From the NCBI RefSeq assembly GCF_903946935.1, contig NZ_CAJAXH010000161.1:1-53403 (forward strand): 53,403 bases of DNA, in the 5' to 3' direction. The stretch's first letter is position 1, and each line of letters opens with the position of its first letter. The DNA comes from an uncultured Thiodictyon sp. GTDB lineage: Bacteria > Pseudomonadota > Gammaproteobacteria > Chromatiales > Chromatiaceae. This document shows positions 1 through 53,403 of this stretch, piece after piece. The translations under genes were made by a program, and so were the position numbers. A model generated the notes under the pieces. That model did not search any database. It saw only the letters and a program-made list of their open reading frames with translations, and had not been told where the DNA came from.

Positions 1-1
1 A

Positions 2-2863
2 AACGCTGTTCGCGCAGGTGCTCCAGCGCATGCCGTTGCCTCCGTCACCAGCGCGCCGACGGCCCCGTCCGCCCAAGTCGTCCGCGCTCCTGCTGGTGGC
101 GGCGTAACCGGGGGTGGCCGGAACGATGATCAAGGCCCGGCGGGCGACTCCGTCGGCCGCGACCAGATCATCAATCAGTTTGCCGCGCCCGATGATCGGC
201 CCGAGCAACTCCTCTCCGCCTATTACCGCGACCTGGCCGCCGAGTGCAGCCGCCTGCCGCTCGGGGTGGTGGACCCGCGCTTTGCCCAGCCGGGCGCCCG
301 CACCGAGGTCGACCTACCGAGCGTCTATACCGATCTCCATGTGGTTGTGGTCCCGCGCGAGGAGGGCGAGGACGAGCGCCGCTACGGCCTACGCCTGGCC
401 CGCGCCGAGATGGGCGAGCGCACGGCGCTACTCGATGCAGTCACCGGCGAGCAGGGCGGGCGCCTGGTGCTGGTCGGCGATGCCGGCTCCGGCAAGAGCA
501 CCTTCGTCGACTACCTGACCTGGCGGCTGGCCAGCGCGGTCGTCGCCGGCACCCAGGCCGCATTGCCGCCCGCGCTGCGCACCCTGCTGCCCGTGCGTCT
601 GGTGCTGCGCCGGGCCGCCGCCGCCATCCCGGAAAACGGCGCAGCGGGGGATACCCTGTGGCGGGCGCTGGAGGCCGACTGCGTCCAGCGCCTGGGCCAG
701 AGCGCCGCCGCGCGCCTGTTTCCCTACCTCCAGGGGCGACTGCTCCACCAGGGCGCACTGATCCTGCTCGACGGCCTGGATGAGGTGCCGGAGTCCGGCG
801 CCCGCCGCGCCCACCTGCTGGAGTCGGTGCAGCGACTCGCCGCCGCCCTGCCCGCGGGCAGCCGGGTGCTGCTGACTGCCCGGCCCTATGCCTACGCCGA
901 CCCGCGCTGGCACCTCGCCGGCTTCAATGAGCTGGCCCTGGCCCCCTTCGACGCCGAGCAGGTGGCCGGCTTCATCGGCCACTGGTACCAGGCGGTCTGC
1001 CCGGTCATGGGCTGGGACGCGGCCACGGCCGAGCAGCGGGGCCGGGCGCTACGCGATGCCATTGCGCAGCGCGCCTACCTCGGTGATCTGGCCTCCCGCC
1101 CGCTGCTGCTGACCCTCATGGCCACCCTGCACAGCAGTTGGGGCCAACTCCCGCGCGACCGCGCCGACCTCTACGAGGAATCGGTCAAGCTGCTGCTGAC
1201 CCGCTGGCAGACCGGGCGCGAGGTCGCGGGGCCGGACGGGACCATCCTGCGCGAGCCAGGCATCGCCCGCGCCCTGGGTCTGGGCGAACAGACCCTGCGC
1301 CAGGCACTCGACCGGCTGGCCTTCGCGACGCACGAGGGCCAGGCGGCGCTCCCGGGGCGCGACGAGGCCCCGGCCGACATCGACCGCGGCCAGGTCATCG
1401 CCACCTTCGAGCGCCTCTGCCCACAGGACCTCAACCCCTGTGTATTGCTGGAGTATCTGGAAACCCGCGCCGGGCTGCTGATCGCCCGCCGGGAGGGCGT
1501 CTATGCCTTCCCGCACCGCTCCTTTCAGGAATATCTCGCCGCCTGTCACCTGGCCAATACCGCCCCCGATTTCGGTGCCGAGCTGCGCCGCCGGGTCTGG
1601 GCCGACCCCACCTGGTGGCGCGAGGTCTTCCTGCTCGGTGTCGGTAAGAAGCGCCAGGGCGGGCTGGCGGACGCCGTGAACCTGGTCAACACCCTGGTCC
1701 CCGCGAGCCCTGCCGACACCGAGGGGATCGGCGAGCGCCACTGGCAGGCCGCGGTACTCGGGGCCAAGGCGCTGCTGGACCTGGGCTTTCCCGGCACGGC
1801 CGCCGGTCAGGAACACTTTGAGGCCCCGCTGCGGCGCGTCCGCCGCTGGCTGGTGGACCTGCTCGGTCGCGGCGCCCTGCCGCCCAAGGAGCGACTGGAG
1901 GCTGGCGACCTGCTCGGGTTGCTCGGCGATCCCAGGCCCGGCGTCGGCGTCCACATTACGGCCCAGGGTGCAACCCTGCCCGATATCGACTGGTGCAATG
2001 TGCCGGTCGGCCCCTTTACCATCGGCAGCGAGGCGGGGGACACCGACGCCGCTGATGCCGAGCGCCCGGCCCATCCGCTATACCTGCCCGCTTTTCTCAT
2101 CGCCCGCTATCCGGTTACCAATCGCCAATTCCGGCCCTTCTTGGAGGCAGGCGGATACGATCAGGAGCGCTGGTGGACGTCCGAGGGCTGGGCCTGGCGC
2201 CAGGGTGCCACATCGGACCTTCCGGCAATCAAGGAGGCGGACCTAAGAAGGCAATACGCGGATTGGCTGGCGGGGCGTCCGAAGGGACGCCGCGATCGAC
2301 CCTACTGGTGGAGCGAGTCTCCCTGGAACGGGGCTAACCGCCCGGTCGTCGGCATCTCCTGGCACGAGGCGCTGGCCTACTCCCGCTGGCTCGAGTCGCA
2401 GTTCCAGGCTGAGCAGGCGGGGGTGCGGGTACGATTGCCCTCCGAGGCTGAATGGGAAAAGGCCGCCCGTGGTACCGAGGCCCGCCGCTGGTCCTGGGGC
2501 GACGGTTGGTTGGATGATCGCGCCAACACCGAGGGGGCGGGCCTCCAGACCTCGAGCCCGGTCGGCTGCTTCCCAGCCGGGGCCAGTCCCTGCGGCGCAC
2601 TCGACTTGATCGGAAATGTCCTGGAGTGGACGCGCTCACGGTGGGGTGGCGACATCGACCGGGCTGCCTTCGGTTACCCCTATGTCCCGGACGACGGCCG
2701 GGAGTCCCTTGCCGGACCCGACGCTCGGGTGGTGCGCGGCGGGTCGTGGCTCGCCCTGCCGTGGCAAGCGCGCTGTGCGCGCCGCTCCCGATTCGGTGTC
2801 GATAACTTCTACACCGATCTGGGTTTCCGTTTGGTGTTGTCCCTGGCGGATTCTGGATCCTGA
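2..2863 (+). CDS. NACHT NTPase with C-terminal FGE/SUMF1 domain, 5' end unresolved
   Basis: Predicted STAND/NLR-like NTPase, probably a defence sensor or switch. The first in-frame start is GTG at 266, but the frame is open to the left edge and contains a GDSVGRDQ motif at 143-166 that is shared with two neighbours, so the true start is probably outside the window or hidden by an indel. Counting from 266: Walker A GDAGSGKS at residues 71-78, Walker B LLDGLDE near 168-173, then a helical region with a TF(Q)EYLAA-type motif, and an FGE-sulfatase domain from about residue 570 to the end (VPVGPFTIGSE, PVTNRQF, RLPSEAEWE, VVRGGSW, GFRLV). In NACHT-FGE proteins the FGE fold is usually a ligand-binding module and not an enzyme. 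The C-terminus carries a hypervariable block (2750-2821) inside conserved flanks. The NACHT-FGE call is firm; the defence role is inference. Confidence 0.87.
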   Translation, partial: NAVRAGAPAHAVASVTSAPTAPSAQVVRAPAGGGVTGGGRNDDQGPAGDSVGRDQIINQFAAPDDRPEQLLSAYYRDLAAECSRLPLGVVDPRFAQPGARTEVDLPSVYTDLHVVVVPREEGEDERRYGLRLARAEMGERTALLDAVTGEQGGRLVLVGDAGSGKSTFVDYLTWRLASAVVAGTQAALPPALRTLLPVRLVLRRAAAAIPENGAAGDTLWRALEADCVQRLGQSAAARLFPYLQGRLLHQGALILLDGLDEVPESGARRAHLLESVQRLAAALPAGSRVLLTARPYAYADPRWHLAGFNELALAPFDAEQVAGFIGHWYQAVCPVMGWDAATAEQRGRALRDAIAQRAYLGDLASRPLLLTLMATLHSSWGQLPRDRADLYEESVKLLLTRWQTGREVAGPDGTILREPGIARALGLGEQTLRQALDRLAFATHEGQAALPGRDEAPADIDRGQVIATFERLCPQDLNPCVLLEYLETRAGLLIARREGVYAFPHRSFQEYLAACHLANTAPDFGAELRRRVWADPTWWREVFLLGVGKKRQGGLADAVNLVNTLVPASPADTEGIGERHWQAAVLGAKALLDLGFPGTAAGQEHFEAPLRRVRRWLVDLLGRGALPPKERLEAGDLLGLLGDPRPGVGVHITAQGATLPDIDWCNVPVGPFTIGSEAGDTDAADAERPAHPLYLPAFLIARYPVTNRQFRPFLEAGGYDQERWWTSEGWAWRQGATSDLPAIKEADLRRQYADWLAGRPKGRRDRPYWWSESPWNGANRPVVGISWHEALAYSRWLESQFQAEQAGVRVRLPSEAEWEKAARGTEARRWSWGDGWLDDRANTEGAGLQTSSPVGCFPAGASPCGALDLIGNVLEWTRSRWGGDIDRAAFGYPYVPDDGRESLAGPDARVVRGGSWLALPWQARCARRSRFGVDNFYTDLGFRLVLSLADSGS
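2729..2858 (+). repeat. Variable-region-like cassette in NACHT-FGE gene 1
   Basis: A 21-nt segment (2729-2749, coding VVRGGSW) is followed by 24 divergent codons (2750-2821) and a 37-nt segment (2822-2858, coding GFRLVLSLADSG). The flanks match those at 6819-6839 (20 of 21) and 6912-6948 (36 of 37), whereas 18 of the 24 encoded residues between them differ. This is the layout of a diversity-generating-retroelement variable region followed by an initiation-of-homing sequence. No template repeat or reverse transcriptase is in the window, so the assignment is inference. Confidence 0.5.
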
Positions 2864-2873
2864 TCCCCTATCT

Positions 2874-2898
2874 CGTAACACCGCTGCGCGGTGTTACG
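2874..2898. repeat. Perfect hairpin 10 nt after NACHT-FGE stop
   Basis: Arms CGTAACACCGC (2874-2884) and its complement (2888-2898) with a 3-nt loop. It may act as a terminator (no U-tract follows), as a dispersed palindrome, or as the cruciform found downstream of variable regions in diversity-generating retroelements. Confidence 0.6.
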
Positions 2899-3024
2899 CC
2901 TGTATCTGGCGCTCCGCGCCCAACGACCCGGCTGGCGCATAGGCCAAACCGGCCGGTGCGGTTCGTTCCTCACCGGCACCCTACAGGCGCCATCATTCCG
3001 ACCAGCGGCCCCACACTCATCTTC

Positions 3025-3088
3025 CTCTGCGTCTCCGCGTCTCTGCGTGAGTCAATACTGTCTCACGCAGAGACGCGGAGACGCAGAG
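3025..3088. repeat. 26-bp inverted repeat, 12-nt spacer
   Basis: Two perfect 26-nt complementary arms (3025-3050 and 3063-3088) built of the unit CTCTGCGTCTC, spacer 3051-3062. This is a REP-like dispersed palindrome in the gap 2864-3212 between NACHT-FGE gene 1 and the Rpn gene. No gene is seen in the gap. Confidence 0.85.
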
Positions 3089-3123
3089 AATGGGGAATTC
3101 CGGCTGATCCCTGGGGCGAGTGG

Positions 3124-3183
3124 CTGGAGTCCAAGGCTTCAGCCTTGGATGGACAGGACCAAGGCTGAAGCCTTGGACTCCAG
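3124..3183. repeat. 24-bp inverted repeat, 12-nt spacer
   Basis: Perfect 24-nt arms (3124-3147 and 3160-3183) around GGCTTCAGCC, spacer 3148-3159. It is a different sequence from the palindrome at 3025-3088 but has the same 12-nt spacer. It lies 30 nt past the stop of the Rpn gene, so it may also end that transcript. Confidence 0.85.
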
Positions 3184-3212
3184 GCGATGACCGCGGATCA
3201 AGGCCCATCGAT

Positions 3213-4148
3213 TCAATGCAGCACCGCCTCCAGGCTATCGGCCGTGAGGACGCGTTCGGACCAGCCCAGGAGCGTCTCGGGATCCGCCCCGGCGACCCGC
3301 CGACGGATGGACTCGTCCGGCGGGCCGAACTTGCGTTCGATCAGCCGTAACAGCATGGCGACCTCGCCTTGCTGTTTGCCCTGTTCGATATAGCGGTCGA
3401 TGAAGGTCTGCATGATTGGGTCTCCGGTAGAAGTCTGTTGCAGCAGCGTCCGCACGTCGCCTTCGCCGAGGGTCTGGGTGCCTTGGACATAGTAGCGAAG
3501 CAGGGATTCCAGGATGGTGAGCGCGGTGGTCTTGTCCTGTACCTGCTCGATCAAGGTCAGCAGTTCCCGCAGCCGCTCGATCGGCCGGTCGCTGAAGACC
3601 CAGCGTAGCGCCAATTGGACGAGTCGGGTCAACACCTCGCCCTTGATCTGCGCGTCGGTACGCTCGGACAGGTCGTGCAGGGCATAGGTGAATTGGGGAA
3701 CGAAGGGCGCCAGTGCCGGGGGTAGCGGTGCGACCAGATCGTGGAAGTTCAAAGGCGCGTGCCACTGCCGTTCGCCGTGGTAAATCACCAGGGGGAAGAT
3801 CGGAGGGAGTTGTCGGGCCGCGGGGTGCTGCTTGCGATACTGATCGCCCTCGGCGACGATATAACGCAGCAATTGCAGCAGGGTCCAATGCTCGGGGCTG
3901 CTCTTGTGCTCGAACAGCAGATAGATGACCAAGTCCGCGCCGCGATACTGCACGCGGTACACCAGATCCGAGTATGCCGAGCGCAGGTCCTTGGAGACAT
4001 AGGTGTCTTTGCAGATTTCCAAGGTCCCGAGGTCGATCTCGGCGAGGAGGTCGGCCGGCAGTTGGTTGCGAAGAAAGTCCTCTGCAACCTCCCGGCGACC
4101 GAACCCCTCACGGAAAAAGGCGTCATGGGGTGTGGCTAGGTTTTCCAT
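3213..4148 (-). CDS. Rpn family recombination-promoting nuclease / putative transposase
   Basis: About 311 aa, matching the PD-(D/E)XK Rpn/PDDEXK-transposase family (Transposase_31 type). Family hallmarks: N-terminal HDAFFRE, the core DLVYRV...VIYLLFEHKS giving the catalytic D...ExK signature, IVIYHG-like PLVIYHGE, and a C-terminal FIDRYIEQGKQQGEVAMLL helix. Rpn proteins are DNA endonucleases that promote RecA-independent recombination; many copies occur per genome in Chromatiaceae-like and cyanobacterial genomes. I chose ATG 4148 (MENLATPHDAFF) over the upstream TTG at 4184 because the family starts there. It sits between and opposite the two NACHT genes, with palindromes just past its 3' end. 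Confidence 0.88.
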   Translation of the reverse strand: MENLATPHDAFFREGFGRREVAEDFLRNQLPADLLAEIDLGTLEICKDTYVSKDLRSAYSDLVYRVQYRGADLVIYLLFEHKSSPEHWTLLQLLRYIVAEGDQYRKQHPAARQLPPIFPLVIYHGERQWHAPLNFHDLVAPLPPALAPFVPQFTYALHDLSERTDAQIKGEVLTRLVQLALRWVFSDRPIERLRELLTLIEQVQDKTTALTILESLLRYYVQGTQTLGEGDVRTLLQQTSTGDPIMQTFIDRYIEQGKQQGEVAMLLRLIERKFGPPDESIRRRVAGADPETLLGWSERVLTADSLEAVLH

Positions 4149-4270
4149 GGGCAAGAGGCTATTACGAATCTTCCCGCAGGGCAACCCGTCGCCACGGGCA
4201 CCGCCGGCGAGGCCGCGATCAGGTACACTTGGCAGGGATTCTTATCGGCAGCCCAGATAGAGACTCAGGC

Positions 4271-6968
4271 ATGACGAACAGCGTGGACACCGGCGGCGGG
4301 GCGCACATCGGCGGCAATGTGTCGTCCGGTCGCGATGTCGTCGGCCGTGACCAGTACAACCTGACCTTTGTCGGCGACCCGACCCCCCCGGGCCGACCCG
4401 GCCGACTATCTGGCGGCCCTCCTGAAGCACCCCGCTCACACGCCGTGGGCGCGGCGTTATGTGCCACTGGCCGGGGTGCTCACCGAGGTCCAGACGCCTG
4501 CCGACTGGGAGGACATCCCCCCTGAACTCACCCTCTTGGAGGCCAGCGGCGAGGGTGCCCAGCGTGAGGTGCGGCGCGTGCCGCTCCCCGACATCACGGC
4601 CGCGGTGGAGCGCAACCCAGCCTGGGTCCTGCTCGGCGAGCCGGGTTCCGGTAAGACCACCACCCTGCGGCGGCTGCTGATCGATCTGGCGCGCGAGCGC
4701 CTGGCGGCAGGGGCCGGCCCCGTGCCGCTGCTGCTGGCCCTGGGCGATTATCGGGACTATCCCTCGCCCCATGCCTTTGTCGCCGATTGCTGGCGCCGGC
4801 GGGTGGGCACCGCTGATCTGGATGCGCGGCTGCGCGCGGGCGGGGTCTTCCTGCTGGTCGATGCCTTAAACGAGATGCCCTTTCGCGATGCCGCGGACTA
4901 CCGGGCGCGCGTGGCGGCCTGGAAGCGCTTCGCCCGGGAGAAGTGGCCTGGCAACCGCATCGTGTTCACCTGCCGCGGGCGCGACTACAGCGCGCCCTTG
5001 GGTCTGCCCCAGGTGGAGATCGAGCGGCTGGATGATCCGCGGGTGCGCACCTTCCTCGAGCGCTATCTCAGTGCCGAGCTGGCCGCCGCGTCCTGGACCC
5101 GGCTGGCCGCCGCGCCGTTGCTGGACCTGGTGCGTAACCCCTTTTATCTCACAATCCTGTGCCGCCTGGTGGCCGCGGGCGCCGCCTGGCCGAGCGGGCG
5201 CGCGGCGCTGTTCAACGGCTTCGTGGCGACCTTGCTGGAGCGGGAGCCGGAGCGCAGCCACGCGGACTGGCCGGGCGCGCCCGCGGTGACCGCCGCGCTG
5301 GCGGTCCTGGCGGAGGGGATGCAGCGCCTGGGGGAGGGCACCCGGCTGCCGCGTGCCGAGGTGCTCAAACGCCTGCCGACGCGGGTGCAGACGCCGGATG
5401 GCCTGGTGGACCTGGACCCCAGGTCCATCCTGCGCCTGGGGCTCGCCGCCACCCTGCTGGACACCGAGGCGGACCCGCAGACGGGCGCGCCGGGCGGGCT
5501 GGTGCGCTTCTATCACCACCAGATCCAGGAGTTCTTTGCTGCGGCTGCCTTGCTGGAGGCGCAGCGCAGCGCCACGGATCTCGGCGACCGCTGGCGCTCC
5601 CCGCGTCTGAAGTCCGCGATGCCGGACCCGGGGCGGCTGGGCGACGACGAGCCACTGCCGCCGCCGCCCACCACCGGCTGGGAGGAACCGACCCTGCTGG
5701 CCGCCGGTCTCGCCCGGGACCCGGCGGCACTGATTGCGGCGGTGCGGGCGTGCAACCCGGTGCTGGCCGCGCGCTGTCTGGCGGAGCCGGGGGTCGCTCC
5801 GGCCCCGGGCGAGGTGGCGCCCACCCAGGCGGCGCTGCTGGCGGACCTCGGCAACCCGCGCATCCATGTGCGCGCCCGGATTGCGGCCGGGGAGGCGCTC
5901 GGGCGGCTGGGCGATCCGCGCTTTGCGGCGATCACGGTGGCGGGTGCCCGGGTGCTGCTGCCGCCCCTGGTCGAGGTCCCGGCGGGGGTGGTGCGGATGG
6001 GGTCATCCTGGTGGGAGGTCCGGCGGCTGGCCCGCAGTGGCCTTCGGGGCGGGGACGAGCGCCCCCGGCACCGGGTATCCTTGCCAGCCTTTGCCATCGG
6101 GCGCTTTCCGGTCACGAATGCCGAGTATGGTTGCTTCATGGCCGACGGTGGCTATGCGGATGAGCGTTGGTGGGATACCCAGCAGGCGCTGGCCTGGCGG
6201 CGGGGGGAGCTCAAGTCGGAGGTGGTGGACGAATGGCTCGGGACCTGGCGGGCGGTCAAGGCCGATCCGGGCCTGATGAAGCGGTGGGGTTGGAGCGAGT
6301 ACAACATCGCCCTATGGACACCGACCTTGACGCTGGAAGAGGCCGATCTTCGCGCTATCCTTGAGAATGAAGGCGCCGAGCGGCCCATGGATCGCCCCGC
6401 GTACTGGACGGACGAGCGCTTTGCCAACCCGGCACAGCCGGTGGTGGGTGTCACCTGGTTCGAGGCGCGCGCCTACTGCCGCTGGCTCACCGAGCGCTGG
6501 CGTGCCGCGGGGGATCAGTCCGTGCTGCCCGCGGGCGTCTTGGTGCGGCTGCCGACCGAGGCCGAGTGGGAACGCGCCGCGCGCCTGGGTTCCAGCCGCC
6601 GCTTCCCCTGGGGCAACCGCTGGGACCCCGAGCTGGCCAATACCACTGAGGGGCAGGTGCTGCGTACCACCCCAGTGGGCGCCTATCCGCAGGGGGCGAG
6701 CGCCGCCGGAGTCCAGGACCTCGCGGGCAACGGCTGGGAGTGGTGCGCGAGCCTCTATCGCGATTATCCGATCCGACCCGGCGATGGGCGCGACGATCCG
6801 GTGGCCGAGGGGCACCGCGTGGTGCGCGGCGGGTCCTGGATCAATCCTTCGAGGCTCGCGCGCTCGGCGTCCCGCTTCCGGTACGTCCCCGTGGACTTCT
6901 TTAGGAATGTTGGTTTCCGGTTGGTGTTGTCCCTGGCGGATTCTGGATACTGGACTTCTGGTTTCTGA
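4271..6968 (+). CDS. NACHT-FGE protein, frame broken by a C7 run
   Basis: The N-terminus (ATG 4271: GGGAHIGGNV, SGRDVVGRDQ) reads in one frame and the rest (from about 4391, DPADYLAALL) in the next; deleting one C of the C7 run 4383-4389 joins them. The downstream frame alone could start only at a TTG (4368) inside the first part. Counting from 4368: Walker A GEPGSGKT at 90-97, Walker B LLVDALNE at 162-169 (Asn in place of one acidic residue), a helical region with HHQIQEFFAAA, and an FGE/SUMF1 domain from about 534 (VEVPAGVVRMG, PVTNAEYGCF, RLPTEAEWER, VVRGGSW, GFRLV). It is a paralogue of the protein ending at 2863, roughly half identical in the FGE part, with a divergent block at 6840-6911. 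The break may be a sequencing error, a slippage switch or a real mutation. The role as NLR-like sensor is inference. Confidence 0.82.
6819..6948 (+). repeat. Variable-region-like cassette in NACHT-FGE gene 2
   Basis: Counterpart of 2729-2858: conserved 21-nt lead (6819-6839), 24 divergent codons without gaps (6840-6911) and the 37-nt tail 6912-6948 that differs from the other copy at one base. The reading frame then continues for six residues (YWTSGF) before the stop. Confidence 0.5.
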
Positions 6969-6990
6969 TCCGGCCTGTTTTCTGATCTTT

Positions 6991-7094
6991 CTCGTTCCCA
7001 CGCTCCCGCGTGGGAATGCCGTGCGGGCGCTCCGCGTCCGGTCTCGCCCCGGACGCGGAGCGCCCGCTCTTGCTCCCACGCAGGAGCGTGGGAG
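6991..7094. repeat. Nested GC-rich palindromes
   Basis: Three stacked structures lie between the NACHT-FGE stop and the next gene: a 9-bp hairpin 6995-7003/7008-7016 with loop TCCC; a perfect 19-bp inverted repeat 7023-7041/7049-7067 with 7-nt loop; and an outer pair TCCCACGCTCC (6996-7006) with its complement at 7083-7093. It is probably a dispersed REP/MITE-like element and a likely transcriptional roadblock. Confidence 0.8.
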
Positions 7095-7118
7095 CCAGTT
7101 GCAATTGCAGGAGATGAT

Positions 7119-7526
7119 ATGACGACGACACAGCCAGACCCGTCCGCGGTGCACACCGACGGCGGGGCCTACATCGGCGGCAGCGTGACCACGGGCGGCG
7201 GCGACTTCGTCGGCCGCGACCAGGTCAAGACCCTCTATCAGACCCAGGAGGGGGCGTCCGCCGCCGACCTGGTGAAACTCCTGGCCGAGGTCCGCGCGCT
7301 GCTGCCGCAGGCGGGCCTGGACCCGGTATCGGCCCAGGCGATCGAGGGCGATTTCCGCATCGTGGAGGAGCAGGCGGCCAAGCCCGAGCCCAAGCGCGGG
7401 TTGATCAAGTCCCGCATCAAGAGCGCCATGGAACTGATCCAGGACGCCGGTAAGAGTTCGGATGCCCTGGAGAAGGTAGTGACGCTGGTCGGCCGCGCGG
7501 CGGCCATGGCGGCGGCGATCTTTTGA
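7119..7526 (+). CDS. Small protein with GG-x-IGG / VGRDQ N-terminal motif
   Basis: 135 aa; ATG 7119 has a good ribosome site (CAGGAGA) 6 nt upstream. Residues 15-35 contain GGAYIGGSV and GGGDFVGRDQ, the same glycine-rich motif found at the N-termini of both NACHT-FGE proteins. Residues 44-135 look like a small all-helical domain (LVKLLAEVRALLPQAGL, KSRIKSAMELIQDAG) ending in a hydrophobic AAAMAAAIF helix that could touch a membrane. No catalytic motif is seen. Sharing a short motif with neighbouring NLR-like proteins suggests partnership, for example as an adaptor or effector joined through motif-motif contact; this is inference. Confidence 0.75.
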   Translation: MTTTQPDPSAVHTDGGAYIGGSVTTGGGDFVGRDQVKTLYQTQEGASAADLVKLLAEVRALLPQAGLDPVSAQAIEGDFRIVEEQAAKPEPKRGLIKSRIKSAMELIQDAGKSSDALEKVVTLVGRAAAMAAAIF

Positions 7527-7570
7527 ACGGGGGAGCGGGGGCGGCTTATTCCTGGCATCCCGCGTGGTTC

Positions 7571-7618
7571 GTCGCGGCCTGGGGGCCGCTCCTACTGTCG
7601 TCGGAGCGGCCCTGCGAC
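7571..7618. repeat. Imperfect palindrome GTCGC...GGAGCGGCCC
   Basis: Inner arms GGGCCGCTCC (7583-7592) and GGAGCGGCCC (7603-7612), outer arms GTCGC (7571-7575) and GCGAC (7614-7618). This is a common REP-like sequence of high-GC gammaproteobacteria. It is the only structure I see in the 315-nt gap 7527-7841. Confidence 0.7.
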
Positions 7619-7841
7619 GGCGGCCGGGGTGATGACCAAGGCCGTCGCGTCGGCGACTGGCTCGCACGCGACAGCCTCGGGTATGATGGCGCGGATTAAG
7701 GGCCATGGTGCCAGCGCCACCCCAAAAGATGAACGTTGCGGTCGCCATAGCCGTTCCCTCACCCCGCCCTCATGCAGAGGGAGAGCCGGACTTGGCGCGC
7801 GCTCCCGGCGCGATTTTCACGGTAGGGCCCCAGACGAATCG

Positions 7842-8633
7842 ATGATGAACCAGATAACCATTGCCATCCTGACCGCCATCGGACTGTTCGGCGGTATGTT
7901 GATCCTGCTGCAGGTCGGCCGGCGGATCGGCAGGCGCCGACTGGCCTTGGACCCCGATGGGGCAAGCCTGGGGATCGGGGCCGTCGACGGTGCGGTCTTT
8001 GCCTTGCTCGGGCTGCTGATCGCCTTTACCTTCTCCGGGGCGGCGTCGCGTTTCGACCAGCGGCGTGCGTTGGTGGTGGAGGAGGCCAATGATATAGGCA
8101 CCGCCTGGCTGCGGCTGGACCTGCTGCCGACCGCCGCCCAGCCGGCGCTACGCGATGAGTTCCGCCGCTATTTGGAGAGTCGCATCGAGGCCTATCGCAA
8201 GATGCCGGATATCGACGCGGCCTTTGCCGAACTGGCCCGCTCGGTCGCCTTGCAGGGCCGGATCTGGGACCAAGCGGTCGCCGCCTCCCGGGCCGAAGGC
8301 GCCTCCCCCGACGCCGCTAAATTGCTCCTGCCGGCGCTCAATGCCATGATCGATATCACGAGCACCCGCACCATGGCGGCACGGCTGCACCCGCCACCGC
8401 TCATTTACGTCATGCTCGTGGTACTGGCGCTCGCCAGTGCGCTCTTTGCCGGCTACGGAATGGCGGGTGCGCGCACCCGCAGTTGGCTCCATGAGGTTGG
8501 GTTTGCCTTGGTCACGGCGTTGGCTCTCTATATGATCCTCGATATCGAATTCCCGCGACTGGGGATCATCCGGGTCGACGCCTTCGACCAGGCACTGGTC
8601 GAGGTGCTTACCGGTATGCAAGCGCATCCTTAA
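7842..8633 (+). CDS. DUF4239 (bestrophin-like) membrane protein
   Basis: 263 aa from the ATGATG pair at 7842. The frame is open further upstream but that part has no membrane-protein character. Membrane segments: residues about 5-24 (AILTAIGLFGGMLILLQV), 45-65 (GAVFALLGLLIAFTFSG), and two near the C-terminus (VMLVVLALASALFAGYGMA and FALVTALALYMILDIE), with a soluble central loop of about 110 residues (DLLPTAAQPALRDEFRRYL). This matches the DUF4239 family of inner-membrane proteins of unknown function. Its stop overlaps the stop of the convergent FUN14 gene by 4 nt, so the two transcripts collide. Confidence 0.8.
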   Translation: MMNQITIAILTAIGLFGGMLILLQVGRRIGRRRLALDPDGASLGIGAVDGAVFALLGLLIAFTFSGAASRFDQRRALVVEEANDIGTAWLRLDLLPTAAQPALRDEFRRYLESRIEAYRKMPDIDAAFAELARSVALQGRIWDQAVAASRAEGASPDAAKLLLPALNAMIDITSTRTMAARLHPPPLIYVMLVVLALASALFAGYGMAGARTRSWLHEVGFALVTALALYMILDIEFPRLGIIRVDAFDQALVEVLTGMQAHP

Positions 8634-9058
8634 ATCTTGAGCCCCACGGCCAATCCGGCGACGAAGCCGGCGGCGCTGGAGAGGTTCTTGCCCATATAGT
8701 CGAGGAAGGCGCCGCCGTTGACCGATAACCAACTGGCCCAGGTATCGTAGTGACTTTCTACGCCGGACCAATGGATTTCAGCAAGCCCGGCATACTGGAG
8801 CCCGAAGATGCCGAGCAGGACGATGCCGATCAGGAGCAGGGCGAGCTTGAAGGCCATCTTGAGCGCCTTGCCCACCGCCAGGCCGACCACGAATGAAAAG
8901 CCCAGTTTGAGTACGAAGGCCTGATCGAAGAGGGTGTGCAAGTCGGCGGCGGCGGGGGCCGCGGGGGTCACCGCCACCGGTTGCGCCGCGGCCGCGGTGC
9001 CGAAGAGGGCGGTCGGTAACAGGGCGAGGGCGGGGATCCAGCGGTTCAGAGGGGTCAT
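8630..9058 (-). CDS. FUN14 family membrane protein
   Basis: 142 aa from ATG 9058 (MTPLNRW). A longer frame upstream to 9121 lacks a typical start context. An N-terminal hydrophobic stretch ending in AAAAQP looks like a signal peptide or first membrane segment. The FUN14 core follows: LKLGFSFVVGLAVGKALKMAFKL, LLLIGIVLLGIFGLQYAGL and a C-terminal SAAGFVAGLAVGLKI. In mitochondria FUN14 proteins act in mitophagy; the bacterial role is unknown. It converges on the DUF4239 gene with a 4-nt overlap. The gap to the next gene contains an AT-rich decamer repeat. Confidence 0.78.
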   Translation of the reverse strand: MTPLNRWIPALALLPTALFGTAAAAQPVAVTPAAPAAADLHTLFDQAFVLKLGFSFVVGLAVGKALKMAFKLALLLIGIVLLGIFGLQYAGLAEIHWSGVESHYDTWASWLSVNGGAFLDYMGKNLSSAAGFVAGLAVGLKI

Positions 9059-9117
9059 CGGTCGGCGAGGCTCGCTACGGAATTGAGCCGCCATTATCCG
9101 AGAAAGCCTGGTTGGCA

Positions 9118-9260
9118 GCAAACGAACGAAAATAAATACAATAGGTTATTATTGTTGGCCGACCCAGCCAGTGCATCCGGTGCGTGCGCTGCCCCGGCTC
9201 GGCAAGCTCCCGGTTGCCCACGATTCGATTTTGCGGTTATTTGCGTTTATTTGCGGCTCA
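9118..9260. repeat. AT-rich element with phased TTGCGKTTAT decamers
   Basis: The right end is three in-phase decamers at 9231-9260 (TTGCGGTTAT, TTGCGTTTAT, TTGCGGCTCA). The left end, GCAAACGAACGAAAATAAAT (9118-9137), is roughly their complement, so the gap between FUN14 and the M48 gene is bounded by imperfect inverted arms. A related element is at 17324-17512. Confidence 0.5.
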
Positions 9261-9273
9261 ATGATTTTTTTGC

Positions 9274-10809
9274 TCAACCGCCGCCTGGTGTCGCGCTCAC
9301 CGCGCTGAACTCGAAGGCGTCGCGACCGCGTTTCTTCTGCGCCCGTTGCTCTTCCTTCCAGGAGTCGCGCAGCGCCTGGATCTGCGCCGCCTCGTAGTTG
9401 TCGATGTCACGCTGACGCAGCGCAAAGTCCAGTTGTTTGATCGCCGGCTCCAGGTCGCCCTCGGCGTAGAGTTGCTGGGCGTGATAGCGGAAGCTGGCGC
9501 CCTTGTCCCCTGAGCGGATGGCCGCCTGACTCAATAGTTCATAGAGCGCCGGATTGCCGGGTCGCACCCGCTCCACGGCTTGGAGCTGCTCCATGGCCTT
9601 GCGCGGTTGGCCGGCGGTGGCCAGCGCCTCGGCATAGGCCATGCGCATGGCCCAGTTTCCGGGGGACAGGCCGATCGCCTGCTTGAGGTGATCCAGGGCC
9701 GCGTCCGCGTGACCCTGCTTTAAGTCGATGCGGGCGTCGAGCACGATGAATTCGGCCCGACTGGGTTGGGCGGCCAATAGCCGGGTCGCCTCGGACTTGG
9801 CCTCAGCGAGCTGATCCGCCCGCAGCAGGGCCAGGGCGTAGCCATAGCGCTCCGCGGTCTCGTTGCTGTAGCGGCCCTCCCGTAAGGACGCCTTGAAGGC
9901 CGCCAGCGACTTTTCCGGCCGGTTATACGACGCCTCGCGCAGGCGTGCGCGGGTGAGTAGAAAGCCCATGCTGTCGGGGCGCTGACGATTGTGGTACTCG
10001 GCCGCCCGCCCCAGCGCATCGCCGATGCGGTTGGTGTCGACCGGGTGGGTGCGCAGGAACTCCGGGGCATTGTTTTCGTAGAGCCGGCTGGTCTTGGACA
10101 GGCGCTCAAAGAAGCCGGCCATGGCGTAAGGGTCGCGCCCGGCGGCGGCCAGGGTGGCGATGCCGATACGATCCGCCTCCTTCTCATCCTCGCGGATGAC
10201 ATTGATCTGGCGCTGCACCGACGCCGCCTGGATGCCGGTGAGGGCCGCCATCCCCGCTTGTCCGGAGCCGGCCTGGGCGGCGAGGATGGCGGCCGCGACC
10301 ATCAGTGCGATGGTCGGGATGCTGAGTCTGCTCTGGTCCTCATAGCCGCGCATCAGGTGGCGTTGGGTGACATGGGCGATCTCGTGGGCCATGACGGCGG
10401 CCAATTCGTTTTCGCCCTGGGCGGTCAGGATCAGTCCCGCATAGACCCCGACATGCCCGCCCGGGCCGGCGAAGGCGTTGACCACCGGTTGGTCGATCAC
10501 GAAGAAATCGAAGCTGTAGCCCTTGGCGCTCTTGTCCGCGGCCACCAGCTCATTGCCGAGGGACTCCACATAGGCGGTCACCAGCGGGTCAGACATTACC
10601 GGCAGGGTCGCTTGCACCTGACGCATGAAGGCCTTGCCCAGGCGAATCTCGGCGCCGCTGCTCATCACCGTGTCCGATGAGTTGCCCATGTCGGGGAGAT
10701 TGAACTGTCCGGCGCGCCCGGGCGCCGCCGGCAACCCGGCGAGGCCGAGCGCGAGGGCGAGGTGCAGCGCCGCCCGGCGCCGGCCGATGGTCTTGCTACT
10801 GTGTTTCAT
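9274..10809 (-). CDS. Periplasmic M48 family metalloprotease with TPR repeats (BepA-like)
   Basis: 511 aa from ATG 10809. The N-terminus has RRR followed by a hydrophobic segment and a cleavage-like GRA-GQF (about residue 33), so it is exported. The zinc site is HEIAH at 142-146 with the downstream EKEAD glutamate as third ligand. The C-terminal half (from about 290) consists of TPR helices (RYGYALALLRADQLAEAKSE, ALDHLKQAIGLSPGN). This is the architecture of BepA/YfgC, which assists and degrades LptD/BamA-dependent outer-membrane proteins. It stands alone between an AT-rich gap and a 236-nt gap (10810-11045) in which I see no gene. The frame is open upstream of 10809 but the signal peptide fixes the start. 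Confidence 0.88.
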   Translation of the reverse strand: MKHSSKTIGRRRAALHLALALGLAGLPAAPGRAGQFNLPDMGNSSDTVMSSGAEIRLGKAFMRQVQATLPVMSDPLVTAYVESLGNELVAADKSAKGYSFDFFVIDQPVVNAFAGPGGHVGVYAGLILTAQGENELAAVMAHEIAHVTQRHLMRGYEDQSRLSIPTIALMVAAAILAAQAGSGQAGMAALTGIQAASVQRQINVIREDEKEADRIGIATLAAAGRDPYAMAGFFERLSKTSRLYENNAPEFLRTHPVDTNRIGDALGRAAEYHNRQRPDSMGFLLTRARLREASYNRPEKSLAAFKASLREGRYSNETAERYGYALALLRADQLAEAKSEATRLLAAQPSRAEFIVLDARIDLKQGHADAALDHLKQAIGLSPGNWAMRMAYAEALATAGQPRKAMEQLQAVERVRPGNPALYELLSQAAIRSGDKGASFRYHAQQLYAEGDLEPAIKQLDFALRQRDIDNYEAAQIQALRDSWKEEQRAQKKRGRDAFEFSAVSATPGGG

Positions 10810-11045
10810 GGTTGCACTGAGAGGCTCGCACGCCGATCCAGGCCCGCCGGCGCAGGCGGGCCGCCTGATTGCGCATTGTGGCCGAGACGGCGGTGCTGGA
10901 CTGCGCAAGAACTGGGGATATGCGCCGCATCCGGGCCAATCCAAGGGGCCGCAACGGATGTTCCCGGTCGCCGGCATGCCGGCGGGCCGGCCGTGGGCCG
11001 GGCCCTGGGTTGCGGAGCCGATCGCTCGCCGTCGTGGAGCGGATA

Positions 11046-11579
11046 TCAGCGCACCTGGACCTGGATGCGTCGCCGCTGCCGCGCCGGGTCCTTGGGGAGT
11101 TCCACCCGCAGCACGCCGCGTTTGTAACTGGCGCTGGACTGGTCGCTGCGCACGGCGTCGGGCAGTGGGATGGCACGCTCGAAATGGCCATAGGCGCATT
11201 CGGTCACCTGATAGCGGCCCGCTTTGTGCTTGCGCCGGATCTGTTTCTCGCCGCGCACGACCAGGTGGCCGTCACGGACCTCAAGCGCGAAGTCGTCCTT
11301 ATCCATCCCTGGGGCCTCCAGCCGGACCAGCACCCGGTCGTCCTCGTCGATGACCTCCGCGGCCAGGATACCCCAGCCCTCGCCCGTGCCCAGGGTGCCG
11401 CGACCGGGGATGGCCCAGATGTTGCTGCGGGCCGCGGGCGGCCCGGCGGCGGCGTCGCGGCCACCCTGGGTGAAGCGCGTGACGGCGCCGGCGGCCTGAT
11501 CGGCGAGCCGCTGCCAGCCGTCGCGCAAGTGGTCCCAGACCTGGGTGAGGTCTTGGCGAATCTGTTGCAATGTCGACAT
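11046..11579 (-). CDS. Hsp20 family small heat-shock protein (copy A)
   Basis: 177 aa from ATG 11579, preceded by ribosome site GGAGGT. An N-terminal helical region (STLQQIRQDLTQVWDHLRDGW) precedes the alpha-crystallin domain, from about residue 75 (EDDRVLVRLEAPGMDKDDFALEV) to the end (YKRGVLRVELPKD). It lacks a clear C-terminal IxI oligomer anchor; the tail is arginine-rich (RQRRRIQVQVR). It is an ATP-independent holdase chaperone, the downstream-most of a three-copy Hsp20 cluster on this strand with an antiporter between copies. Confidence 0.88.
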   Translation of the reverse strand: MSTLQQIRQDLTQVWDHLRDGWQRLADQAAGAVTRFTQGGRDAAAGPPAARSNIWAIPGRGTLGTGEGWGILAAEVIDEDDRVLVRLEAPGMDKDDFALEVRDGHLVVRGEKQIRRKHKAGRYQVTECAYGHFERAIPLPDAVRSDQSSASYKRGVLRVELPKDPARQRRRIQVQVR

Positions 11580-11631
11580 GGTGTCACCTCCGTCGTTCAG
11601 TGAAGGGTGCAATTGGGGCCTGGGAGCGGGT

Positions 11632-13644
11632 TCACCCGCCTTCGCTCAGTCGTGCCGCCGCTCGTTCGATGGCCTCCCGAGTCCCCTTGACGATCAGCAC
11701 ATCGCCGGCCCGCAGTCGGGTATCTGGCAGGTCGGCGGGCAGCCGGATCGCGCCGCGGCGTACATCCACCAAGGTGGCCCCCATCAGGCCCAGGTCCCCG
11801 GGCCGCTGGCCAGCCGCGGCGCGGCCCTCGCCGATCGCCAGGGCGCGTACCTGCTCCGGGTAATCGCAGGCGTCGGCGGGGGTTTCGGCCGAGTCGTGGA
11901 TGAAGGCGCGCAAGGACTGGTAGTCCGCGGCGCGGATGGCATTGAGTCTGGCCTCGATCCGCGAGGGTGCGACCCCCAACAGGACGAGCAACTGTCCGGC
12001 GAGCGACAGACTCGCCTCGAGGCCCTCCGGGAAGACCTCGGCACCGGCGGCGATCAGGGCCGCGTCGTTGCGCCCGCGCACGCTGCGTACCAGGACCGGC
12101 AGGTGCGGCCAGAGGGCGCGCAGGTGCCCGACGATGCGCAGGGCCAGCCCAGCGTCATCCACAGTGACGGCCACCGCCCGGGCTCGCGCGATGCCGGCCG
12201 CGCGCAGGATGCCGGGCCGCGCGGCATTGCCGTAGAGCACGACCGCGCCCGTCGCCGCCCCCTGCCGGACACGCTCCGGGTCCAGGTCCAGCGCGAGGGC
12301 CGTCACGCCTTCCTGCGCCAGGATCGCCAGCAGGTTCTGTCCCATGCGCCCGTAGCCGCAGAGGATGACGTGGTCCGTGAAGCCGTTGCTGGCCGCATCG
12401 ATGCGCGCCTCCAGCGCGTCCGTCTCACCGGCGAGCCTCGGCCCCTGGGTCAGCAGGCAGGCCAGCTGGGCGTTGAACCGCAACAACAGGGTCCCCGCCA
12501 GCATGCTCAAGACCAGTCCACCCAACACCGGCTGGGCCAGCGCCGGTCCCAGCAGCCCCAGGCCCTGCGCGTTGGCCACGACCAAGAGCCCCAGTTCGCT
12601 GCCCTGGGCCAGACTCAAGGCCGTGCGCCAGGCGTCTTGCGCGCCCTGACCGAGGGCGCGCATGAGGCCAGCCATGATGGCCGCCTTGACCAGCACCGCG
12701 GCGACCAAGGTGGCCAGCACCAGACCCGGGGCGGCCGCGAGTCCGGCGGGATCGAGCTGTAGCCCTAGGCTGACGAAAAAGACCCCGAGCATCAGGTCCC
12801 GGAAGGGTCGCAGGTCCTCCTCGATCTGGTGACGAAAGGCGGTTTCCCCGAGCAGCAGGCCCGCCGTGAAGGCGCCCAGGGTGGGCGCGAGCCCGACCAG
12901 CCCCGCGGCCCCGGCGGCGGCGAAGGCCAGGACCAGGGACAGGAGCATGAACAACTCCAGGGAGCGGGTCCCCGCGACCCAGTGCAACAGGGGCGGCAAG
13001 AGCCGCCGGCCGAGCATGAGGAGCGCGCCGAGCAGGGCCGCCGCGAGGGTCAGGGCCGCCATGACCCGCAGCGCCTGGTGTCCTGCCGCGCCCTGAGTGC
13101 CCACCAGCCAGTCGGGCGCTGCGACCGGGGCGCCGGCCAGGAGCGGCAGGCCGACCAGCAGGCCGACCGCGGCCAGGTCCTGGAACAGCAGGACCCCGAC
13201 CACGGTGCGCCCGTGGGCGGTGGGCAATTCCATCTGCTCGCCGAGTTGCTTCAAGGCGATGGCGGTGGATGACAAGGCCAGGGCCGCACCCAGGATCCAG
13301 GCGGGTATCGGCGCCACGCCAAGCCACCCGGCGCCCAGGGCGAGGACGGGTGCGGTCAGCGCCAACTGCGCGGCGCCCCAGCCGAACACTAGGCGCTTGG
13401 CCGCGCGTAATCTCGGCAGAGAAAATTCCAGCCCAAGGCCGAACATCAGGAGCACGACGCCGAGCCCGGCCAGGAAGCGGGTGGTCGGTCCATCCGGGAC
13501 CCACCCCAGGGTGGCGGGGCCGAGCAGCACCCCCGCCGCGCAGTAGCCGAGGATGGGCGGCAGGCGCAGCCGCAGACACAGGGCCACGCCCAGGGCGCTG
13601 GCCGCGAGGATCGTCAATAGTTGGGGGGCGGCGGACTGGTCCAT
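11632..13644 (-). CDS. CPA2 family cation:proton antiporter with RCK domains (KefB/C-like)
   Basis: 670 aa. The first about 390 residues form 12-13 membrane helices of the Na+/H+ exchanger fold (LGYCAAGVLLGP, FLAGLGVVLLMFGLGLEFS, SSTAIALKQLGE, LGAFTAGLLLGE). A RCK_N (TrkA-N) Rossmann domain follows at about 424-540, with CGYGRMG as dinucleotide loop and DLDPERV. The C-terminus (about 585-670) is RCK_C (VRRGAIRLPADLPDTRLRAGD). These proteins exchange K+ or Na+ for H+ at the inner membrane, gated by nucleotide or thiol ligands. It lies 52 nt upstream of Hsp20 copy A and 77 nt downstream of Hsp20 copy B on the same strand, so a stress operon is plausible. Confidence 0.9.
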   Translation of the reverse strand: MDQSAAPQLLTILAASALGVALCLRLRLPPILGYCAAGVLLGPATLGWVPDGPTTRFLAGLGVVLLMFGLGLEFSLPRLRAAKRLVFGWGAAQLALTAPVLALGAGWLGVAPIPAWILGAALALSSTAIALKQLGEQMELPTAHGRTVVGVLLFQDLAAVGLLVGLPLLAGAPVAAPDWLVGTQGAAGHQALRVMAALTLAAALLGALLMLGRRLLPPLLHWVAGTRSLELFMLLSLVLAFAAAGAAGLVGLAPTLGAFTAGLLLGETAFRHQIEEDLRPFRDLMLGVFFVSLGLQLDPAGLAAAPGLVLATLVAAVLVKAAIMAGLMRALGQGAQDAWRTALSLAQGSELGLLVVANAQGLGLLGPALAQPVLGGLVLSMLAGTLLLRFNAQLACLLTQGPRLAGETDALEARIDAASNGFTDHVILCGYGRMGQNLLAILAQEGVTALALDLDPERVRQGAATGAVVLYGNAARPGILRAAGIARARAVAVTVDDAGLALRIVGHLRALWPHLPVLVRSVRGRNDAALIAAGAEVFPEGLEASLSLAGQLLVLLGVAPSRIEARLNAIRAADYQSLRAFIHDSAETPADACDYPEQVRALAIGEGRAAAGQRPGDLGLMGATLVDVRRGAIRLPADLPDTRLRAGDVLIVKGTREAIERAAARLSEGG

Positions 13645-13721
13645 GATCTCAGGTCGACCCGCATGGCAGCGCGGCCCGAAGGTGCCGGGTCGCGCCCGAT
13701 GGCCCGCGGGCTGCGGTTGAC

Positions 13722-14117
13722 TCAGCCCACCTTGATCTCAATCTTGCGCGGCCGACTCTCCTCGCGGGTCGGGACCTTGAGGGTCAGCACGCCATCCTGG
13801 ATCTGGGCGTCGATCCGGTCGGCCTGAAGTTCGCGACTCAGGGTGAAGCTGCGCCGGAACACCGTGCTGCGCAGGTCCGCGTAGAGCGCCTCCATGCCCT
13901 CGGGCATCGGAATCTCGGCCTCGCCCTCGATGGTCAGGGTGTTCTGATCCACCGCCACCGAGAGGCGCTCCTTGGACACCCCGGGCAGATCGGCCTTGAG
14001 GGTCAGCCCCGCGGGGTCCTCGAAGATATCCACCGGCGGCAGCATGGCCGGCGTGGCGGCCCGGTCGGCGGCGAGCGCGCTCGCCTCCCGGGTTTGCATT
14101 ACCGTGTTTTCGCTCAT
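13722..14117 (-). CDS. Hsp20 family small heat-shock protein (copy B)
   Basis: 131 aa. It has the classic compact class-A layout: a short tail, then the alpha-crystallin domain from about 25 (PPVDIFEDPAGLTLKADLPG) through VDQNTLTIEGEA, FRRSFTLS and GVLTLKVP, ending in the KIEIKVG IxI anchor. The ribosome site is AGGAG just before ATG 14117. It lies 55 nt downstream of Hsp20 copy C, so both may be transcribed from the sigma-54 promoter at 14706-14721. Confidence 0.92.
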   Translation of the reverse strand: MSENTVMQTREASALAADRAATPAMLPPVDIFEDPAGLTLKADLPGVSKERLSVAVDQNTLTIEGEAEIPMPEGMEALYADLRSTVFRRSFTLSRELQADRIDAQIQDGVLTLKVPTREESRPRKIEIKVG

Positions 14118-14172
14118 GGCTCGACTCCTTATTCAATGGGTTGGGTGAAGGATCTGCAGGGCGTGCCGCGCT

Positions 14173-14616
14173 CTATTTGACCTCGATCCGGCGTGGCTTG
14201 ACCTCTTCGCGGCGCGCGACGCTCAGGTGCAGGACGCCGTCCCGGTAGCTCGCCTCTACCTTCTCGGGGTCCACGTCCTCGGGCAGGGTCAGCACCCGCC
14301 GGAAGTCCCCGTTGAAACGTTCGCGCCGATACAGTTGCACCCCGTCCGGCAGCGACTCATGGCGCTGACCGGCGATGCAGAGCAGGTTCTGCTGGAGCGA
14401 GATATCCAGCTTGGCCGGGTCCAGACCGGGCGCGAAGACATAGACGTCGACCTGCTTGGCCGAGGCGCCGATATTGATGGCCGGGTAGGTCCCGATCGTC
14501 GTCGAACGGATGCCGGCCGAGCCGGATAGGGCGCCGAAGAGCGTGTCCATCTCCCGGCGCATACGGTCGAACTGACCGAACAGATCGTTATCGAAGCCGC
14601 TCAGATAACCCCACAT
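14173..14616 (-). CDS. Hsp20 family small heat-shock protein (copy C)
   Basis: 147 aa from ATG 14616, which has ribosome site GAGGAGG 7 nt upstream; the open frame beyond it has no such site. The N-terminus (MWGYLSGFDNDLFGQFDRM) is the usual W/F-rich Hsp20 arm. The alpha-crystallin domain runs from about 42 (YPAINIGASAKQVDVYVFAPG) through QNLLCIAGQR, FRRVLTLPEDVD and GVLHLSVARRE to the IEVK end. It is the first gene after the sigma-54 promoter core, with a leader of about 78 nt. Confidence 0.92.
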   Translation of the reverse strand: MWGYLSGFDNDLFGQFDRMRREMDTLFGALSGSAGIRSTTIGTYPAINIGASAKQVDVYVFAPGLDPAKLDISLQQNLLCIAGQRHESLPDGVQLYRRERFNGDFRRVLTLPEDVDPEKVEASYRDGVLHLSVARREEVKPRRIEVK

Positions 14617-14705
14617 GATGCACCTCCTCGTGGATGACCAGGTGTCGATGGGGTGGCGCGCGGGCTCTTGTGCCGGGTCCTCTCCCCACCGTTCGCTTGT
14701 CCATA

Positions 14706-14721
14706 AGCAAAGTGGATGCCA
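14706..14721 (-). promoter_or_regulatory. Sigma-54 (-24/-12) promoter core for the Hsp20 cluster
   Basis: Read on the minus strand: TGGCATCCACTTTGCT. Against the consensus TGGCACG-N4-TTGCW it keeps the GG and GC dinucleotides at the exact 10-nt spacing and the full TTGCT -12 box; only the C and G after TGGCA differ. The predicted start is near 14694, giving a leader of about 78 nt to Hsp20 copy C. A possible activator site, GCCAAT...ATTGGC (14733-14738 and 14762-14767), lies upstream. The neighbouring gene encodes a sigma-54 activator. Confidence 0.72.
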
Positions 14722-14854
14722 GAGTTGAAAGAGCCAATCGATCAGAGCGATGTCGTCTCTCATTGGCCGCGAGGCGGTCACTGTGGCCGGTGCCGGGGGG
14801 GCGGTGCGGCCGATCTGGCCGGATGGTCTGGGGCGGGGCTCAGACCTGGTCGCG

Positions 14855-17512
<2,658 letters not shown>

Positions 17513-17526
17513 TCATTCTTCAAGGG

Positions 17527-19242
17527 TCAGCCGCCCGCGGCCTCCGGCGGTCCGGTGACGGGTTCCATGGCCTGATCGAAATAGCGATAGTCTGGCCGCT
17601 CGGTGTCCTTCTTCACCCGCTGGTAGAGTCGCCACACCTGCCAGGCATAGGCAATGAGCCCGCTGTAGGTGGTCCAGACCTCACGGACGCGGCGCGGGTA
17701 GAAGACCCAGGGGCGCTCGATGGGTAGCCCGGGCCGGCGCTCGGTGCGGACCTTGCGGCGCAGAAACCCGCCTTGGAGCGGGTGGACCCGCTCGAACTTG
17801 AAGCAGCCGTAGAACTCCAGTGCGATCTCCATGATCCGCTTCGGGTTGCGGTCGAAGGCGGCGGCGCGGCGCATCAGCGTCTCCAGGTGCGCCAGGGAGT
17901 AATAGCTGTCCCAGGCCGCGCGATAGACTCCTTGCCACTGCGCCTTGGTCATCCGCGGGTGGGTGGTGCAGACATGCTCCAGATCGTAGATGTTCAGGTC
18001 CGGGTCCAGCGGTCCGTGCTGCGCGTGTATCGTCTGATGGTCGACTGAGCCGGGCAGGGGGGTCAGACAGAAGAACTCCAGGATATCGAGCGGCAGCTCC
18101 CGCTTGATGGTCTCGATGTCGGCCAGGATGCCCTCGGGCGTGTCGTCGGGAAAGCCCAGGATGTAGCCGCAATAGGTCGTTATCCGTTGGTACTGCCAGG
18201 CCAGCAGCATGGTACGGTAATTGGCGATCTTGTTCTGTTTTTTGTTGGCGGACTTCAGGTTGGCCGGATTGACATTCTCCAGCCCGAGGAAGACCCGGGA
18301 GACACCCGCCGCCCGTGCCTTCGCCACGAAGCCCGGCAGTGTGTGACACATCGTGTCCACCTGGATGGTGAAGTTGAACTTGACCCCCAGCTCGCGGCGG
18401 ACCGCGGCGATGCGGTCGAAGATGGCCTCCCAGTTGCGGTTGCGGGCAAAGTTGTCGTCGGTGATGAAATAGTGCCGGATGCCGGCGTCCAGGTTGGCGC
18501 GCAGCAGCCGCTCGATGTCGTCCGGGTCACGGAAGCGGGACTTGCGCCCCTGGACATTGATAATGGTACAGAAGCTGCATAGGAAGGGGCAGCCGCGGCC
18601 GGCATCGAAGGTCCCGGGCATGGGCGCATAGCGGCGTGCCACCTCCGGCGGCAGATAGGGCATCGTCTGCCCTTGCAGGTCAGGGAGTTGGCTCATGAAG
18701 TTGTAGAGCGGCTCCAGCCTGTGCGCATAGGCCGCGCGCAGCAGGTCGGCGAAGTGCTCCTCCGCCTCGCCCGCGAATAGCGTGATGCCGAGCGCTTGTG
18801 CCTCGCGCAGCTCCGGGGGCAGGTCCGGGGGCAGGTCCGAGAGCATGGCGAGCGAGCCGCTGACATGAAAGCCGCCGATCACGACCTGTACCCCGCCCTG
18901 GCGGAAGCGCCGCGCAAGGTCCAGTGCGCGGGGGAACTGGTTGGACTGCACCCCCACCAGACAGACCAGGCCGTGCCCGCCGTTGCGCCGGATGCGCCGG
19001 ATGATCCGCGCCACCGGCACCACCGTGTTGGTCTCGTCATAGACCGCGTTGGCGATCTCCACCGCGGGTCCCAAGACCCGGGTCGCGTTGGCGTGGCGGG
19101 TGAGGCCGCACAGGGTCGCCAGGGAGTTGGACGGGATCCATGCCTTAACCCACTGGATGACATAGCCGTCGTCGTCGTAATGCGACGGCTTGATCAGTTC
19201 TACCTGGAAGCGGGTGGCGGCGGTCGGTTTGGTGTTCTGCAT
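17527..19242 (-). CDS. B12-binding radical SAM protein
   Basis: 571 aa from ATG 19242 (MQNTKPTAATRF); the frame extends 10 codons further to 19272. Residues about 60-150 form a B12-binding-like alpha/beta domain (HGLVCLVGVQSNQFPRALDL, VVIGGFHVSG). The radical SAM iron-sulfur motif is GRGCPFLCSFC (CxxxCxxC) near residues 214-224, followed by YFITDDNFARN and FLGLENVNP, typical of the family. The C-terminal 150 residues (RNPKRIMEIALEFYGCFKFE, arginine-rich tail) match the longer subfamily annotated only as B12-binding radical SAM. Substrate unknown; methylation or a rearrangement of a lipid or cofactor precursor is typical. It is followed by a long noncoding stretch upstream. Confidence 0.88.
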   Translation of the reverse strand: MQNTKPTAATRFQVELIKPSHYDDDGYVIQWVKAWIPSNSLATLCGLTRHANATRVLGPAVEIANAVYDETNTVVPVARIIRRIRRNGGHGLVCLVGVQSNQFPRALDLARRFRQGGVQVVIGGFHVSGSLAMLSDLPPDLPPELREAQALGITLFAGEAEEHFADLLRAAYAHRLEPLYNFMSQLPDLQGQTMPYLPPEVARRYAPMPGTFDAGRGCPFLCSFCTIINVQGRKSRFRDPDDIERLLRANLDAGIRHYFITDDNFARNRNWEAIFDRIAAVRRELGVKFNFTIQVDTMCHTLPGFVAKARAAGVSRVFLGLENVNPANLKSANKKQNKIANYRTMLLAWQYQRITTYCGYILGFPDDTPEGILADIETIKRELPLDILEFFCLTPLPGSVDHQTIHAQHGPLDPDLNIYDLEHVCTTHPRMTKAQWQGVYRAAWDSYYSLAHLETLMRRAAAFDRNPKRIMEIALEFYGCFKFERVHPLQGGFLRRKVRTERRPGLPIERPWVFYPRRVREVWTTYSGLIAYAWQVWRLYQRVKKDTERPDYRYFDQAMEPVTGPPEAAGG

Positions 19243-20063
19243 GAGGGTCCCCGGGGCGAGGCATAACCGCAACGGCCGCGGCGCTGCCCGGTCGCTGGTG
19301 ATAAGCCGATCAGCCTACCAGAGAAGCCCCATCGCCGTCTTCGGCGCCGATCGGAAACTACCGATCCCGGCGGCGAAAAGGGCGTACGCAAAGAGGGCGC
19401 TGACTTGTATCCTCAATGGAACAAGCCAGCGCCCTGCCGATCCTACCGACTCTCCGCCGACGTCCCTGGCCCGGTGGTTGCGGAGACCCTGATGCTGTGT
19501 GTCTGCGGCGGTGTTCCGCCGTCTCTCGGCCGCGAATACTGTGTCGCTTCGACGGCGCTCTTAGGTCGATGCCCTTGGCTGGTACTGCGGCCCCTGCGAT
19601 GTTTGGAGTGTGTCCGGTTGGGCCACTCCATTTATGCTATCTGCCCTGGCTTGCGTCCTTCGGCGATGCTGTGCGTGTGTGTCGCTTTGGCGATCAGTTC
19701 TTTATCGTGCGTGCCGACCCCGGCTGTGCCTTCGTTGTGTGCGCGTGGGGCTCTGCGGCCCGATTTTGGTGTGCGTCCTTCGGTCTTGCCTTTTTTCACT
19801 CTCGCTACAGTTAAAGCACCCTTCGTGCCAATTGCTGGGAGACAGAAAAACAGTGGCTTGCGCTTGAGTCAGGGGGTGAGTGACCAAGAGTGTCGTCAAC
19901 AGGTGACACGATTTGGTCCGGTGGGCGCGGTTGCCGCGACCTGGTGGGTTGCCGGCTGACGCACGGCGTCATGCGCGGGGCCGCGACCGGCAGGGCAGCA
20001 GCCGGGCGCAGAGCGCCCGGCGCAGACGTCAGGCCGCGCAACGGTGTGACGAGAAGCGGGCCT
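19243..20063. other. 821-nt noncoding stretch, adenine-poor and T/G-rich on the + strand
   Basis: No convincing gene is seen. From about 19480 to 19800 the + strand is short of A (4 A against 15 T in 19501-19560) and rich in GTGTGT and TTCGG-type segments. The core TGCGTCCTTCGG occurs twice. Small hairpins include CGGCGG-TGTT-CCGCCG (19506-19521) and GGAGTG...CACTCC around 19607-19631. The open frames across it give Cys/Leu/Val-rich translations that follow the base skew and look spurious. A structured RNA or decayed element is possible. Confidence 0.5.
20001..20021. terminator. 9-bp GC hairpin downstream of maeB
   Basis: GCCGGGCGC, loop AGA, GCGCCCGGC: a perfect, very stable stem 43 nt past the maeB stop. 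There is no T-tract on either side, so it may be an intrinsic-like or Rho-assisted terminator or an mRNA 3'-end stabiliser. Confidence 0.4.
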
Positions 20064-22337
20064 TCACCCCGCCTGCACCGCCGCCAGGGCGGTCATGTTG
20101 AGCAGCCCGCGCACCGAGGTGCTGGTGCTGACGATGTGCGCCGGGCGGTCGGCCCCGAGCAGCATGGGGCCGACGTTGATGCCGCCGCCGGTGCCGTCCA
20201 AGGAGCGGATCAAGTTGAGCGCGATATTGGCGGCGGCCTGGTTGGGCATGATGAGCAGGTTGGCGCGCCCGGTGAGCCGGGAGCCGGGAAAGCGCACCGC
20301 GCGCCGTTCGGGGTCCAAGGCCAGGTTGGGCTGCATCTCGCCCTCCACCTCCAGCTCCGGGTTGCTCTCTTGGAGCAGGCGCAGGGCCTGGTGCATCTTG
20401 TTGGCCGAGGGGGTGTTACGGGTGCCGAAATTGGAGTGTGAGCAGAGCGCGATCTTCGGCTCGAGCCCGAAGCAGGCGACCTGGGCGGCGCACAGCCGTG
20501 CGATCTCCGCCAGTTCCTCCGCGCTGGGGTCCTCCTGCACATAGGTATCGGCGAGGAAGAGCGGTCCCTGGGGCAGGATGACCGCATTCATGGCGGTGAG
20601 CCGGTGGACCCCAGGCGCGCAACCGATGATCGCCTGGACGTGTTCGAGGTGGCGCAGGTAACGCCCAATCACGCCGCAGATCATGGCGTCCGCGTCGCCC
20701 GCGCGCACCAGGGCGGCGGCGAGCACGGTGGGCGACTTGCGGACATACTCCTGGACTTCGGTGAGGGTGTAGCCGCGCCGCTTGACTCGCTCGTAGACGG
20801 CCTCGCAATGGAGGTCGAAGCGCGGGTTTTCCGAGGGGACGATCAGGTCGAAGTCGTGCCCCGGGCGGATCGTCAGTCCGAGCTCGCGCAGGCCTTGGGC
20901 GATCTCCGCCGGCCGGCCGATCAGCACGGGGCGGGCGATGCCCTCGCTCACCGCCTGTTGGGCGACTTGCAGCACCCGCTCCTGCTCGCCCTCGGCGAAC
21001 ACGACGCGCCGCCGCGGGGCCTCGCGCGCGTGGTCGAAGACCGGTTTCATGGTCATGCCGCTGCGGAAGGCACGCAGCGTCAGGGTGTCGCGATAGGCGT
21101 CCAGGTCCGCGATGGGGCGGCTCGCCACCCCCGACTCCATGGCCGCCTGCGCCACCGCTGGGGCCAGGTGGGCCATCAGCCGCGGATCGAAGGGGCGGGG
21201 GATCAGATACTCGGGGCCGAAGCTCAGGCCCTGACCGCCATAGGCCGCGCGCACGATGTCGGAGGGCTCGGCCATCGCGAGATCCGCGATGGCATGGACG
21301 CAGGCGATCTCCATCGCCTTGTTGATCTGGGTCGCACCGCAGTCTAAGGCCCCGCGGAAGATGAACGGGAAGCACAGGACATTGTTGACCTGATTGGGGA
21401 AGTCCGAGCGGCCGGTGGCGATGATGGCATCCGGGCGGGCGGCGCGGGCCAGATCGGGCATGATCTCGGGGTTGGGGTTGGCGAGCGCCATGATGATTGG
21501 GCGCTCGGCCATCCGGGTCAGCCACTCGGGTTTGAGCACCCCGGCGGCGGACAGCCCGAGGAACAGGTCGGCGCCGACGATCGCCTGCTCCAGGGTGCGC
21601 AATTCGGTCTCTACCGCGTAACGGCCCTTGTAGGGGTCCATCTCCTCGGTTCGCCCGCGGTAGACCACCCCGGCGATATCGGTGACCATGATGTTCTCGG
21701 GCTTGAGCCCCAGTTCGACCAGCAGCCCCAGACAGGCCAAGGCGGCCGCGCCCGCCCCGGCGGTGACGAGTCGCACGGCGCCGATGTCCTTGCCCACCAC
21801 CCGCAGGCCGCTGATGATCGCCGCGCTGACCACGATGGCGGTGCCGTGCTGGTCGTCGTGGAAGACCGGGATGCCCATGCGCTCCTGGAGCGCCCGCTCG
21901 ATGATGAAACAGTCCGGGGCCTTGATGTCCTCTAGATTGATGGCGCCGAAGGTGGGCTCCAGGCGGGCGACGGTCTCGATGAAGCGCTCCGGGTCGCGCT
22001 CGTCGATCTCGATGTCGAACACGTCGATGTCGGCAAACTTCTTGAACAGCACCGCTTTGCCTTCCATGACCGGCTTGCTGGCCAGGCTGCCGATGGCGCC
22101 CAGGCCGAGTACCGCGGTGCCGTTGGTGATCACCCCCACCAGGTTGGAGCGCGCGGTATAGAGTGCCGCGGTATGCGGGTCGCGGACGATCTCCTCGCAG
22201 GCCGCCGCCACCCCGGGCGAGTAGGCCAGGGCCAGGTCGCGTTGATTGGCGAGCGGCTTGGTGGCCTTGATCTCGAGCTTTCCGGGTTTAGGGTAGAGGT
22301 GGTACGCCAGTGCGTCCTGTCTCAGATCGTCCGACAT
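20064..22337 (-). CDS. maeB: NADP-dependent malic enzyme (malic enzyme-phosphotransacetylase fusion)
   Basis: 757 aa from ATG 22337 ([20 protein letters not shown]), the usual MaeB length. Residues about 1-185 are the malic enzyme N-domain ([35 protein letters not shown]), about 186-425 the NAD(P)-binding domain ([27 protein letters not shown]), and about 430-757 a phosphotransacetylase-like domain ([41 protein letters not shown]) that binds acetyl-CoA or acetyl-P as a regulator. It decarboxylates malate to pyruvate and makes NADPH, linking the TCA cycle and gluconeogenesis. The frame is open far upstream but only this start fits the family. Confidence 0.95.
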
Positions 22338-22471
22338 GGTGGGGTTCTCACGGGGGGCTTGCGCGGCACGCGCAAGCCGGCCATTGTGCGGCCCGCCAGC
22401 GGCTTCGGCAACCGGCGGACGGGCGCGGGTGCGCCGCCCCGCGGGTTGGTCGGCGCGCGTGTCGTTCGCCG

Positions 22472-23737
22472 CTAAGGCCGCTGCGCCGCCGCGACCCGAT
22501 TGCGTCCCAGCGCCTTGGCCTGATACAGCGCGGTGTCGGCGCGCTCCAGCAGGGTCAGTGGGGTGTCGTCGCTCGCGTATTCGGCGACGCCCAGGCTGAC
22601 GGTGAGGGGGCCGATGACCGGGAAGTCGTGGGCCTGGACCGCGGCCCGCAACCGCTCGGCCAGGCGCAGGGCCGATTCCAGGTCGGTGCGCGGGGCGGCG
22701 ACCACAAACTCCTCGCCACCCCAGCGCGCCAGCAGGTCGGTCGCCCGTAACTGGGTTTGGGCCACCCCCGTAAAGGCCTGGAGCACCTGGTCGCCCACGC
22801 CATGCCCGTGGGTATCGTTGACCCGTTTGAAATGGTCCAGATCGAGCATGATCAGCGAGAGCGCGTCCCCGTAGCGCTGCGCCTGGCTGATCGAGGTGTG
22901 CAGCATCCGATCGAAATACAGACGGTTGGAGACCCCGGTCAGCGAATCGGTGAGCGCGGAGACCTCCAGTCGCTCGTTGAGCGTCTTCATGTGTCGGTTG
23001 AGCTGTTCCACCTCGCGCGCGGTGCGCAGCACCACCAGAGCGCCGCCCCACAGCAGGGTCAACAGCCCGGCTAAGGCGGCGGTATGCAGGAGGGTCAACT
23101 GACGCCAGGCGGCATCCTGGGTTTCTTGGAAGGGTGCCCAGGGCAGCGACACGCGGATGCCGCCCCGCACCTCGCCCTCCTTATAGTTTTGTTGTTCATG
23201 GCATTTAAGACAGGCCCGCTCGACGCTCAGGCGGCCCATGAAACGAAAGGCCGGGCCGGTCGGCTCCGTGACCAAACCGGCCTGCTCGGTGGCACCGGCC
23301 TCGAACCGCACGAGTGCCTGGCGTTCCCAGTCGTCGGCGGGGGCGTTGATCGGATTGATCGGTTTCAGACTGGTCATGTGGATGCGGACCCCGTCGCTTT
23401 GCTCGGTCATCGCCGACAGCAGGCGGGTCATGAACGCCGGATTGACCTTGGTCAGACGCACCCCGGCGGTGGTCGTCACATCGCGCTCGGGGTCTTTCAG
23501 ATAGGGATTGGGCTGCAATTCGTCGGTGATCGGCACATAGACCCCGCCCTGTTGGGCGTTCCAGCGGCGGGTAATCAGCAATTCCTTGAAAAAGGACCGG
23601 CCCATCTCGCGGGCGAGTTGCTGATGGTGGACGGCGAGGGTCTCCAGGCTGTGCCAGTAGGAGAGCCCGGCGACGCCGACCAGCAGGGCCGAGAGGAGCA
23701 CCAGATAGCGACCAAGATGGCGGGTGATGGACGGCAC
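22472..23737 (-). CDS. Membrane diguanylate cyclase with Tll0287-like heme sensor domain
   Basis: 421 aa, GTG start at 23737. Membrane segments at about 11-26 and 214-236 frame a periplasmic domain of the DUF3365/Tll0287 type carrying CLKCH (176-180), a c-type heme attachment motif. The GGDEF domain covers about 255-421: LTGVSNRLYFDRML, an intact catalytic GGEEF at 340-344, and the product-inhibition I-site RATD (331-334) five residues before it. It should make c-di-GMP under control of redox or a gas bound to heme. It lies 134 nt upstream of maeB on the same strand; this gap holds nothing I recognise, nor does the 170-nt gap 23738-23907. Confidence 0.9.
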   Translation of the reverse strand: MPSITRHLGRYLVLLSALLVGVAGLSYWHSLETLAVHHQQLAREMGRSFFKELLITRRWNAQQGGVYVPITDELQPNPYLKDPERDVTTTAGVRLTKVNPAFMTRLLSAMTEQSDGVRIHMTSLKPINPINAPADDWERQALVRFEAGATEQAGLVTEPTGPAFRFMGRLSVERACLKCHEQQNYKEGEVRGGIRVSLPWAPFQETQDAAWRQLTLLHTAALAGLLTLLWGGALVVLRTAREVEQLNRHMKTLNERLEVSALTDSLTGVSNRLYFDRMLHTSISQAQRYGDALSLIMLDLDHFKRVNDTHGHGVGDQVLQAFTGVAQTQLRATDLLARWGGEEFVVAAPRTDLESALRLAERLRAAVQAHDFPVIGPLTVSLGVAEYASDDTPLTLLERADTALYQAKALGRNRVAAAQRP

Positions 23738-23907
23738 GCGGGTGGCTCCAAAGGGTGAGCAGCCGGCAGGTGGACCCCGGTCGGATCGCGCCCTGCCGAC
23801 AGCAGCAGGATGCGGTGGCGCAAAGGCTGCCTAATCTACACCATCGGCCCCGCCTGCGGCGACGGGTCGTGCGCGGCGGTGTCCTAATGGATCTTCCGCT
23901 GGTTCGC

Positions 23908-25833
23908 TCAGGGCGTGCCGGTCTTCCCCGGCGACTTGTCCGGTGTCGGCGGCTTCTCCGGTACCTGCGGCAGGCGCGGCAGGCTCCAGAAACCGAGCAG
24001 GAAACGGCCGCCTTCGGACGCCTCATAGGTCTTGGTCGAGGCCTGGCGGACGAACTGTTGCGTGGCCGGATCGTAGCGTCGGTTGGTCATTCCGGTCTTG
24101 TCCTCGCCTTTGTGCGAGGCGCCTTTCCCGCCATCCGCCGTTATCCAGTTCTCAGTGCCGTCGGCGTTCTCCGTGACCGGTTCGAGCAGTACGGCGATGT
24201 GTTGGAAGGTCGCCTTACTGATGTCCTTCTGTGGTTCACCTTTAACCATCGGGTAGCTCACCATCACCAGGATGTCGCCCGGCTCGGGGCGTTGTTTGTG
24301 CTCCGCGGGGATCCACGCGTTCTGACCGTCGAGTTGCTTGAAGCGCGCCGCCTTGGTCTTGTCGAGCACGTCGAGCGGTCCCCATTTTTTCAGGTCGACG
24401 CCGGCCGCCTTGGCTACCGCCGGCGGGACCGTCACACAGGTCGTGAACCAGGGAATACTGATCCCCAGGGTTTCAAGGCTCTTCTTGGTCTTTTCGGAGC
24501 CCAGGTAACGCCACGCCATCTCGGACGCCCCGCCGGAGACGTTCTGTTCTTCCGCGCCTGGGGTCGGGGTGGCGTCGAGCCCGGCGAGCAGTTCGGTGCC
24601 CGCCGCCAGCACCTTGGCGGCGTCGGCCTTGCCCGGCTTCTTCGACCTCAGGGTGGCGGTGGCCGCGTCCATCTTCATTTGAATGGCAGCGCGCATGGAC
24701 CGGGTTGCCTTCATCGCGGTATTGAGTGCCTCCACCCGTTGTTGCGCGGGGTCTCCGGAATACAGTGAGTCGGCCTGCTTCTTGGCCTCAGAGCCCGCAC
24801 GCGCGTGCCAGTCCGCACCGAGCAGGGATTGGGCCTTGGCGACGGCCAGGTTCCGGATCCGCTGATCCCGATCCTTCAGCGTCTGCAGCTGCTTCAGGAC
24901 GGCTTGCTGGACCTGCTCGATCTCGGCCGCGCTCATGGGCGTGGTGGGCTCGGCGGTCTCGGCGATGAGCTTGGCCTCCCACAGATCGATGGGGAGTTCC
25001 TGCGCCGTCCATTGCATGGGGACCGTCTCGGCGCTGGGCGGCGGGTCCGCCGGTTTGGGATCGGCCTCGGGTTTGGCAACCGGGTCCTTGGTGACCGGTT
25101 CAGGTGCAGGGGCTGGGGCCGGACCGGCCGGCGCACGCCACAGGGTTGTTGGCACCGCCGCCTGGGACCGACCCTGGATGACATGGGTGAGTTCATGCGC
25201 CAGGAGTCGCTGCCCGTCGCGGCTTCCCGGGTCGTATTGACCGGCGCCGAACACGATGTCACGGCCAACCGTGTAGGCCCGGGCCGCGACCGCCTGTGCC
25301 GACTGCGCCGCCGGCGTCCCGGTATGGATGCGGACCTGGCTGAAATCGCCAGCCGGGTTTGCCCCAGTGGGTTGCGTGACCTGCTGTAAGCGCGTCTCCA
25401 TCAGGCGCTGCGGGGCCGGTTCCAAGGGCTGCCCCGGCATGCGCAGGACGTCCTGAACCAGTGATGGTACCGGTTGCCCGCCCCTGTCCCCCGTTGCCGG
25501 GGCGATCGGCAGCGGTTGGGGTTGCCGCCGGGTCCCGTCACCCAACGGGATGGCCGGCTGGCGCGCTGGCGCGCCGCCTGCGCCGACGCGCCCCACCAAG
25601 TCGGCGATTCGGTCGGCCGCCCGTTCAAGAGGGTCCGCGGGCTGGCCGATCCGCAGCGTCGCGCCGGGCTCGGGAGCGTTGCCGGTCCGCTCGCCGTCGG
25701 CGTGTCGCCGCTGTGTGCGCAGGAGTGCCTGGTTCCCGGTCGGGCGTGGCCGGGTCTGCGTCGGCGTCGTCTGCTCGGGGGCCTTCAGGGCGATGCCGGT
25801 GAGCGGTGCCGATTTGCTGGTCGTCGAGCCCAT
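23908..25833 (-). CDS. DUF4157 (eCIS_core) protein with C-terminal cysteine amidase/peptidase-like domain
   Basis: 641 aa from ATG 25833 (ribosome site AGAGGAGAT). The last gene of the eCIS operon. The N-terminal leader MGSTTSKSAPLTGIALKAP nearly matches the protein upstream. Residues about 160-225 are the eCIS_core domain (FSQVRIHTG, AYTVGRDIVF, LLAHELTHVIQ) with HELTH zinc motif at 213-217. A proline/acid-rich linker (about 232-262) leads to helices and then a domain with an NlpC/P60- or CHAP-like order of residues: Cys in IPWFTTCVTV (near 464), GDILVM, His in FQHIAVL (near 546), then WITADGG (near 561). Likely cargo of the injection system, acting on peptidoglycan or a peptide/amide bond; the fold call is by eye and needs a profile search. 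Confidence 0.78.
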   Translation of the reverse strand: MGSTTSKSAPLTGIALKAPEQTTPTQTRPRPTGNQALLRTQRRHADGERTGNAPEPGATLRIGQPADPLERAADRIADLVGRVGAGGAPARQPAIPLGDGTRRQPQPLPIAPATGDRGGQPVPSLVQDVLRMPGQPLEPAPQRLMETRLQQVTQPTGANPAGDFSQVRIHTGTPAAQSAQAVAARAYTVGRDIVFGAGQYDPGSRDGQRLLAHELTHVIQGRSQAAVPTTLWRAPAGPAPAPAPEPVTKDPVAKPEADPKPADPPPSAETVPMQWTAQELPIDLWEAKLIAETAEPTTPMSAAEIEQVQQAVLKQLQTLKDRDQRIRNLAVAKAQSLLGADWHARAGSEAKKQADSLYSGDPAQQRVEALNTAMKATRSMRAAIQMKMDAATATLRSKKPGKADAAKVLAAGTELLAGLDATPTPGAEEQNVSGGASEMAWRYLGSEKTKKSLETLGISIPWFTTCVTVPPAVAKAAGVDLKKWGPLDVLDKTKAARFKQLDGQNAWIPAEHKQRPEPGDILVMVSYPMVKGEPQKDISKATFQHIAVLLEPVTENADGTENWITADGGKGASHKGEDKTGMTNRRYDPATQQFVRQASTKTYEASEGGRFLLGFWSLPRLPQVPEKPPTPDKSPGKTGTP

Positions 25834-25895
25834 GGGGATATCTCCTCTGCCTGGCAGATTCATGACCCGGGCGCGGCCCGCGCCATGACCGCGTG

Positions 25896-28172
25896 CTAGA
25901 ACGAATAGCCGCCGGTAAAGAGGACGGCGGTCGGGACCATGGTCTTGACCGTCGGGCCCATCGCATCCAGGCGCGGCTCGGGAATGCCGCCCCCGCCGTT
26001 CGCCGGCTGGGGTCCCGCGCCCGTCATAACCTTGACACCGGCGAAGGCGGGACCGACGTTGCCTCTGGCCTGCAGGCCCCACAGCAGGGGTGAATTGGGA
26101 TTCCACCAATCCAGTCGGCTCATGGAGCCGGCGAGATCGAACTTGAAGGCCGGGAGCTGGCCCGGTGCCGCGCCCCCCATATAGGTGTAGGCCACACCGA
26201 CCGAGACATCGGACACGCTGAAACTGGTCTTGGCATCACCCGTCTTGCCGACGACGAAGGAGACGGCGGCGCTGGCGTCGATGGTCCTCTTATCGCCGGC
26301 CTTGAATTGGGTGCTGACAAACGGTGTCGTCTTCAGGCCCCAGCCGCCGGCCGCGGCCCCGGTGTCGTCTTTGGGCGCCAGGATGAAGGCATCCTTCCAG
26401 TCGATGAAGGTGGCGGTGAAACCGATCTTTTTCACCGGGGAGCTGTCCTTCTGATCGGCGGTATAGCCATAACCGCCGCGGGCGAACCAGGCCGTGAGTT
26501 CCTTGCCCGTGTCACCCCCATACTGGGCGCCGGCCTCCAGTTCGGCGAGGTGCCCGCCGCCCCCGAAGATGGTCCCGGCCTTAAACTTGTAGCCGGGTTG
26601 GACGGTTGCGCTAGGCTTGAGCGGATCGGTCGAGTCGTAGCTAAACCAGGCGCTCCCCTGCCAGCCGCGATACTTGGCCGGGTCCCCAATATCGGACACC
26701 GACGCATCCCCGGGCTTGATCAGCTTGGGCAGATTGACTGTCAGCCCGTATTTCTGCTCGCGGACCTTGCCGTCGACGTCCTGGTTGCGCTCGAACGTGA
26801 CCCCGGACGGGGCCCCGCCGCCCGCAAAGGGGGCGGCGGAGAAGGCCGGATGGGTGGCCAGTTGCAGCGGACCCACGTCGAAGAAGGTCGGGGCCTTCAG
26901 TTGTTCTTTGAAGATCGCACCCAGCAGCGACTTGACCATCAGGGTCTGCTGCGTCCACGGGTCGCCCTCCAGCTTGGACGGGTCATCGTTCTTGTTCTTG
27001 GCCGCCTGAACGATGGAAAAGACGCCCTGCACCAGCGTGGCCAGTGCCACGACGCTTGCCGTGTGCGTCTTCAGGCGCGACAGGAAGAGGTCGGAGGCGA
27101 GATAGTCATCGAAACGCAGTCCGACGATCCGGCTGATCAGGTCCATTACCGAGTCCTTGGCCGGCGTCAGCCCGGTCAGCGCATCCGCATAGCTGCCCGT
27201 GGCCTTGAGGAAATCGCTGAAATCCTTTGGTTTGTCGCCCCCCGCCAGCGCCGCGGGGGCCAGGCCGACCGCCATGGTCCAGGCATAGAGCACGGCGCCC
27301 TCGCTCCCGTTGAGGGCCAGCAGCTTGCGGTCGCCTGGGGTCAATTGTTTCAGGACCAGGTCCTTGAACACGTCCACGAGCAGCGGATACATCGCGAGAT
27401 CCTTCCAGGTCCATTGGGCGGGCACGCTGTCTGTCTTGGTCGGTTTGTCCGTGGGCTGGGGGGCGGGTGTGGCGGTCGGACCGGCGGCGGGCGCCGCCGG
27501 TTGGCGAAACAGCGTCGTCGGTGCCGCGGCCTGGGGCCGGCCCTGGGTGACGTGGGTCAACTCATGCGCCAGCAACCGCTGCCCGTCGCGGGTACCAGGG
27601 TCGTATTGTCCGGCACTGAAGACGATGTCCCGCCCGACGGTATAGGCCCGGGCCGCGACCGCCTGTGCCGACTCCGCCGCCCGTGCTCCGGTATGGATGC
27701 GGACCTGGTGGAAATCGCAATCGTGGCCGGTCGGATCGGTCTGGGTGACCTGCCGAAAGCCAGCCTCCATCCGCTGGCGCGTCGCCGCTTCTAAGGGTTG
27801 ACCGGGGGAGCGCAGAACCTCGTGGACCTGGGCGGGCACCGCTTGCCCGGTCGCCCAGCCCGGTCCCTGGGAGCGCGGCAGCGGCTCGACTCGGCGGGTG
27901 CCGCCATGGGGGATGACCGGCCCCGGCGCCATGCCGACGGGGGCGCCCAGGACCCGTTCGGCGATCCGCTCGGCCTGCTGTTCAAAGCGGTCGCCGGGCT
28001 GGCCGAGCCGCAGGGTCGCGGCGCCGCGCTCACCATCGGCGGGCTGACGCTGCGCGCGCAAGAGTGCCCGGTTTCCCTTCGGGTGGAGCCGGGTCTTGGC
28101 CGGTGTCGACGGCACCGGGGCCTTCAGGGCGAGGCCCGGAACCGGCGCGGATTTGGTGGTAGTCGAGCCCAT
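25896..28172 (-). CDS. DUF4157 (eCIS_core) protein with beta-strand-rich C-terminal domain
   Basis: 758 aa. Leader MGSTTTKSAPVPGLALKAP and the eCIS_core segment (HQVRIHTG, AYTVGRDIVF, LLAHELTHVTQ; HELTH at 203-207) parallel the next protein downstream. Then a P/T-rich linker (about 224-247), a helical region (250-400; TASVVALATLVQGVFSIVQ), and from about 425 a long succession of alternating beta-strand stretches (GTIFGGGGHLAELEAGAQYG, VSVGVAYTYMG) ending in AVLFTGGYSF, with terminal Phe as in outer-membrane barrels. There is no signal peptide. Likely injected cargo or a pore-forming/barrel effector; the barrel idea is inference. Gap to the downstream gene is 62 nt. Confidence 0.75.
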   Translation of the reverse strand: MGSTTTKSAPVPGLALKAPVPSTPAKTRLHPKGNRALLRAQRQPADGERGAATLRLGQPGDRFEQQAERIAERVLGAPVGMAPGPVIPHGGTRRVEPLPRSQGPGWATGQAVPAQVHEVLRSPGQPLEAATRQRMEAGFRQVTQTDPTGHDCDFHQVRIHTGARAAESAQAVAARAYTVGRDIVFSAGQYDPGTRDGQRLLAHELTHVTQGRPQAAAPTTLFRQPAAPAAGPTATPAPQPTDKPTKTDSVPAQWTWKDLAMYPLLVDVFKDLVLKQLTPGDRKLLALNGSEGAVLYAWTMAVGLAPAALAGGDKPKDFSDFLKATGSYADALTGLTPAKDSVMDLISRIVGLRFDDYLASDLFLSRLKTHTASVVALATLVQGVFSIVQAAKNKNDDPSKLEGDPWTQQTLMVKSLLGAIFKEQLKAPTFFDVGPLQLATHPAFSAAPFAGGGAPSGVTFERNQDVDGKVREQKYGLTVNLPKLIKPGDASVSDIGDPAKYRGWQGSAWFSYDSTDPLKPSATVQPGYKFKAGTIFGGGGHLAELEAGAQYGGDTGKELTAWFARGGYGYTADQKDSSPVKKIGFTATFIDWKDAFILAPKDDTGAAAGGWGLKTTPFVSTQFKAGDKRTIDASAAVSFVVGKTGDAKTSFSVSDVSVGVAYTYMGGAAPGQLPAFKFDLAGSMSRLDWWNPNSPLLWGLQARGNVGPAFAGVKVMTGAGPQPANGGGGIPEPRLDAMGPTVKTMVPTAVLFTGGYSF

Positions 28173-28196
28173 CGAACGACTCCTGTTGTACCGGTG

Positions 28197-29102
28197 TTAA
28201 GCGGCTGGCGGGACCGGGCCATCCGTCACCTCCAGGCAGCGCCGATACGCCTGCGGATAATGCTTGCACACATGGCGCTCCAGCCGCTGGAGGGTGTCCG
28301 CATGACGCTTGGCACCGGCGATCAGGTGGGTGAAGCCCGCCTGTTCGGCATCCCGCAGGGCGGCCTGTTGGGACGGAAATAGATAGTCGATCGCGACCCC
28401 GGCGAGTTCCGAGCCCGGGCGGTCGCGATAGAACTCGACGCAGGCCGCCAGAAAATACTGCTCGATCAGGACGAAATGGGCATCCTTATGCTCCAGTGCC
28501 GGCCACAGCGGTCGGTTGCTGGGATGGCGGATGATGTCCAGGGCCTGCCGGGCATAATGGGTGATGAAATCCACCCGGGTACCGCCCAAGATGCCGCAGT
28601 TCTCCGCCCGCAGGACGCCCTGGGGGTGGACGTAGTGGGTCAGCTCCTCCGGGAGCCAGCCACCGCGGCTCCCCACCCAGTGCTCAAACCATTCGGGGCG
28701 ATAGAAGGACCGCCCAGAGGTGTGCCATTCCGGGTTTTGGGCAAAGAGCGCGGCCTGCTCCAAGCGCTCGGGCAGCGGCTTCCAGAGGTAGACATCGCTG
28801 TCGATATGCACGAAGGGCGTGGTCTGCTGCGCATAGGCGCAGAGCTTACCCATCGCCCACCAGTCCGATTGCTGCTCCGTCAGGTCGTCCAGGTCCACCC
28901 GGACCTCGGCAAACCGCAGGCCCAATTGGTCGACCAACCAGGCGGCGCCAGGGGTGTCGGTGATTAGGCAGGTGTCGGGATAATGGCGGCGCGCGGTCTC
29001 CCACGACAGGATCCAGGACAGGGCGTGATGGCGTTCGCAGAGCCAGCCGGGATGGCTGCTCGCGCGCAGCGGTTGGGTCCATAATGACCAGACGGCTTTC
29101 AT
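28197..29102 (-). CDS. DUF6734 family glycosyltransferase-like protein
   Basis: 301 aa. The N-terminus MKAVWSLWTQPLRASSHPGW with HHALSWILSWETARRHYPDT, the nucleotide-sugar-type DxD segment PFVHIDSDVYLWKPLPERL (about residue 96-114) and GVLRAENCGILGG are hallmarks of the DUF6734 family, which has a GT-A-like fold. It may glycosylate a component of the particle or a surface molecule. It sits inside the eCIS operon, 8 nt after the DUF6519 gene and 24 nt before the first DUF4157 cargo gene. Confidence 0.72.
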   Translation of the reverse strand: MKAVWSLWTQPLRASSHPGWLCERHHALSWILSWETARRHYPDTCLITDTPGAAWLVDQLGLRFAEVRVDLDDLTEQQSDWWAMGKLCAYAQQTTPFVHIDSDVYLWKPLPERLEQAALFAQNPEWHTSGRSFYRPEWFEHWVGSRGGWLPEELTHYVHPQGVLRAENCGILGGTRVDFITHYARQALDIIRHPSNRPLWPALEHKDAHFVLIEQYFLAACVEFYRDRPGSELAGVAIDYLFPSQQAALRDAEQAGFTHLIAGAKRHADTLQRLERHVCKHYPQAYRRCLEVTDGPVPPAA

Positions 29103-29110
29103 GGCGGCGC

Positions 29111-31666
29111 CTAAAGCAGGTTGCTGCCGATGCCTGAGAACCAGGGATCGTATTCATAATAATAGGCCGGTTCATAGCCGAACCGGTCGTGTCCCGGCAG
29201 CAACCAGAACCAGGTGTCGAACGCCGTGTCATCGAACCCATGGCCGGCAGGGTTCGGTGCCTGGGGCTTGAGTAAGGCGCGCTTGAGCGCCAGGCGGGTG
29301 AGGATACGGGGCGGCGCCAGCGGGATCAGGGGCGTTGACCCCTGCGGATAGACCAGTTCCAGATGCTCATACTGCGCCGAGTAGCGCGAGGCGATGCCGA
29401 TCCGGGTGCCCTCCGCGAAGCGGGCCGGCAGGTTCGCAAGGGCGGTGGAGGGCACGGTCTGGCGGATGTCAGTGCCGTCGCTGAACCCGAAGAGATAGCT
29501 GACGACGAGCTGTTGGCGGGTCCCTACCATCACCTGCTTGACCGCGAGTGCCATGTGAGAAAGCGTGCGCGCGGGATTCGGATTTAATACGCTGCCGGAC
29601 ATATAGCTTTGCGGGGTGCCATAATAGACGGTGATTTGCCCGTGCAGGAGGTCGTAGGTCGGCGCGATGAAATAGTAATCGGCGTCGGAGTTGTAGTTGA
29701 AGACGACGCCGATATCGCTGAAATCGCCGCGCAGGTGCGGACGCATCGAGGCCCGGAGCGTCATCAGACCCGCGGCGATGGGTTTTCGGTGCAACGCGCT
29801 CGTGCGGCCCACGCCCTGGTACTGGTCGAGCTGGATGACCACGCCATCGCCGTTGACGCGCCAGTCGCCGTTGCCGGATTGATCGGGGAAGGTATCGAAG
29901 GAGCTATTGAAGGTCTCGGTGTCGACGTTGCGGAAGCTGCGGGTCACCAGGTGCTTGAAGGCGATCAGGGTCTCGGTGACCGGTTGCCAGGTGGGATCGC
30001 CTTGCGCATTGGTGCCGACGGTGGCCGCCATCACCACCGGCTGATACCCCACCAGCATCGTCGCGCGCAGGTCGGTGCGCGGGACCTCGTAGCTCAGGTT
30101 GCCGGAGTATAGGAGATCGGAGATCTCGCGCTCCTCGAACAGGGCCCGCGCCAGTACCGGCACCTCGGCGGTGACGAACAATGCGGCGTCGTTGACGCTG
30201 GCCGCCACGACCGGTTGCGGCAGCGCGAGGCGCAGTCCCCGCGCCAGGGTCGTGATGGACAGACTGTCGCCGGCGTGCAACGGCTGCTCGGTCCCCGCAT
30301 CGTCTTTGTAGTAGACGGACGGGTCGTGCCGCGTGTGGGCCGTGAGGGCGACCAGGTTCTCAAACGGCAGTCGGCAGTCCGCGAGTTTGGTCCAGTCCGT
30401 GCCCGCCTTGCCGAGGATCGCCAGCGGGCAGGCCCACTGACGGGGACCGTCGGGCGGCTGAGGCTCACTCAGCAGGCGCTGCGGATACACGGCATTTGGG
30501 GTCAGCGGACGGGCCGCAACACACCAGAAATCGCCGATGTGCAGGGCGGTGCCGCCGGCCGCGCTGAGGGTGACGGCCAGCCCGGTACCGGCCAATTCGA
30601 CGGGATCGTCGAGTTTGAACGCTAACTCGGCCTCCCACAGGCGCAGGAACAGTGGGGCGCTGCCGGGGGTCGCGGCATAGTCGTCCGGCAGGCCACTGGG
30701 CAGGGCGACCCGTTGGCTCTCGGGTTGGTAGGGGGCCTCCAGGGTGGCCACCACGCCGCACAGCCCCGCCGCCACGGCGCCTTCGCCCAGGTCGGCCGCG
30801 GCGCGCAGCACTTGTACCGCCTGCCCCGTCCGCGGGGTCTGATCGGTACCGAGCGGCCGCGCAGTCAGCCGCAGGGTGCTCGGGTCCGGTGTGGTACACG
30901 GAAAGATGGTGGCGGCGTTATTGAAGCCCCACAGCAGCCGACCCTGCCCGGTGGCCGAATCGAATGCCGTGATCTGCACCCGGATCAACTGGTTGTCCGC
31001 GCCCAGATAACCGGACTGCGCGGGCGGGTCGCAGGGCGAGTCGGCGGGCGCGGTGCTCAACACCGTGACTTTGAGCCGCGACGCGGAGCACAGCTCGCCG
31101 GTGGCCGGATCGCAACTGAGCCCCTGGCCCTTCCAGAAGCTGTCTATGTCGGCGACGGCATTGGCACAGTGTGCGCTCTTGGTCGGTGCCAGGATCACGC
31201 GCTGCAGGAGCCGGGTACGGGCGGCCGTGTCGGGGCCGCCCAGTGCCACCTCGCGCAGCGCCGGGTCCTCGACCGCCGTGACCTCCTGCTCGCGACACAG
31301 CAGCAGGACGGCGGCGTTGCCGGTCCAGGCGGCGGGGTCGGCCCAGTGCGGGTCGGTGGACCAATCCAACCAGTCGGGCTGGCTCAGGTAGGCGATGGGC
31401 TGCCCGAGGCACAGCCGCCAGCCGCCCAGGTACAGGGTGCCGGGGCCGATGCCGAAATCGGCGCCGCCGGCGAGCACCACCGCGTAGCCGTCGTCCGGCG
31501 TGCCGCAGGTGCCGACCACATCGAGCGTCTGTCGACGTAGCGCTTCGCTGCCCAGGCGCTGGGCCTCGTTGACATCCGCCTCGAGCGTGACGCGGCCCTG
31601 CTGACTGACCACCTCGCGATACTGCCGTGCGGGATTGTAAGAGATTCTTGCGCGATCGGAGCCCAT
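29111..31666 (-). CDS. DUF6519 domain protein, candidate distal baseplate/receptor-binding component
   Basis: 851 aa; ATG 31666 with ribosome site AGAGGA. The N-terminus RARISYNPARQYREVVSQQGRV...LEADVNEAQR is the DUF6519 signature seen in phage-tail-like and eCIS clusters. The middle contains several small beta-rich segments. Residues about 570-740 look like a jelly-roll/LamG-type sandwich (FNSSFDTFPDQSGNGDWRV, DIGVVFNYNSDADYYFIAP). The C-terminus is aromatic-rich (WFWLLPGHDRFGYEPAYYYE). Nothing resembles a classical tail fibre elsewhere in the operon, so this protein is the best candidate for host contact; that is inference. Confidence 0.7.
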   Translation of the reverse strand: MGSDRARISYNPARQYREVVSQQGRVTLEADVNEAQRLGSEALRRQTLDVVGTCGTPDDGYAVVLAGGADFGIGPGTLYLGGWRLCLGQPIAYLSQPDWLDWSTDPHWADPAAWTGNAAVLLLCREQEVTAVEDPALREVALGGPDTAARTRLLQRVILAPTKSAHCANAVADIDSFWKGQGLSCDPATGELCSASRLKVTVLSTAPADSPCDPPAQSGYLGADNQLIRVQITAFDSATGQGRLLWGFNNAATIFPCTTPDPSTLRLTARPLGTDQTPRTGQAVQVLRAAADLGEGAVAAGLCGVVATLEAPYQPESQRVALPSGLPDDYAATPGSAPLFLRLWEAELAFKLDDPVELAGTGLAVTLSAAGGTALHIGDFWCVAARPLTPNAVYPQRLLSEPQPPDGPRQWACPLAILGKAGTDWTKLADCRLPFENLVALTAHTRHDPSVYYKDDAGTEQPLHAGDSLSITTLARGLRLALPQPVVAASVNDAALFVTAEVPVLARALFEEREISDLLYSGNLSYEVPRTDLRATMLVGYQPVVMAATVGTNAQGDPTWQPVTETLIAFKHLVTRSFRNVDTETFNSSFDTFPDQSGNGDWRVNGDGVVIQLDQYQGVGRTSALHRKPIAAGLMTLRASMRPHLRGDFSDIGVVFNYNSDADYYFIAPTYDLLHGQITVYYGTPQSYMSGSVLNPNPARTLSHMALAVKQVMVGTRQQLVVSYLFGFSDGTDIRQTVPSTALANLPARFAEGTRIGIASRYSAQYEHLELVYPQGSTPLIPLAPPRILTRLALKRALLKPQAPNPAGHGFDDTAFDTWFWLLPGHDRFGYEPAYYYEYDPWFSGIGSNLL

Positions 31667-31678
31667 GCTGAAATCCTC

Positions 31679-34078
31679 TTAGGTCATATAGATCAGGACC
31701 GGCGTCAGGCCGATCGGCATGAATTCGCCAAGCTTGATCCGCAGTGCGCGTTCTTTGATGGGATTGCCCTCGCGGGCGAAGGCGCCCATCTCGGCGCCGT
31801 TGCGGGCCCCGGCCAGCAGGGTCGCGCCCGGCGCCCCGGCGAGGATTTCGCGGTCGGCCCAGGGGCCGAGTTGGGCATAGTCGGGATCGCCGAAGCGCCG
31901 ACTCGCGAAGATGGCGCAGGGTTCACGGATGGCGACGCTCTCGTAGGGCTGGTGCAGCGGGCTACCCTCGCTGTAGGCGCAGCAGCGGACACAGCCGGAT
32001 TGCGTATCGGCGGCGCGGGCGAAGCCGGCCAGCACCGATTCGCTGGCGTCGATGCGGTGGGCATAGAGCGCGCCCAGGCAGGTGCTGCGCTGGAGACTGA
32101 CCTCAACCTCCCGGCTGGCCACGCTCGCCGGGGCGAGCTCCGGGAGATAGGCGGTCTCCAGCAGCAGCCGGTTGATCCGCACCAGGTCCGCACCCGCCGT
32201 GACCGCCAAGGCGTCGTGGAGCAGGCCGGGCGGCAGGGCGACCGCGGCGAACCGAGCGGGCTCATAGAGCGGTCCGCCGCCGACCAGTGCGTTAAGGGTC
32301 GCGAGTATCAATGCCGACAGGGCCGCCGTGGGCGGCGCGGCCGGGTCATAAGCGGCGAGCGCGGCGGCCAGGGCGCCTTGGCGAATGAAGGCCGTCAACG
32401 GGTCCTGCGCACTCTGCCACCGGGCCGCCAGTCGCCAGGGGTCGAGGAGGTCCGCGGCCGCGAAGGGTCCGGTTCCGCTGGTCCGTACCCCCTGCGCAAT
32501 CGAATCCACCAGGTCCAGCCGGGCGAGTGTCCCGGTGCCGCGGGTGCGGATGGGGCCGACGATGGAGCGCTCGACGGTCAGCTTGGCGACCGTGCCCTCG
32601 ATCCACAGCGTGGTGGGGCGCAGCGTGCGCCCGTCGACGGTGAGCGGCAAGGCCCCGACGGCATCGGCCTCCTCGCCCGGGTCCAGCGTGCTGCAAAACA
32701 GGGTGACCTGCTCGAACTCGCCGCACAGCACCAGATCGGCCCCGCTCACCAGGAGTCCCTCCAAGGTCAGCCGGGACTTGGGGCCGACGCCGGTGAGCCG
32801 CCACGCCGTGCCGGCCAGCCGCACCACTGGGCGTTCGTTGTCCGCGCCGCGGATCAGCAGGTCCGCAATGCCGTCGCGGTCGGCGACCGCGTCATAGGTG
32901 AGTGAATCGGCGATGGCGAGGGTGCCGGTCGCGCCCAACGCGGCGAGTGCGCCGACCAGGGCATCCCCCCCGCCCGCGATCGCCAGTGCGAGGGGCTGCG
33001 GTTGGGCCGGCAGCGGGTCGCCGAGCACTCGGCGATCATAGGGGCCGGCACCGAGCTCAGACGAAAATCCGTAGTGGTATGCGGTCTGGACCGCGACCCC
33101 GGCCGGCGGCGGGGCGGCCAGGCGGAACCGGCCCTGCGCCGGCTCGATCTGCACCGCGGCGGCGTCCAGCACCTCGCTGTCGGACCCGGCAAGGCGCAGG
33201 ACCGCGAGCGAGTCGGGGTAGAGGTGGGCCGCCTCGCGCCGCCAGAGGGTGGCGTCGAGCGGGCCGGGCAGCATCCAGGCGTCGGGGGTGACCCAGGTGT
33301 CGCCGTACTGGGCCTGATCGCGCACGTTGCGGGCGAACAAGGGCGTCTCGCGGCCGGTCGGATCGAAGGTGTAGCGCTGCGGACACAGTGCGTATGGTAC
33401 CGGGGTCGAGGCCCGGCAGCCGTAGCTCTTCAGGCGCCAGAGGAACACCGCGAGCTTCGGAATGTTGTACCAGCCCTGGTGGGCGCGGCCGCGGCGGCAA
33501 TCGGCGGTATGGAGAAACTCATCGAAGGCGCCGTGCGTAGCGGCCGCCGCCGCGGCGTCGCGCAGATCGGCGAAGCCCCCCGCCGGGGTGAGACTCCTGG
33601 CGCCGATGAGGCCGGCGATCAGGGCCTGCTCGCGGTCCTCCCCCAGGGGTGGGTCGAACTGGTGGCGGGTGCGCGCGAGCCGTCGGAAGCATTCGACCAC
33701 CCGGGCGTTCCAGCCCGCGATGTCGGCGGCCAGCTCCTCCAGGAGGGCGACGGTCCCTTTGCGCCGTCGGTAATAGATCGTATTGGCGACATCCAGCCGC
33801 TGTCCCCGGGCACCCAGGCCGTCGACCAGATTGGTGGCGAGCAGTTCACCCAGATAGGGGATCAGCCAGTCGTCGCAGGTCTCGATGGATTGATCCTCGA
33901 GGCTGCGGTCGATGCCGCGACGCACCACGGCAATCTGCGCACCCAGACGCCCCACCAGTTCGCGCAAGGGCCCGGGGGTCCCGTCATCGTCCGGGTCGGC
34001 GGCACGGTAGACGGCCGGCAGGAGGCCCCATAAGCGCTCAGTGTAATAGGCGGCATAGCGATCACGGTCTTCAAGCAT
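31679..34078 (-). CDS. gpI-like phage tail/baseplate wedge protein with beta-rich extension
   Basis: 799 aa. The first about 150 residues (YTERLWGLLPAVYRAADPDD, LGELLATNLVDG, IYYRRRKGTVALLEELAADI) match the P2 gpI/tail-protein family that docks on gpJ in baseplate wedges. Residues about 380-560 include parallel-beta-helix-like repeats (LTLEGLLVSGADLVLCG, TLWIEGTVAKLTVERSIVGP), suggesting an outward-reaching appendage. A Cys cluster (QSGCVRCCAY) occurs near 690. Its ATG overlaps the upstream baseplate gene by 8 nt, indicating coupled translation. Confidence 0.78.
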   Translation of the reverse strand: MLEDRDRYAAYYTERLWGLLPAVYRAADPDDDGTPGPLRELVGRLGAQIAVVRRGIDRSLEDQSIETCDDWLIPYLGELLATNLVDGLGARGQRLDVANTIYYRRRKGTVALLEELAADIAGWNARVVECFRRLARTRHQFDPPLGEDREQALIAGLIGARSLTPAGGFADLRDAAAAAATHGAFDEFLHTADCRRGRAHQGWYNIPKLAVFLWRLKSYGCRASTPVPYALCPQRYTFDPTGRETPLFARNVRDQAQYGDTWVTPDAWMLPGPLDATLWRREAAHLYPDSLAVLRLAGSDSEVLDAAAVQIEPAQGRFRLAAPPPAGVAVQTAYHYGFSSELGAGPYDRRVLGDPLPAQPQPLALAIAGGGDALVGALAALGATGTLAIADSLTYDAVADRDGIADLLIRGADNERPVVRLAGTAWRLTGVGPKSRLTLEGLLVSGADLVLCGEFEQVTLFCSTLDPGEEADAVGALPLTVDGRTLRPTTLWIEGTVAKLTVERSIVGPIRTRGTGTLARLDLVDSIAQGVRTSGTGPFAAADLLDPWRLAARWQSAQDPLTAFIRQGALAAALAAYDPAAPPTAALSALILATLNALVGGGPLYEPARFAAVALPPGLLHDALAVTAGADLVRINRLLLETAYLPELAPASVASREVEVSLQRSTCLGALYAHRIDASESVLAGFARAADTQSGCVRCCAYSEGSPLHQPYESVAIREPCAIFASRRFGDPDYAQLGPWADREILAGAPGATLLAGARNGAEMGAFAREGNPIKERALRIKLGEFMPIGLTPVLIYMT

Positions 34079-36464
34079 GGTCTTGAACCTCCGCCGCGAT
34101 GGCGATGCCGCCCTCCGGTACCAGCAGGAATTCGCCCGCGGCGACGCCGATGCGCGGCGCGTCCTGCGGTGTCAGTAGCGACAGCCCGGTCGCCGGGTCG
34201 GGGCGGTTCAAGGTGGTGCATAGGTCTGTCACGGCGACGACCCCCGCCACCCCCAGGCAGCACTGGGCGATCCGGCTGAAGTAGAGACCCTCGCCGATGC
34301 GTACTCGCCGCGCGCCAAACGGTCCCTGATCGGGGTCGGTGAGTGCCGTGGACACCAGGGCCGCGACCTGCTCAGGCCGACGCCCCGCCGCGACCCACAG
34401 CATGAGACTGAGCGTCGCGGCGACGGGTGTAGCCGCCACCACGCTGACCGGCCGGTTGGGATCGCCGGCTGCCCCCAGGGCCCGGCGTGCCGATTGCACC
34501 GCGGCGGCCGTGTCGCCGACATAGAGCGAGACCGTGGCGCGGTTCTCCGCCGCATTCCAGTCGTAGACCGCCTTCACCCTGGCGACCCCGGGTGCCTGGG
34601 CGGCGATGGCCTCATAGTCGTCGCCGGCTATGGCGCGTCCAAAGGTGAGGACCGACCGGGGCGCGTAGCGGCGGATCCGATCCGGTGTGTCGGGATCGGC
34701 GCCGCCGCCCGCGGCGGTGGGTTGGCGCAGCCGGGCGAGGCCCGGCGGCGGTCGGGCGACCACGGTCAGGGTCCCGGCGGCGGGGGCCGCGGCGCCGCTG
34801 CCGTAGCGGTAATCGGCGCTCAGGTTGTCGTGGCCGGTGGGCAGACGGGCACCGTTTACGCCGTCCCCGAACAGGACATGGGTGCGCGCCTGCGCGTCCT
34901 CGCGGGTGACGAAGACCCGCGCGTCCGGGGGTTGCGCGTAGAAGCTCGGCACCTCGGTCCAGGCGAGGCCGTCCACATAAATCTTTAGAGTACTGCGGTA
35001 GCCGTCGCCGACCGGCAGGTAGGTCAAGGGTGACTTGGCGAGCACAAACTCCTGGAAGATGGCCAGCGCGTTGCCGCTGCCCAGGGCCTCGGCGTGGACG
35101 CCCTTGCCGCGGGTGAGTGGCACGACGTTGTGCAGCACCCGCAGCGGCAGGGTGAGCGGTGGCGGCGGGCTGGCGAAGGACAGGACCTCCAGGCGTGTCG
35201 GCTGGTCCGCAGACACGTAGACCCGCGCCTTCACGCCCTGGCCGGTCGCGTCCTCGATGAGGACGGTCTGTTCGTTGCCGACCCGGAACGCCTGGCCGTC
35301 GGCGGCGACCAGGGTCGTCGGCGTGCCGTCCCAGCACTCGCTCGGTGCATCGCGCAGGACCCCGGCGGGCCGCCAGTCGAGGAGCACCCTGACCCGCTCC
35401 CGGATGGCATCCCAGGCGTCCGCGGCGGCGATGGCGGGTAGATAACTGAGTTGTGAGTGCGGTATCGGGATGGGCAGGGCCGGCTTGTCCAACAGCGGTG
35501 AAGCGGTCACGATGGTGTACCAGAACACCTCGCTGTTGCCGGTGGCGACCAGCAGTCGCGGCGCCAGGCCGGTGTCGAGTGGCGCCTTGAGCACCATGGG
35601 GTCGCCGGCCTGGGTCGCACGCTCCAGCCCCTCGAGCGCCAAGGCATCGCTGACCAGATTGACGGTGGTCGGGTATTTCCAGAGGCCGAGCGAGCGGCGG
35701 CTGCGCAGTAGCCGGTAGTCCCGCGGGTCCTGCATCGTCAGTGCAGACAAATCCGCCCCGCTCGGGCTCACGACGGTGATGGCCGTATAGGCGCGGCCAG
35801 TCGGATCGCGGCCGAGGCGGGTGGCGTCGACCGTGAGCAGGGTGCCGGCCGTCGGGGTCGCCCCGGCGGGCAGGAGGATCAAGTGCTCGTCGATGGCCAG
35901 GTCGGTGATGGACCCTTGCAGGTAGAGCTGGTCGTAGGATCCGATCAGACGCCGGGGCGGCGCGGCGTCGACCGCGTCGGGCTGCATCAGGGTGAGCGTG
36001 GTGTCCGTCTCGAAGGTCTGCGATGCCTGTCCCGGGGGCGGTTTGCTGTCGAGCGCGAAGCCGGCCGGCAACACCGTTTGGGCGCCCTTCAGGAGGGCGG
36101 CGACCGCGGCGGTCGCGCCCAGGCCCGGGCGCGGTCGGTAGCCGAGGATGCGCACCAGCCGCTGCACGCTCTCCTCCAGTTGTGCGGTGCCGAGCAGGGT
36201 CTCGTTGCGGCTGTGCTCGGTGTAGAAGGTGAGCACGTCGGCGATATAGGCCCACCATTCCAGGGTCTGTAACAGCAGATCGCCCTGGCTGTTGGGGCGC
36301 CAGGATGCCAGCGCCCGTTCCCCGTCCAGGGGGGTGAGCAGGGCGCGGCGGAACGACAGGAAATCGCCGACACGGTAGCTCAGGTGGGCGAGCCCCGCCG
36401 GATTGACGGGGGTCTGCGGGCCGAGGGCCGTCTGACACGGACAGGGCGGGGCGGTTTCGCTCAT
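34071..36464 (-). CDS. Putative baseplate assembly protein (baseplate J-like, second copy)
   Basis: 797 aa. The N-terminus has FLSFRRALLTPLDGERAL and LLQTLEWWAYIADVLTFYTEHS, as in 'putative baseplate assembly protein' entries of eCIS clusters (Afp12-like). The C-terminal 250 residues hold the baseplate J/gp47 core (TPDRIRRYAPRSVLTFGRAI, DDYEAIAAQAPGVARVKAV, VSLYVGDT). Together with its neighbour it should form the wedge ring. ATGA overlap (4 nt) with the upstream gene. Confidence 0.85.
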   Translation of the reverse strand: MSETAPPCPCQTALGPQTPVNPAGLAHLSYRVGDFLSFRRALLTPLDGERALASWRPNSQGDLLLQTLEWWAYIADVLTFYTEHSRNETLLGTAQLEESVQRLVRILGYRPRPGLGATAAVAALLKGAQTVLPAGFALDSKPPPGQASQTFETDTTLTLMQPDAVDAAPPRRLIGSYDQLYLQGSITDLAIDEHLILLPAGATPTAGTLLTVDATRLGRDPTGRAYTAITVVSPSGADLSALTMQDPRDYRLLRSRRSLGLWKYPTTVNLVSDALALEGLERATQAGDPMVLKAPLDTGLAPRLLVATGNSEVFWYTIVTASPLLDKPALPIPIPHSQLSYLPAIAAADAWDAIRERVRVLLDWRPAGVLRDAPSECWDGTPTTLVAADGQAFRVGNEQTVLIEDATGQGVKARVYVSADQPTRLEVLSFASPPPPLTLPLRVLHNVVPLTRGKGVHAEALGSGNALAIFQEFVLAKSPLTYLPVGDGYRSTLKIYVDGLAWTEVPSFYAQPPDARVFVTREDAQARTHVLFGDGVNGARLPTGHDNLSADYRYGSGAAAPAAGTLTVVARPPPGLARLRQPTAAGGGADPDTPDRIRRYAPRSVLTFGRAIAGDDYEAIAAQAPGVARVKAVYDWNAAENRATVSLYVGDTAAAVQSARRALGAAGDPNRPVSVVAATPVAATLSLMLWVAAGRRPEQVAALVSTALTDPDQGPFGARRVRIGEGLYFSRIAQCCLGVAGVVAVTDLCTTLNRPDPATGLSLLTPQDAPRIGVAAGEFLLVPEGGIAIAAEVQDHA

Positions 36465-38806
36465 TTTCCACCTTCCACTTGCAGTCGGTAGGAGCCCCGC
36501 TCCGGGCGGCTCAAATTATTGTCCAACCGGAAGATCTCCCCGGGCGCGAGCAGACTGCGCGGGGGCAGGTCGGCGAAGGTGTTGAGGTATCCGCGCCGCC
36601 GGTACAGGATCGAATGCACGCCGGCCACCCCCGATACGCCCTGGATGGCGGCCTCCAGCCGACTGCGCTCGAAGGCTGTCCCCAGGGTGAAGTTGTCGAC
36701 ATGGAAGAACCCCAGACTGCCATCGGGATAGCGGACCGGGTCCAGGGCGCGGCGCAGCCCGGCCTGGACATCGCCCCGGTAGGCGGTGGGCAAGGCGCAC
36801 ACCGTGATGCTCAGGTCGAATGAGACATAACGCGCGGCCGGCACATAGCATTCGTAGCCGGCCAGGCGGTGGCGGTTGAGCAGTTGCAGCAGTTCGACCT
36901 GCCGGTCGCGGTCCAGGTCGGCGCTGTTCTTGGGATCGGCGGTCGCGAACAGGGTCGGCCAACTGCCGGTCCAGCGGAAGCGGGCGCCGAGGCCCTGCAC
37001 CCAGTCCAAACGGGTCGCGGCGGCGCTATAGTCCTCCGGTCGCACCGCCCGGTAGGTCATGTTGCGGAAGGCGAACGGGGCGCGCCGACGGACCTGCTCC
37101 ACTGACTCGGCGGCGGCACCGCCGGTGGCCGGGAAGGGATTGGTCACACGCAGTACCGCGGAGCCCCAGCTCGGGTCCACGCCGGTGATGGTGTCCGCGG
37201 CGACGTTGCCCACCGCCCCGCGCCCGACCCGGTAGTGGACCTCGAAGCAGTCCCCGTCGTCGGGCAGGGCGCCGAAATCGCCGTTGCCGAAGCGGATCGT
37301 GGTGCCCTCTGCGCCATCGTACTCGTAGGAGGTGCCGGCCGCGGTGCGCAGCACCGGCCGCCAGGCCGCGGGCTCCAGGGTGAACTTTTGCTCGAAGGCA
37401 TCGGCCTCGAGCAGGCGCTTCACCCAGTGCCATTCCAGCGGCGGGTCGTTGGTCTGGCGCAGTACGAGCTCAGGCTCAGGGTCGGCGCTCCTGGCCTGCC
37501 CGAGATAGGCCAGGGGGTGGCCACGCAACGGATAGAGCGCCTGCCAGCGCGGCACCGCGGCGGTGCTGTTGGGGCCTTGGCGCTCGATCGCCAGCGTCAG
37601 GTCCGGCTGATCCGGCGGCGCGCGGTGGATGGCGAACCGCTCTATCTGGCGGCGGCCCTGGGTGGCCGGCACCAGATTGCCCCGTACCAGGGTCCGGGTC
37701 AGGTCGTGGAATTGGGTGAGCGCCTCCTGCGGGCGCCAGGTAATCCGGGTGAGCGGCTCGCCATAGAGCGGATCGGTCAGCTCCGCGACCATGACCAGGG
37801 TGATCTTTACGCACAGCGGCGGCTCGGCGGGGCTGGCCGCGGCCGTTTCGATCAAGAGCGGCAGGCCAGGGAGCAAATCCAGACCCTGCCGGCGCAGGTC
37901 GAGTGAGGTCGCACCTGGGTTCAGGCAGCGCTCGCCGTCATCCCACCAATAGGGTTTCATGGCGTTCCAGGCGTCAGCGACCGGATACTTCGTCGTGTCG
38001 CGCAGGCCGGTGCCGGTTTCAAAGGGTACCACGGAGCCGTCGGGGGCCAGCGCGGTGACCAGGATGCCGGCCGGCAGTTCGGTGGTGCCGGCCGCAACCT
38101 CGCAGCGCAGCAGGGCGCCGGCACTGGTCTGTGGGCGCGGCTCGTATTCGACCAGTCGCGCGAGACGCACCAGCGAGCGCAGCTCGGTCGCTGTCTCCAG
38201 GGTAGCCTCCCGGTGGACGCGGTCCTGCAGATAGCTCAGGTCGTCGCCGATCGCGCTCAGGGCCTCCAGCAACACCATCCCGAGATCGGCCTCGGCGCGC
38301 TCCCGCCACTCGGGGAAGCGTTGGGCGGAAAACTCCGACAGCGCCAATCGGAACGAGTCGTAGTCCTTGGCGAGATAGTCGATCGGCGGATAGCTGCCGG
38401 TGGGGGCGGGGCAGTCGTCGGGCGGCTGTTGGCAATCGACCTGCGACGGGCAGAAGGCATAGAAGGAGAACCGGACCTGCCGGAAATAGTCATCCAGGCG
38501 GTTGCCGCCGTCGAGGTTGAGTGTATAGGTTGAAAAATCGCCGCGGCCGGCGACCCGCAGGGCGAGGATGGGACGCCCCTCGGCGTCGCTGGACCAGTCC
38601 CCGGCCGTCAGCGGCGCGACCGCTACGCTCGGCAGGCGGTCGCCGCCGACGATGCTGGCCTTGAGCCCGGCCTCGGCGACCGGTACCGTATTGATGAAAT
38701 GGACATAGAGACGCTCCGGCTCGGCCTCGCGCACCTCGACATAGTCGATGCCGTTGCGCGTGGCGCAATTGAGCAGGTCCAGCAGGCGGTTGCGGGGCGG
38801 TTCCAC
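36461..38806 (-). CDS. Baseplate J/gp47 family protein (Afp11-like)
   Basis: 781 aa, GTG start at 38806 directly after the TGA of the gp25 gene. The N-terminal part has GIDYVEVREAEPERLYVHF and IDYLAKDYDSFRLALSEFSA, QRFPEWRERAEADLGMVLLE, conserved in eCIS baseplate proteins. The C-terminal J core includes EQVRRRAPFAFRNMTYRAVR, PEDYSAAATRLDWVQG and VCALPTAYRGDVQAGL. Structural component of the baseplate wedge. Confidence 0.86.
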   Translation of the reverse strand: MEPPRNRLLDLLNCATRNGIDYVEVREAEPERLYVHFINTVPVAEAGLKASIVGGDRLPSVAVAPLTAGDWSSDAEGRPILALRVAGRGDFSTYTLNLDGGNRLDDYFRQVRFSFYAFCPSQVDCQQPPDDCPAPTGSYPPIDYLAKDYDSFRLALSEFSAQRFPEWRERAEADLGMVLLEALSAIGDDLSYLQDRVHREATLETATELRSLVRLARLVEYEPRPQTSAGALLRCEVAAGTTELPAGILVTALAPDGSVVPFETGTGLRDTTKYPVADAWNAMKPYWWDDGERCLNPGATSLDLRRQGLDLLPGLPLLIETAAASPAEPPLCVKITLVMVAELTDPLYGEPLTRITWRPQEALTQFHDLTRTLVRGNLVPATQGRRQIERFAIHRAPPDQPDLTLAIERQGPNSTAAVPRWQALYPLRGHPLAYLGQARSADPEPELVLRQTNDPPLEWHWVKRLLEADAFEQKFTLEPAAWRPVLRTAAGTSYEYDGAEGTTIRFGNGDFGALPDDGDCFEVHYRVGRGAVGNVAADTITGVDPSWGSAVLRVTNPFPATGGAAAESVEQVRRRAPFAFRNMTYRAVRPEDYSAAATRLDWVQGLGARFRWTGSWPTLFATADPKNSADLDRDRQVELLQLLNRHRLAGYECYVPAARYVSFDLSITVCALPTAYRGDVQAGLRRALDPVRYPDGSLGFFHVDNFTLGTAFERSRLEAAIQGVSGVAGVHSILYRRRGYLNTFADLPPRSLLAPGEIFRLDNNLSRPERGSYRLQVEGGK

Positions 38807-39202
38807 TCAACGTACCTCCAGGCTGAGGCTCGCCGCGGTCTGGGTCTCGATCAGGGTGTATTCCACCGTGATCGCCAGTGCGCCGTCGCCATAGAGCGGC
38901 GCGTCGGCAACCCGCACGGCGGTCACACGGATATGGCCGGCGAGGAATTTTTCCAGCGACCGACGCACCATGAGTTCGGTGGTCGTCGCCAGTCCTGCGG
39001 TCTTGGCCGCAAACAGCAGTTGCCGCAGGCCGCAGCCGAATTCCGGCAGAGCGACCCGCTCCCCGGGCGAGGTGAGCAGCACCTGCCGGATCATTTGGGC
39101 GACATGGGTGGGATAGGACACCCGCTCTGCCTGTCGATGCAGCGCACCCAGGCGCAGGGGGAAGCCGTAATCGAAGCGGAGCGGGCCGAGTTCCTGGTTC
39201 AT
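38807..39202 (-). CDS. GPW/gp25 family baseplate protein (Afp9-like)
   Basis: 131 aa from ATG 39202. Contains LRFDYGFPLRLGALHRQ, the conserved VAQMIRQVLLTSPGERVALPEFGCGLRQLLF (split here only by family gaps) and EKFLAGHIRVTAVRV, all hallmarks of the T4 gp25 family with the EPR-type PEFGCG core. It starts sheath polymerisation at the baseplate. The ATG overlaps the stop of the PAAR-like gene by 4 nt. Confidence 0.92.
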   Translation of the reverse strand: MNQELGPLRFDYGFPLRLGALHRQAERVSYPTHVAQMIRQVLLTSPGERVALPEFGCGLRQLLFAAKTAGLATTTELMVRRSLEKFLAGHIRVTAVRVADAPLYGDGALAITVEYTLIETQTAASLSLEVR

Positions 39203-39528
39203 TGCGCGCTGGCCTTGGTTTGAGTACACAGGATCATGACTTGGCCTTGTGGGGCCTGGTCGGCCGCCTGGCACAGGCCGATGCTGTCGGTCGTAAGGCA
39301 CCGGTCGCCGGCCGCGCAGGTGCGTCCGGCCGGGGCTTGCCAGGCCACGCTGACACAGGGATGCGGGCTGCCTGAGAGATTGAAGGGACAGCCGGCGATC
39401 ATGAACCGATCCGTGGGGCGCAGGACGAAGCCCCCGCCGGCGCGCACCCGGGCGTTGCCGCAGACGCTGCTCACGCTGCCCCCGTGGGGGCACATGAGCG
39501 CGTCGGCGGTGGTCAGTAACCTGCCCAT
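39199..39528 (-). CDS. PAAR-like spike-tip protein (Afp10/DUF4280-like)
   Basis: 109 aa. LTTADALMCPHGGSVSSV, LRPTDRFMIAGCPFNLSG, SPHPCVSVAW and TTDSIGLCQAADQAPQGQV are the repeated turns of the PAAR-like/DUF4280 fold that caps the central spike. Several Cys (CPHGG, AGCPF, SPHPC) and His residues could hold a metal at the tip. It lies between gpV-like and gp25 genes, as expected. Confidence 0.86.
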   Translation of the reverse strand: MGRLLTTADALMCPHGGSVSSVCGNARVRAGGGFVLRPTDRFMIAGCPFNLSGSPHPCVSVAWQAPAGRTCAAGDRCLTTDSIGLCQAADQAPQGQVMILCTQTKASAQ

Positions 39529-39537
39529 CCCCGGCCC

Positions 39538-40050
39538 CTATTGGACTTCCAGCGCGCCGTCGTTGATCGAAACCGTCCCCGCGGCGATCGTGATCTTCTG
39601 GCCGCCGCGCTCCAGGACGATGCCGTCCGCGCGCAACGTCACGGTGTTTTCATGGCCGTCACGCAGCACCACCTGGGCCTGGTCGTCGTCGATCGTCCAT
39701 TGGAAACCGCCCGGGGTGACCAGGCATTTCACGGTCGCCTTGGCCGCGGGTGGAAGCTCCCCGGCACGCCAGTAGCAACCGCTCCAGATGGGATAGGACG
39801 GGTCCCCACCCTCGAATTCGATCCAGACCCCGGCGCCAGCCTCGGGCAGGAAGGCCATTCCAACCTGGGGGCCGGCATAGGGGACGCAGGCCATGGCCCA
39901 GCCGCATTCCTGATCGCCCAGGACCGCCGGAACCATGGCCTTCAGACGCCAGGTGTCGGCCTGCACCTGGGTGACGGTCCCGCGGTACTTGCCATAGAAG
40001 CGGCTACGTACCCGGTCGGCCAGGTCGAACAGCAACTGTTCTTCGTTCAT
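39538..40050 (-). CDS. Phage baseplate assembly protein V / spike (gpV-like)
   Basis: 170 aa. The gp5/gpV OB-fold is recognisable from YRGTVTQVQADTWRLKAMVP, GWAMACVPYAGPQVGMAFLP and GAGVWIEFEGGDPSYPIWSG, and the C-terminal part is a short beta-helix needle (VVLRDGHENTVTLRADGIVL). In Afp the hub and spike are fused in one VgrG-like protein; here the spike is a separate gene overlapping the gpD-like hub gene by 4 nt. Confidence 0.88.
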   Translation of the reverse strand: MNEEQLLFDLADRVRSRFYGKYRGTVTQVQADTWRLKAMVPAVLGDQECGWAMACVPYAGPQVGMAFLPEAGAGVWIEFEGGDPSYPIWSGCYWRAGELPPAAKATVKCLVTPGGFQWTIDDDQAQVVLRDGHENTVTLRADGIVLERGGQKITIAAGTVSINDGALEVQ

Positions 40051-41177
40051 GACAAACCGCCCCCCGGCGGCCCGCCGGTCACCGCGGCGGGGGCCGGGCC
40101 GACCGCGTTGCGGACCAGGACGAACTTCATCTTGTGCGATTGGTCATCGAGCCGATGGTGGACGCTCCAGACCAGGTAGTTGCCCGAGTGTACGCTGCCC
40201 ACCCCGGCCAGGCCGACCGTACCGCCGACCCGCAGGACCCCGTGCAGGGCCGCCGCATCGACCTCGCCGGTAAGCCGCACGAACCAGCCCGCTTCGCGCA
40301 GGAGCGCCGCGGCCCGCGCCCGCAGTGCCTCGTCATCGTCGGCCGGGCTGGTCAGGATGGTCGTCATGGTCTGGCCCGCGAAGGTTGCCAGGGCGCGCGC
40401 ATCCATGGGCGCCAGACCGCTCTCCTGCGTGTCGCCGCTGGCGGTCGAGTCCTCGGTCAACCGGGCCTGGCGTGCAATCGCCTTGGCCGGTCGGGCGATG
40501 TCCCATTCGATATCCAGCGCGCCGATGTTGGGTGCCGCGAGATCGTTGGGTTTCAAAACGAACGCGGGTTCGGCGGCGAGCAGCGGCGCGGCGAAGATAC
40601 CGAGCCGCTGCTGCGGCGCGGCACCGCCGGCCACCCGGCACAGCCGGCCGGTGCGGCGCGCCAGACGGCGTAAGAATTGCCAATCGCTGTCGCGCTGCAT
40701 CAGGGTGTGGCCATCCTCGGTGTGGGCCGGCGAGTCGTCGGTGAGATTGTCGGGCCCCGGCGTCATGCCGTACTCCCCGAAGACGGTATTGGCGACGGCC
40801 CCGTCGGTGACCTCGGCCCATTCGCGGGTCTTTTCCTCCAGGCTCATCGGCCAACTGGCGTCCTGGGCCTGGACTTCGAGGTGCGAGGCGGTGACGCCGG
40901 TCTCCAGGTGTAGTTTGTGCGAGAGGATGTAGCCGTCGAAGATGCATTGCGGTGCCGTGTCCGCGACCGTCGCAACCACCGCGATGGTCGCCATGGGTTG
41001 CAGCCCTGGGTCGTTGATGGCGGTCAACTCGCCGTCGGCGCTCCGGGCCAGCCCCAGGCGCAGGTGCAGCACCCCGGGCAGATCGGCGTGTTCCTCGATC
41101 TCCAGGTTGGTGATCAGGTCATAAAAGGCCGCGTCCACCGGGGTACCCTGGAGCCAGAGTTCGAAGCTGCTCGTCAA
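40047..41177 (-). CDS. Phage late control gene D / hub protein (gpD-like)
   Basis: 376 aa with an apparent TTG start at 41177, 3 nt after the LysM stop. SSFELWLQGTPVDAAFYDLI, FDGYILSHKLHLETGVTASH, LMQRDSDWQFLRRLARRTGR (the gpD/VgrG hub hallmark) and a C-terminal SGNYLVWSVHHRLDDQSHKM support the call. It forms the baseplate hub trimer on which the tube is built. No ATG start is available nearby; the TTG may lower its level. Confidence 0.86.
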   Translation of the reverse strand: MTSSFELWLQGTPVDAAFYDLITNLEIEEHADLPGVLHLRLGLARSADGELTAINDPGLQPMATIAVVATVADTAPQCIFDGYILSHKLHLETGVTASHLEVQAQDASWPMSLEEKTREWAEVTDGAVANTVFGEYGMTPGPDNLTDDSPAHTEDGHTLMQRDSDWQFLRRLARRTGRLCRVAGGAAPQQRLGIFAAPLLAAEPAFVLKPNDLAAPNIGALDIEWDIARPAKAIARQARLTEDSTASGDTQESGLAPMDARALATFAGQTMTTILTSPADDDEALRARAAALLREAGWFVRLTGEVDAAALHGVLRVGGTVGLAGVGSVHSGNYLVWSVHHRLDDQSHKMKFVLVRNAVGPAPAAVTGGPPGGGLS

Positions 41178-41180
41178 GGC

Positions 41181-41456
41181 TCAACCCCCGGTTGCCGGGA
41201 CCGCGATCAGGTCGCGGGCGGCGAGCGCGCCCGGGCAGACGGTCGCGTTGGCATCGCATAGCCGCCAGAACCCGGTCGGGTCCTTCAGATAATGGGCCGC
41301 GATGTGGTCCAACCGCTGGCCGTCCAGGCGGCGGTGGTAGCCCGCGAGCGGCGGTTCTGCCCGCACCGCAAAACGTACCACCCGCACGGTGCGGCCATCG
41401 GGGGTCGTGACCGCGTCGATGGGGACCTGCCAATAACGGCTGCGGGGCGTAAACAT
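41181..41456 (-). CDS. LysM-like baseplate protein (C-terminal part of Afp7 type)
   Basis: 91 aa; ATG 41456 with strong AGGAGG. It contains a LysM-type segment (YHRRLDGQRLDHIAAHYLKDPTGFWRLCDAN), as in phage gpX/T4 gp53-like and Afp7-like baseplate proteins that bind at the tube/baseplate junction. In Afp a LysM part is fused to the tube-base protein; here the two are separate genes with a palindromic element between them, whose outer base overlaps this ribosome site. Confidence 0.78.
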   Translation of the reverse strand: MFTPRSRYWQVPIDAVTTPDGRTVRVVRFAVRAEPPLAGYHRRLDGQRLDHIAAHYLKDPTGFWRLCDANATVCPGALAARDLIAVPATGG

Positions 41457-41465
41457 GGTGTCCTC

Positions 41466-41587
41466 CTAGCAGCCTGTCGGACTTGATGGCGTAACCGATT
41501 GATTAAACAGGAAAACGACTTTTTGGCGCAAAAGAGGAAACTCTTTGCATTCAATCGGTTGCATCACTAAGTCCGACAGCCTGCTAG
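41466..41587. mobile_element. MITE-like palindromic element bounded by CTAG
   Basis: 122 bp. Outer arms of 19 nt (41466-41484 and 41569-41587, starting CTAGCAG and continuing CTGTCGGACTT) match at 18 positions. Inner arms GTAACCGATTGA and TCAATCGGTTGC extend the pairing, and the centre is AT-rich (ACAGGAAAACGACTTTTTGG). Both ends carry CTAG, likely the target duplication. It interrupts the eCIS operon between the tube-base and LysM genes; its right CTAG provides the TAG stop of the former. It has no coding capacity. Confidence 0.8.
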
Positions 41588-42300
41588 AGCGGTAACATAC
41601 CGATGATCGACTCGGCCGAGTTGGCCAGGTTGGCGATGGCCAGGGCCTCGCGCAGCCCCTGCGAATAGACGTAGGCCCCGCGGGCGATGTCGGCCAGGGG
41701 GCCCGCGACGTATTGCAGCTCCTTGGGCGTCAGGACTGCGAGGCCGACGCGTGCCTCGGCGTGGGTCGGGTTCAGCAGGGTGGCGTCGTAGCGGGTCTCG
41801 GTAATCGAGAGGCTGGTCACCTTGACCGGCAGGACGCGTCCCGGTCCCCAGACGAACAGGACCGTCGGCAATTGGGCGGCCGGCACCGGGCGCGCGCTCC
41901 CCGCCGTGCCGTCGGCACCGGCGGAGACGCCCCCGGCACCGACCGAGACCGAGACTGCACCCAGCAGCGTATCGGCGCTGCTGCCGGTGGGATGCATCAG
42001 CATCTCCAGCGCGGCCAGCCTGGTGTAGACCCCGGAGACGGTGGCGAGACCCTCGGCCACTGGACTGCCGTCGGCGATCATGTCTGCGGCGTCCACGTGC
42101 AGCGTAAAATCGAATTTCTCGCCGGGCAGGCCGCTGACCGCCAGCGGGTTGTCGTTGCCGCCTTGGGACGGCGCCGCCGCGGGCGACCAGGCATGCACGA
42201 TGCTCTCCGGATTGAACTGAAAGAGGATCGCGTTCGGCAGGGGGATCAGGAAGGTCTCCATGAACTGAACGAAGGCGCCGCGCAGGAATTTTCCGGCCAT
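41584..42300 (-). CDS. CIS tube-base protein (Afp7 N-terminal-domain-like)
   Basis: 238 aa; ATG 42300, ribosome site AGGAG. The start AFVQFMETFLIPLPNAILFQFNPESIVHAW includes the FQFNPE motif typical of the CIS_tube (Afp7) family that links the tube to the baseplate. Then GEKFDFTLHVDAAD and ETRYDATLLNPTHAEARVGL. A glycine-rich insertion (SVSVGAGGVSAGADGTAG) sits in the middle. Its TAG stop lies in the end of the MITE-like element. Confidence 0.8.
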   Translation of the reverse strand: MAGKFLRGAFVQFMETFLIPLPNAILFQFNPESIVHAWSPAAAPSQGGNDNPLAVSGLPGEKFDFTLHVDAADMIADGSPVAEGLATVSGVYTRLAALEMLMHPTGSSADTLLGAVSVSVGAGGVSAGADGTAGSARPVPAAQLPTVLFVWGPGRVLPVKVTSLSITETRYDATLLNPTHAEARVGLAVLTPKELQYVAGPLADIARGAYVYSQGLREALAIANLANSAESIIGMLPL

Positions 42301-42309
42301 GCTGGACTC

Positions 42310-42549
42310 CTAGAGCAGTTCGCGTTGCAGTGCCCGGGCCACCGTCCGGGCCAGCGCGGGTAGCGCCAGGTCGCCGGTCGCCGCGGCGGTCACCTGGAGG
42401 TTGACGCGCGACACCCCCGGGGCGCCCACCGGCCAATCCCGTCCCAGCTCGATGGCGATGCGCTGCGCCAACTCCCGCGCCTGTTCGGCGGTGAGTTCGC
42501 GGCCGTCGATCACCAGACGCCCGATATGGATGCCGGTTGCCTGTGTCAT
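42310..42549 (-). CDS. Small conserved eCIS-cluster protein of unknown function
   Basis: 79 aa, starting MTQATGIHIGRLVIDGRELT and followed by two amphipathic helices (AEQARELAQRIAIELG and ALPALARTVARALQRELL). The IHIGRLVIDG start resembles short 'IGRLVV' proteins found in phage-tail-like clusters. It overlaps the ATPase gene by ATGA and is 9 nt from the tube-base gene, so it is certainly translated with the structural genes. It may be an assembly chaperone. Confidence 0.68.
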   Translation of the reverse strand: MTQATGIHIGRLVIDGRELTAEQARELAQRIAIELGRDWPVGAPGVSRVNLQVTAAATGDLALPALARTVARALQRELL

Positions 42550-44588
42550 TCGAACCCCCGCAAGGTTTGGCCCTTCTTGGCGAGCTCCCGGCGCACCGCC
42601 GTGAGTATCTGTTTCATGCCGATCTTCTCACCCTGGGCGCGGGCCAGGAAGGCAGCGTTCAGGGCCGCCAGATTGATCTCGGCCCCGGTGAGGTTGAGGC
42701 GCTCGGTCAGTGCCTCCCACTCGATGCCGTCCAGCCAGCGTTGGCCGGAGGCGCGGTCGGCGTCGAAGGCGGCCCGCCACAGGGTGGCCCGCTCCGGCGG
42801 TCCCGGCGGCAGGAAATCGACGATCGCCCGGATACGGCGCAGGAAGGCCGGGTCCAGGTCATTCTTGCGGTTGCTGGCCAGAATGGCGACGCCCTGGAAG
42901 CGTTCGAGGCGTTGCAGCAGGTAGTCGATCTCGAGATTGGCATAGCGGTCATGGGCGTCCTTGGAGCTGAAGCGCTGGCCGAACAGGCCCTCGCACTCGT
43001 CGATCAGCAGCAGGAAATTGGCCCGGTCGCATTCGTCGAAGATGAGCTTGAGGCGCTTTTCGGTCTCGCCGATGTATTTGTTCACCACATTGGCGGGATC
43101 GAGTCGGTAGAGTTCGAGTCCGAGCGCGCGCGCCAGGACCTGTGCCGCCATGGTCTTGCCGGTCCCGCTGGGGCCAGCGAACAGCGCGACGATGCCGCGC
43201 CCGTTGGGACAGAGCCGGTCGAAACCCCATTCCTCGTACACTTCCCAGCGGTGCCGGATCTGTTGTTCCAGGTCCTCGAGCTGGCGTTGCACACCCTCGG
43301 GCAAGATCAAGTCCGCCTTGCTGAAGGGCAGGGGCAGGCGGGCCAGCAGGCCGGCGCTCTGGGTGGGCCGTCGACAGGCCTGGGCGATGGCCGTCGCGCC
43401 CGCCCCGGCGACCCGGCGGATGGCGACCAACTCCGCCGGGGTGAGCAGCCATTCGCGGACCTGCGGCGGCGGCGCGCCGGCGCCGAGCGCCTCCCACAGC
43501 GCGAGCCGTGCGGCCAGGTCCAGCGACGGCAGTTCGTAGCTGCGCCACGCCACCTGGTCGCGCACGGCCTCCTGCGACGGTCCCGAGCGGCCGACCACCA
43601 AGTGCTGGTTCAGGGGCCGCAGGCGATCCAATGCGCCCGGATGCGTATCGCCCTCGTCGTGCCAATAGATCGCAGCGTCGCGCAGCCGGGCGGCCCGCGC
43701 CGCCGCCAGGACGCGCGCGGCGACCGCCGCCTCCGGGACCTCGGCCAACAGTTCGGCCGCGCCCACGATCAGCAGGGGTTGCCGCCGCGCGGCGGCAAAT
43801 TGGGCTGCCAGGGTGCGGCGGCCGCTGCCCGGGGGGGCGGCGAGTTCGATCTCGATCGTCGCCGCGCCGGCCGCCTGGAGCGTGGTGGCGAATTCGCGCA
43901 TCGACTGGAGCGTTTGCGGATAGAGCACCGGCCATTGGGGGCCATCCGGCTCGATCAGTTCAGCGCCCGGCGGCAGGTCGGCGGTGCCGCCATGGGCGAG
44001 CCAGTTCGCGATGCCGGGGTCCGCGCCCCAGCCGTTGAGCAGTTCGGAGCCGGCGTGGGCGCTGGGCAGCGCGACCAGCAGCCCCCAGCGGGCGAGCCGG
44101 TTGCCCCAGCCCAGGGACGCCGGTGCGGCGCCGGGTCCGTGCAAGGCCGCCGCGAGCCAGGGCGTGGCGTAATCCATTTCCGGTTGGTCGTGCAGATAGG
44201 CATAGACCCGCCCGAGTTGGGGTTCCAGGGCCAGGGCGAGCGCGGTGGCCAATAGCTGCCGCTCGGCCTCGCTCAACTCCAGGCGCTGGCCGAGCCGTTG
44301 CCAGTCGCCGGCGGCCGCCAGTGCCCTCGCTGCGGTGGCGAGTGCCTCGCCCAGGCGACAGGCTTGCGGATCATCCTCGTAGAAGGCGGCCTCGGCCGCC
44401 GCCAGGGCCGCCGGGTCGGTCAGGATGCGATCGACCTCCTCGTGCTGGATGGCAGCCGGATGGGCGTCTGGGGGTTCGGCCGCCCAGAGTCGGCGCATCC
44501 ACAGGACCCTACGCATCGCACGCAGGCGCAGCGAGGACACCAGCGGGTGCTCGGCGACCATCGGGAACTGGGTCGCTGGTGCGTTCAT
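42546..44588 (-). CDS. AAA+ ATPase of the contractile injection system (Afp15-like)
   Basis: 680 aa. A helical N-terminal domain of about 450 residues precedes one AAA+ module: Walker A GPSGTGKT near residue 472, Walker B FLLLIDECEGLF near 525-536, sensor-1 ILASNRK, and the arginine finger region FLRRIRAIVDF. The arrangement matches Afp15/PVC15 ATPases needed for eCIS assembly. It overlaps its neighbours by 4 nt on both sides (42546-42549, 44585-44588), showing tight translational coupling. Confidence 0.92.
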   Translation of the reverse strand: MNAPATQFPMVAEHPLVSSLRLRAMRRVLWMRRLWAAEPPDAHPAAIQHEEVDRILTDPAALAAAEAAFYEDDPQACRLGEALATAARALAAAGDWQRLGQRLELSEAERQLLATALALALEPQLGRVYAYLHDQPEMDYATPWLAAALHGPGAAPASLGWGNRLARWGLLVALPSAHAGSELLNGWGADPGIANWLAHGGTADLPPGAELIEPDGPQWPVLYPQTLQSMREFATTLQAAGAATIEIELAAPPGSGRRTLAAQFAAARRQPLLIVGAAELLAEVPEAAVAARVLAAARAARLRDAAIYWHDEGDTHPGALDRLRPLNQHLVVGRSGPSQEAVRDQVAWRSYELPSLDLAARLALWEALGAGAPPPQVREWLLTPAELVAIRRVAGAGATAIAQACRRPTQSAGLLARLPLPFSKADLILPEGVQRQLEDLEQQIRHRWEVYEEWGFDRLCPNGRGIVALFAGPSGTGKTMAAQVLARALGLELYRLDPANVVNKYIGETEKRLKLIFDECDRANFLLLIDECEGLFGQRFSSKDAHDRYANLEIDYLLQRLERFQGVAILASNRKNDLDPAFLRRIRAIVDFLPPGPPERATLWRAAFDADRASGQRWLDGIEWEALTERLNLTGAEINLAALNAAFLARAQGEKIGMKQILTAVRRELAKKGQTLRGFE

Positions 44589-45847
44589 AGCAGGGTGACG
44601 GTCCCGACGGGCGGCCCCTCAATGCCCTTGACGCGCAGGCGCACGGTATAGATACCGGCAGGCAGGGCGGCGGGCGGGCGCCAATCGATCCCGGTCCCAC
44701 CGCCGGTGACGGCGAATTCACCTGGGTCGGGCGGGTTGCCGGGGGCGGCGGCGTGCAGTGCGACGGTGTCCAGCAGCAGTTCAGTCGTGCCGACGACGAA
44801 GCCGGCCCCGCTGAATGAAAAGAGGCCAGCGGTGGGCTGCCAGGGCAGGGGGACCGGGGCCACCGCCGAACAGATTGTGATCGGCACGGCATTGGAGCGG
44901 TAATCGGCGCTATCGCCGGCGGCCAGTGCGCTGCCCACCCGCAGCAGGTAGACGCCCGGCGGGGGGCTGGCCGCGGGTGGGACACCGACGGCGACGGGCA
45001 GTTGGACGGTCAGCCGCGCCGCGGTGTTCAGTGCGTCCGGCGCCATCCAGGCCGTGACCTCGCGCTCGGTCCCATCCGGCTCGACCAGGTAAAGGCGCTG
45101 GGTCGCCGGCTGTCCGAGCTGGCTGCCGAAGAGTGCGAATGAGCCGCCGGGCGCGGCGATGGCCGGGGCCAGGTCGACGGCGATGGGGTCGCCGGGTTGG
45201 GCCGACAGCGGCTTGAAATCGGCCCGTGCCGCCGTGCCGCTGAGGGCGCCGGCGGCCGCGAAGGGCAGGGCCGTCGGCGCGACGTTCAGTCCCAGCTGGT
45301 GGGGCGGGCTGGCCGGCGCGGGTGGGCTGGACTTGGGGGTCATGAAGACCACGCCGACCCGGTACACGGCGGAGAGGCGGTAGGGGGTCGAGAACGATTG
45401 CCAGCGCCGGATGGCGTCGTCGGACTTCTCCGCTTCCAGGCTGATGGTAAAGCGCAAGCCGGTGACCGGATCGACATAGGTCGCACGTTCGTGCAGGGCC
45501 TTGATGGCGATGCTCATCGCCTGCTGCTCCTGCTCCGGGTGATCCTTGGCGTAGGCCGACACCAGAAAATAGAGCGCGAGGCCGAGCGGCTGATAGGTAT
45601 TGGACGCCGCCGCCCCATTGCCGGGGAGGTTGCGGGTCTGCGGCTCGGGGTTGAGGTGGAACAGGTAGACCGTCAACTGACAGTTGCCCTGATTCCTGAC
45701 GCCTTCGGGCATGGTGCCGGACAGCGCGATGGCGAATTTGTCGATACTGCCGCCGTTGCCCGTCCACAACGGCGAACTGTCGATGGCGGCCTGGAGCAGG
45801 TCGATCAGGCGGTCGGTGATGGCGGACAGGTCCAGGGTGCCGATCAT
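44585..45847 (-). CDS. DUF4255 (Pvc16/Afp16-like) tube-sheath terminator with C-terminal extension
   Basis: 420 aa. The N-terminal about 185 residues are DUF4255 (IDKFAIALSGTMPEGVRNQG, LTVYLFHLNPEPQTRN, LGLALYFLVSAYAKDHPEQE, RLSAVYRVGVVFM), the cap that ends tube and sheath growth. The remaining about 230 residues look like two beta-sandwich modules of IPT/TIG type (GGSFALFGSQLGQPATQRLY, GIYTVRLRVKGIEGPPVGTV) that Afp16 lacks at this length. These could decorate the distal end of the particle. Confidence 0.85.
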   Translation of the reverse strand: MIGTLDLSAITDRLIDLLQAAIDSSPLWTGNGGSIDKFAIALSGTMPEGVRNQGNCQLTVYLFHLNPEPQTRNLPGNGAAASNTYQPLGLALYFLVSAYAKDHPEQEQQAMSIAIKALHERATYVDPVTGLRFTISLEAEKSDDAIRRWQSFSTPYRLSAVYRVGVVFMTPKSSPPAPASPPHQLGLNVAPTALPFAAAGALSGTAARADFKPLSAQPGDPIAVDLAPAIAAPGGSFALFGSQLGQPATQRLYLVEPDGTEREVTAWMAPDALNTAARLTVQLPVAVGVPPAASPPPGVYLLRVGSALAAGDSADYRSNAVPITICSAVAPVPLPWQPTAGLFSFSGAGFVVGTTELLLDTVALHAAAPGNPPDPGEFAVTGGGTGIDWRPPAALPAGIYTVRLRVKGIEGPPVGTVTLL

Positions 45848-45853
45848 GATGCC

Positions 45854-46855
45854 TTATCCCTGTGACAGCCCGAAGGGATAGGTGCCGCGGCGCGGCAGGG
45901 GTCCCGCCGCCGGCGGGGCCGGGGCCCGAACCGGTCGTGGTGCCGGCGCCGGCAAACGGACCTCGACCGTGCCGATCTCGATGCGGGGCTGGGCCGGTGC
46001 GGGGTGCTCCGCGGGGGCGCTGATGGCGGGGGCTCGCGGCGGCTGCAAGAGCGGTGTGTGGGATCGCGGTTTGGCCGGCAGGGTCTGGGTAGCCGGTGCC
46101 GGTGCGCCCTGGCGCGGTGGCTCGGCGCCCTGGTCGCGGGGCGGGGATGGCGATGCGACGGAGTCGGCGGGCGCGGCGACGCGCGTCCGCTCCTGGGGCG
46201 GGGGGGCCGAGTCCGGTCGGGGCGCCAGTTGGGGCTGCACTTGCGTGGTCGTCGATGTCCGCGAGATGCCCGCGGCGTGTCGCAGTGCCTCAACCGCCGG
46301 GGATAGCCAGGGGGCGGGGCCGGGTGTCGGGCCGGGGGTGGCGCGCACAGCCGGCCCGACGACCGCGGCGTCGACGACGGATTGGCGGTCCGGCGGTGCG
46401 GGCTGGGCGGAGGGTGGCGGCGCTGCAATCGCGGCCGCGTCGGCGGCCTCCGCGGGGCGGTTACCCGCGGCGTTGCCGGTCTGCGCCGACGGTACCGGTC
46501 GCGGCAACGGCTGGGTCGGCACGGTCGGCGGGTCGGCTGCGCTCAGGCCAGGGGGCCGATCCGGGGTGGCGGGCGTCTGCGCCGACACCGCAAGGGGATC
46601 GGGTGTGGCGAACCGGGTCGGCAGATTGAGGGCGTCCGGCGTGACCGGCCCGCTCGGGTGCGACGGCGCACGCTCGGGCGCGGTGGCGCGACGCCGCGCG
46701 GCCGCCGTTGCGGGCACCGGTTGAGGCCCCGCGTCCCGCGCCGGCCAGGCGGTGGGGCCGAAGAGCGCGCGCGGCGGCTGGACCAAGGGTCGGCCGCCGG
46801 TGCCGCCCGCCCCGGATTGCCCCGCCGCGAGTCGCTGAAAATAGGATGGGCGCAT
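45854..46855 (-). CDS. Proline/alanine-rich disordered protein of the eCIS operon
   Basis: 333 aa. From about residue 45 to 280 it is almost entirely P, A, R, T, S and Q without predicted structure (PPPSAQPAPPDRQSV, PTPGPAPWLSPAVEALR). Ordered ends: MRPSYFQRLAAGQSG at the start and a conserved-looking IEIGTVEVRLPAPAP plus GTYPFGLSQG at the end. No family recognised. It lies between the CxxC-pair protein and the DUF4255 gene (6 nt before it). It could be a flexible ruler or lumen component since no ordinary tape measure is present; this is inference. Confidence 0.62.
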   Translation of the reverse strand: MRPSYFQRLAAGQSGAGGTGGRPLVQPPRALFGPTAWPARDAGPQPVPATAAARRRATAPERAPSHPSGPVTPDALNLPTRFATPDPLAVSAQTPATPDRPPGLSAADPPTVPTQPLPRPVPSAQTGNAAGNRPAEAADAAAIAAPPPSAQPAPPDRQSVVDAAVVGPAVRATPGPTPGPAPWLSPAVEALRHAAGISRTSTTTQVQPQLAPRPDSAPPPQERTRVAAPADSVASPSPPRDQGAEPPRQGAPAPATQTLPAKPRSHTPLLQPPRAPAISAPAEHPAPAQPRIEIGTVEVRLPAPAPRPVRAPAPPAAGPLPRRGTYPFGLSQG

Positions 46856-46870
46856 GGGTATCGGCTCCGC

Positions 46871-47644
46871 TCAGGCCGCGATCCCGGGCGCGGCGCCACG
46901 GGCCGCAGACAATTGCGCATACCGGGAGCGGCGGCTCGCGGGTAGCGCGAGAATGGCCTGCTCGGACCAGTGATAGACGCTGGCCAGGAGGTGGACCTCC
47001 TCGTAGAGCCCCGCGGCGCGCTGGCGTAGTTCGCTCAAGACGAAATCGCCCGGCTCGAACCATGCGTACACGGGGGCTTCGCACGCGGGACACTGGCCGG
47101 CGATCTCCCCGCCCAAGAGCGGCGCCACCCGCTCCAGTGTCCGCAGGGCGCGGCGCCGGTCGGCGCCGGTGAGTCCACCGATGCAGTGATCTTCCAGGCG
47201 CGCCGCCAGGTCAGCCATCGAGCGCGCCGTCTGCGCTGCCGCGCGGTAGGCGGCCACGGTCGGAATCCGCAACCGCGTTTGTCCCAGCACATACCAGCCC
47301 TGGTCATCCCGCTCCAGGCCCCGTGGCGGGTTGGGCGCATGGGCCGCGAGGTAGTCGCTGACGGTGAAGCCGACATCGCCCAGGGTGCCGCACCCCGCGC
47401 ACCGGACCTCGGCCATCAGTCGCTCGCCGATGAGGCGACGGCGCACGGCGAGCAGCGCCGCGTCCAGGTCCGCCAGCGGCAATTGGTCCCAGTCAATTGC
47501 CGGGTCGAGGGGCGGCGCCAGACGACGGACGGCCTCGAGCCGTAAGGCAAAGCCGCCGGACCCGGCGGCCAGCAGGAGTTCGTCCCGCCCGCCAGGCTCG
47601 CGCAGCGTCACCTGCTCGGCGCTCACCGGCAGTCGCACGGTCAT
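46871..47644 (-). CDS. CxxC-pair (zinc-ribbon-like) eCIS-cluster protein
   Basis: 257 aa from ATG 47644 (MTVRLPVSAEQVTLREPGGR); the frame extends upstream into the tube gene without support. Two cysteine pairs, CAGCG and CPACE, about 110 residues apart would form one zinc site. Between them are helical segments. The C-terminal part (FVLSELRQRAAGLYEEVHLL, YHWSEQAILALP) resembles T4 gp26/gp51-type baseplate hub chaperones found next to tube genes in phages and eCIS loci. It starts 5 nt after the tube stop. Likely an assembly factor; the function is not demonstrated. Confidence 0.68.
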   Translation of the reverse strand: MTVRLPVSAEQVTLREPGGRDELLLAAGSGGFALRLEAVRRLAPPLDPAIDWDQLPLADLDAALLAVRRRLIGERLMAEVRCAGCGTLGDVGFTVSDYLAAHAPNPPRGLERDDQGWYVLGQTRLRIPTVAAYRAAAQTARSMADLAARLEDHCIGGLTGADRRRALRTLERVAPLLGGEIAGQCPACEAPVYAWFEPGDFVLSELRQRAAGLYEEVHLLASVYHWSEQAILALPASRRSRYAQLSAARGAAPGIAA

Positions 47645-47649
47645 GGCGC

Positions 47650-48159
47650 TCAAGCCTCCTGCGGCTCGCCCAAGGAGAGGTCGTGCTCCCAGCCCTCGTT
47701 TTCCAGCTTGATATGCTCGATGGCAATGGCGTTCCCGCCAGCATCCAAGTCGGGGAGGGCCTGGAATTCCGAGACCCAGCACCGGTGCAAGATATAGCGG
47801 TGGGCCGGCTGACCGGCCTCATTGAGCAATTCGATGCGCACCTGGCGCCGCAGGTTCTTGAGCGACGTGGCGGGCGAACCCTTGTCGAGGACCTGGGCGG
47901 CGTTCGCCCATTCCTCGAAATCCGGGTCGTGGGTCAGGCCGCGATCCAGGGTGACCGGTTCGTACTTGGTGCGGCCCAGGCCCTTGCGGGTGATGGCGTC
48001 GCCGCCCTGTTTGTATTCGATCACGTCGGATGAACGCTTGAGTCCGGTGACCTTGCTGACACCGGCCACCGGGGTGGTCGAGGTGCCGAAATAGACGTGG
48101 AAACGGAAGGCCTTGTAGGGGTCGAAACGGTTGATGTTGACGGTAAACGGCTTACCCAT
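47650..48159 (-). CDS. Contractile injection system inner tube protein (T4 gp19/Afp1-like)
   Basis: 169 aa. FDPYKAFRFHVYFGTSTTPV, VAGVSKVTGLKRSSDVIEYK, RKGLGRTKYEPVTLDRGLTH and the closing AIEHIKLENEGWEHD are classic T4 gp19/tail-tube motifs. It polymerises as hexameric rings to form the tube that carries cargo. Only one tube gene is present, where Afp has two. The ribosome site is GGAG before ATG 48159. Confidence 0.95.
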   Translation of the reverse strand: MGKPFTVNINRFDPYKAFRFHVYFGTSTTPVAGVSKVTGLKRSSDVIEYKQGGDAITRKGLGRTKYEPVTLDRGLTHDPDFEEWANAAQVLDKGSPATSLKNLRRQVRIELLNEAGQPAHRYILHRCWVSEFQALPDLDAGGNAIAIEHIKLENEGWEHDLSLGEPQEA

Positions 48160-48198
48160 AATCCGGTCTCCAGGGGCGTTGAACGGCGCGCGTTGGGA

Positions 48199-49761
48199 TT
48201 ACTGGCTCTGCCCGGCCAGATGGGCGATCTTGATGATGACGAACTCAGCCGGTTTGAGTGGGGCAAAGGCGACGACGATATTGACCCGGCCGAGGTTGAT
48301 GTCGTCCTGGGTGGTCGTCGTGCGGTCGCACTTGACCTGAAAGGCATCGCTTGGTTTGGTGCCTTGCAGTGCGTGCTGATTGAACAGCGACAGCATGAAG
48401 TTTTCGACCGTGGTGCGGATGGCCAGCCACAGCGGCTCGTCGTTGGGCTCGAAGATCACCCAACGGAGATTCTGCAGCAGGGTCTGCTCGATGAACAGGG
48501 TCATCCGCCGCACCGGGACGTACTGATTCTGCTGGAAGGACGGATTGGCCGACACCAGGGTGCGGGCGCCGAAGACGACGGTGCCGCTCCCGGGAAAGGT
48601 TCGCAGACAGTTCACCCCCGCGAGGTTGTAGACCCCCTGGGCCTGGTCGTTCATGCGTCCTGAAGCCACTACGCCAGTCGTGTTGTTGACTACGGCCTCC
48701 AGCCCGGCCGGTGCCTTCCAGACCCCGCGGCGGGCGTCGGTGCGGGCATAGATGCCGGCCACGAAGCCGCTGGGCGGCAATTCGATGGCGTCCCCGGTGA
48801 GCGGATTGGTCGATTTCAGGTAGGGGAAATAGATGGCCCCATTGGTACTGAGCGGAATCGTGCCGCTCTTGAACAGCTCGACCATGACCGGCGGCGCGGC
48901 GGAATCGGCGCCGGCGTTGCGCGGCGGGTCCATGATCGCGAAGGCCTGCTTGCGTTCGGCGAAGGCCAGGGCCGCGCTCAGTACGCCGTTGTCGCTGATC
49001 CCAGGCGTCACCAGCAGATTGAAAATATCAACCTTGTCGAGCGGCTGGTTGGCCTGAAACACCCCGGTGAAATCCAGGCTGCTGAAGGTGCCGACGAGGT
49101 TGGCCGGCAGCGTCGAGGTGAGGGTCAAGGGGGGGATGCTGGTCGACGCGAAGGCCGTGCCGAGCGTACCGCCGCCGGGTGGGGGCGCGATCCGCACCAG
49201 TGAAGAGCTCCTGTTGATGCCGGCGTCCAAGGCGGCCTGGCTCAACAGCACCCCGCGATAGGTCTCCACCCGGGTGCCATAGGCGATGGTGAAGTCGGCC
49301 GTGTCCAGGACGCCCCCGGCGCTGCTTGCGCGCACATTGCCCAGGGTCACGACCGGTTGGAACTGCGGATGGTCGGTCGGCTCCAAGGCCGTGAACATCG
49401 CTGAGCCGCCTGTCGTCACCAGGGTCGCGGTAGCCGCGGCGATGGCCTGGCTGGTCCCGTCGTTGATCTGATAACGGGGCACCAGGCCGACCACATAGGC
49501 ATCGGAGCCGCCGTTCAGGAAAAATTGGTTCACGGCGTGTGGCAGCGAGGCGTCGATGCTGGCGCTCACGAAGAGTCCGCCGAATTCCCGCTCGAAGTCC
49601 GAAAAGCTGAAGATTCGGACCGGCTGTCCGGGGGTGCTGGTCTTGAAGGGGTGGGTATAGCCCACGAAGACCGCAATTGAGGTGGGGGCGGCAGCGATGC
49701 TGCGGGCACTGGAGGGAAGCTCTTCGATGTAGAGTCCCGGGTAACTGACGGAGACCGGCAT
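48199..49761 (-). CDS. Contractile sheath protein (Afp2-4-like)
   Basis: 520 aa. The N-terminus SVSYPGLYIEELPSSARSIA with PTSIAVFVGYT and VNQFFLNGGSDAYVVGLVPR is the hallmark of tail sheath proteins. The C-terminal domain has VNCLRTFPGSGTVVFGART, RRMTLFIEQTLLQNLRWVIF, EPNDEPLWLAIRTTVENFML and the closing FVIIKIAHLAGQSQ. It forms the contractile jacket around the tube. A single sheath gene is unlike the three of Afp/PVC. Ribosome site GAGGAG before ATG 49761. Confidence 0.96.
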   Translation of the reverse strand: MPVSVSYPGLYIEELPSSARSIAAAPTSIAVFVGYTHPFKTSTPGQPVRIFSFSDFEREFGGLFVSASIDASLPHAVNQFFLNGGSDAYVVGLVPRYQINDGTSQAIAAATATLVTTGGSAMFTALEPTDHPQFQPVVTLGNVRASSAGGVLDTADFTIAYGTRVETYRGVLLSQAALDAGINRSSSLVRIAPPPGGGTLGTAFASTSIPPLTLTSTLPANLVGTFSSLDFTGVFQANQPLDKVDIFNLLVTPGISDNGVLSAALAFAERKQAFAIMDPPRNAGADSAAPPVMVELFKSGTIPLSTNGAIYFPYLKSTNPLTGDAIELPPSGFVAGIYARTDARRGVWKAPAGLEAVVNNTTGVVASGRMNDQAQGVYNLAGVNCLRTFPGSGTVVFGARTLVSANPSFQQNQYVPVRRMTLFIEQTLLQNLRWVIFEPNDEPLWLAIRTTVENFMLSLFNQHALQGTKPSDAFQVKCDRTTTTQDDINLGRVNIVVAFAPLKPAEFVIIKIAHLAGQSQ

Positions 49762-49793
49762 GGCGATTTCTCCTCAACGGGGAGCGGGTGGGT

Positions 49794-50642
49794 TTAGTGG
49801 CTGGATAGGACCGTGGTCGAGCCTGGCCGTGCGGGGAACGCCAGTGCGTCGGCGCCGCCGGTGAGGGCGATCTTGCCCGGGGCCGGCGCACGGTAACCGT
49901 CGTCGGGCGGCGTGATGGTGACGACCAAGGCGAAATCGGCCGCGATGGAGTTGACGGCCTTGGCGACCACGCTGTCGGTCCAAGAGACGATCAAGTCGAA
50001 CGTCTGGGTGAGTGCGTCGACGTTCTTGACCTCGACCTCGATGGCGGCCCCGGCGGGGTCGGCGCTGCGCGCCTGAAGGGTGAAGGCGGTAGCGGCGACG
50101 GCGCCGTCTTTGGTGACATCCACCGTTGCCGCGGTTCCCACGTCGCCGACCGCAAGCGGATATTGGCCCGCCTTGGGGAGCGCGGGTGCGTCGCCGGGGA
50201 CGAGGAACGCCAAGCCCGGTCTGGTACCGCCGTTGGCGACGACCCCGAGGGTGGTGGCCAGTGTGTCTGGGGTGAGGCCGGTGTAGGTCTGCGTTTCGGT
50301 GACCTTGGCATCCAGGGTGCTTGTCTGGGGCGCGGCGGGGATGGCCACCACGTTGGAGAATTCAAGCTCGATTGAGATGCCCATGGCCCCCTTCGTCACC
50401 GCGGTCACATTGAGCGCGGGCTTGGCCGTCGGTACGGGACCCGGCTGTAGCGCCTGGGCGGCGAGCAACCGTTGCAGGAAGGGGTCCACCAAGGCCTTGT
50501 AGTCCCCATAAAGGGGCCAGCGGTCGGCCTTGAGTTGACCGGTCGCGTCGAAATACAGGGCGCCCAAAGGAATCATGAGGTGTTTCCCATCGCTGCCGGC
50601 AAGGGAAATCGGGTTGGATGAAACGACTGACTTTTCCGGCAC
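49794..50642 (-). CDS. First eCIS operon gene, beta-rich protein of unknown family
   Basis: 282 aa from GTG 50642 (VPEKSVVSSNPISLAGSDGK), which has GAGGTG 6 nt upstream; a second in-frame GTG at 50651 and ATG 50576 are alternatives. KHLMIPLGALYFDATGQLKA and WPLYGDYKALVDPFLQRLLA begin a small helical/beta domain, followed by strands (VTKGAMGISIELEFSNVVAI, TFTLQARSADPAGAAIEVEV) and the end ALAFPARPGSTTVLSS. I recognise no family. It is placed directly before the sheath gene and may be an outer or regulatory particle protein. Confidence 0.65.
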   Translation of the reverse strand: MPEKSVVSSNPISLAGSDGKHLMIPLGALYFDATGQLKADRWPLYGDYKALVDPFLQRLLAAQALQPGPVPTAKPALNVTAVTKGAMGISIELEFSNVVAIPAAPQTSTLDAKVTETQTYTGLTPDTLATTLGVVANGGTRPGLAFLVPGDAPALPKAGQYPLAVGDVGTAATVDVTKDGAVAATAFTLQARSADPAGAAIEVEVKNVDALTQTFDLIVSWTDSVVAKAVNSIAADFALVVTITPPDDGYRAPAPGKIALTGGADALAFPARPGSTTVLSSH

Positions 50643-50690
50643 GATGCTCACCTCGGACGCGTAGGATGAACAGATCGAGTGTGCTTGGCC

Positions 50691-50721
50691 TGGCTGCCAC
50701 GGGGGCGCCCCGCGGCAGCCA
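50691..50721 (-). promoter_or_regulatory. Stem-loop in the leader of the eCIS operon
   Basis: Arms TGGCTGCCACGGG (50691-50703) and CCCGCGGCAGCCA (50709-50721) pair at 12 of 13 positions around a 5-nt loop. If transcription starts near 50734 this very stable stem lies in the first 45 nt of the operon mRNA, where it could stabilise the 5' end or attenuate transcription. Confidence 0.5.
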
Positions 50722-50722
50722 A

Positions 50723-50736
50723 TTGACAAATGTCAA
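50723..50736. promoter_or_regulatory. Palindrome TTGACAAATGTCAA, operator-like
   Basis: A perfect palindrome of 6-nt arms around a 2-nt centre, directly downstream of the -10-like box at 50741-50746 on the minus strand and overlapping the expected start point. It is a plausible repressor site for the eCIS operon. The TTGACA half also resembles a -35 box but no -10 follows at the right distance. Confidence 0.42.
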
Positions 50737-50740
50737 GCCG

Positions 50741-50746
50741 AGTATA
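50741..50746 (-). promoter_or_regulatory. Possible -10 box (TATACT) of the eCIS operon
   Basis: On the minus strand TATACT occurs here and again at 50764-50769, separated by 17 nt; no good -35 hexamer is visible for this copy. It lies about 95 nt upstream of GTG 50642 in the only long gap before the operon (50643-50836). Confidence 0.3.
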
Positions 50747-50836
50747 GATAGCGACGGACGGTGAGTATAGGACCTTTTTTTGGGGGTAGGGTTCGGGCTT
50801 CTGGCGGGTGGGCGGCGCCTCGCCCAGCGTTGCGGA

Positions 50837-52060
50837 TCAATACCGCGGACCCGCCTTACCATAGCTCAGACCCGCGTCCGCGCCCTGTTTGCGCACCGTG
50901 CTCCAGAGCTGGTGGTCGAGCGAGTCCTTGGCCCCGCCGGCGGCCTCGACCCGTTCCTTGAGATAGTCTGCCCGCTGGGCGGAGAGCGCTTGGGCCTCCT
51001 GGCGCAGGTTCTCGCGCCGGGCGGCGGTGGCGGCGACGAATCCTGCCCGCTCGGACTCAGGGAGCTTGGCCAGCGGTGCCGGCAAGGATTCGGCCGGGAG
51101 CGTGCCCAGGTCGACCCGGCCGTTTTGCACCGCGTCCACCAGTTCCTGGTCCGCGCTGAGGCTCGCCGCGCCGCTGGGGGAGGCGACGAACTCCGCGCGG
51201 CGGGCGAGCGCGGCCGGGGCCGCCGCGGCCTTGGCGACCTTGGCCTTCGCGACCTCGCCCTCGCGCTTGCCGCGCTCATCGGCGCTGCCGTAGAAGAGAC
51301 GGGTGTCGTCCAACTCGGCGGAGAGCTTGGCGAGCTTGGCATCGTATGGGGTGCTGATGGCGACCGCGCTGCCCGCCTGCCCGACCTGGAGATAGGCACC
51401 GTTGCCGAGTTGAGCGATGCGTTGCCACTCGCCGCGGGTGTCCGCCTGCGCCCCGCACTGGATGGCGTTGACCCGGATGCCCCGGCGGCCCGCCTCCGCC
51501 AGTGACTGGCGGTAGGGGACATCGTTGGCATAGTCCATGTGGGGCGGGGCGTCGCCCACCAGAAAGACCACCCGGTAGGCCGTCGGGTCCTGGCTCCAGC
51601 CGATGCGGGTAATGGCCTCATGCAGCGCCTGATTGACACTCTCGGGCCCGTCACCGCCGCCCTGCGCCTGGAGCTGGAAGAGCTCCGCCTGGAGCTTGTC
51701 CAGGTCGCCCGAGAGGTCGACCACCCGGGTGATATAGTCATCCCCGCGGTCGCGGTAGGCGACCAGGCCCATGCGGATGATCGGCGCGGGCTGGGCGGCG
51801 GCGAGGGTCGAGGCGATCGACCAGATCTTATCCTTGGCCGTCTGGATCAGACCGCCCATGCTGCCGGTGGTATCCAGCACGAAGACTGCCTCGACCACCG
51901 GACGTTGACCGGCCGGGGGTTGCGGGACGGCGATCGCGACCCCCTGTCCCGGGGTCTGGGTCGGCAGGGGCGCCGGTGCGGATGCGGTCATCATGGGGTA
52001 ATAGGCCACCGCGGCGGCGGTGAGTCCGAACAGGCCGAGACCGATGAGCTTGGTGTTCAT
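50837..52060 (-). CDS. VWA domain protein, exported
   Basis: 407 aa; ATG 52060 after AGAGAGAA. The N-terminus MNTKLIGLGLFGLTAAAVAY is a signal peptide or membrane anchor. A proline-rich linker leads to a von Willebrand A domain, about residues 55-255, with MIDAS residues DTTGS (63-67), AYRDRGDDY and VFLVGDAPPHMDY, which binds Mg2+ for protein contact. The C-terminal about 150 residues are charged and helical (ADERGKREGEVAKAKVAKA). Third gene of a trio with a PspA-like and a membrane protein, suggesting envelope maintenance. Confidence 0.83.
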   Translation of the reverse strand: MNTKLIGLGLFGLTAAAVAYYPMMTASAPAPLPTQTPGQGVAIAVPQPPAGQRPVVEAVFVLDTTGSMGGLIQTAKDKIWSIASTLAAAQPAPIIRMGLVAYRDRGDDYITRVVDLSGDLDKLQAELFQLQAQGGGDGPESVNQALHEAITRIGWSQDPTAYRVVFLVGDAPPHMDYANDVPYRQSLAEAGRRGIRVNAIQCGAQADTRGEWQRIAQLGNGAYLQVGQAGSAVAISTPYDAKLAKLSAELDDTRLFYGSADERGKREGEVAKAKVAKAAAAPAALARRAEFVASPSGAASLSADQELVDAVQNGRVDLGTLPAESLPAPLAKLPESERAGFVAATAARRENLRQEAQALSAQRADYLKERVEAAGGAKDSLDHQLWSTVRKQGADAGLSYGKAGPRY

Positions 52061-52084
52061 GGAAATTCTCTCTTTGGTTTGATT

Positions 52085-52669
52085 TCAGCGATGATCTTCG
52101 ATGCGGCGGCCTTCGATGCGGTGTAGTGCCCCTTCGGCCGCCCGGCAGGCCAGGTCGAAGGGATCGGCCGGGATGTCCGATGCCATGGTGCGGTCGGTGC
52201 GGTGCCCGGGCCGGGCCGGGATGGCGCCGAACAGCGCCTGGACCAGGAACAGGCACCAGAGGGCCAGGAACAGACTGCCGCTATGCACGCCGGCCCACAC
52301 TGCGGTGGCGGCCCCGGCGAGGACCAGGCCCAGGTCGAGCAGGGCGGCGCTCGGGGTGGCGTGGAAGCACCAGACCCGTGCCAGCCACACCAGGGCGAGT
52401 TGCACCAAGACCTGGGACCAGACCCCGGGGACCAGGGCGAGTGCGGTGCCGGTTACCGGCATCCAGGCGAGCACCAGCAGCACCCGTCCGGCGCGTTCGT
52501 CGCTGCGGCTCACCAGATAAAGGATGTAGCCCAGCCCCAGCGCGGCCGTCGTGAGTCTTAGGGCCGGACCTGGCCACAGGGCCAGGCGCAACCCGGTGTC
52601 GAGCACCTCGGCCCCGACGGCGGCGACCAGTGCGACCAGGACACCCTCCAGAAAGGTCGGGCGGTTCAT
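52085..52669 (-). CDS. Small polytopic membrane protein of the PspA-like operon
   Basis: 194 aa with about 5 hydrophobic segments (FLEGVLVALVAAVGAEVL, LTTAALGLGYILYLVS, VLLVLAWMPVTGTALALV, LVQLALVWLARVWCF, LFLALWCLFLVQALFG) and a charged C-terminal tail. No family recognised. Its ATG overlaps the PspA-like stop by 4 nt and it lies 24 nt before the VWA gene, so the three are one operon. It may anchor the PspA-like protein to the inner membrane. Confidence 0.75.
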   Translation of the reverse strand: MNRPTFLEGVLVALVAAVGAEVLDTGLRLALWPGPALRLTTAALGLGYILYLVSRSDERAGRVLLVLAWMPVTGTALALVPGVWSQVLVQLALVWLARVWCFHATPSAALLDLGLVLAGAATAVWAGVHSGSLFLALWCLFLVQALFGAIPARPGHRTDRTMASDIPADPFDLACRAAEGALHRIEGRRIEDHR

Positions 52670-53220
52670 GTTGAGGCCCCCTGGCGGCGCAGCCGCAGCA
52701 GTTCCAGTTCCACCTCCGCGTCCGAGATCCCCGTGTCCGGGGCGGACCAGGCAGGGTCCAGCGGACCGCGGTCGTCGTCGGCCGACGGCGGCGCGTCCGG
52801 TGTATAGAGCGCCGCGCGTGAGCGCAGTTCGTCGAGCCGGGCCGCTTGGGACTCAACGCGTGCTGCCAGTCGCCCGCGCTCCTGCGTCAACTCGGCGCGC
52901 CGGGTCTGGAGCCGGACCCGGTTCCCGGCGGTCTCCAGGCGGCGGCGGATCAGCGGCCGGGCTAGGGCCTCGCGCCCCTCGGTGAGCCCTTCAGCCAGGG
53001 CGTCCGCGGTGCGCGCCTCCTCCTGCGCCAGCGCGGTCTCGCGCAGCGCCAGCCGCGCCAGTTCGCGATCCAGCCGGGTCAGTGCCTGGCGGCCCTGGTC
53101 CAGCGCCTGTTCCATCTCCCGTACCGACTGGGCGAGTACCAGCTCGGGCGCCTCCAGCCGGTCGAGTACCGCGTTGAGATCGGCGCGCACCAGTCGCGCC
53201 AGACGGGTCATCAGTGCCAT
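52666..53220 (-). CDS. PspA/IM30 family protein, short form
   Basis: 184 aa. ATG 53220 with AGGAG upstream. The start LMTRLARLVRADLNAVLDRLEAPE and LAQSVREMEQALDQGRQALT are the PspA/Vipp1 helix-1/2 signature; the rest is coiled coil (ETALAQEEARTADALAEGLT, RLETAGNRVRLQTRRAELTQ) with an acid/proline-rich break (PDAPPSADDDRG) and a final helix (SDAEVELELLRLRRQG). It is shorter than PspA (about 220 aa). It should oligomerise on the inner membrane to stabilise it under stress. Confidence 0.85.
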   Translation of the reverse strand: MALMTRLARLVRADLNAVLDRLEAPELVLAQSVREMEQALDQGRQALTRLDRELARLALRETALAQEEARTADALAEGLTEGREALARPLIRRRLETAGNRVRLQTRRAELTQERGRLAARVESQAARLDELRSRAALYTPDAPPSADDDRGPLDPAWSAPDTGISDAEVELELLRLRRQGAST

Positions 53221-53403
53221 GGTCGTGTGCTCCTCTTGTGGCTCGTTGGAATCTGTGATACGAGTCTAGTACCGCAGGATGAAAATCCTAATACCGTTTC
53301 TGAAGAGCGCGTTGTAAGATGCAAACTTCGTGATCTACTCTGGTTTTTTCGATGCCCTTGCTTCGTCCTGCGCCTGTCCTCGTAACCGATCGCGAGCGTC
53401 AAC
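53221..53403. other. Upstream region of the PspA-like operon
   Basis: 183 nt of lower GC with no convincing gene. It must hold the promoter of the PspA-like operon, but I see no site I would call. A short inverted pair AGGATGAAAATCCT lies at 53277-53290. Confidence 0.4.

Follow-up and report, generated by a model that had tools for sequence, protein, structure and literature searches.

The window analysed here is the whole 53,403-nucleotide stretch from an uncultured Thiodictyon sp., contig C161 of a 6.0-Mb draft assembly in 321 contigs with a stated completeness of 99.96%. Two genes close to its start, W1 and W2, each encode a protein with NACHT (PF05729) and FGE-sulfatase domains, both above the Pfam cut-off (Table 1). 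The W1 open frame of 953 amino acids extends further upstream than position 266, and its true start is uncertain. The FGE-sulfatase domain ends at residue 857 of 865 in W1 and at residue 853 of 866 in W2. Judged by sequence alone, both genes carry a C-terminal variable repeat within a C-type-lectin/FGE-fold domain, and the variable block between RGGSW and GFR lies inside that domain. The FGE region of W2 gave a sequence match to Treponema denticola variable protein 1 (PDB 2y3c, E 1.9e-8), which we take to be the variable protein of a diversity-generating retroelement (DGR). The Treponema protein presumably lacks a NACHT domain and comes from a phylum other than that of the window organism. PADLOC returned no match for W1 and one weak match for W2 (mad8, E 2.6e-5), and an Rfam search of the window gave nothing at gathering thresholds. 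The 1.5-kb gap between the two genes was considered as a place for a template or a reverse transcriptase (RT) and rejected, its contents being an Rpn-type gene (Transposase_31) and palindromes. By analogy with the literature, the W1/W2 protein is most likely a STAND-type sensor whose FGE end would bind a ligand, perhaps a phage-derived one.

Table 1. Coordinates of the two NACHT-FGE genes and their variable repeats in the window, and of the complete DGR in G067.
Feature	Position	Strand	Observation
W1, NACHT-FGE gene, putative sensor protein, DGR-target type	266..2863	+	NACHT E 1.7e-9, FGE-sulfatase E 1.5e-49
5' part of variable repeat 1, coding VVRGGSW	2726..2749	+	W1/W2 match starts here
Variable block of W1, 24 codons	2750..2821	+	31/72 bases differ from W2
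3' template-homologous part of variable repeat 1 (GFR..VLS)	2822..2842	+	G067 template/target homology ends after GTGGTGTTGTCC
Target-only 3' tail of W1, putatively homing-site-like, coding LADSG	2843..2858	+	Absent from G067 templates
W2, second NACHT-FGE gene, DGR-target type, start uncertain	4368..6968	+	NACHT E 1.5e-9, FGE-sulfatase E 1.3e-53
5' part of variable repeat 2	6816..6839	+	W1/W2 match; boundary compared with G067
Variable block of W2, 24 codons	6840..6911	+	W2, G3a and G3b vary at 22/26 cognate-template A columns and 11/46 others
3' template-homologous part of variable repeat 2	6912..6932	+	Compared with G067 template/target
Target-only 3' tail of W2, putatively homing-site-like	6933..6948	+	Absent from G067 templates
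DGR on contig C120 of G067	target 730-3573; RT 3612-4676; Avd 4682-5044; template homology to ~5187

W1 and W2 have a 137-nt segment in common (2726-2862 and 6816-6952), which is 74% identical and pairs at E = 4.8e-19 in the 6.0-Mb assembly. Kept in register, the DNA on either side drops to 32% identity over 300 nt upstream and 29% over 100 nt downstream, so the match begins and ends abruptly; elsewhere in the two genes a single further stretch of DNA aligns at E <= 1e-6, and it covers 51 nt at 80% identity. The initial annotation had described near-identical flanks around a hypervariable block, and this is what we found: 20 of 21 bases agree on the 5' side (2729-2749 and 6819-6839) and 36 of 37 on the 3' side (2822-2858 and 6912-6948), and the block between them (2750-2821 and 6840-6911) differs at 31 of its 72 bases. 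A recount reproduced the reported five identical codons out of 24 and the 18 of 24 differing residues. The differences by codon position, given earlier as 9, 11 and 10, come to 9, 12 and 10, so that only the second-position figure had to be changed. A tail pattern allowing up to three mismatches occurs at W1 and W2 alone within the assembly. A TCTG-rich tract overlaps the target-only tail of W2 and continues beyond it.

The closest genome with the same gene pair in the same order is G003, of the same genus, in which G3a is the orthologue of W1 (85.8% identity) and G3b that of W2 (77.9%). In the W1/G3a alignment the block is the 72-nt window of lowest identity, at 58%, with neighbouring windows at 85% and 96%. 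The W2/G3b block is 61% identical; owing to indels concentrated at 6192-6407, 8% of the windows in that alignment score no higher. First and second codon positions in the blocks change about three times as often as upstream: 20 of 48 positions have changed in W1 and 21 of 48 in W2, as compared with about 12% and 14% upstream (p ~1e-5 each). The segment also crosses the orthology of the genes. Over 138 nt, W2 and the non-orthologous G3a agree at 84% in this segment, and beyond it their gene bodies align only in two short stretches (120 nt at 69% and 51 nt at 80%), which suggests that the segment moves between loci.

In a DGR, a template is copied by an error-prone RT together with Avd; template adenines are read as random bases, and the resulting cDNA takes the place of the block in the target. 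The G003 segment was searched against 210 genomes of the family with at most four candidates scored per genome; among these best four, matches at E <= 1e-5 occurred in 7 of the 210 genomes. Contig C120 of G067, a Chromatiaceae genome of another genus, carries a NACHT-FGE target, an RT, Avd and a template in a row (Table 1), and beyond the template lies a second NACHT gene that is cut by the contig end. The Avd protein scores above the cut-off for both NF033474 (NCBIfam) and bAvd. Target and template mismatch at 16 of 26 adenines and at none of the 46 other bases. Contig C139 of the same genome holds another target, with 19 of 26 adenine and 2 of 46 non-adenine mismatches to the C120 template. 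C139 also bears a second template-like copy, from which this target departs at 19 of 26 adenines and 5 of 46 other bases.

Like the window genes, the C120 element has a NACHT-FGE target, a 24-codon block and the target tail VLSLA. Unlike them, it is complete, with RT, Avd and template, and its target equals its template at 46 of 46 non-adenine bases. Template/target homology in G067 runs from just before RGGSW to GTGGTGTTGTCC, and its start lies at about the start of the W1/W2 match. Past GTGGTGTTGTCC the G067 targets continue with CTGG and the templates do not; the window tail continues in that stretch. The core GTGTTGTCCCTGG is common to all eight aligned target tails, those of G067 included.

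With the G067 template as a mask, the columns varying among W1, W2, G3a and G3b comprise 24 of 26 template adenines and 20 of 46 other columns (p 2.6e-5), or 24 of 26 and 7 of 22 when first and second codon positions are taken (p 1.4e-5), p-values in these adenine-column tests being descriptive because the compared sequences share ancestry. Leaving W1 out gives the counts listed for the W2 block in Table 1. The template on contig C287 of the window genome, which belongs to another class (see below), used as a mask at first and second positions, has 21 of 23 adenine columns and 10 of 25 others varying. The complete DGR in G067, the coincidence of variable columns with its template adenines and the local peak of change between orthologues together bear out the proposal in the initial annotation that the W1 and W2 blocks are of the DGR-target type.

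The signal is weak within the W1/W2 pair alone, where 15 of 26 template-adenine columns and 16 of 46 others differ (p 0.051); the C287 mask, applied at first and second positions, yields 13 of 23 and 8 of 25 (p 0.08). Compared singly with the G067 template, W1 mismatches at 19 of 26 adenines and 12 of 46 other bases and W2 at 17 of 26 and 12 of 46; the mismatches are enriched at adenines, yet also occur elsewhere. Such weakness, together with the many third-position changes, above all in W1, would suit an ordinary FGE ligand-binding loop under diversifying selection whose ends were gene-converted and in which no DGR ever acted. Other FGE genes bear on this alternative. Fourteen FGE pairs are reciprocal best matches between the window genome and G003; 12 have 72-nt blocks on both sides, and the other two were omitted from the block counts for unequal block lengths. 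The blocks were drawn from 30 loci per genome among 42 and 49 FGE matches, which yielded 23 and 28 blocks, respectively. Two pairs, L037/L133 and L039/L127, are variable without a clear adenine-column excess (p 0.20 and 0.12 under the C287 mask, 0.21 and 0.03 under a second mask), so a variable block does not by itself imply a DGR. Five others do have an excess under the C287 mask (p <= 0.008): L027/L113, L044/L137, both L045/L138 pairs and L050/L142. In three further pairs, picked as controls after the table had been seen, the block is conserved (differences at first, second and third positions of 1, 0, 5; 3, 1, 2; and 6, 2, 8), with neither a local peak of change nor an excess at template-adenine columns. 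Conservation of these blocks speaks against a loop that diversifies by selection alone, as do the coincidence of varying columns with the adenines of an external cognate template, the abrupt segment ends at about the template/target boundaries and the presence in G067 of an entire DGR of this class. We consider that explanation improbable and retain the reading of the blocks as DGR-type targets.

The 3' tail has been kept across genera. Over the 36 nt that follow the block, a single base separates W1 from W2; G175, a two-contig genome of another genus, differs from W2 at one base and from W1 at two. The 464-nt alignment of W2 and G175 around the tail is 69% identical, and their third positions differ at 0 of 12 sites in the tail and 9 of 24 in the block. 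The earlier suggestion that DNA identity in the tail goes beyond protein constraint agrees with a tail nearly unchanged between genera. Conservation at the DNA level fits a putative homing site; such a 3' homing element is called IMH-like. The G175 matches at E <= 1e-5, with the best 4 of 26 candidates scored, are an orphan block plus the template and target of another class. Against that template the orphan block has 17 of 46 non-adenine mismatches, and two targets of the class have 1 of 46 each. In G185, a W2-like gene has a stop within the RGGSW stretch.

Third positions bear on when the blocks were last rewritten. For a class with a known template, represented by two pairs between contig C242 of the window genome and contig C120 of G003, 1 of 24 third positions differs per block, and those upstream differ at 40% and 21% (p 0.0005 and 0.07 versus the block). 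In the window orthologue pairs the corresponding block values are 10 of 24 for W1 and 7 of 24 for W2, against backgrounds of 28% and 31% (p 0.22 and 1). The L044/L137 pair, which has a C287-type tail, differs at 12 of 24. W1 and W2 themselves, in one and the same genome, disagree at 10 of 24 third positions, so recent rewriting of both from a single shared template is excluded. The initial annotation had cautioned that the third-position changes do not fit one adenine-only template, a caution that was right and important. In the blocks, change at those positions runs at the background rate. At non-adenine columns, W2, G3a and G3b are mutually close (6, 9 and 8 differences of 46) and W1 stands apart (13-16). 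We read this to mean that the latest rewriting of W1 used a different template allele or lies far back in time.

A DGR elsewhere in the genome had been predicted to serve W1 and W2, with a near-copy of the repeat beside its RT. That part of the proposal was not supported by this assembly, in which neither a cognate template nor an intact DGR RT was found; the one DGR template found, on C287, is of another class and stands beside a truncated RT. With W1 as the query, all 37 candidates in the assembly were scored and none was a cognate template; a second search, in which the best 4 of 44 candidates were scored, likewise gave none. The same kind of search detected the G067 template at E 1.3e-11, so a closer template in this genome should have shown up. 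A narrow gapped template pattern had no match in the window genome (G000) or in G003. Exact tail patterns had no match in viral_contigs and, in genome_contigs, occurred at the two known places in a D14_bin-1308 contig (uncultured Thiodictyon sp., CAILVI010000573.1) and nowhere else; since these patterns, like the tail pattern run on the assembly, contain tail bases lacking in the G067 templates, they could miss a template. Queried by tblastn, the G067 RT and Avd had no match in the window at E <= 1, and Avd had none on C287 either.

Among RT-like sequences in the assembly, the best DGR-type match is the C-terminal part on C287, which lacks roughly 214 N-terminal residues relative to the G067 RT. 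A fragment on C308 matches over 35 positions, and C141 has a PF00078 hit at E 0.99. Two other PF00078 hits were rejected as DGR RTs. C319 matches the DGR-RT alignment A1 at E 3.0e-25 and has QG..LSP in place of the SQ motif, a difference that we assume sets it apart from DGR RTs; its long N-terminal part presumably resembles a CRISPR-associated protein. C69 has the LSP motif and no A1 match at E <= 0.01.

Contig C287 carries the sole DGR template found in the assembly (NNHRDNARGAYRNRNQPGNRNNNL in translation), with targets nearby. Two of these agree with the template at all 47 non-adenine bases and depart from it at 19 and 11 of its 25 adenines; for a target on C216 the mismatches are 17 of 25 adenines and 1 of 47 others. 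These C287-class targets bear a clear and recent DGR signature. A C230 block and L052 on C287, of a related kind, fit the template less well, with 10 of 47 and 8 of 47 non-adenine mismatches. The fit of C216 raises the prospect that the C287 element, whose RT remnant accompanies the only template in the assembly, rewrites W1 and W2 in trans as well. W1 and W2, however, mismatch the template at 21 of 47 and 22 of 47 non-adenine bases, so it is not the source of their blocks; the C287-class 3' tails are unlike the window tails, and the RT is truncated. Trans action of the whole element was rejected on the template mismatch, and we regard it as extremely improbable; its RT alone could act in trans. 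Yet another class is represented by two targets on C242, each matching the template on G003 contig C120 at 50 of 51 non-adenine bases, and by a C151 target that matches it at 48 of 51. A tblastn search with the G003 RT on the first 3.6 kb of C242 gave no credible match.

As no cognate template or intact RT was found in the assembly, we read W1 and W2 as orphan targets. Their blocks are very probably DGR-class variable repeats in the C-terminal FGE domain of NACHT proteins, probably diversified formerly and now idle or served by a copy missing from the draft. The mechanism is taken from established knowledge, and its anatomy and adenine signature are seen in G067. An error-prone RT with Avd would have copied a template, placing random bases at template adenines, and the mutated cDNA would have replaced the block between RGGSW and the fixed 3' tail. 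At least two template alleles may have diversified W1 and W2 in the past; today the genes would be idle, or served by a DGR copy that the draft lacks.

How far that last option extends can be weighed. A cognate template and RT might exist and fall in a gap of the draft, W1 and W2 still being rewritten; the assembly is in 321 contigs, the tail is kept across genera beyond protein need, as if still used, and for DGR 3, Dore et al. describe some strains whose RT is intact and others in which it is interrupted (PMC10907252). Set against this are the stated completeness of the assembly, G003, which has the same gene pair and no cognate template among the best 15 of 63 and the best 4 of 47 candidates, and the two-contig genome G175, whose scored matches (best 4 of 26) are the orphan block and another class. 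The third-position differences between W1 and W2 also argue against recent rewriting from one template. On balance, ongoing rewriting by a missed DGR seems unlikely. Conservation of the tail despite a drifted block nevertheless argues against long-dead targets and stands in tension with the reading of W1 and W2 as idle. Because the tail is kept at the DNA level in genomes seemingly without a cognate template or RT, we tentatively raise the possibility that W1 and W2 are receptive docking sites, intermittently rewritten by DGR machinery that is horizontally transferred or present in some cells only.

Related systems are known from the purple sulfur bacterium Thiohalocapsa PB-PSB1, in which nine DGR loci were described (Dore et al., 2024; PMC10907252). 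Targets there are of the NACHT/STAND-CLec type, some loci are degenerate, and some targets are served in trans; antigen sensing was proposed for them, and DGR-diversified NACHT sensors were proposed as an adaptive immunity of aggregate-forming bacteria. By that account, the PB-PSB1 elements resemble the window in having a NACHT protein with a variable repeat in a C-terminal CLec/FGE domain and paired targets at one locus, and the window genome in having several classes per genome, loci lacking RT or template, and MITE-like repeats nearby. They differ in that neither an RT nor a template turned up for the window class in the assembly that holds it, and its diversification is read from sequence comparison. 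The machinery-less state of the window targets is one that Dore et al. already described for other loci (PMC10907252). Thiodictyon is not mentioned in the main text of that study, and a search of one paper collection for Thiodictyon together with diversity-generating retroelement found no paper.

The present analysis adds Thiodictyon to the bacteria with DGR-type NACHT targets. The target class can be traced across Chromatiaceae genera, with its machinery either present, as in G067, or not found, as in the window genome, G003 and G175. The fate of DGR targets after loss of the machinery is therefore testable by comparing genomes and strains.

A DGR class other than that of the window is present in the organism's own assembly at locus L057, on contig C287. 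Both targets of L057 differ from the C287 template at adenines only, with mismatches at 0 of 47 non-adenine bases in each, and one target on another contig of the assembly, C216, fits this template in trans. Sequence comparison with the RT of G067, a Chromatiaceae genome of another genus with a complete cognate DGR, showed that the L057 RT is without about the first 214 residues of the G067 protein. A NACHT gene on the minus strand of L057 (about 6660-7730) apparently enters a variable repeat in a different frame, as if its FGE part had been deleted.

Each of the two FGE targets on contig C242 agrees at 50 of 51 non-adenine bases with a template of G003, the other Thiodictyon genome that carries the same NACHT-FGE pair. 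Despite this match, the two genomes diverge by 24% and 13% over the 300 nt 5' of the blocks. Neither RT nor template was seen on C242 within the 3.6 kb examined. The N-terminal part of the RT-bearing frame on contig C319 resembles a CRISPR-associated Cas6-RT fusion.

Features of the window, of other contigs of its assembly (G000) and of further loci
Feature	Location	Strand	Remark
Two FGE targets	L045 (G000:C242) 1367-3436		match to a template of G003
DGR locus, class other than the window's	L057 (G000:C287) 5222-6830		template, two targets and RT
RT-bearing frame, 672 aa	L001 (G000:C319) 97-2112
Imperfect inverted repeat around CGTTCCCACGCTCCCGCGTGGGA	window 6991-7098		adjoins DGR parts
Imperfect inverted repeat around CGTTCCCACGCTCCCGCGTGGGA	L057 (G000:C287) about 6484-6590		adjoins DGR parts
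TCTG-rich tract, window class	window 2846-2941 and 6936-7031		at and after variable repeat end
TCTG-rich tract, window or C287 class	L036, L048, L126, L134, L137		at and after variable repeat end
Rpn-type nuclease/transposase gene, between the two NACHT-FGE genes	window 3213-4184	minus	PF04754, E 4.3e-50

TCTG was tallied 3' of 51 blocks, nine of them of the window or C287 class. Seven of these nine hold 2-5 copies per 96 nt (expected, 0.2 per 84 nt), the low members being L044 (0) and L052 (1); 40 of the remaining 42 hold 0-1, the exceptions being L132 (3) and L138_1 (2). The two inverted repeats, located on different contigs, resemble each other and are MITE-like in appearance. In G003, the aligned parts of the two NACHT-FGE genes are separated by merely about 0.5 kb.

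FGE-sulfatase matches number 42 in the whole G000 assembly and 49 in G003; many end as RGGSW, 24 codons and GFR, with several classes of tail.
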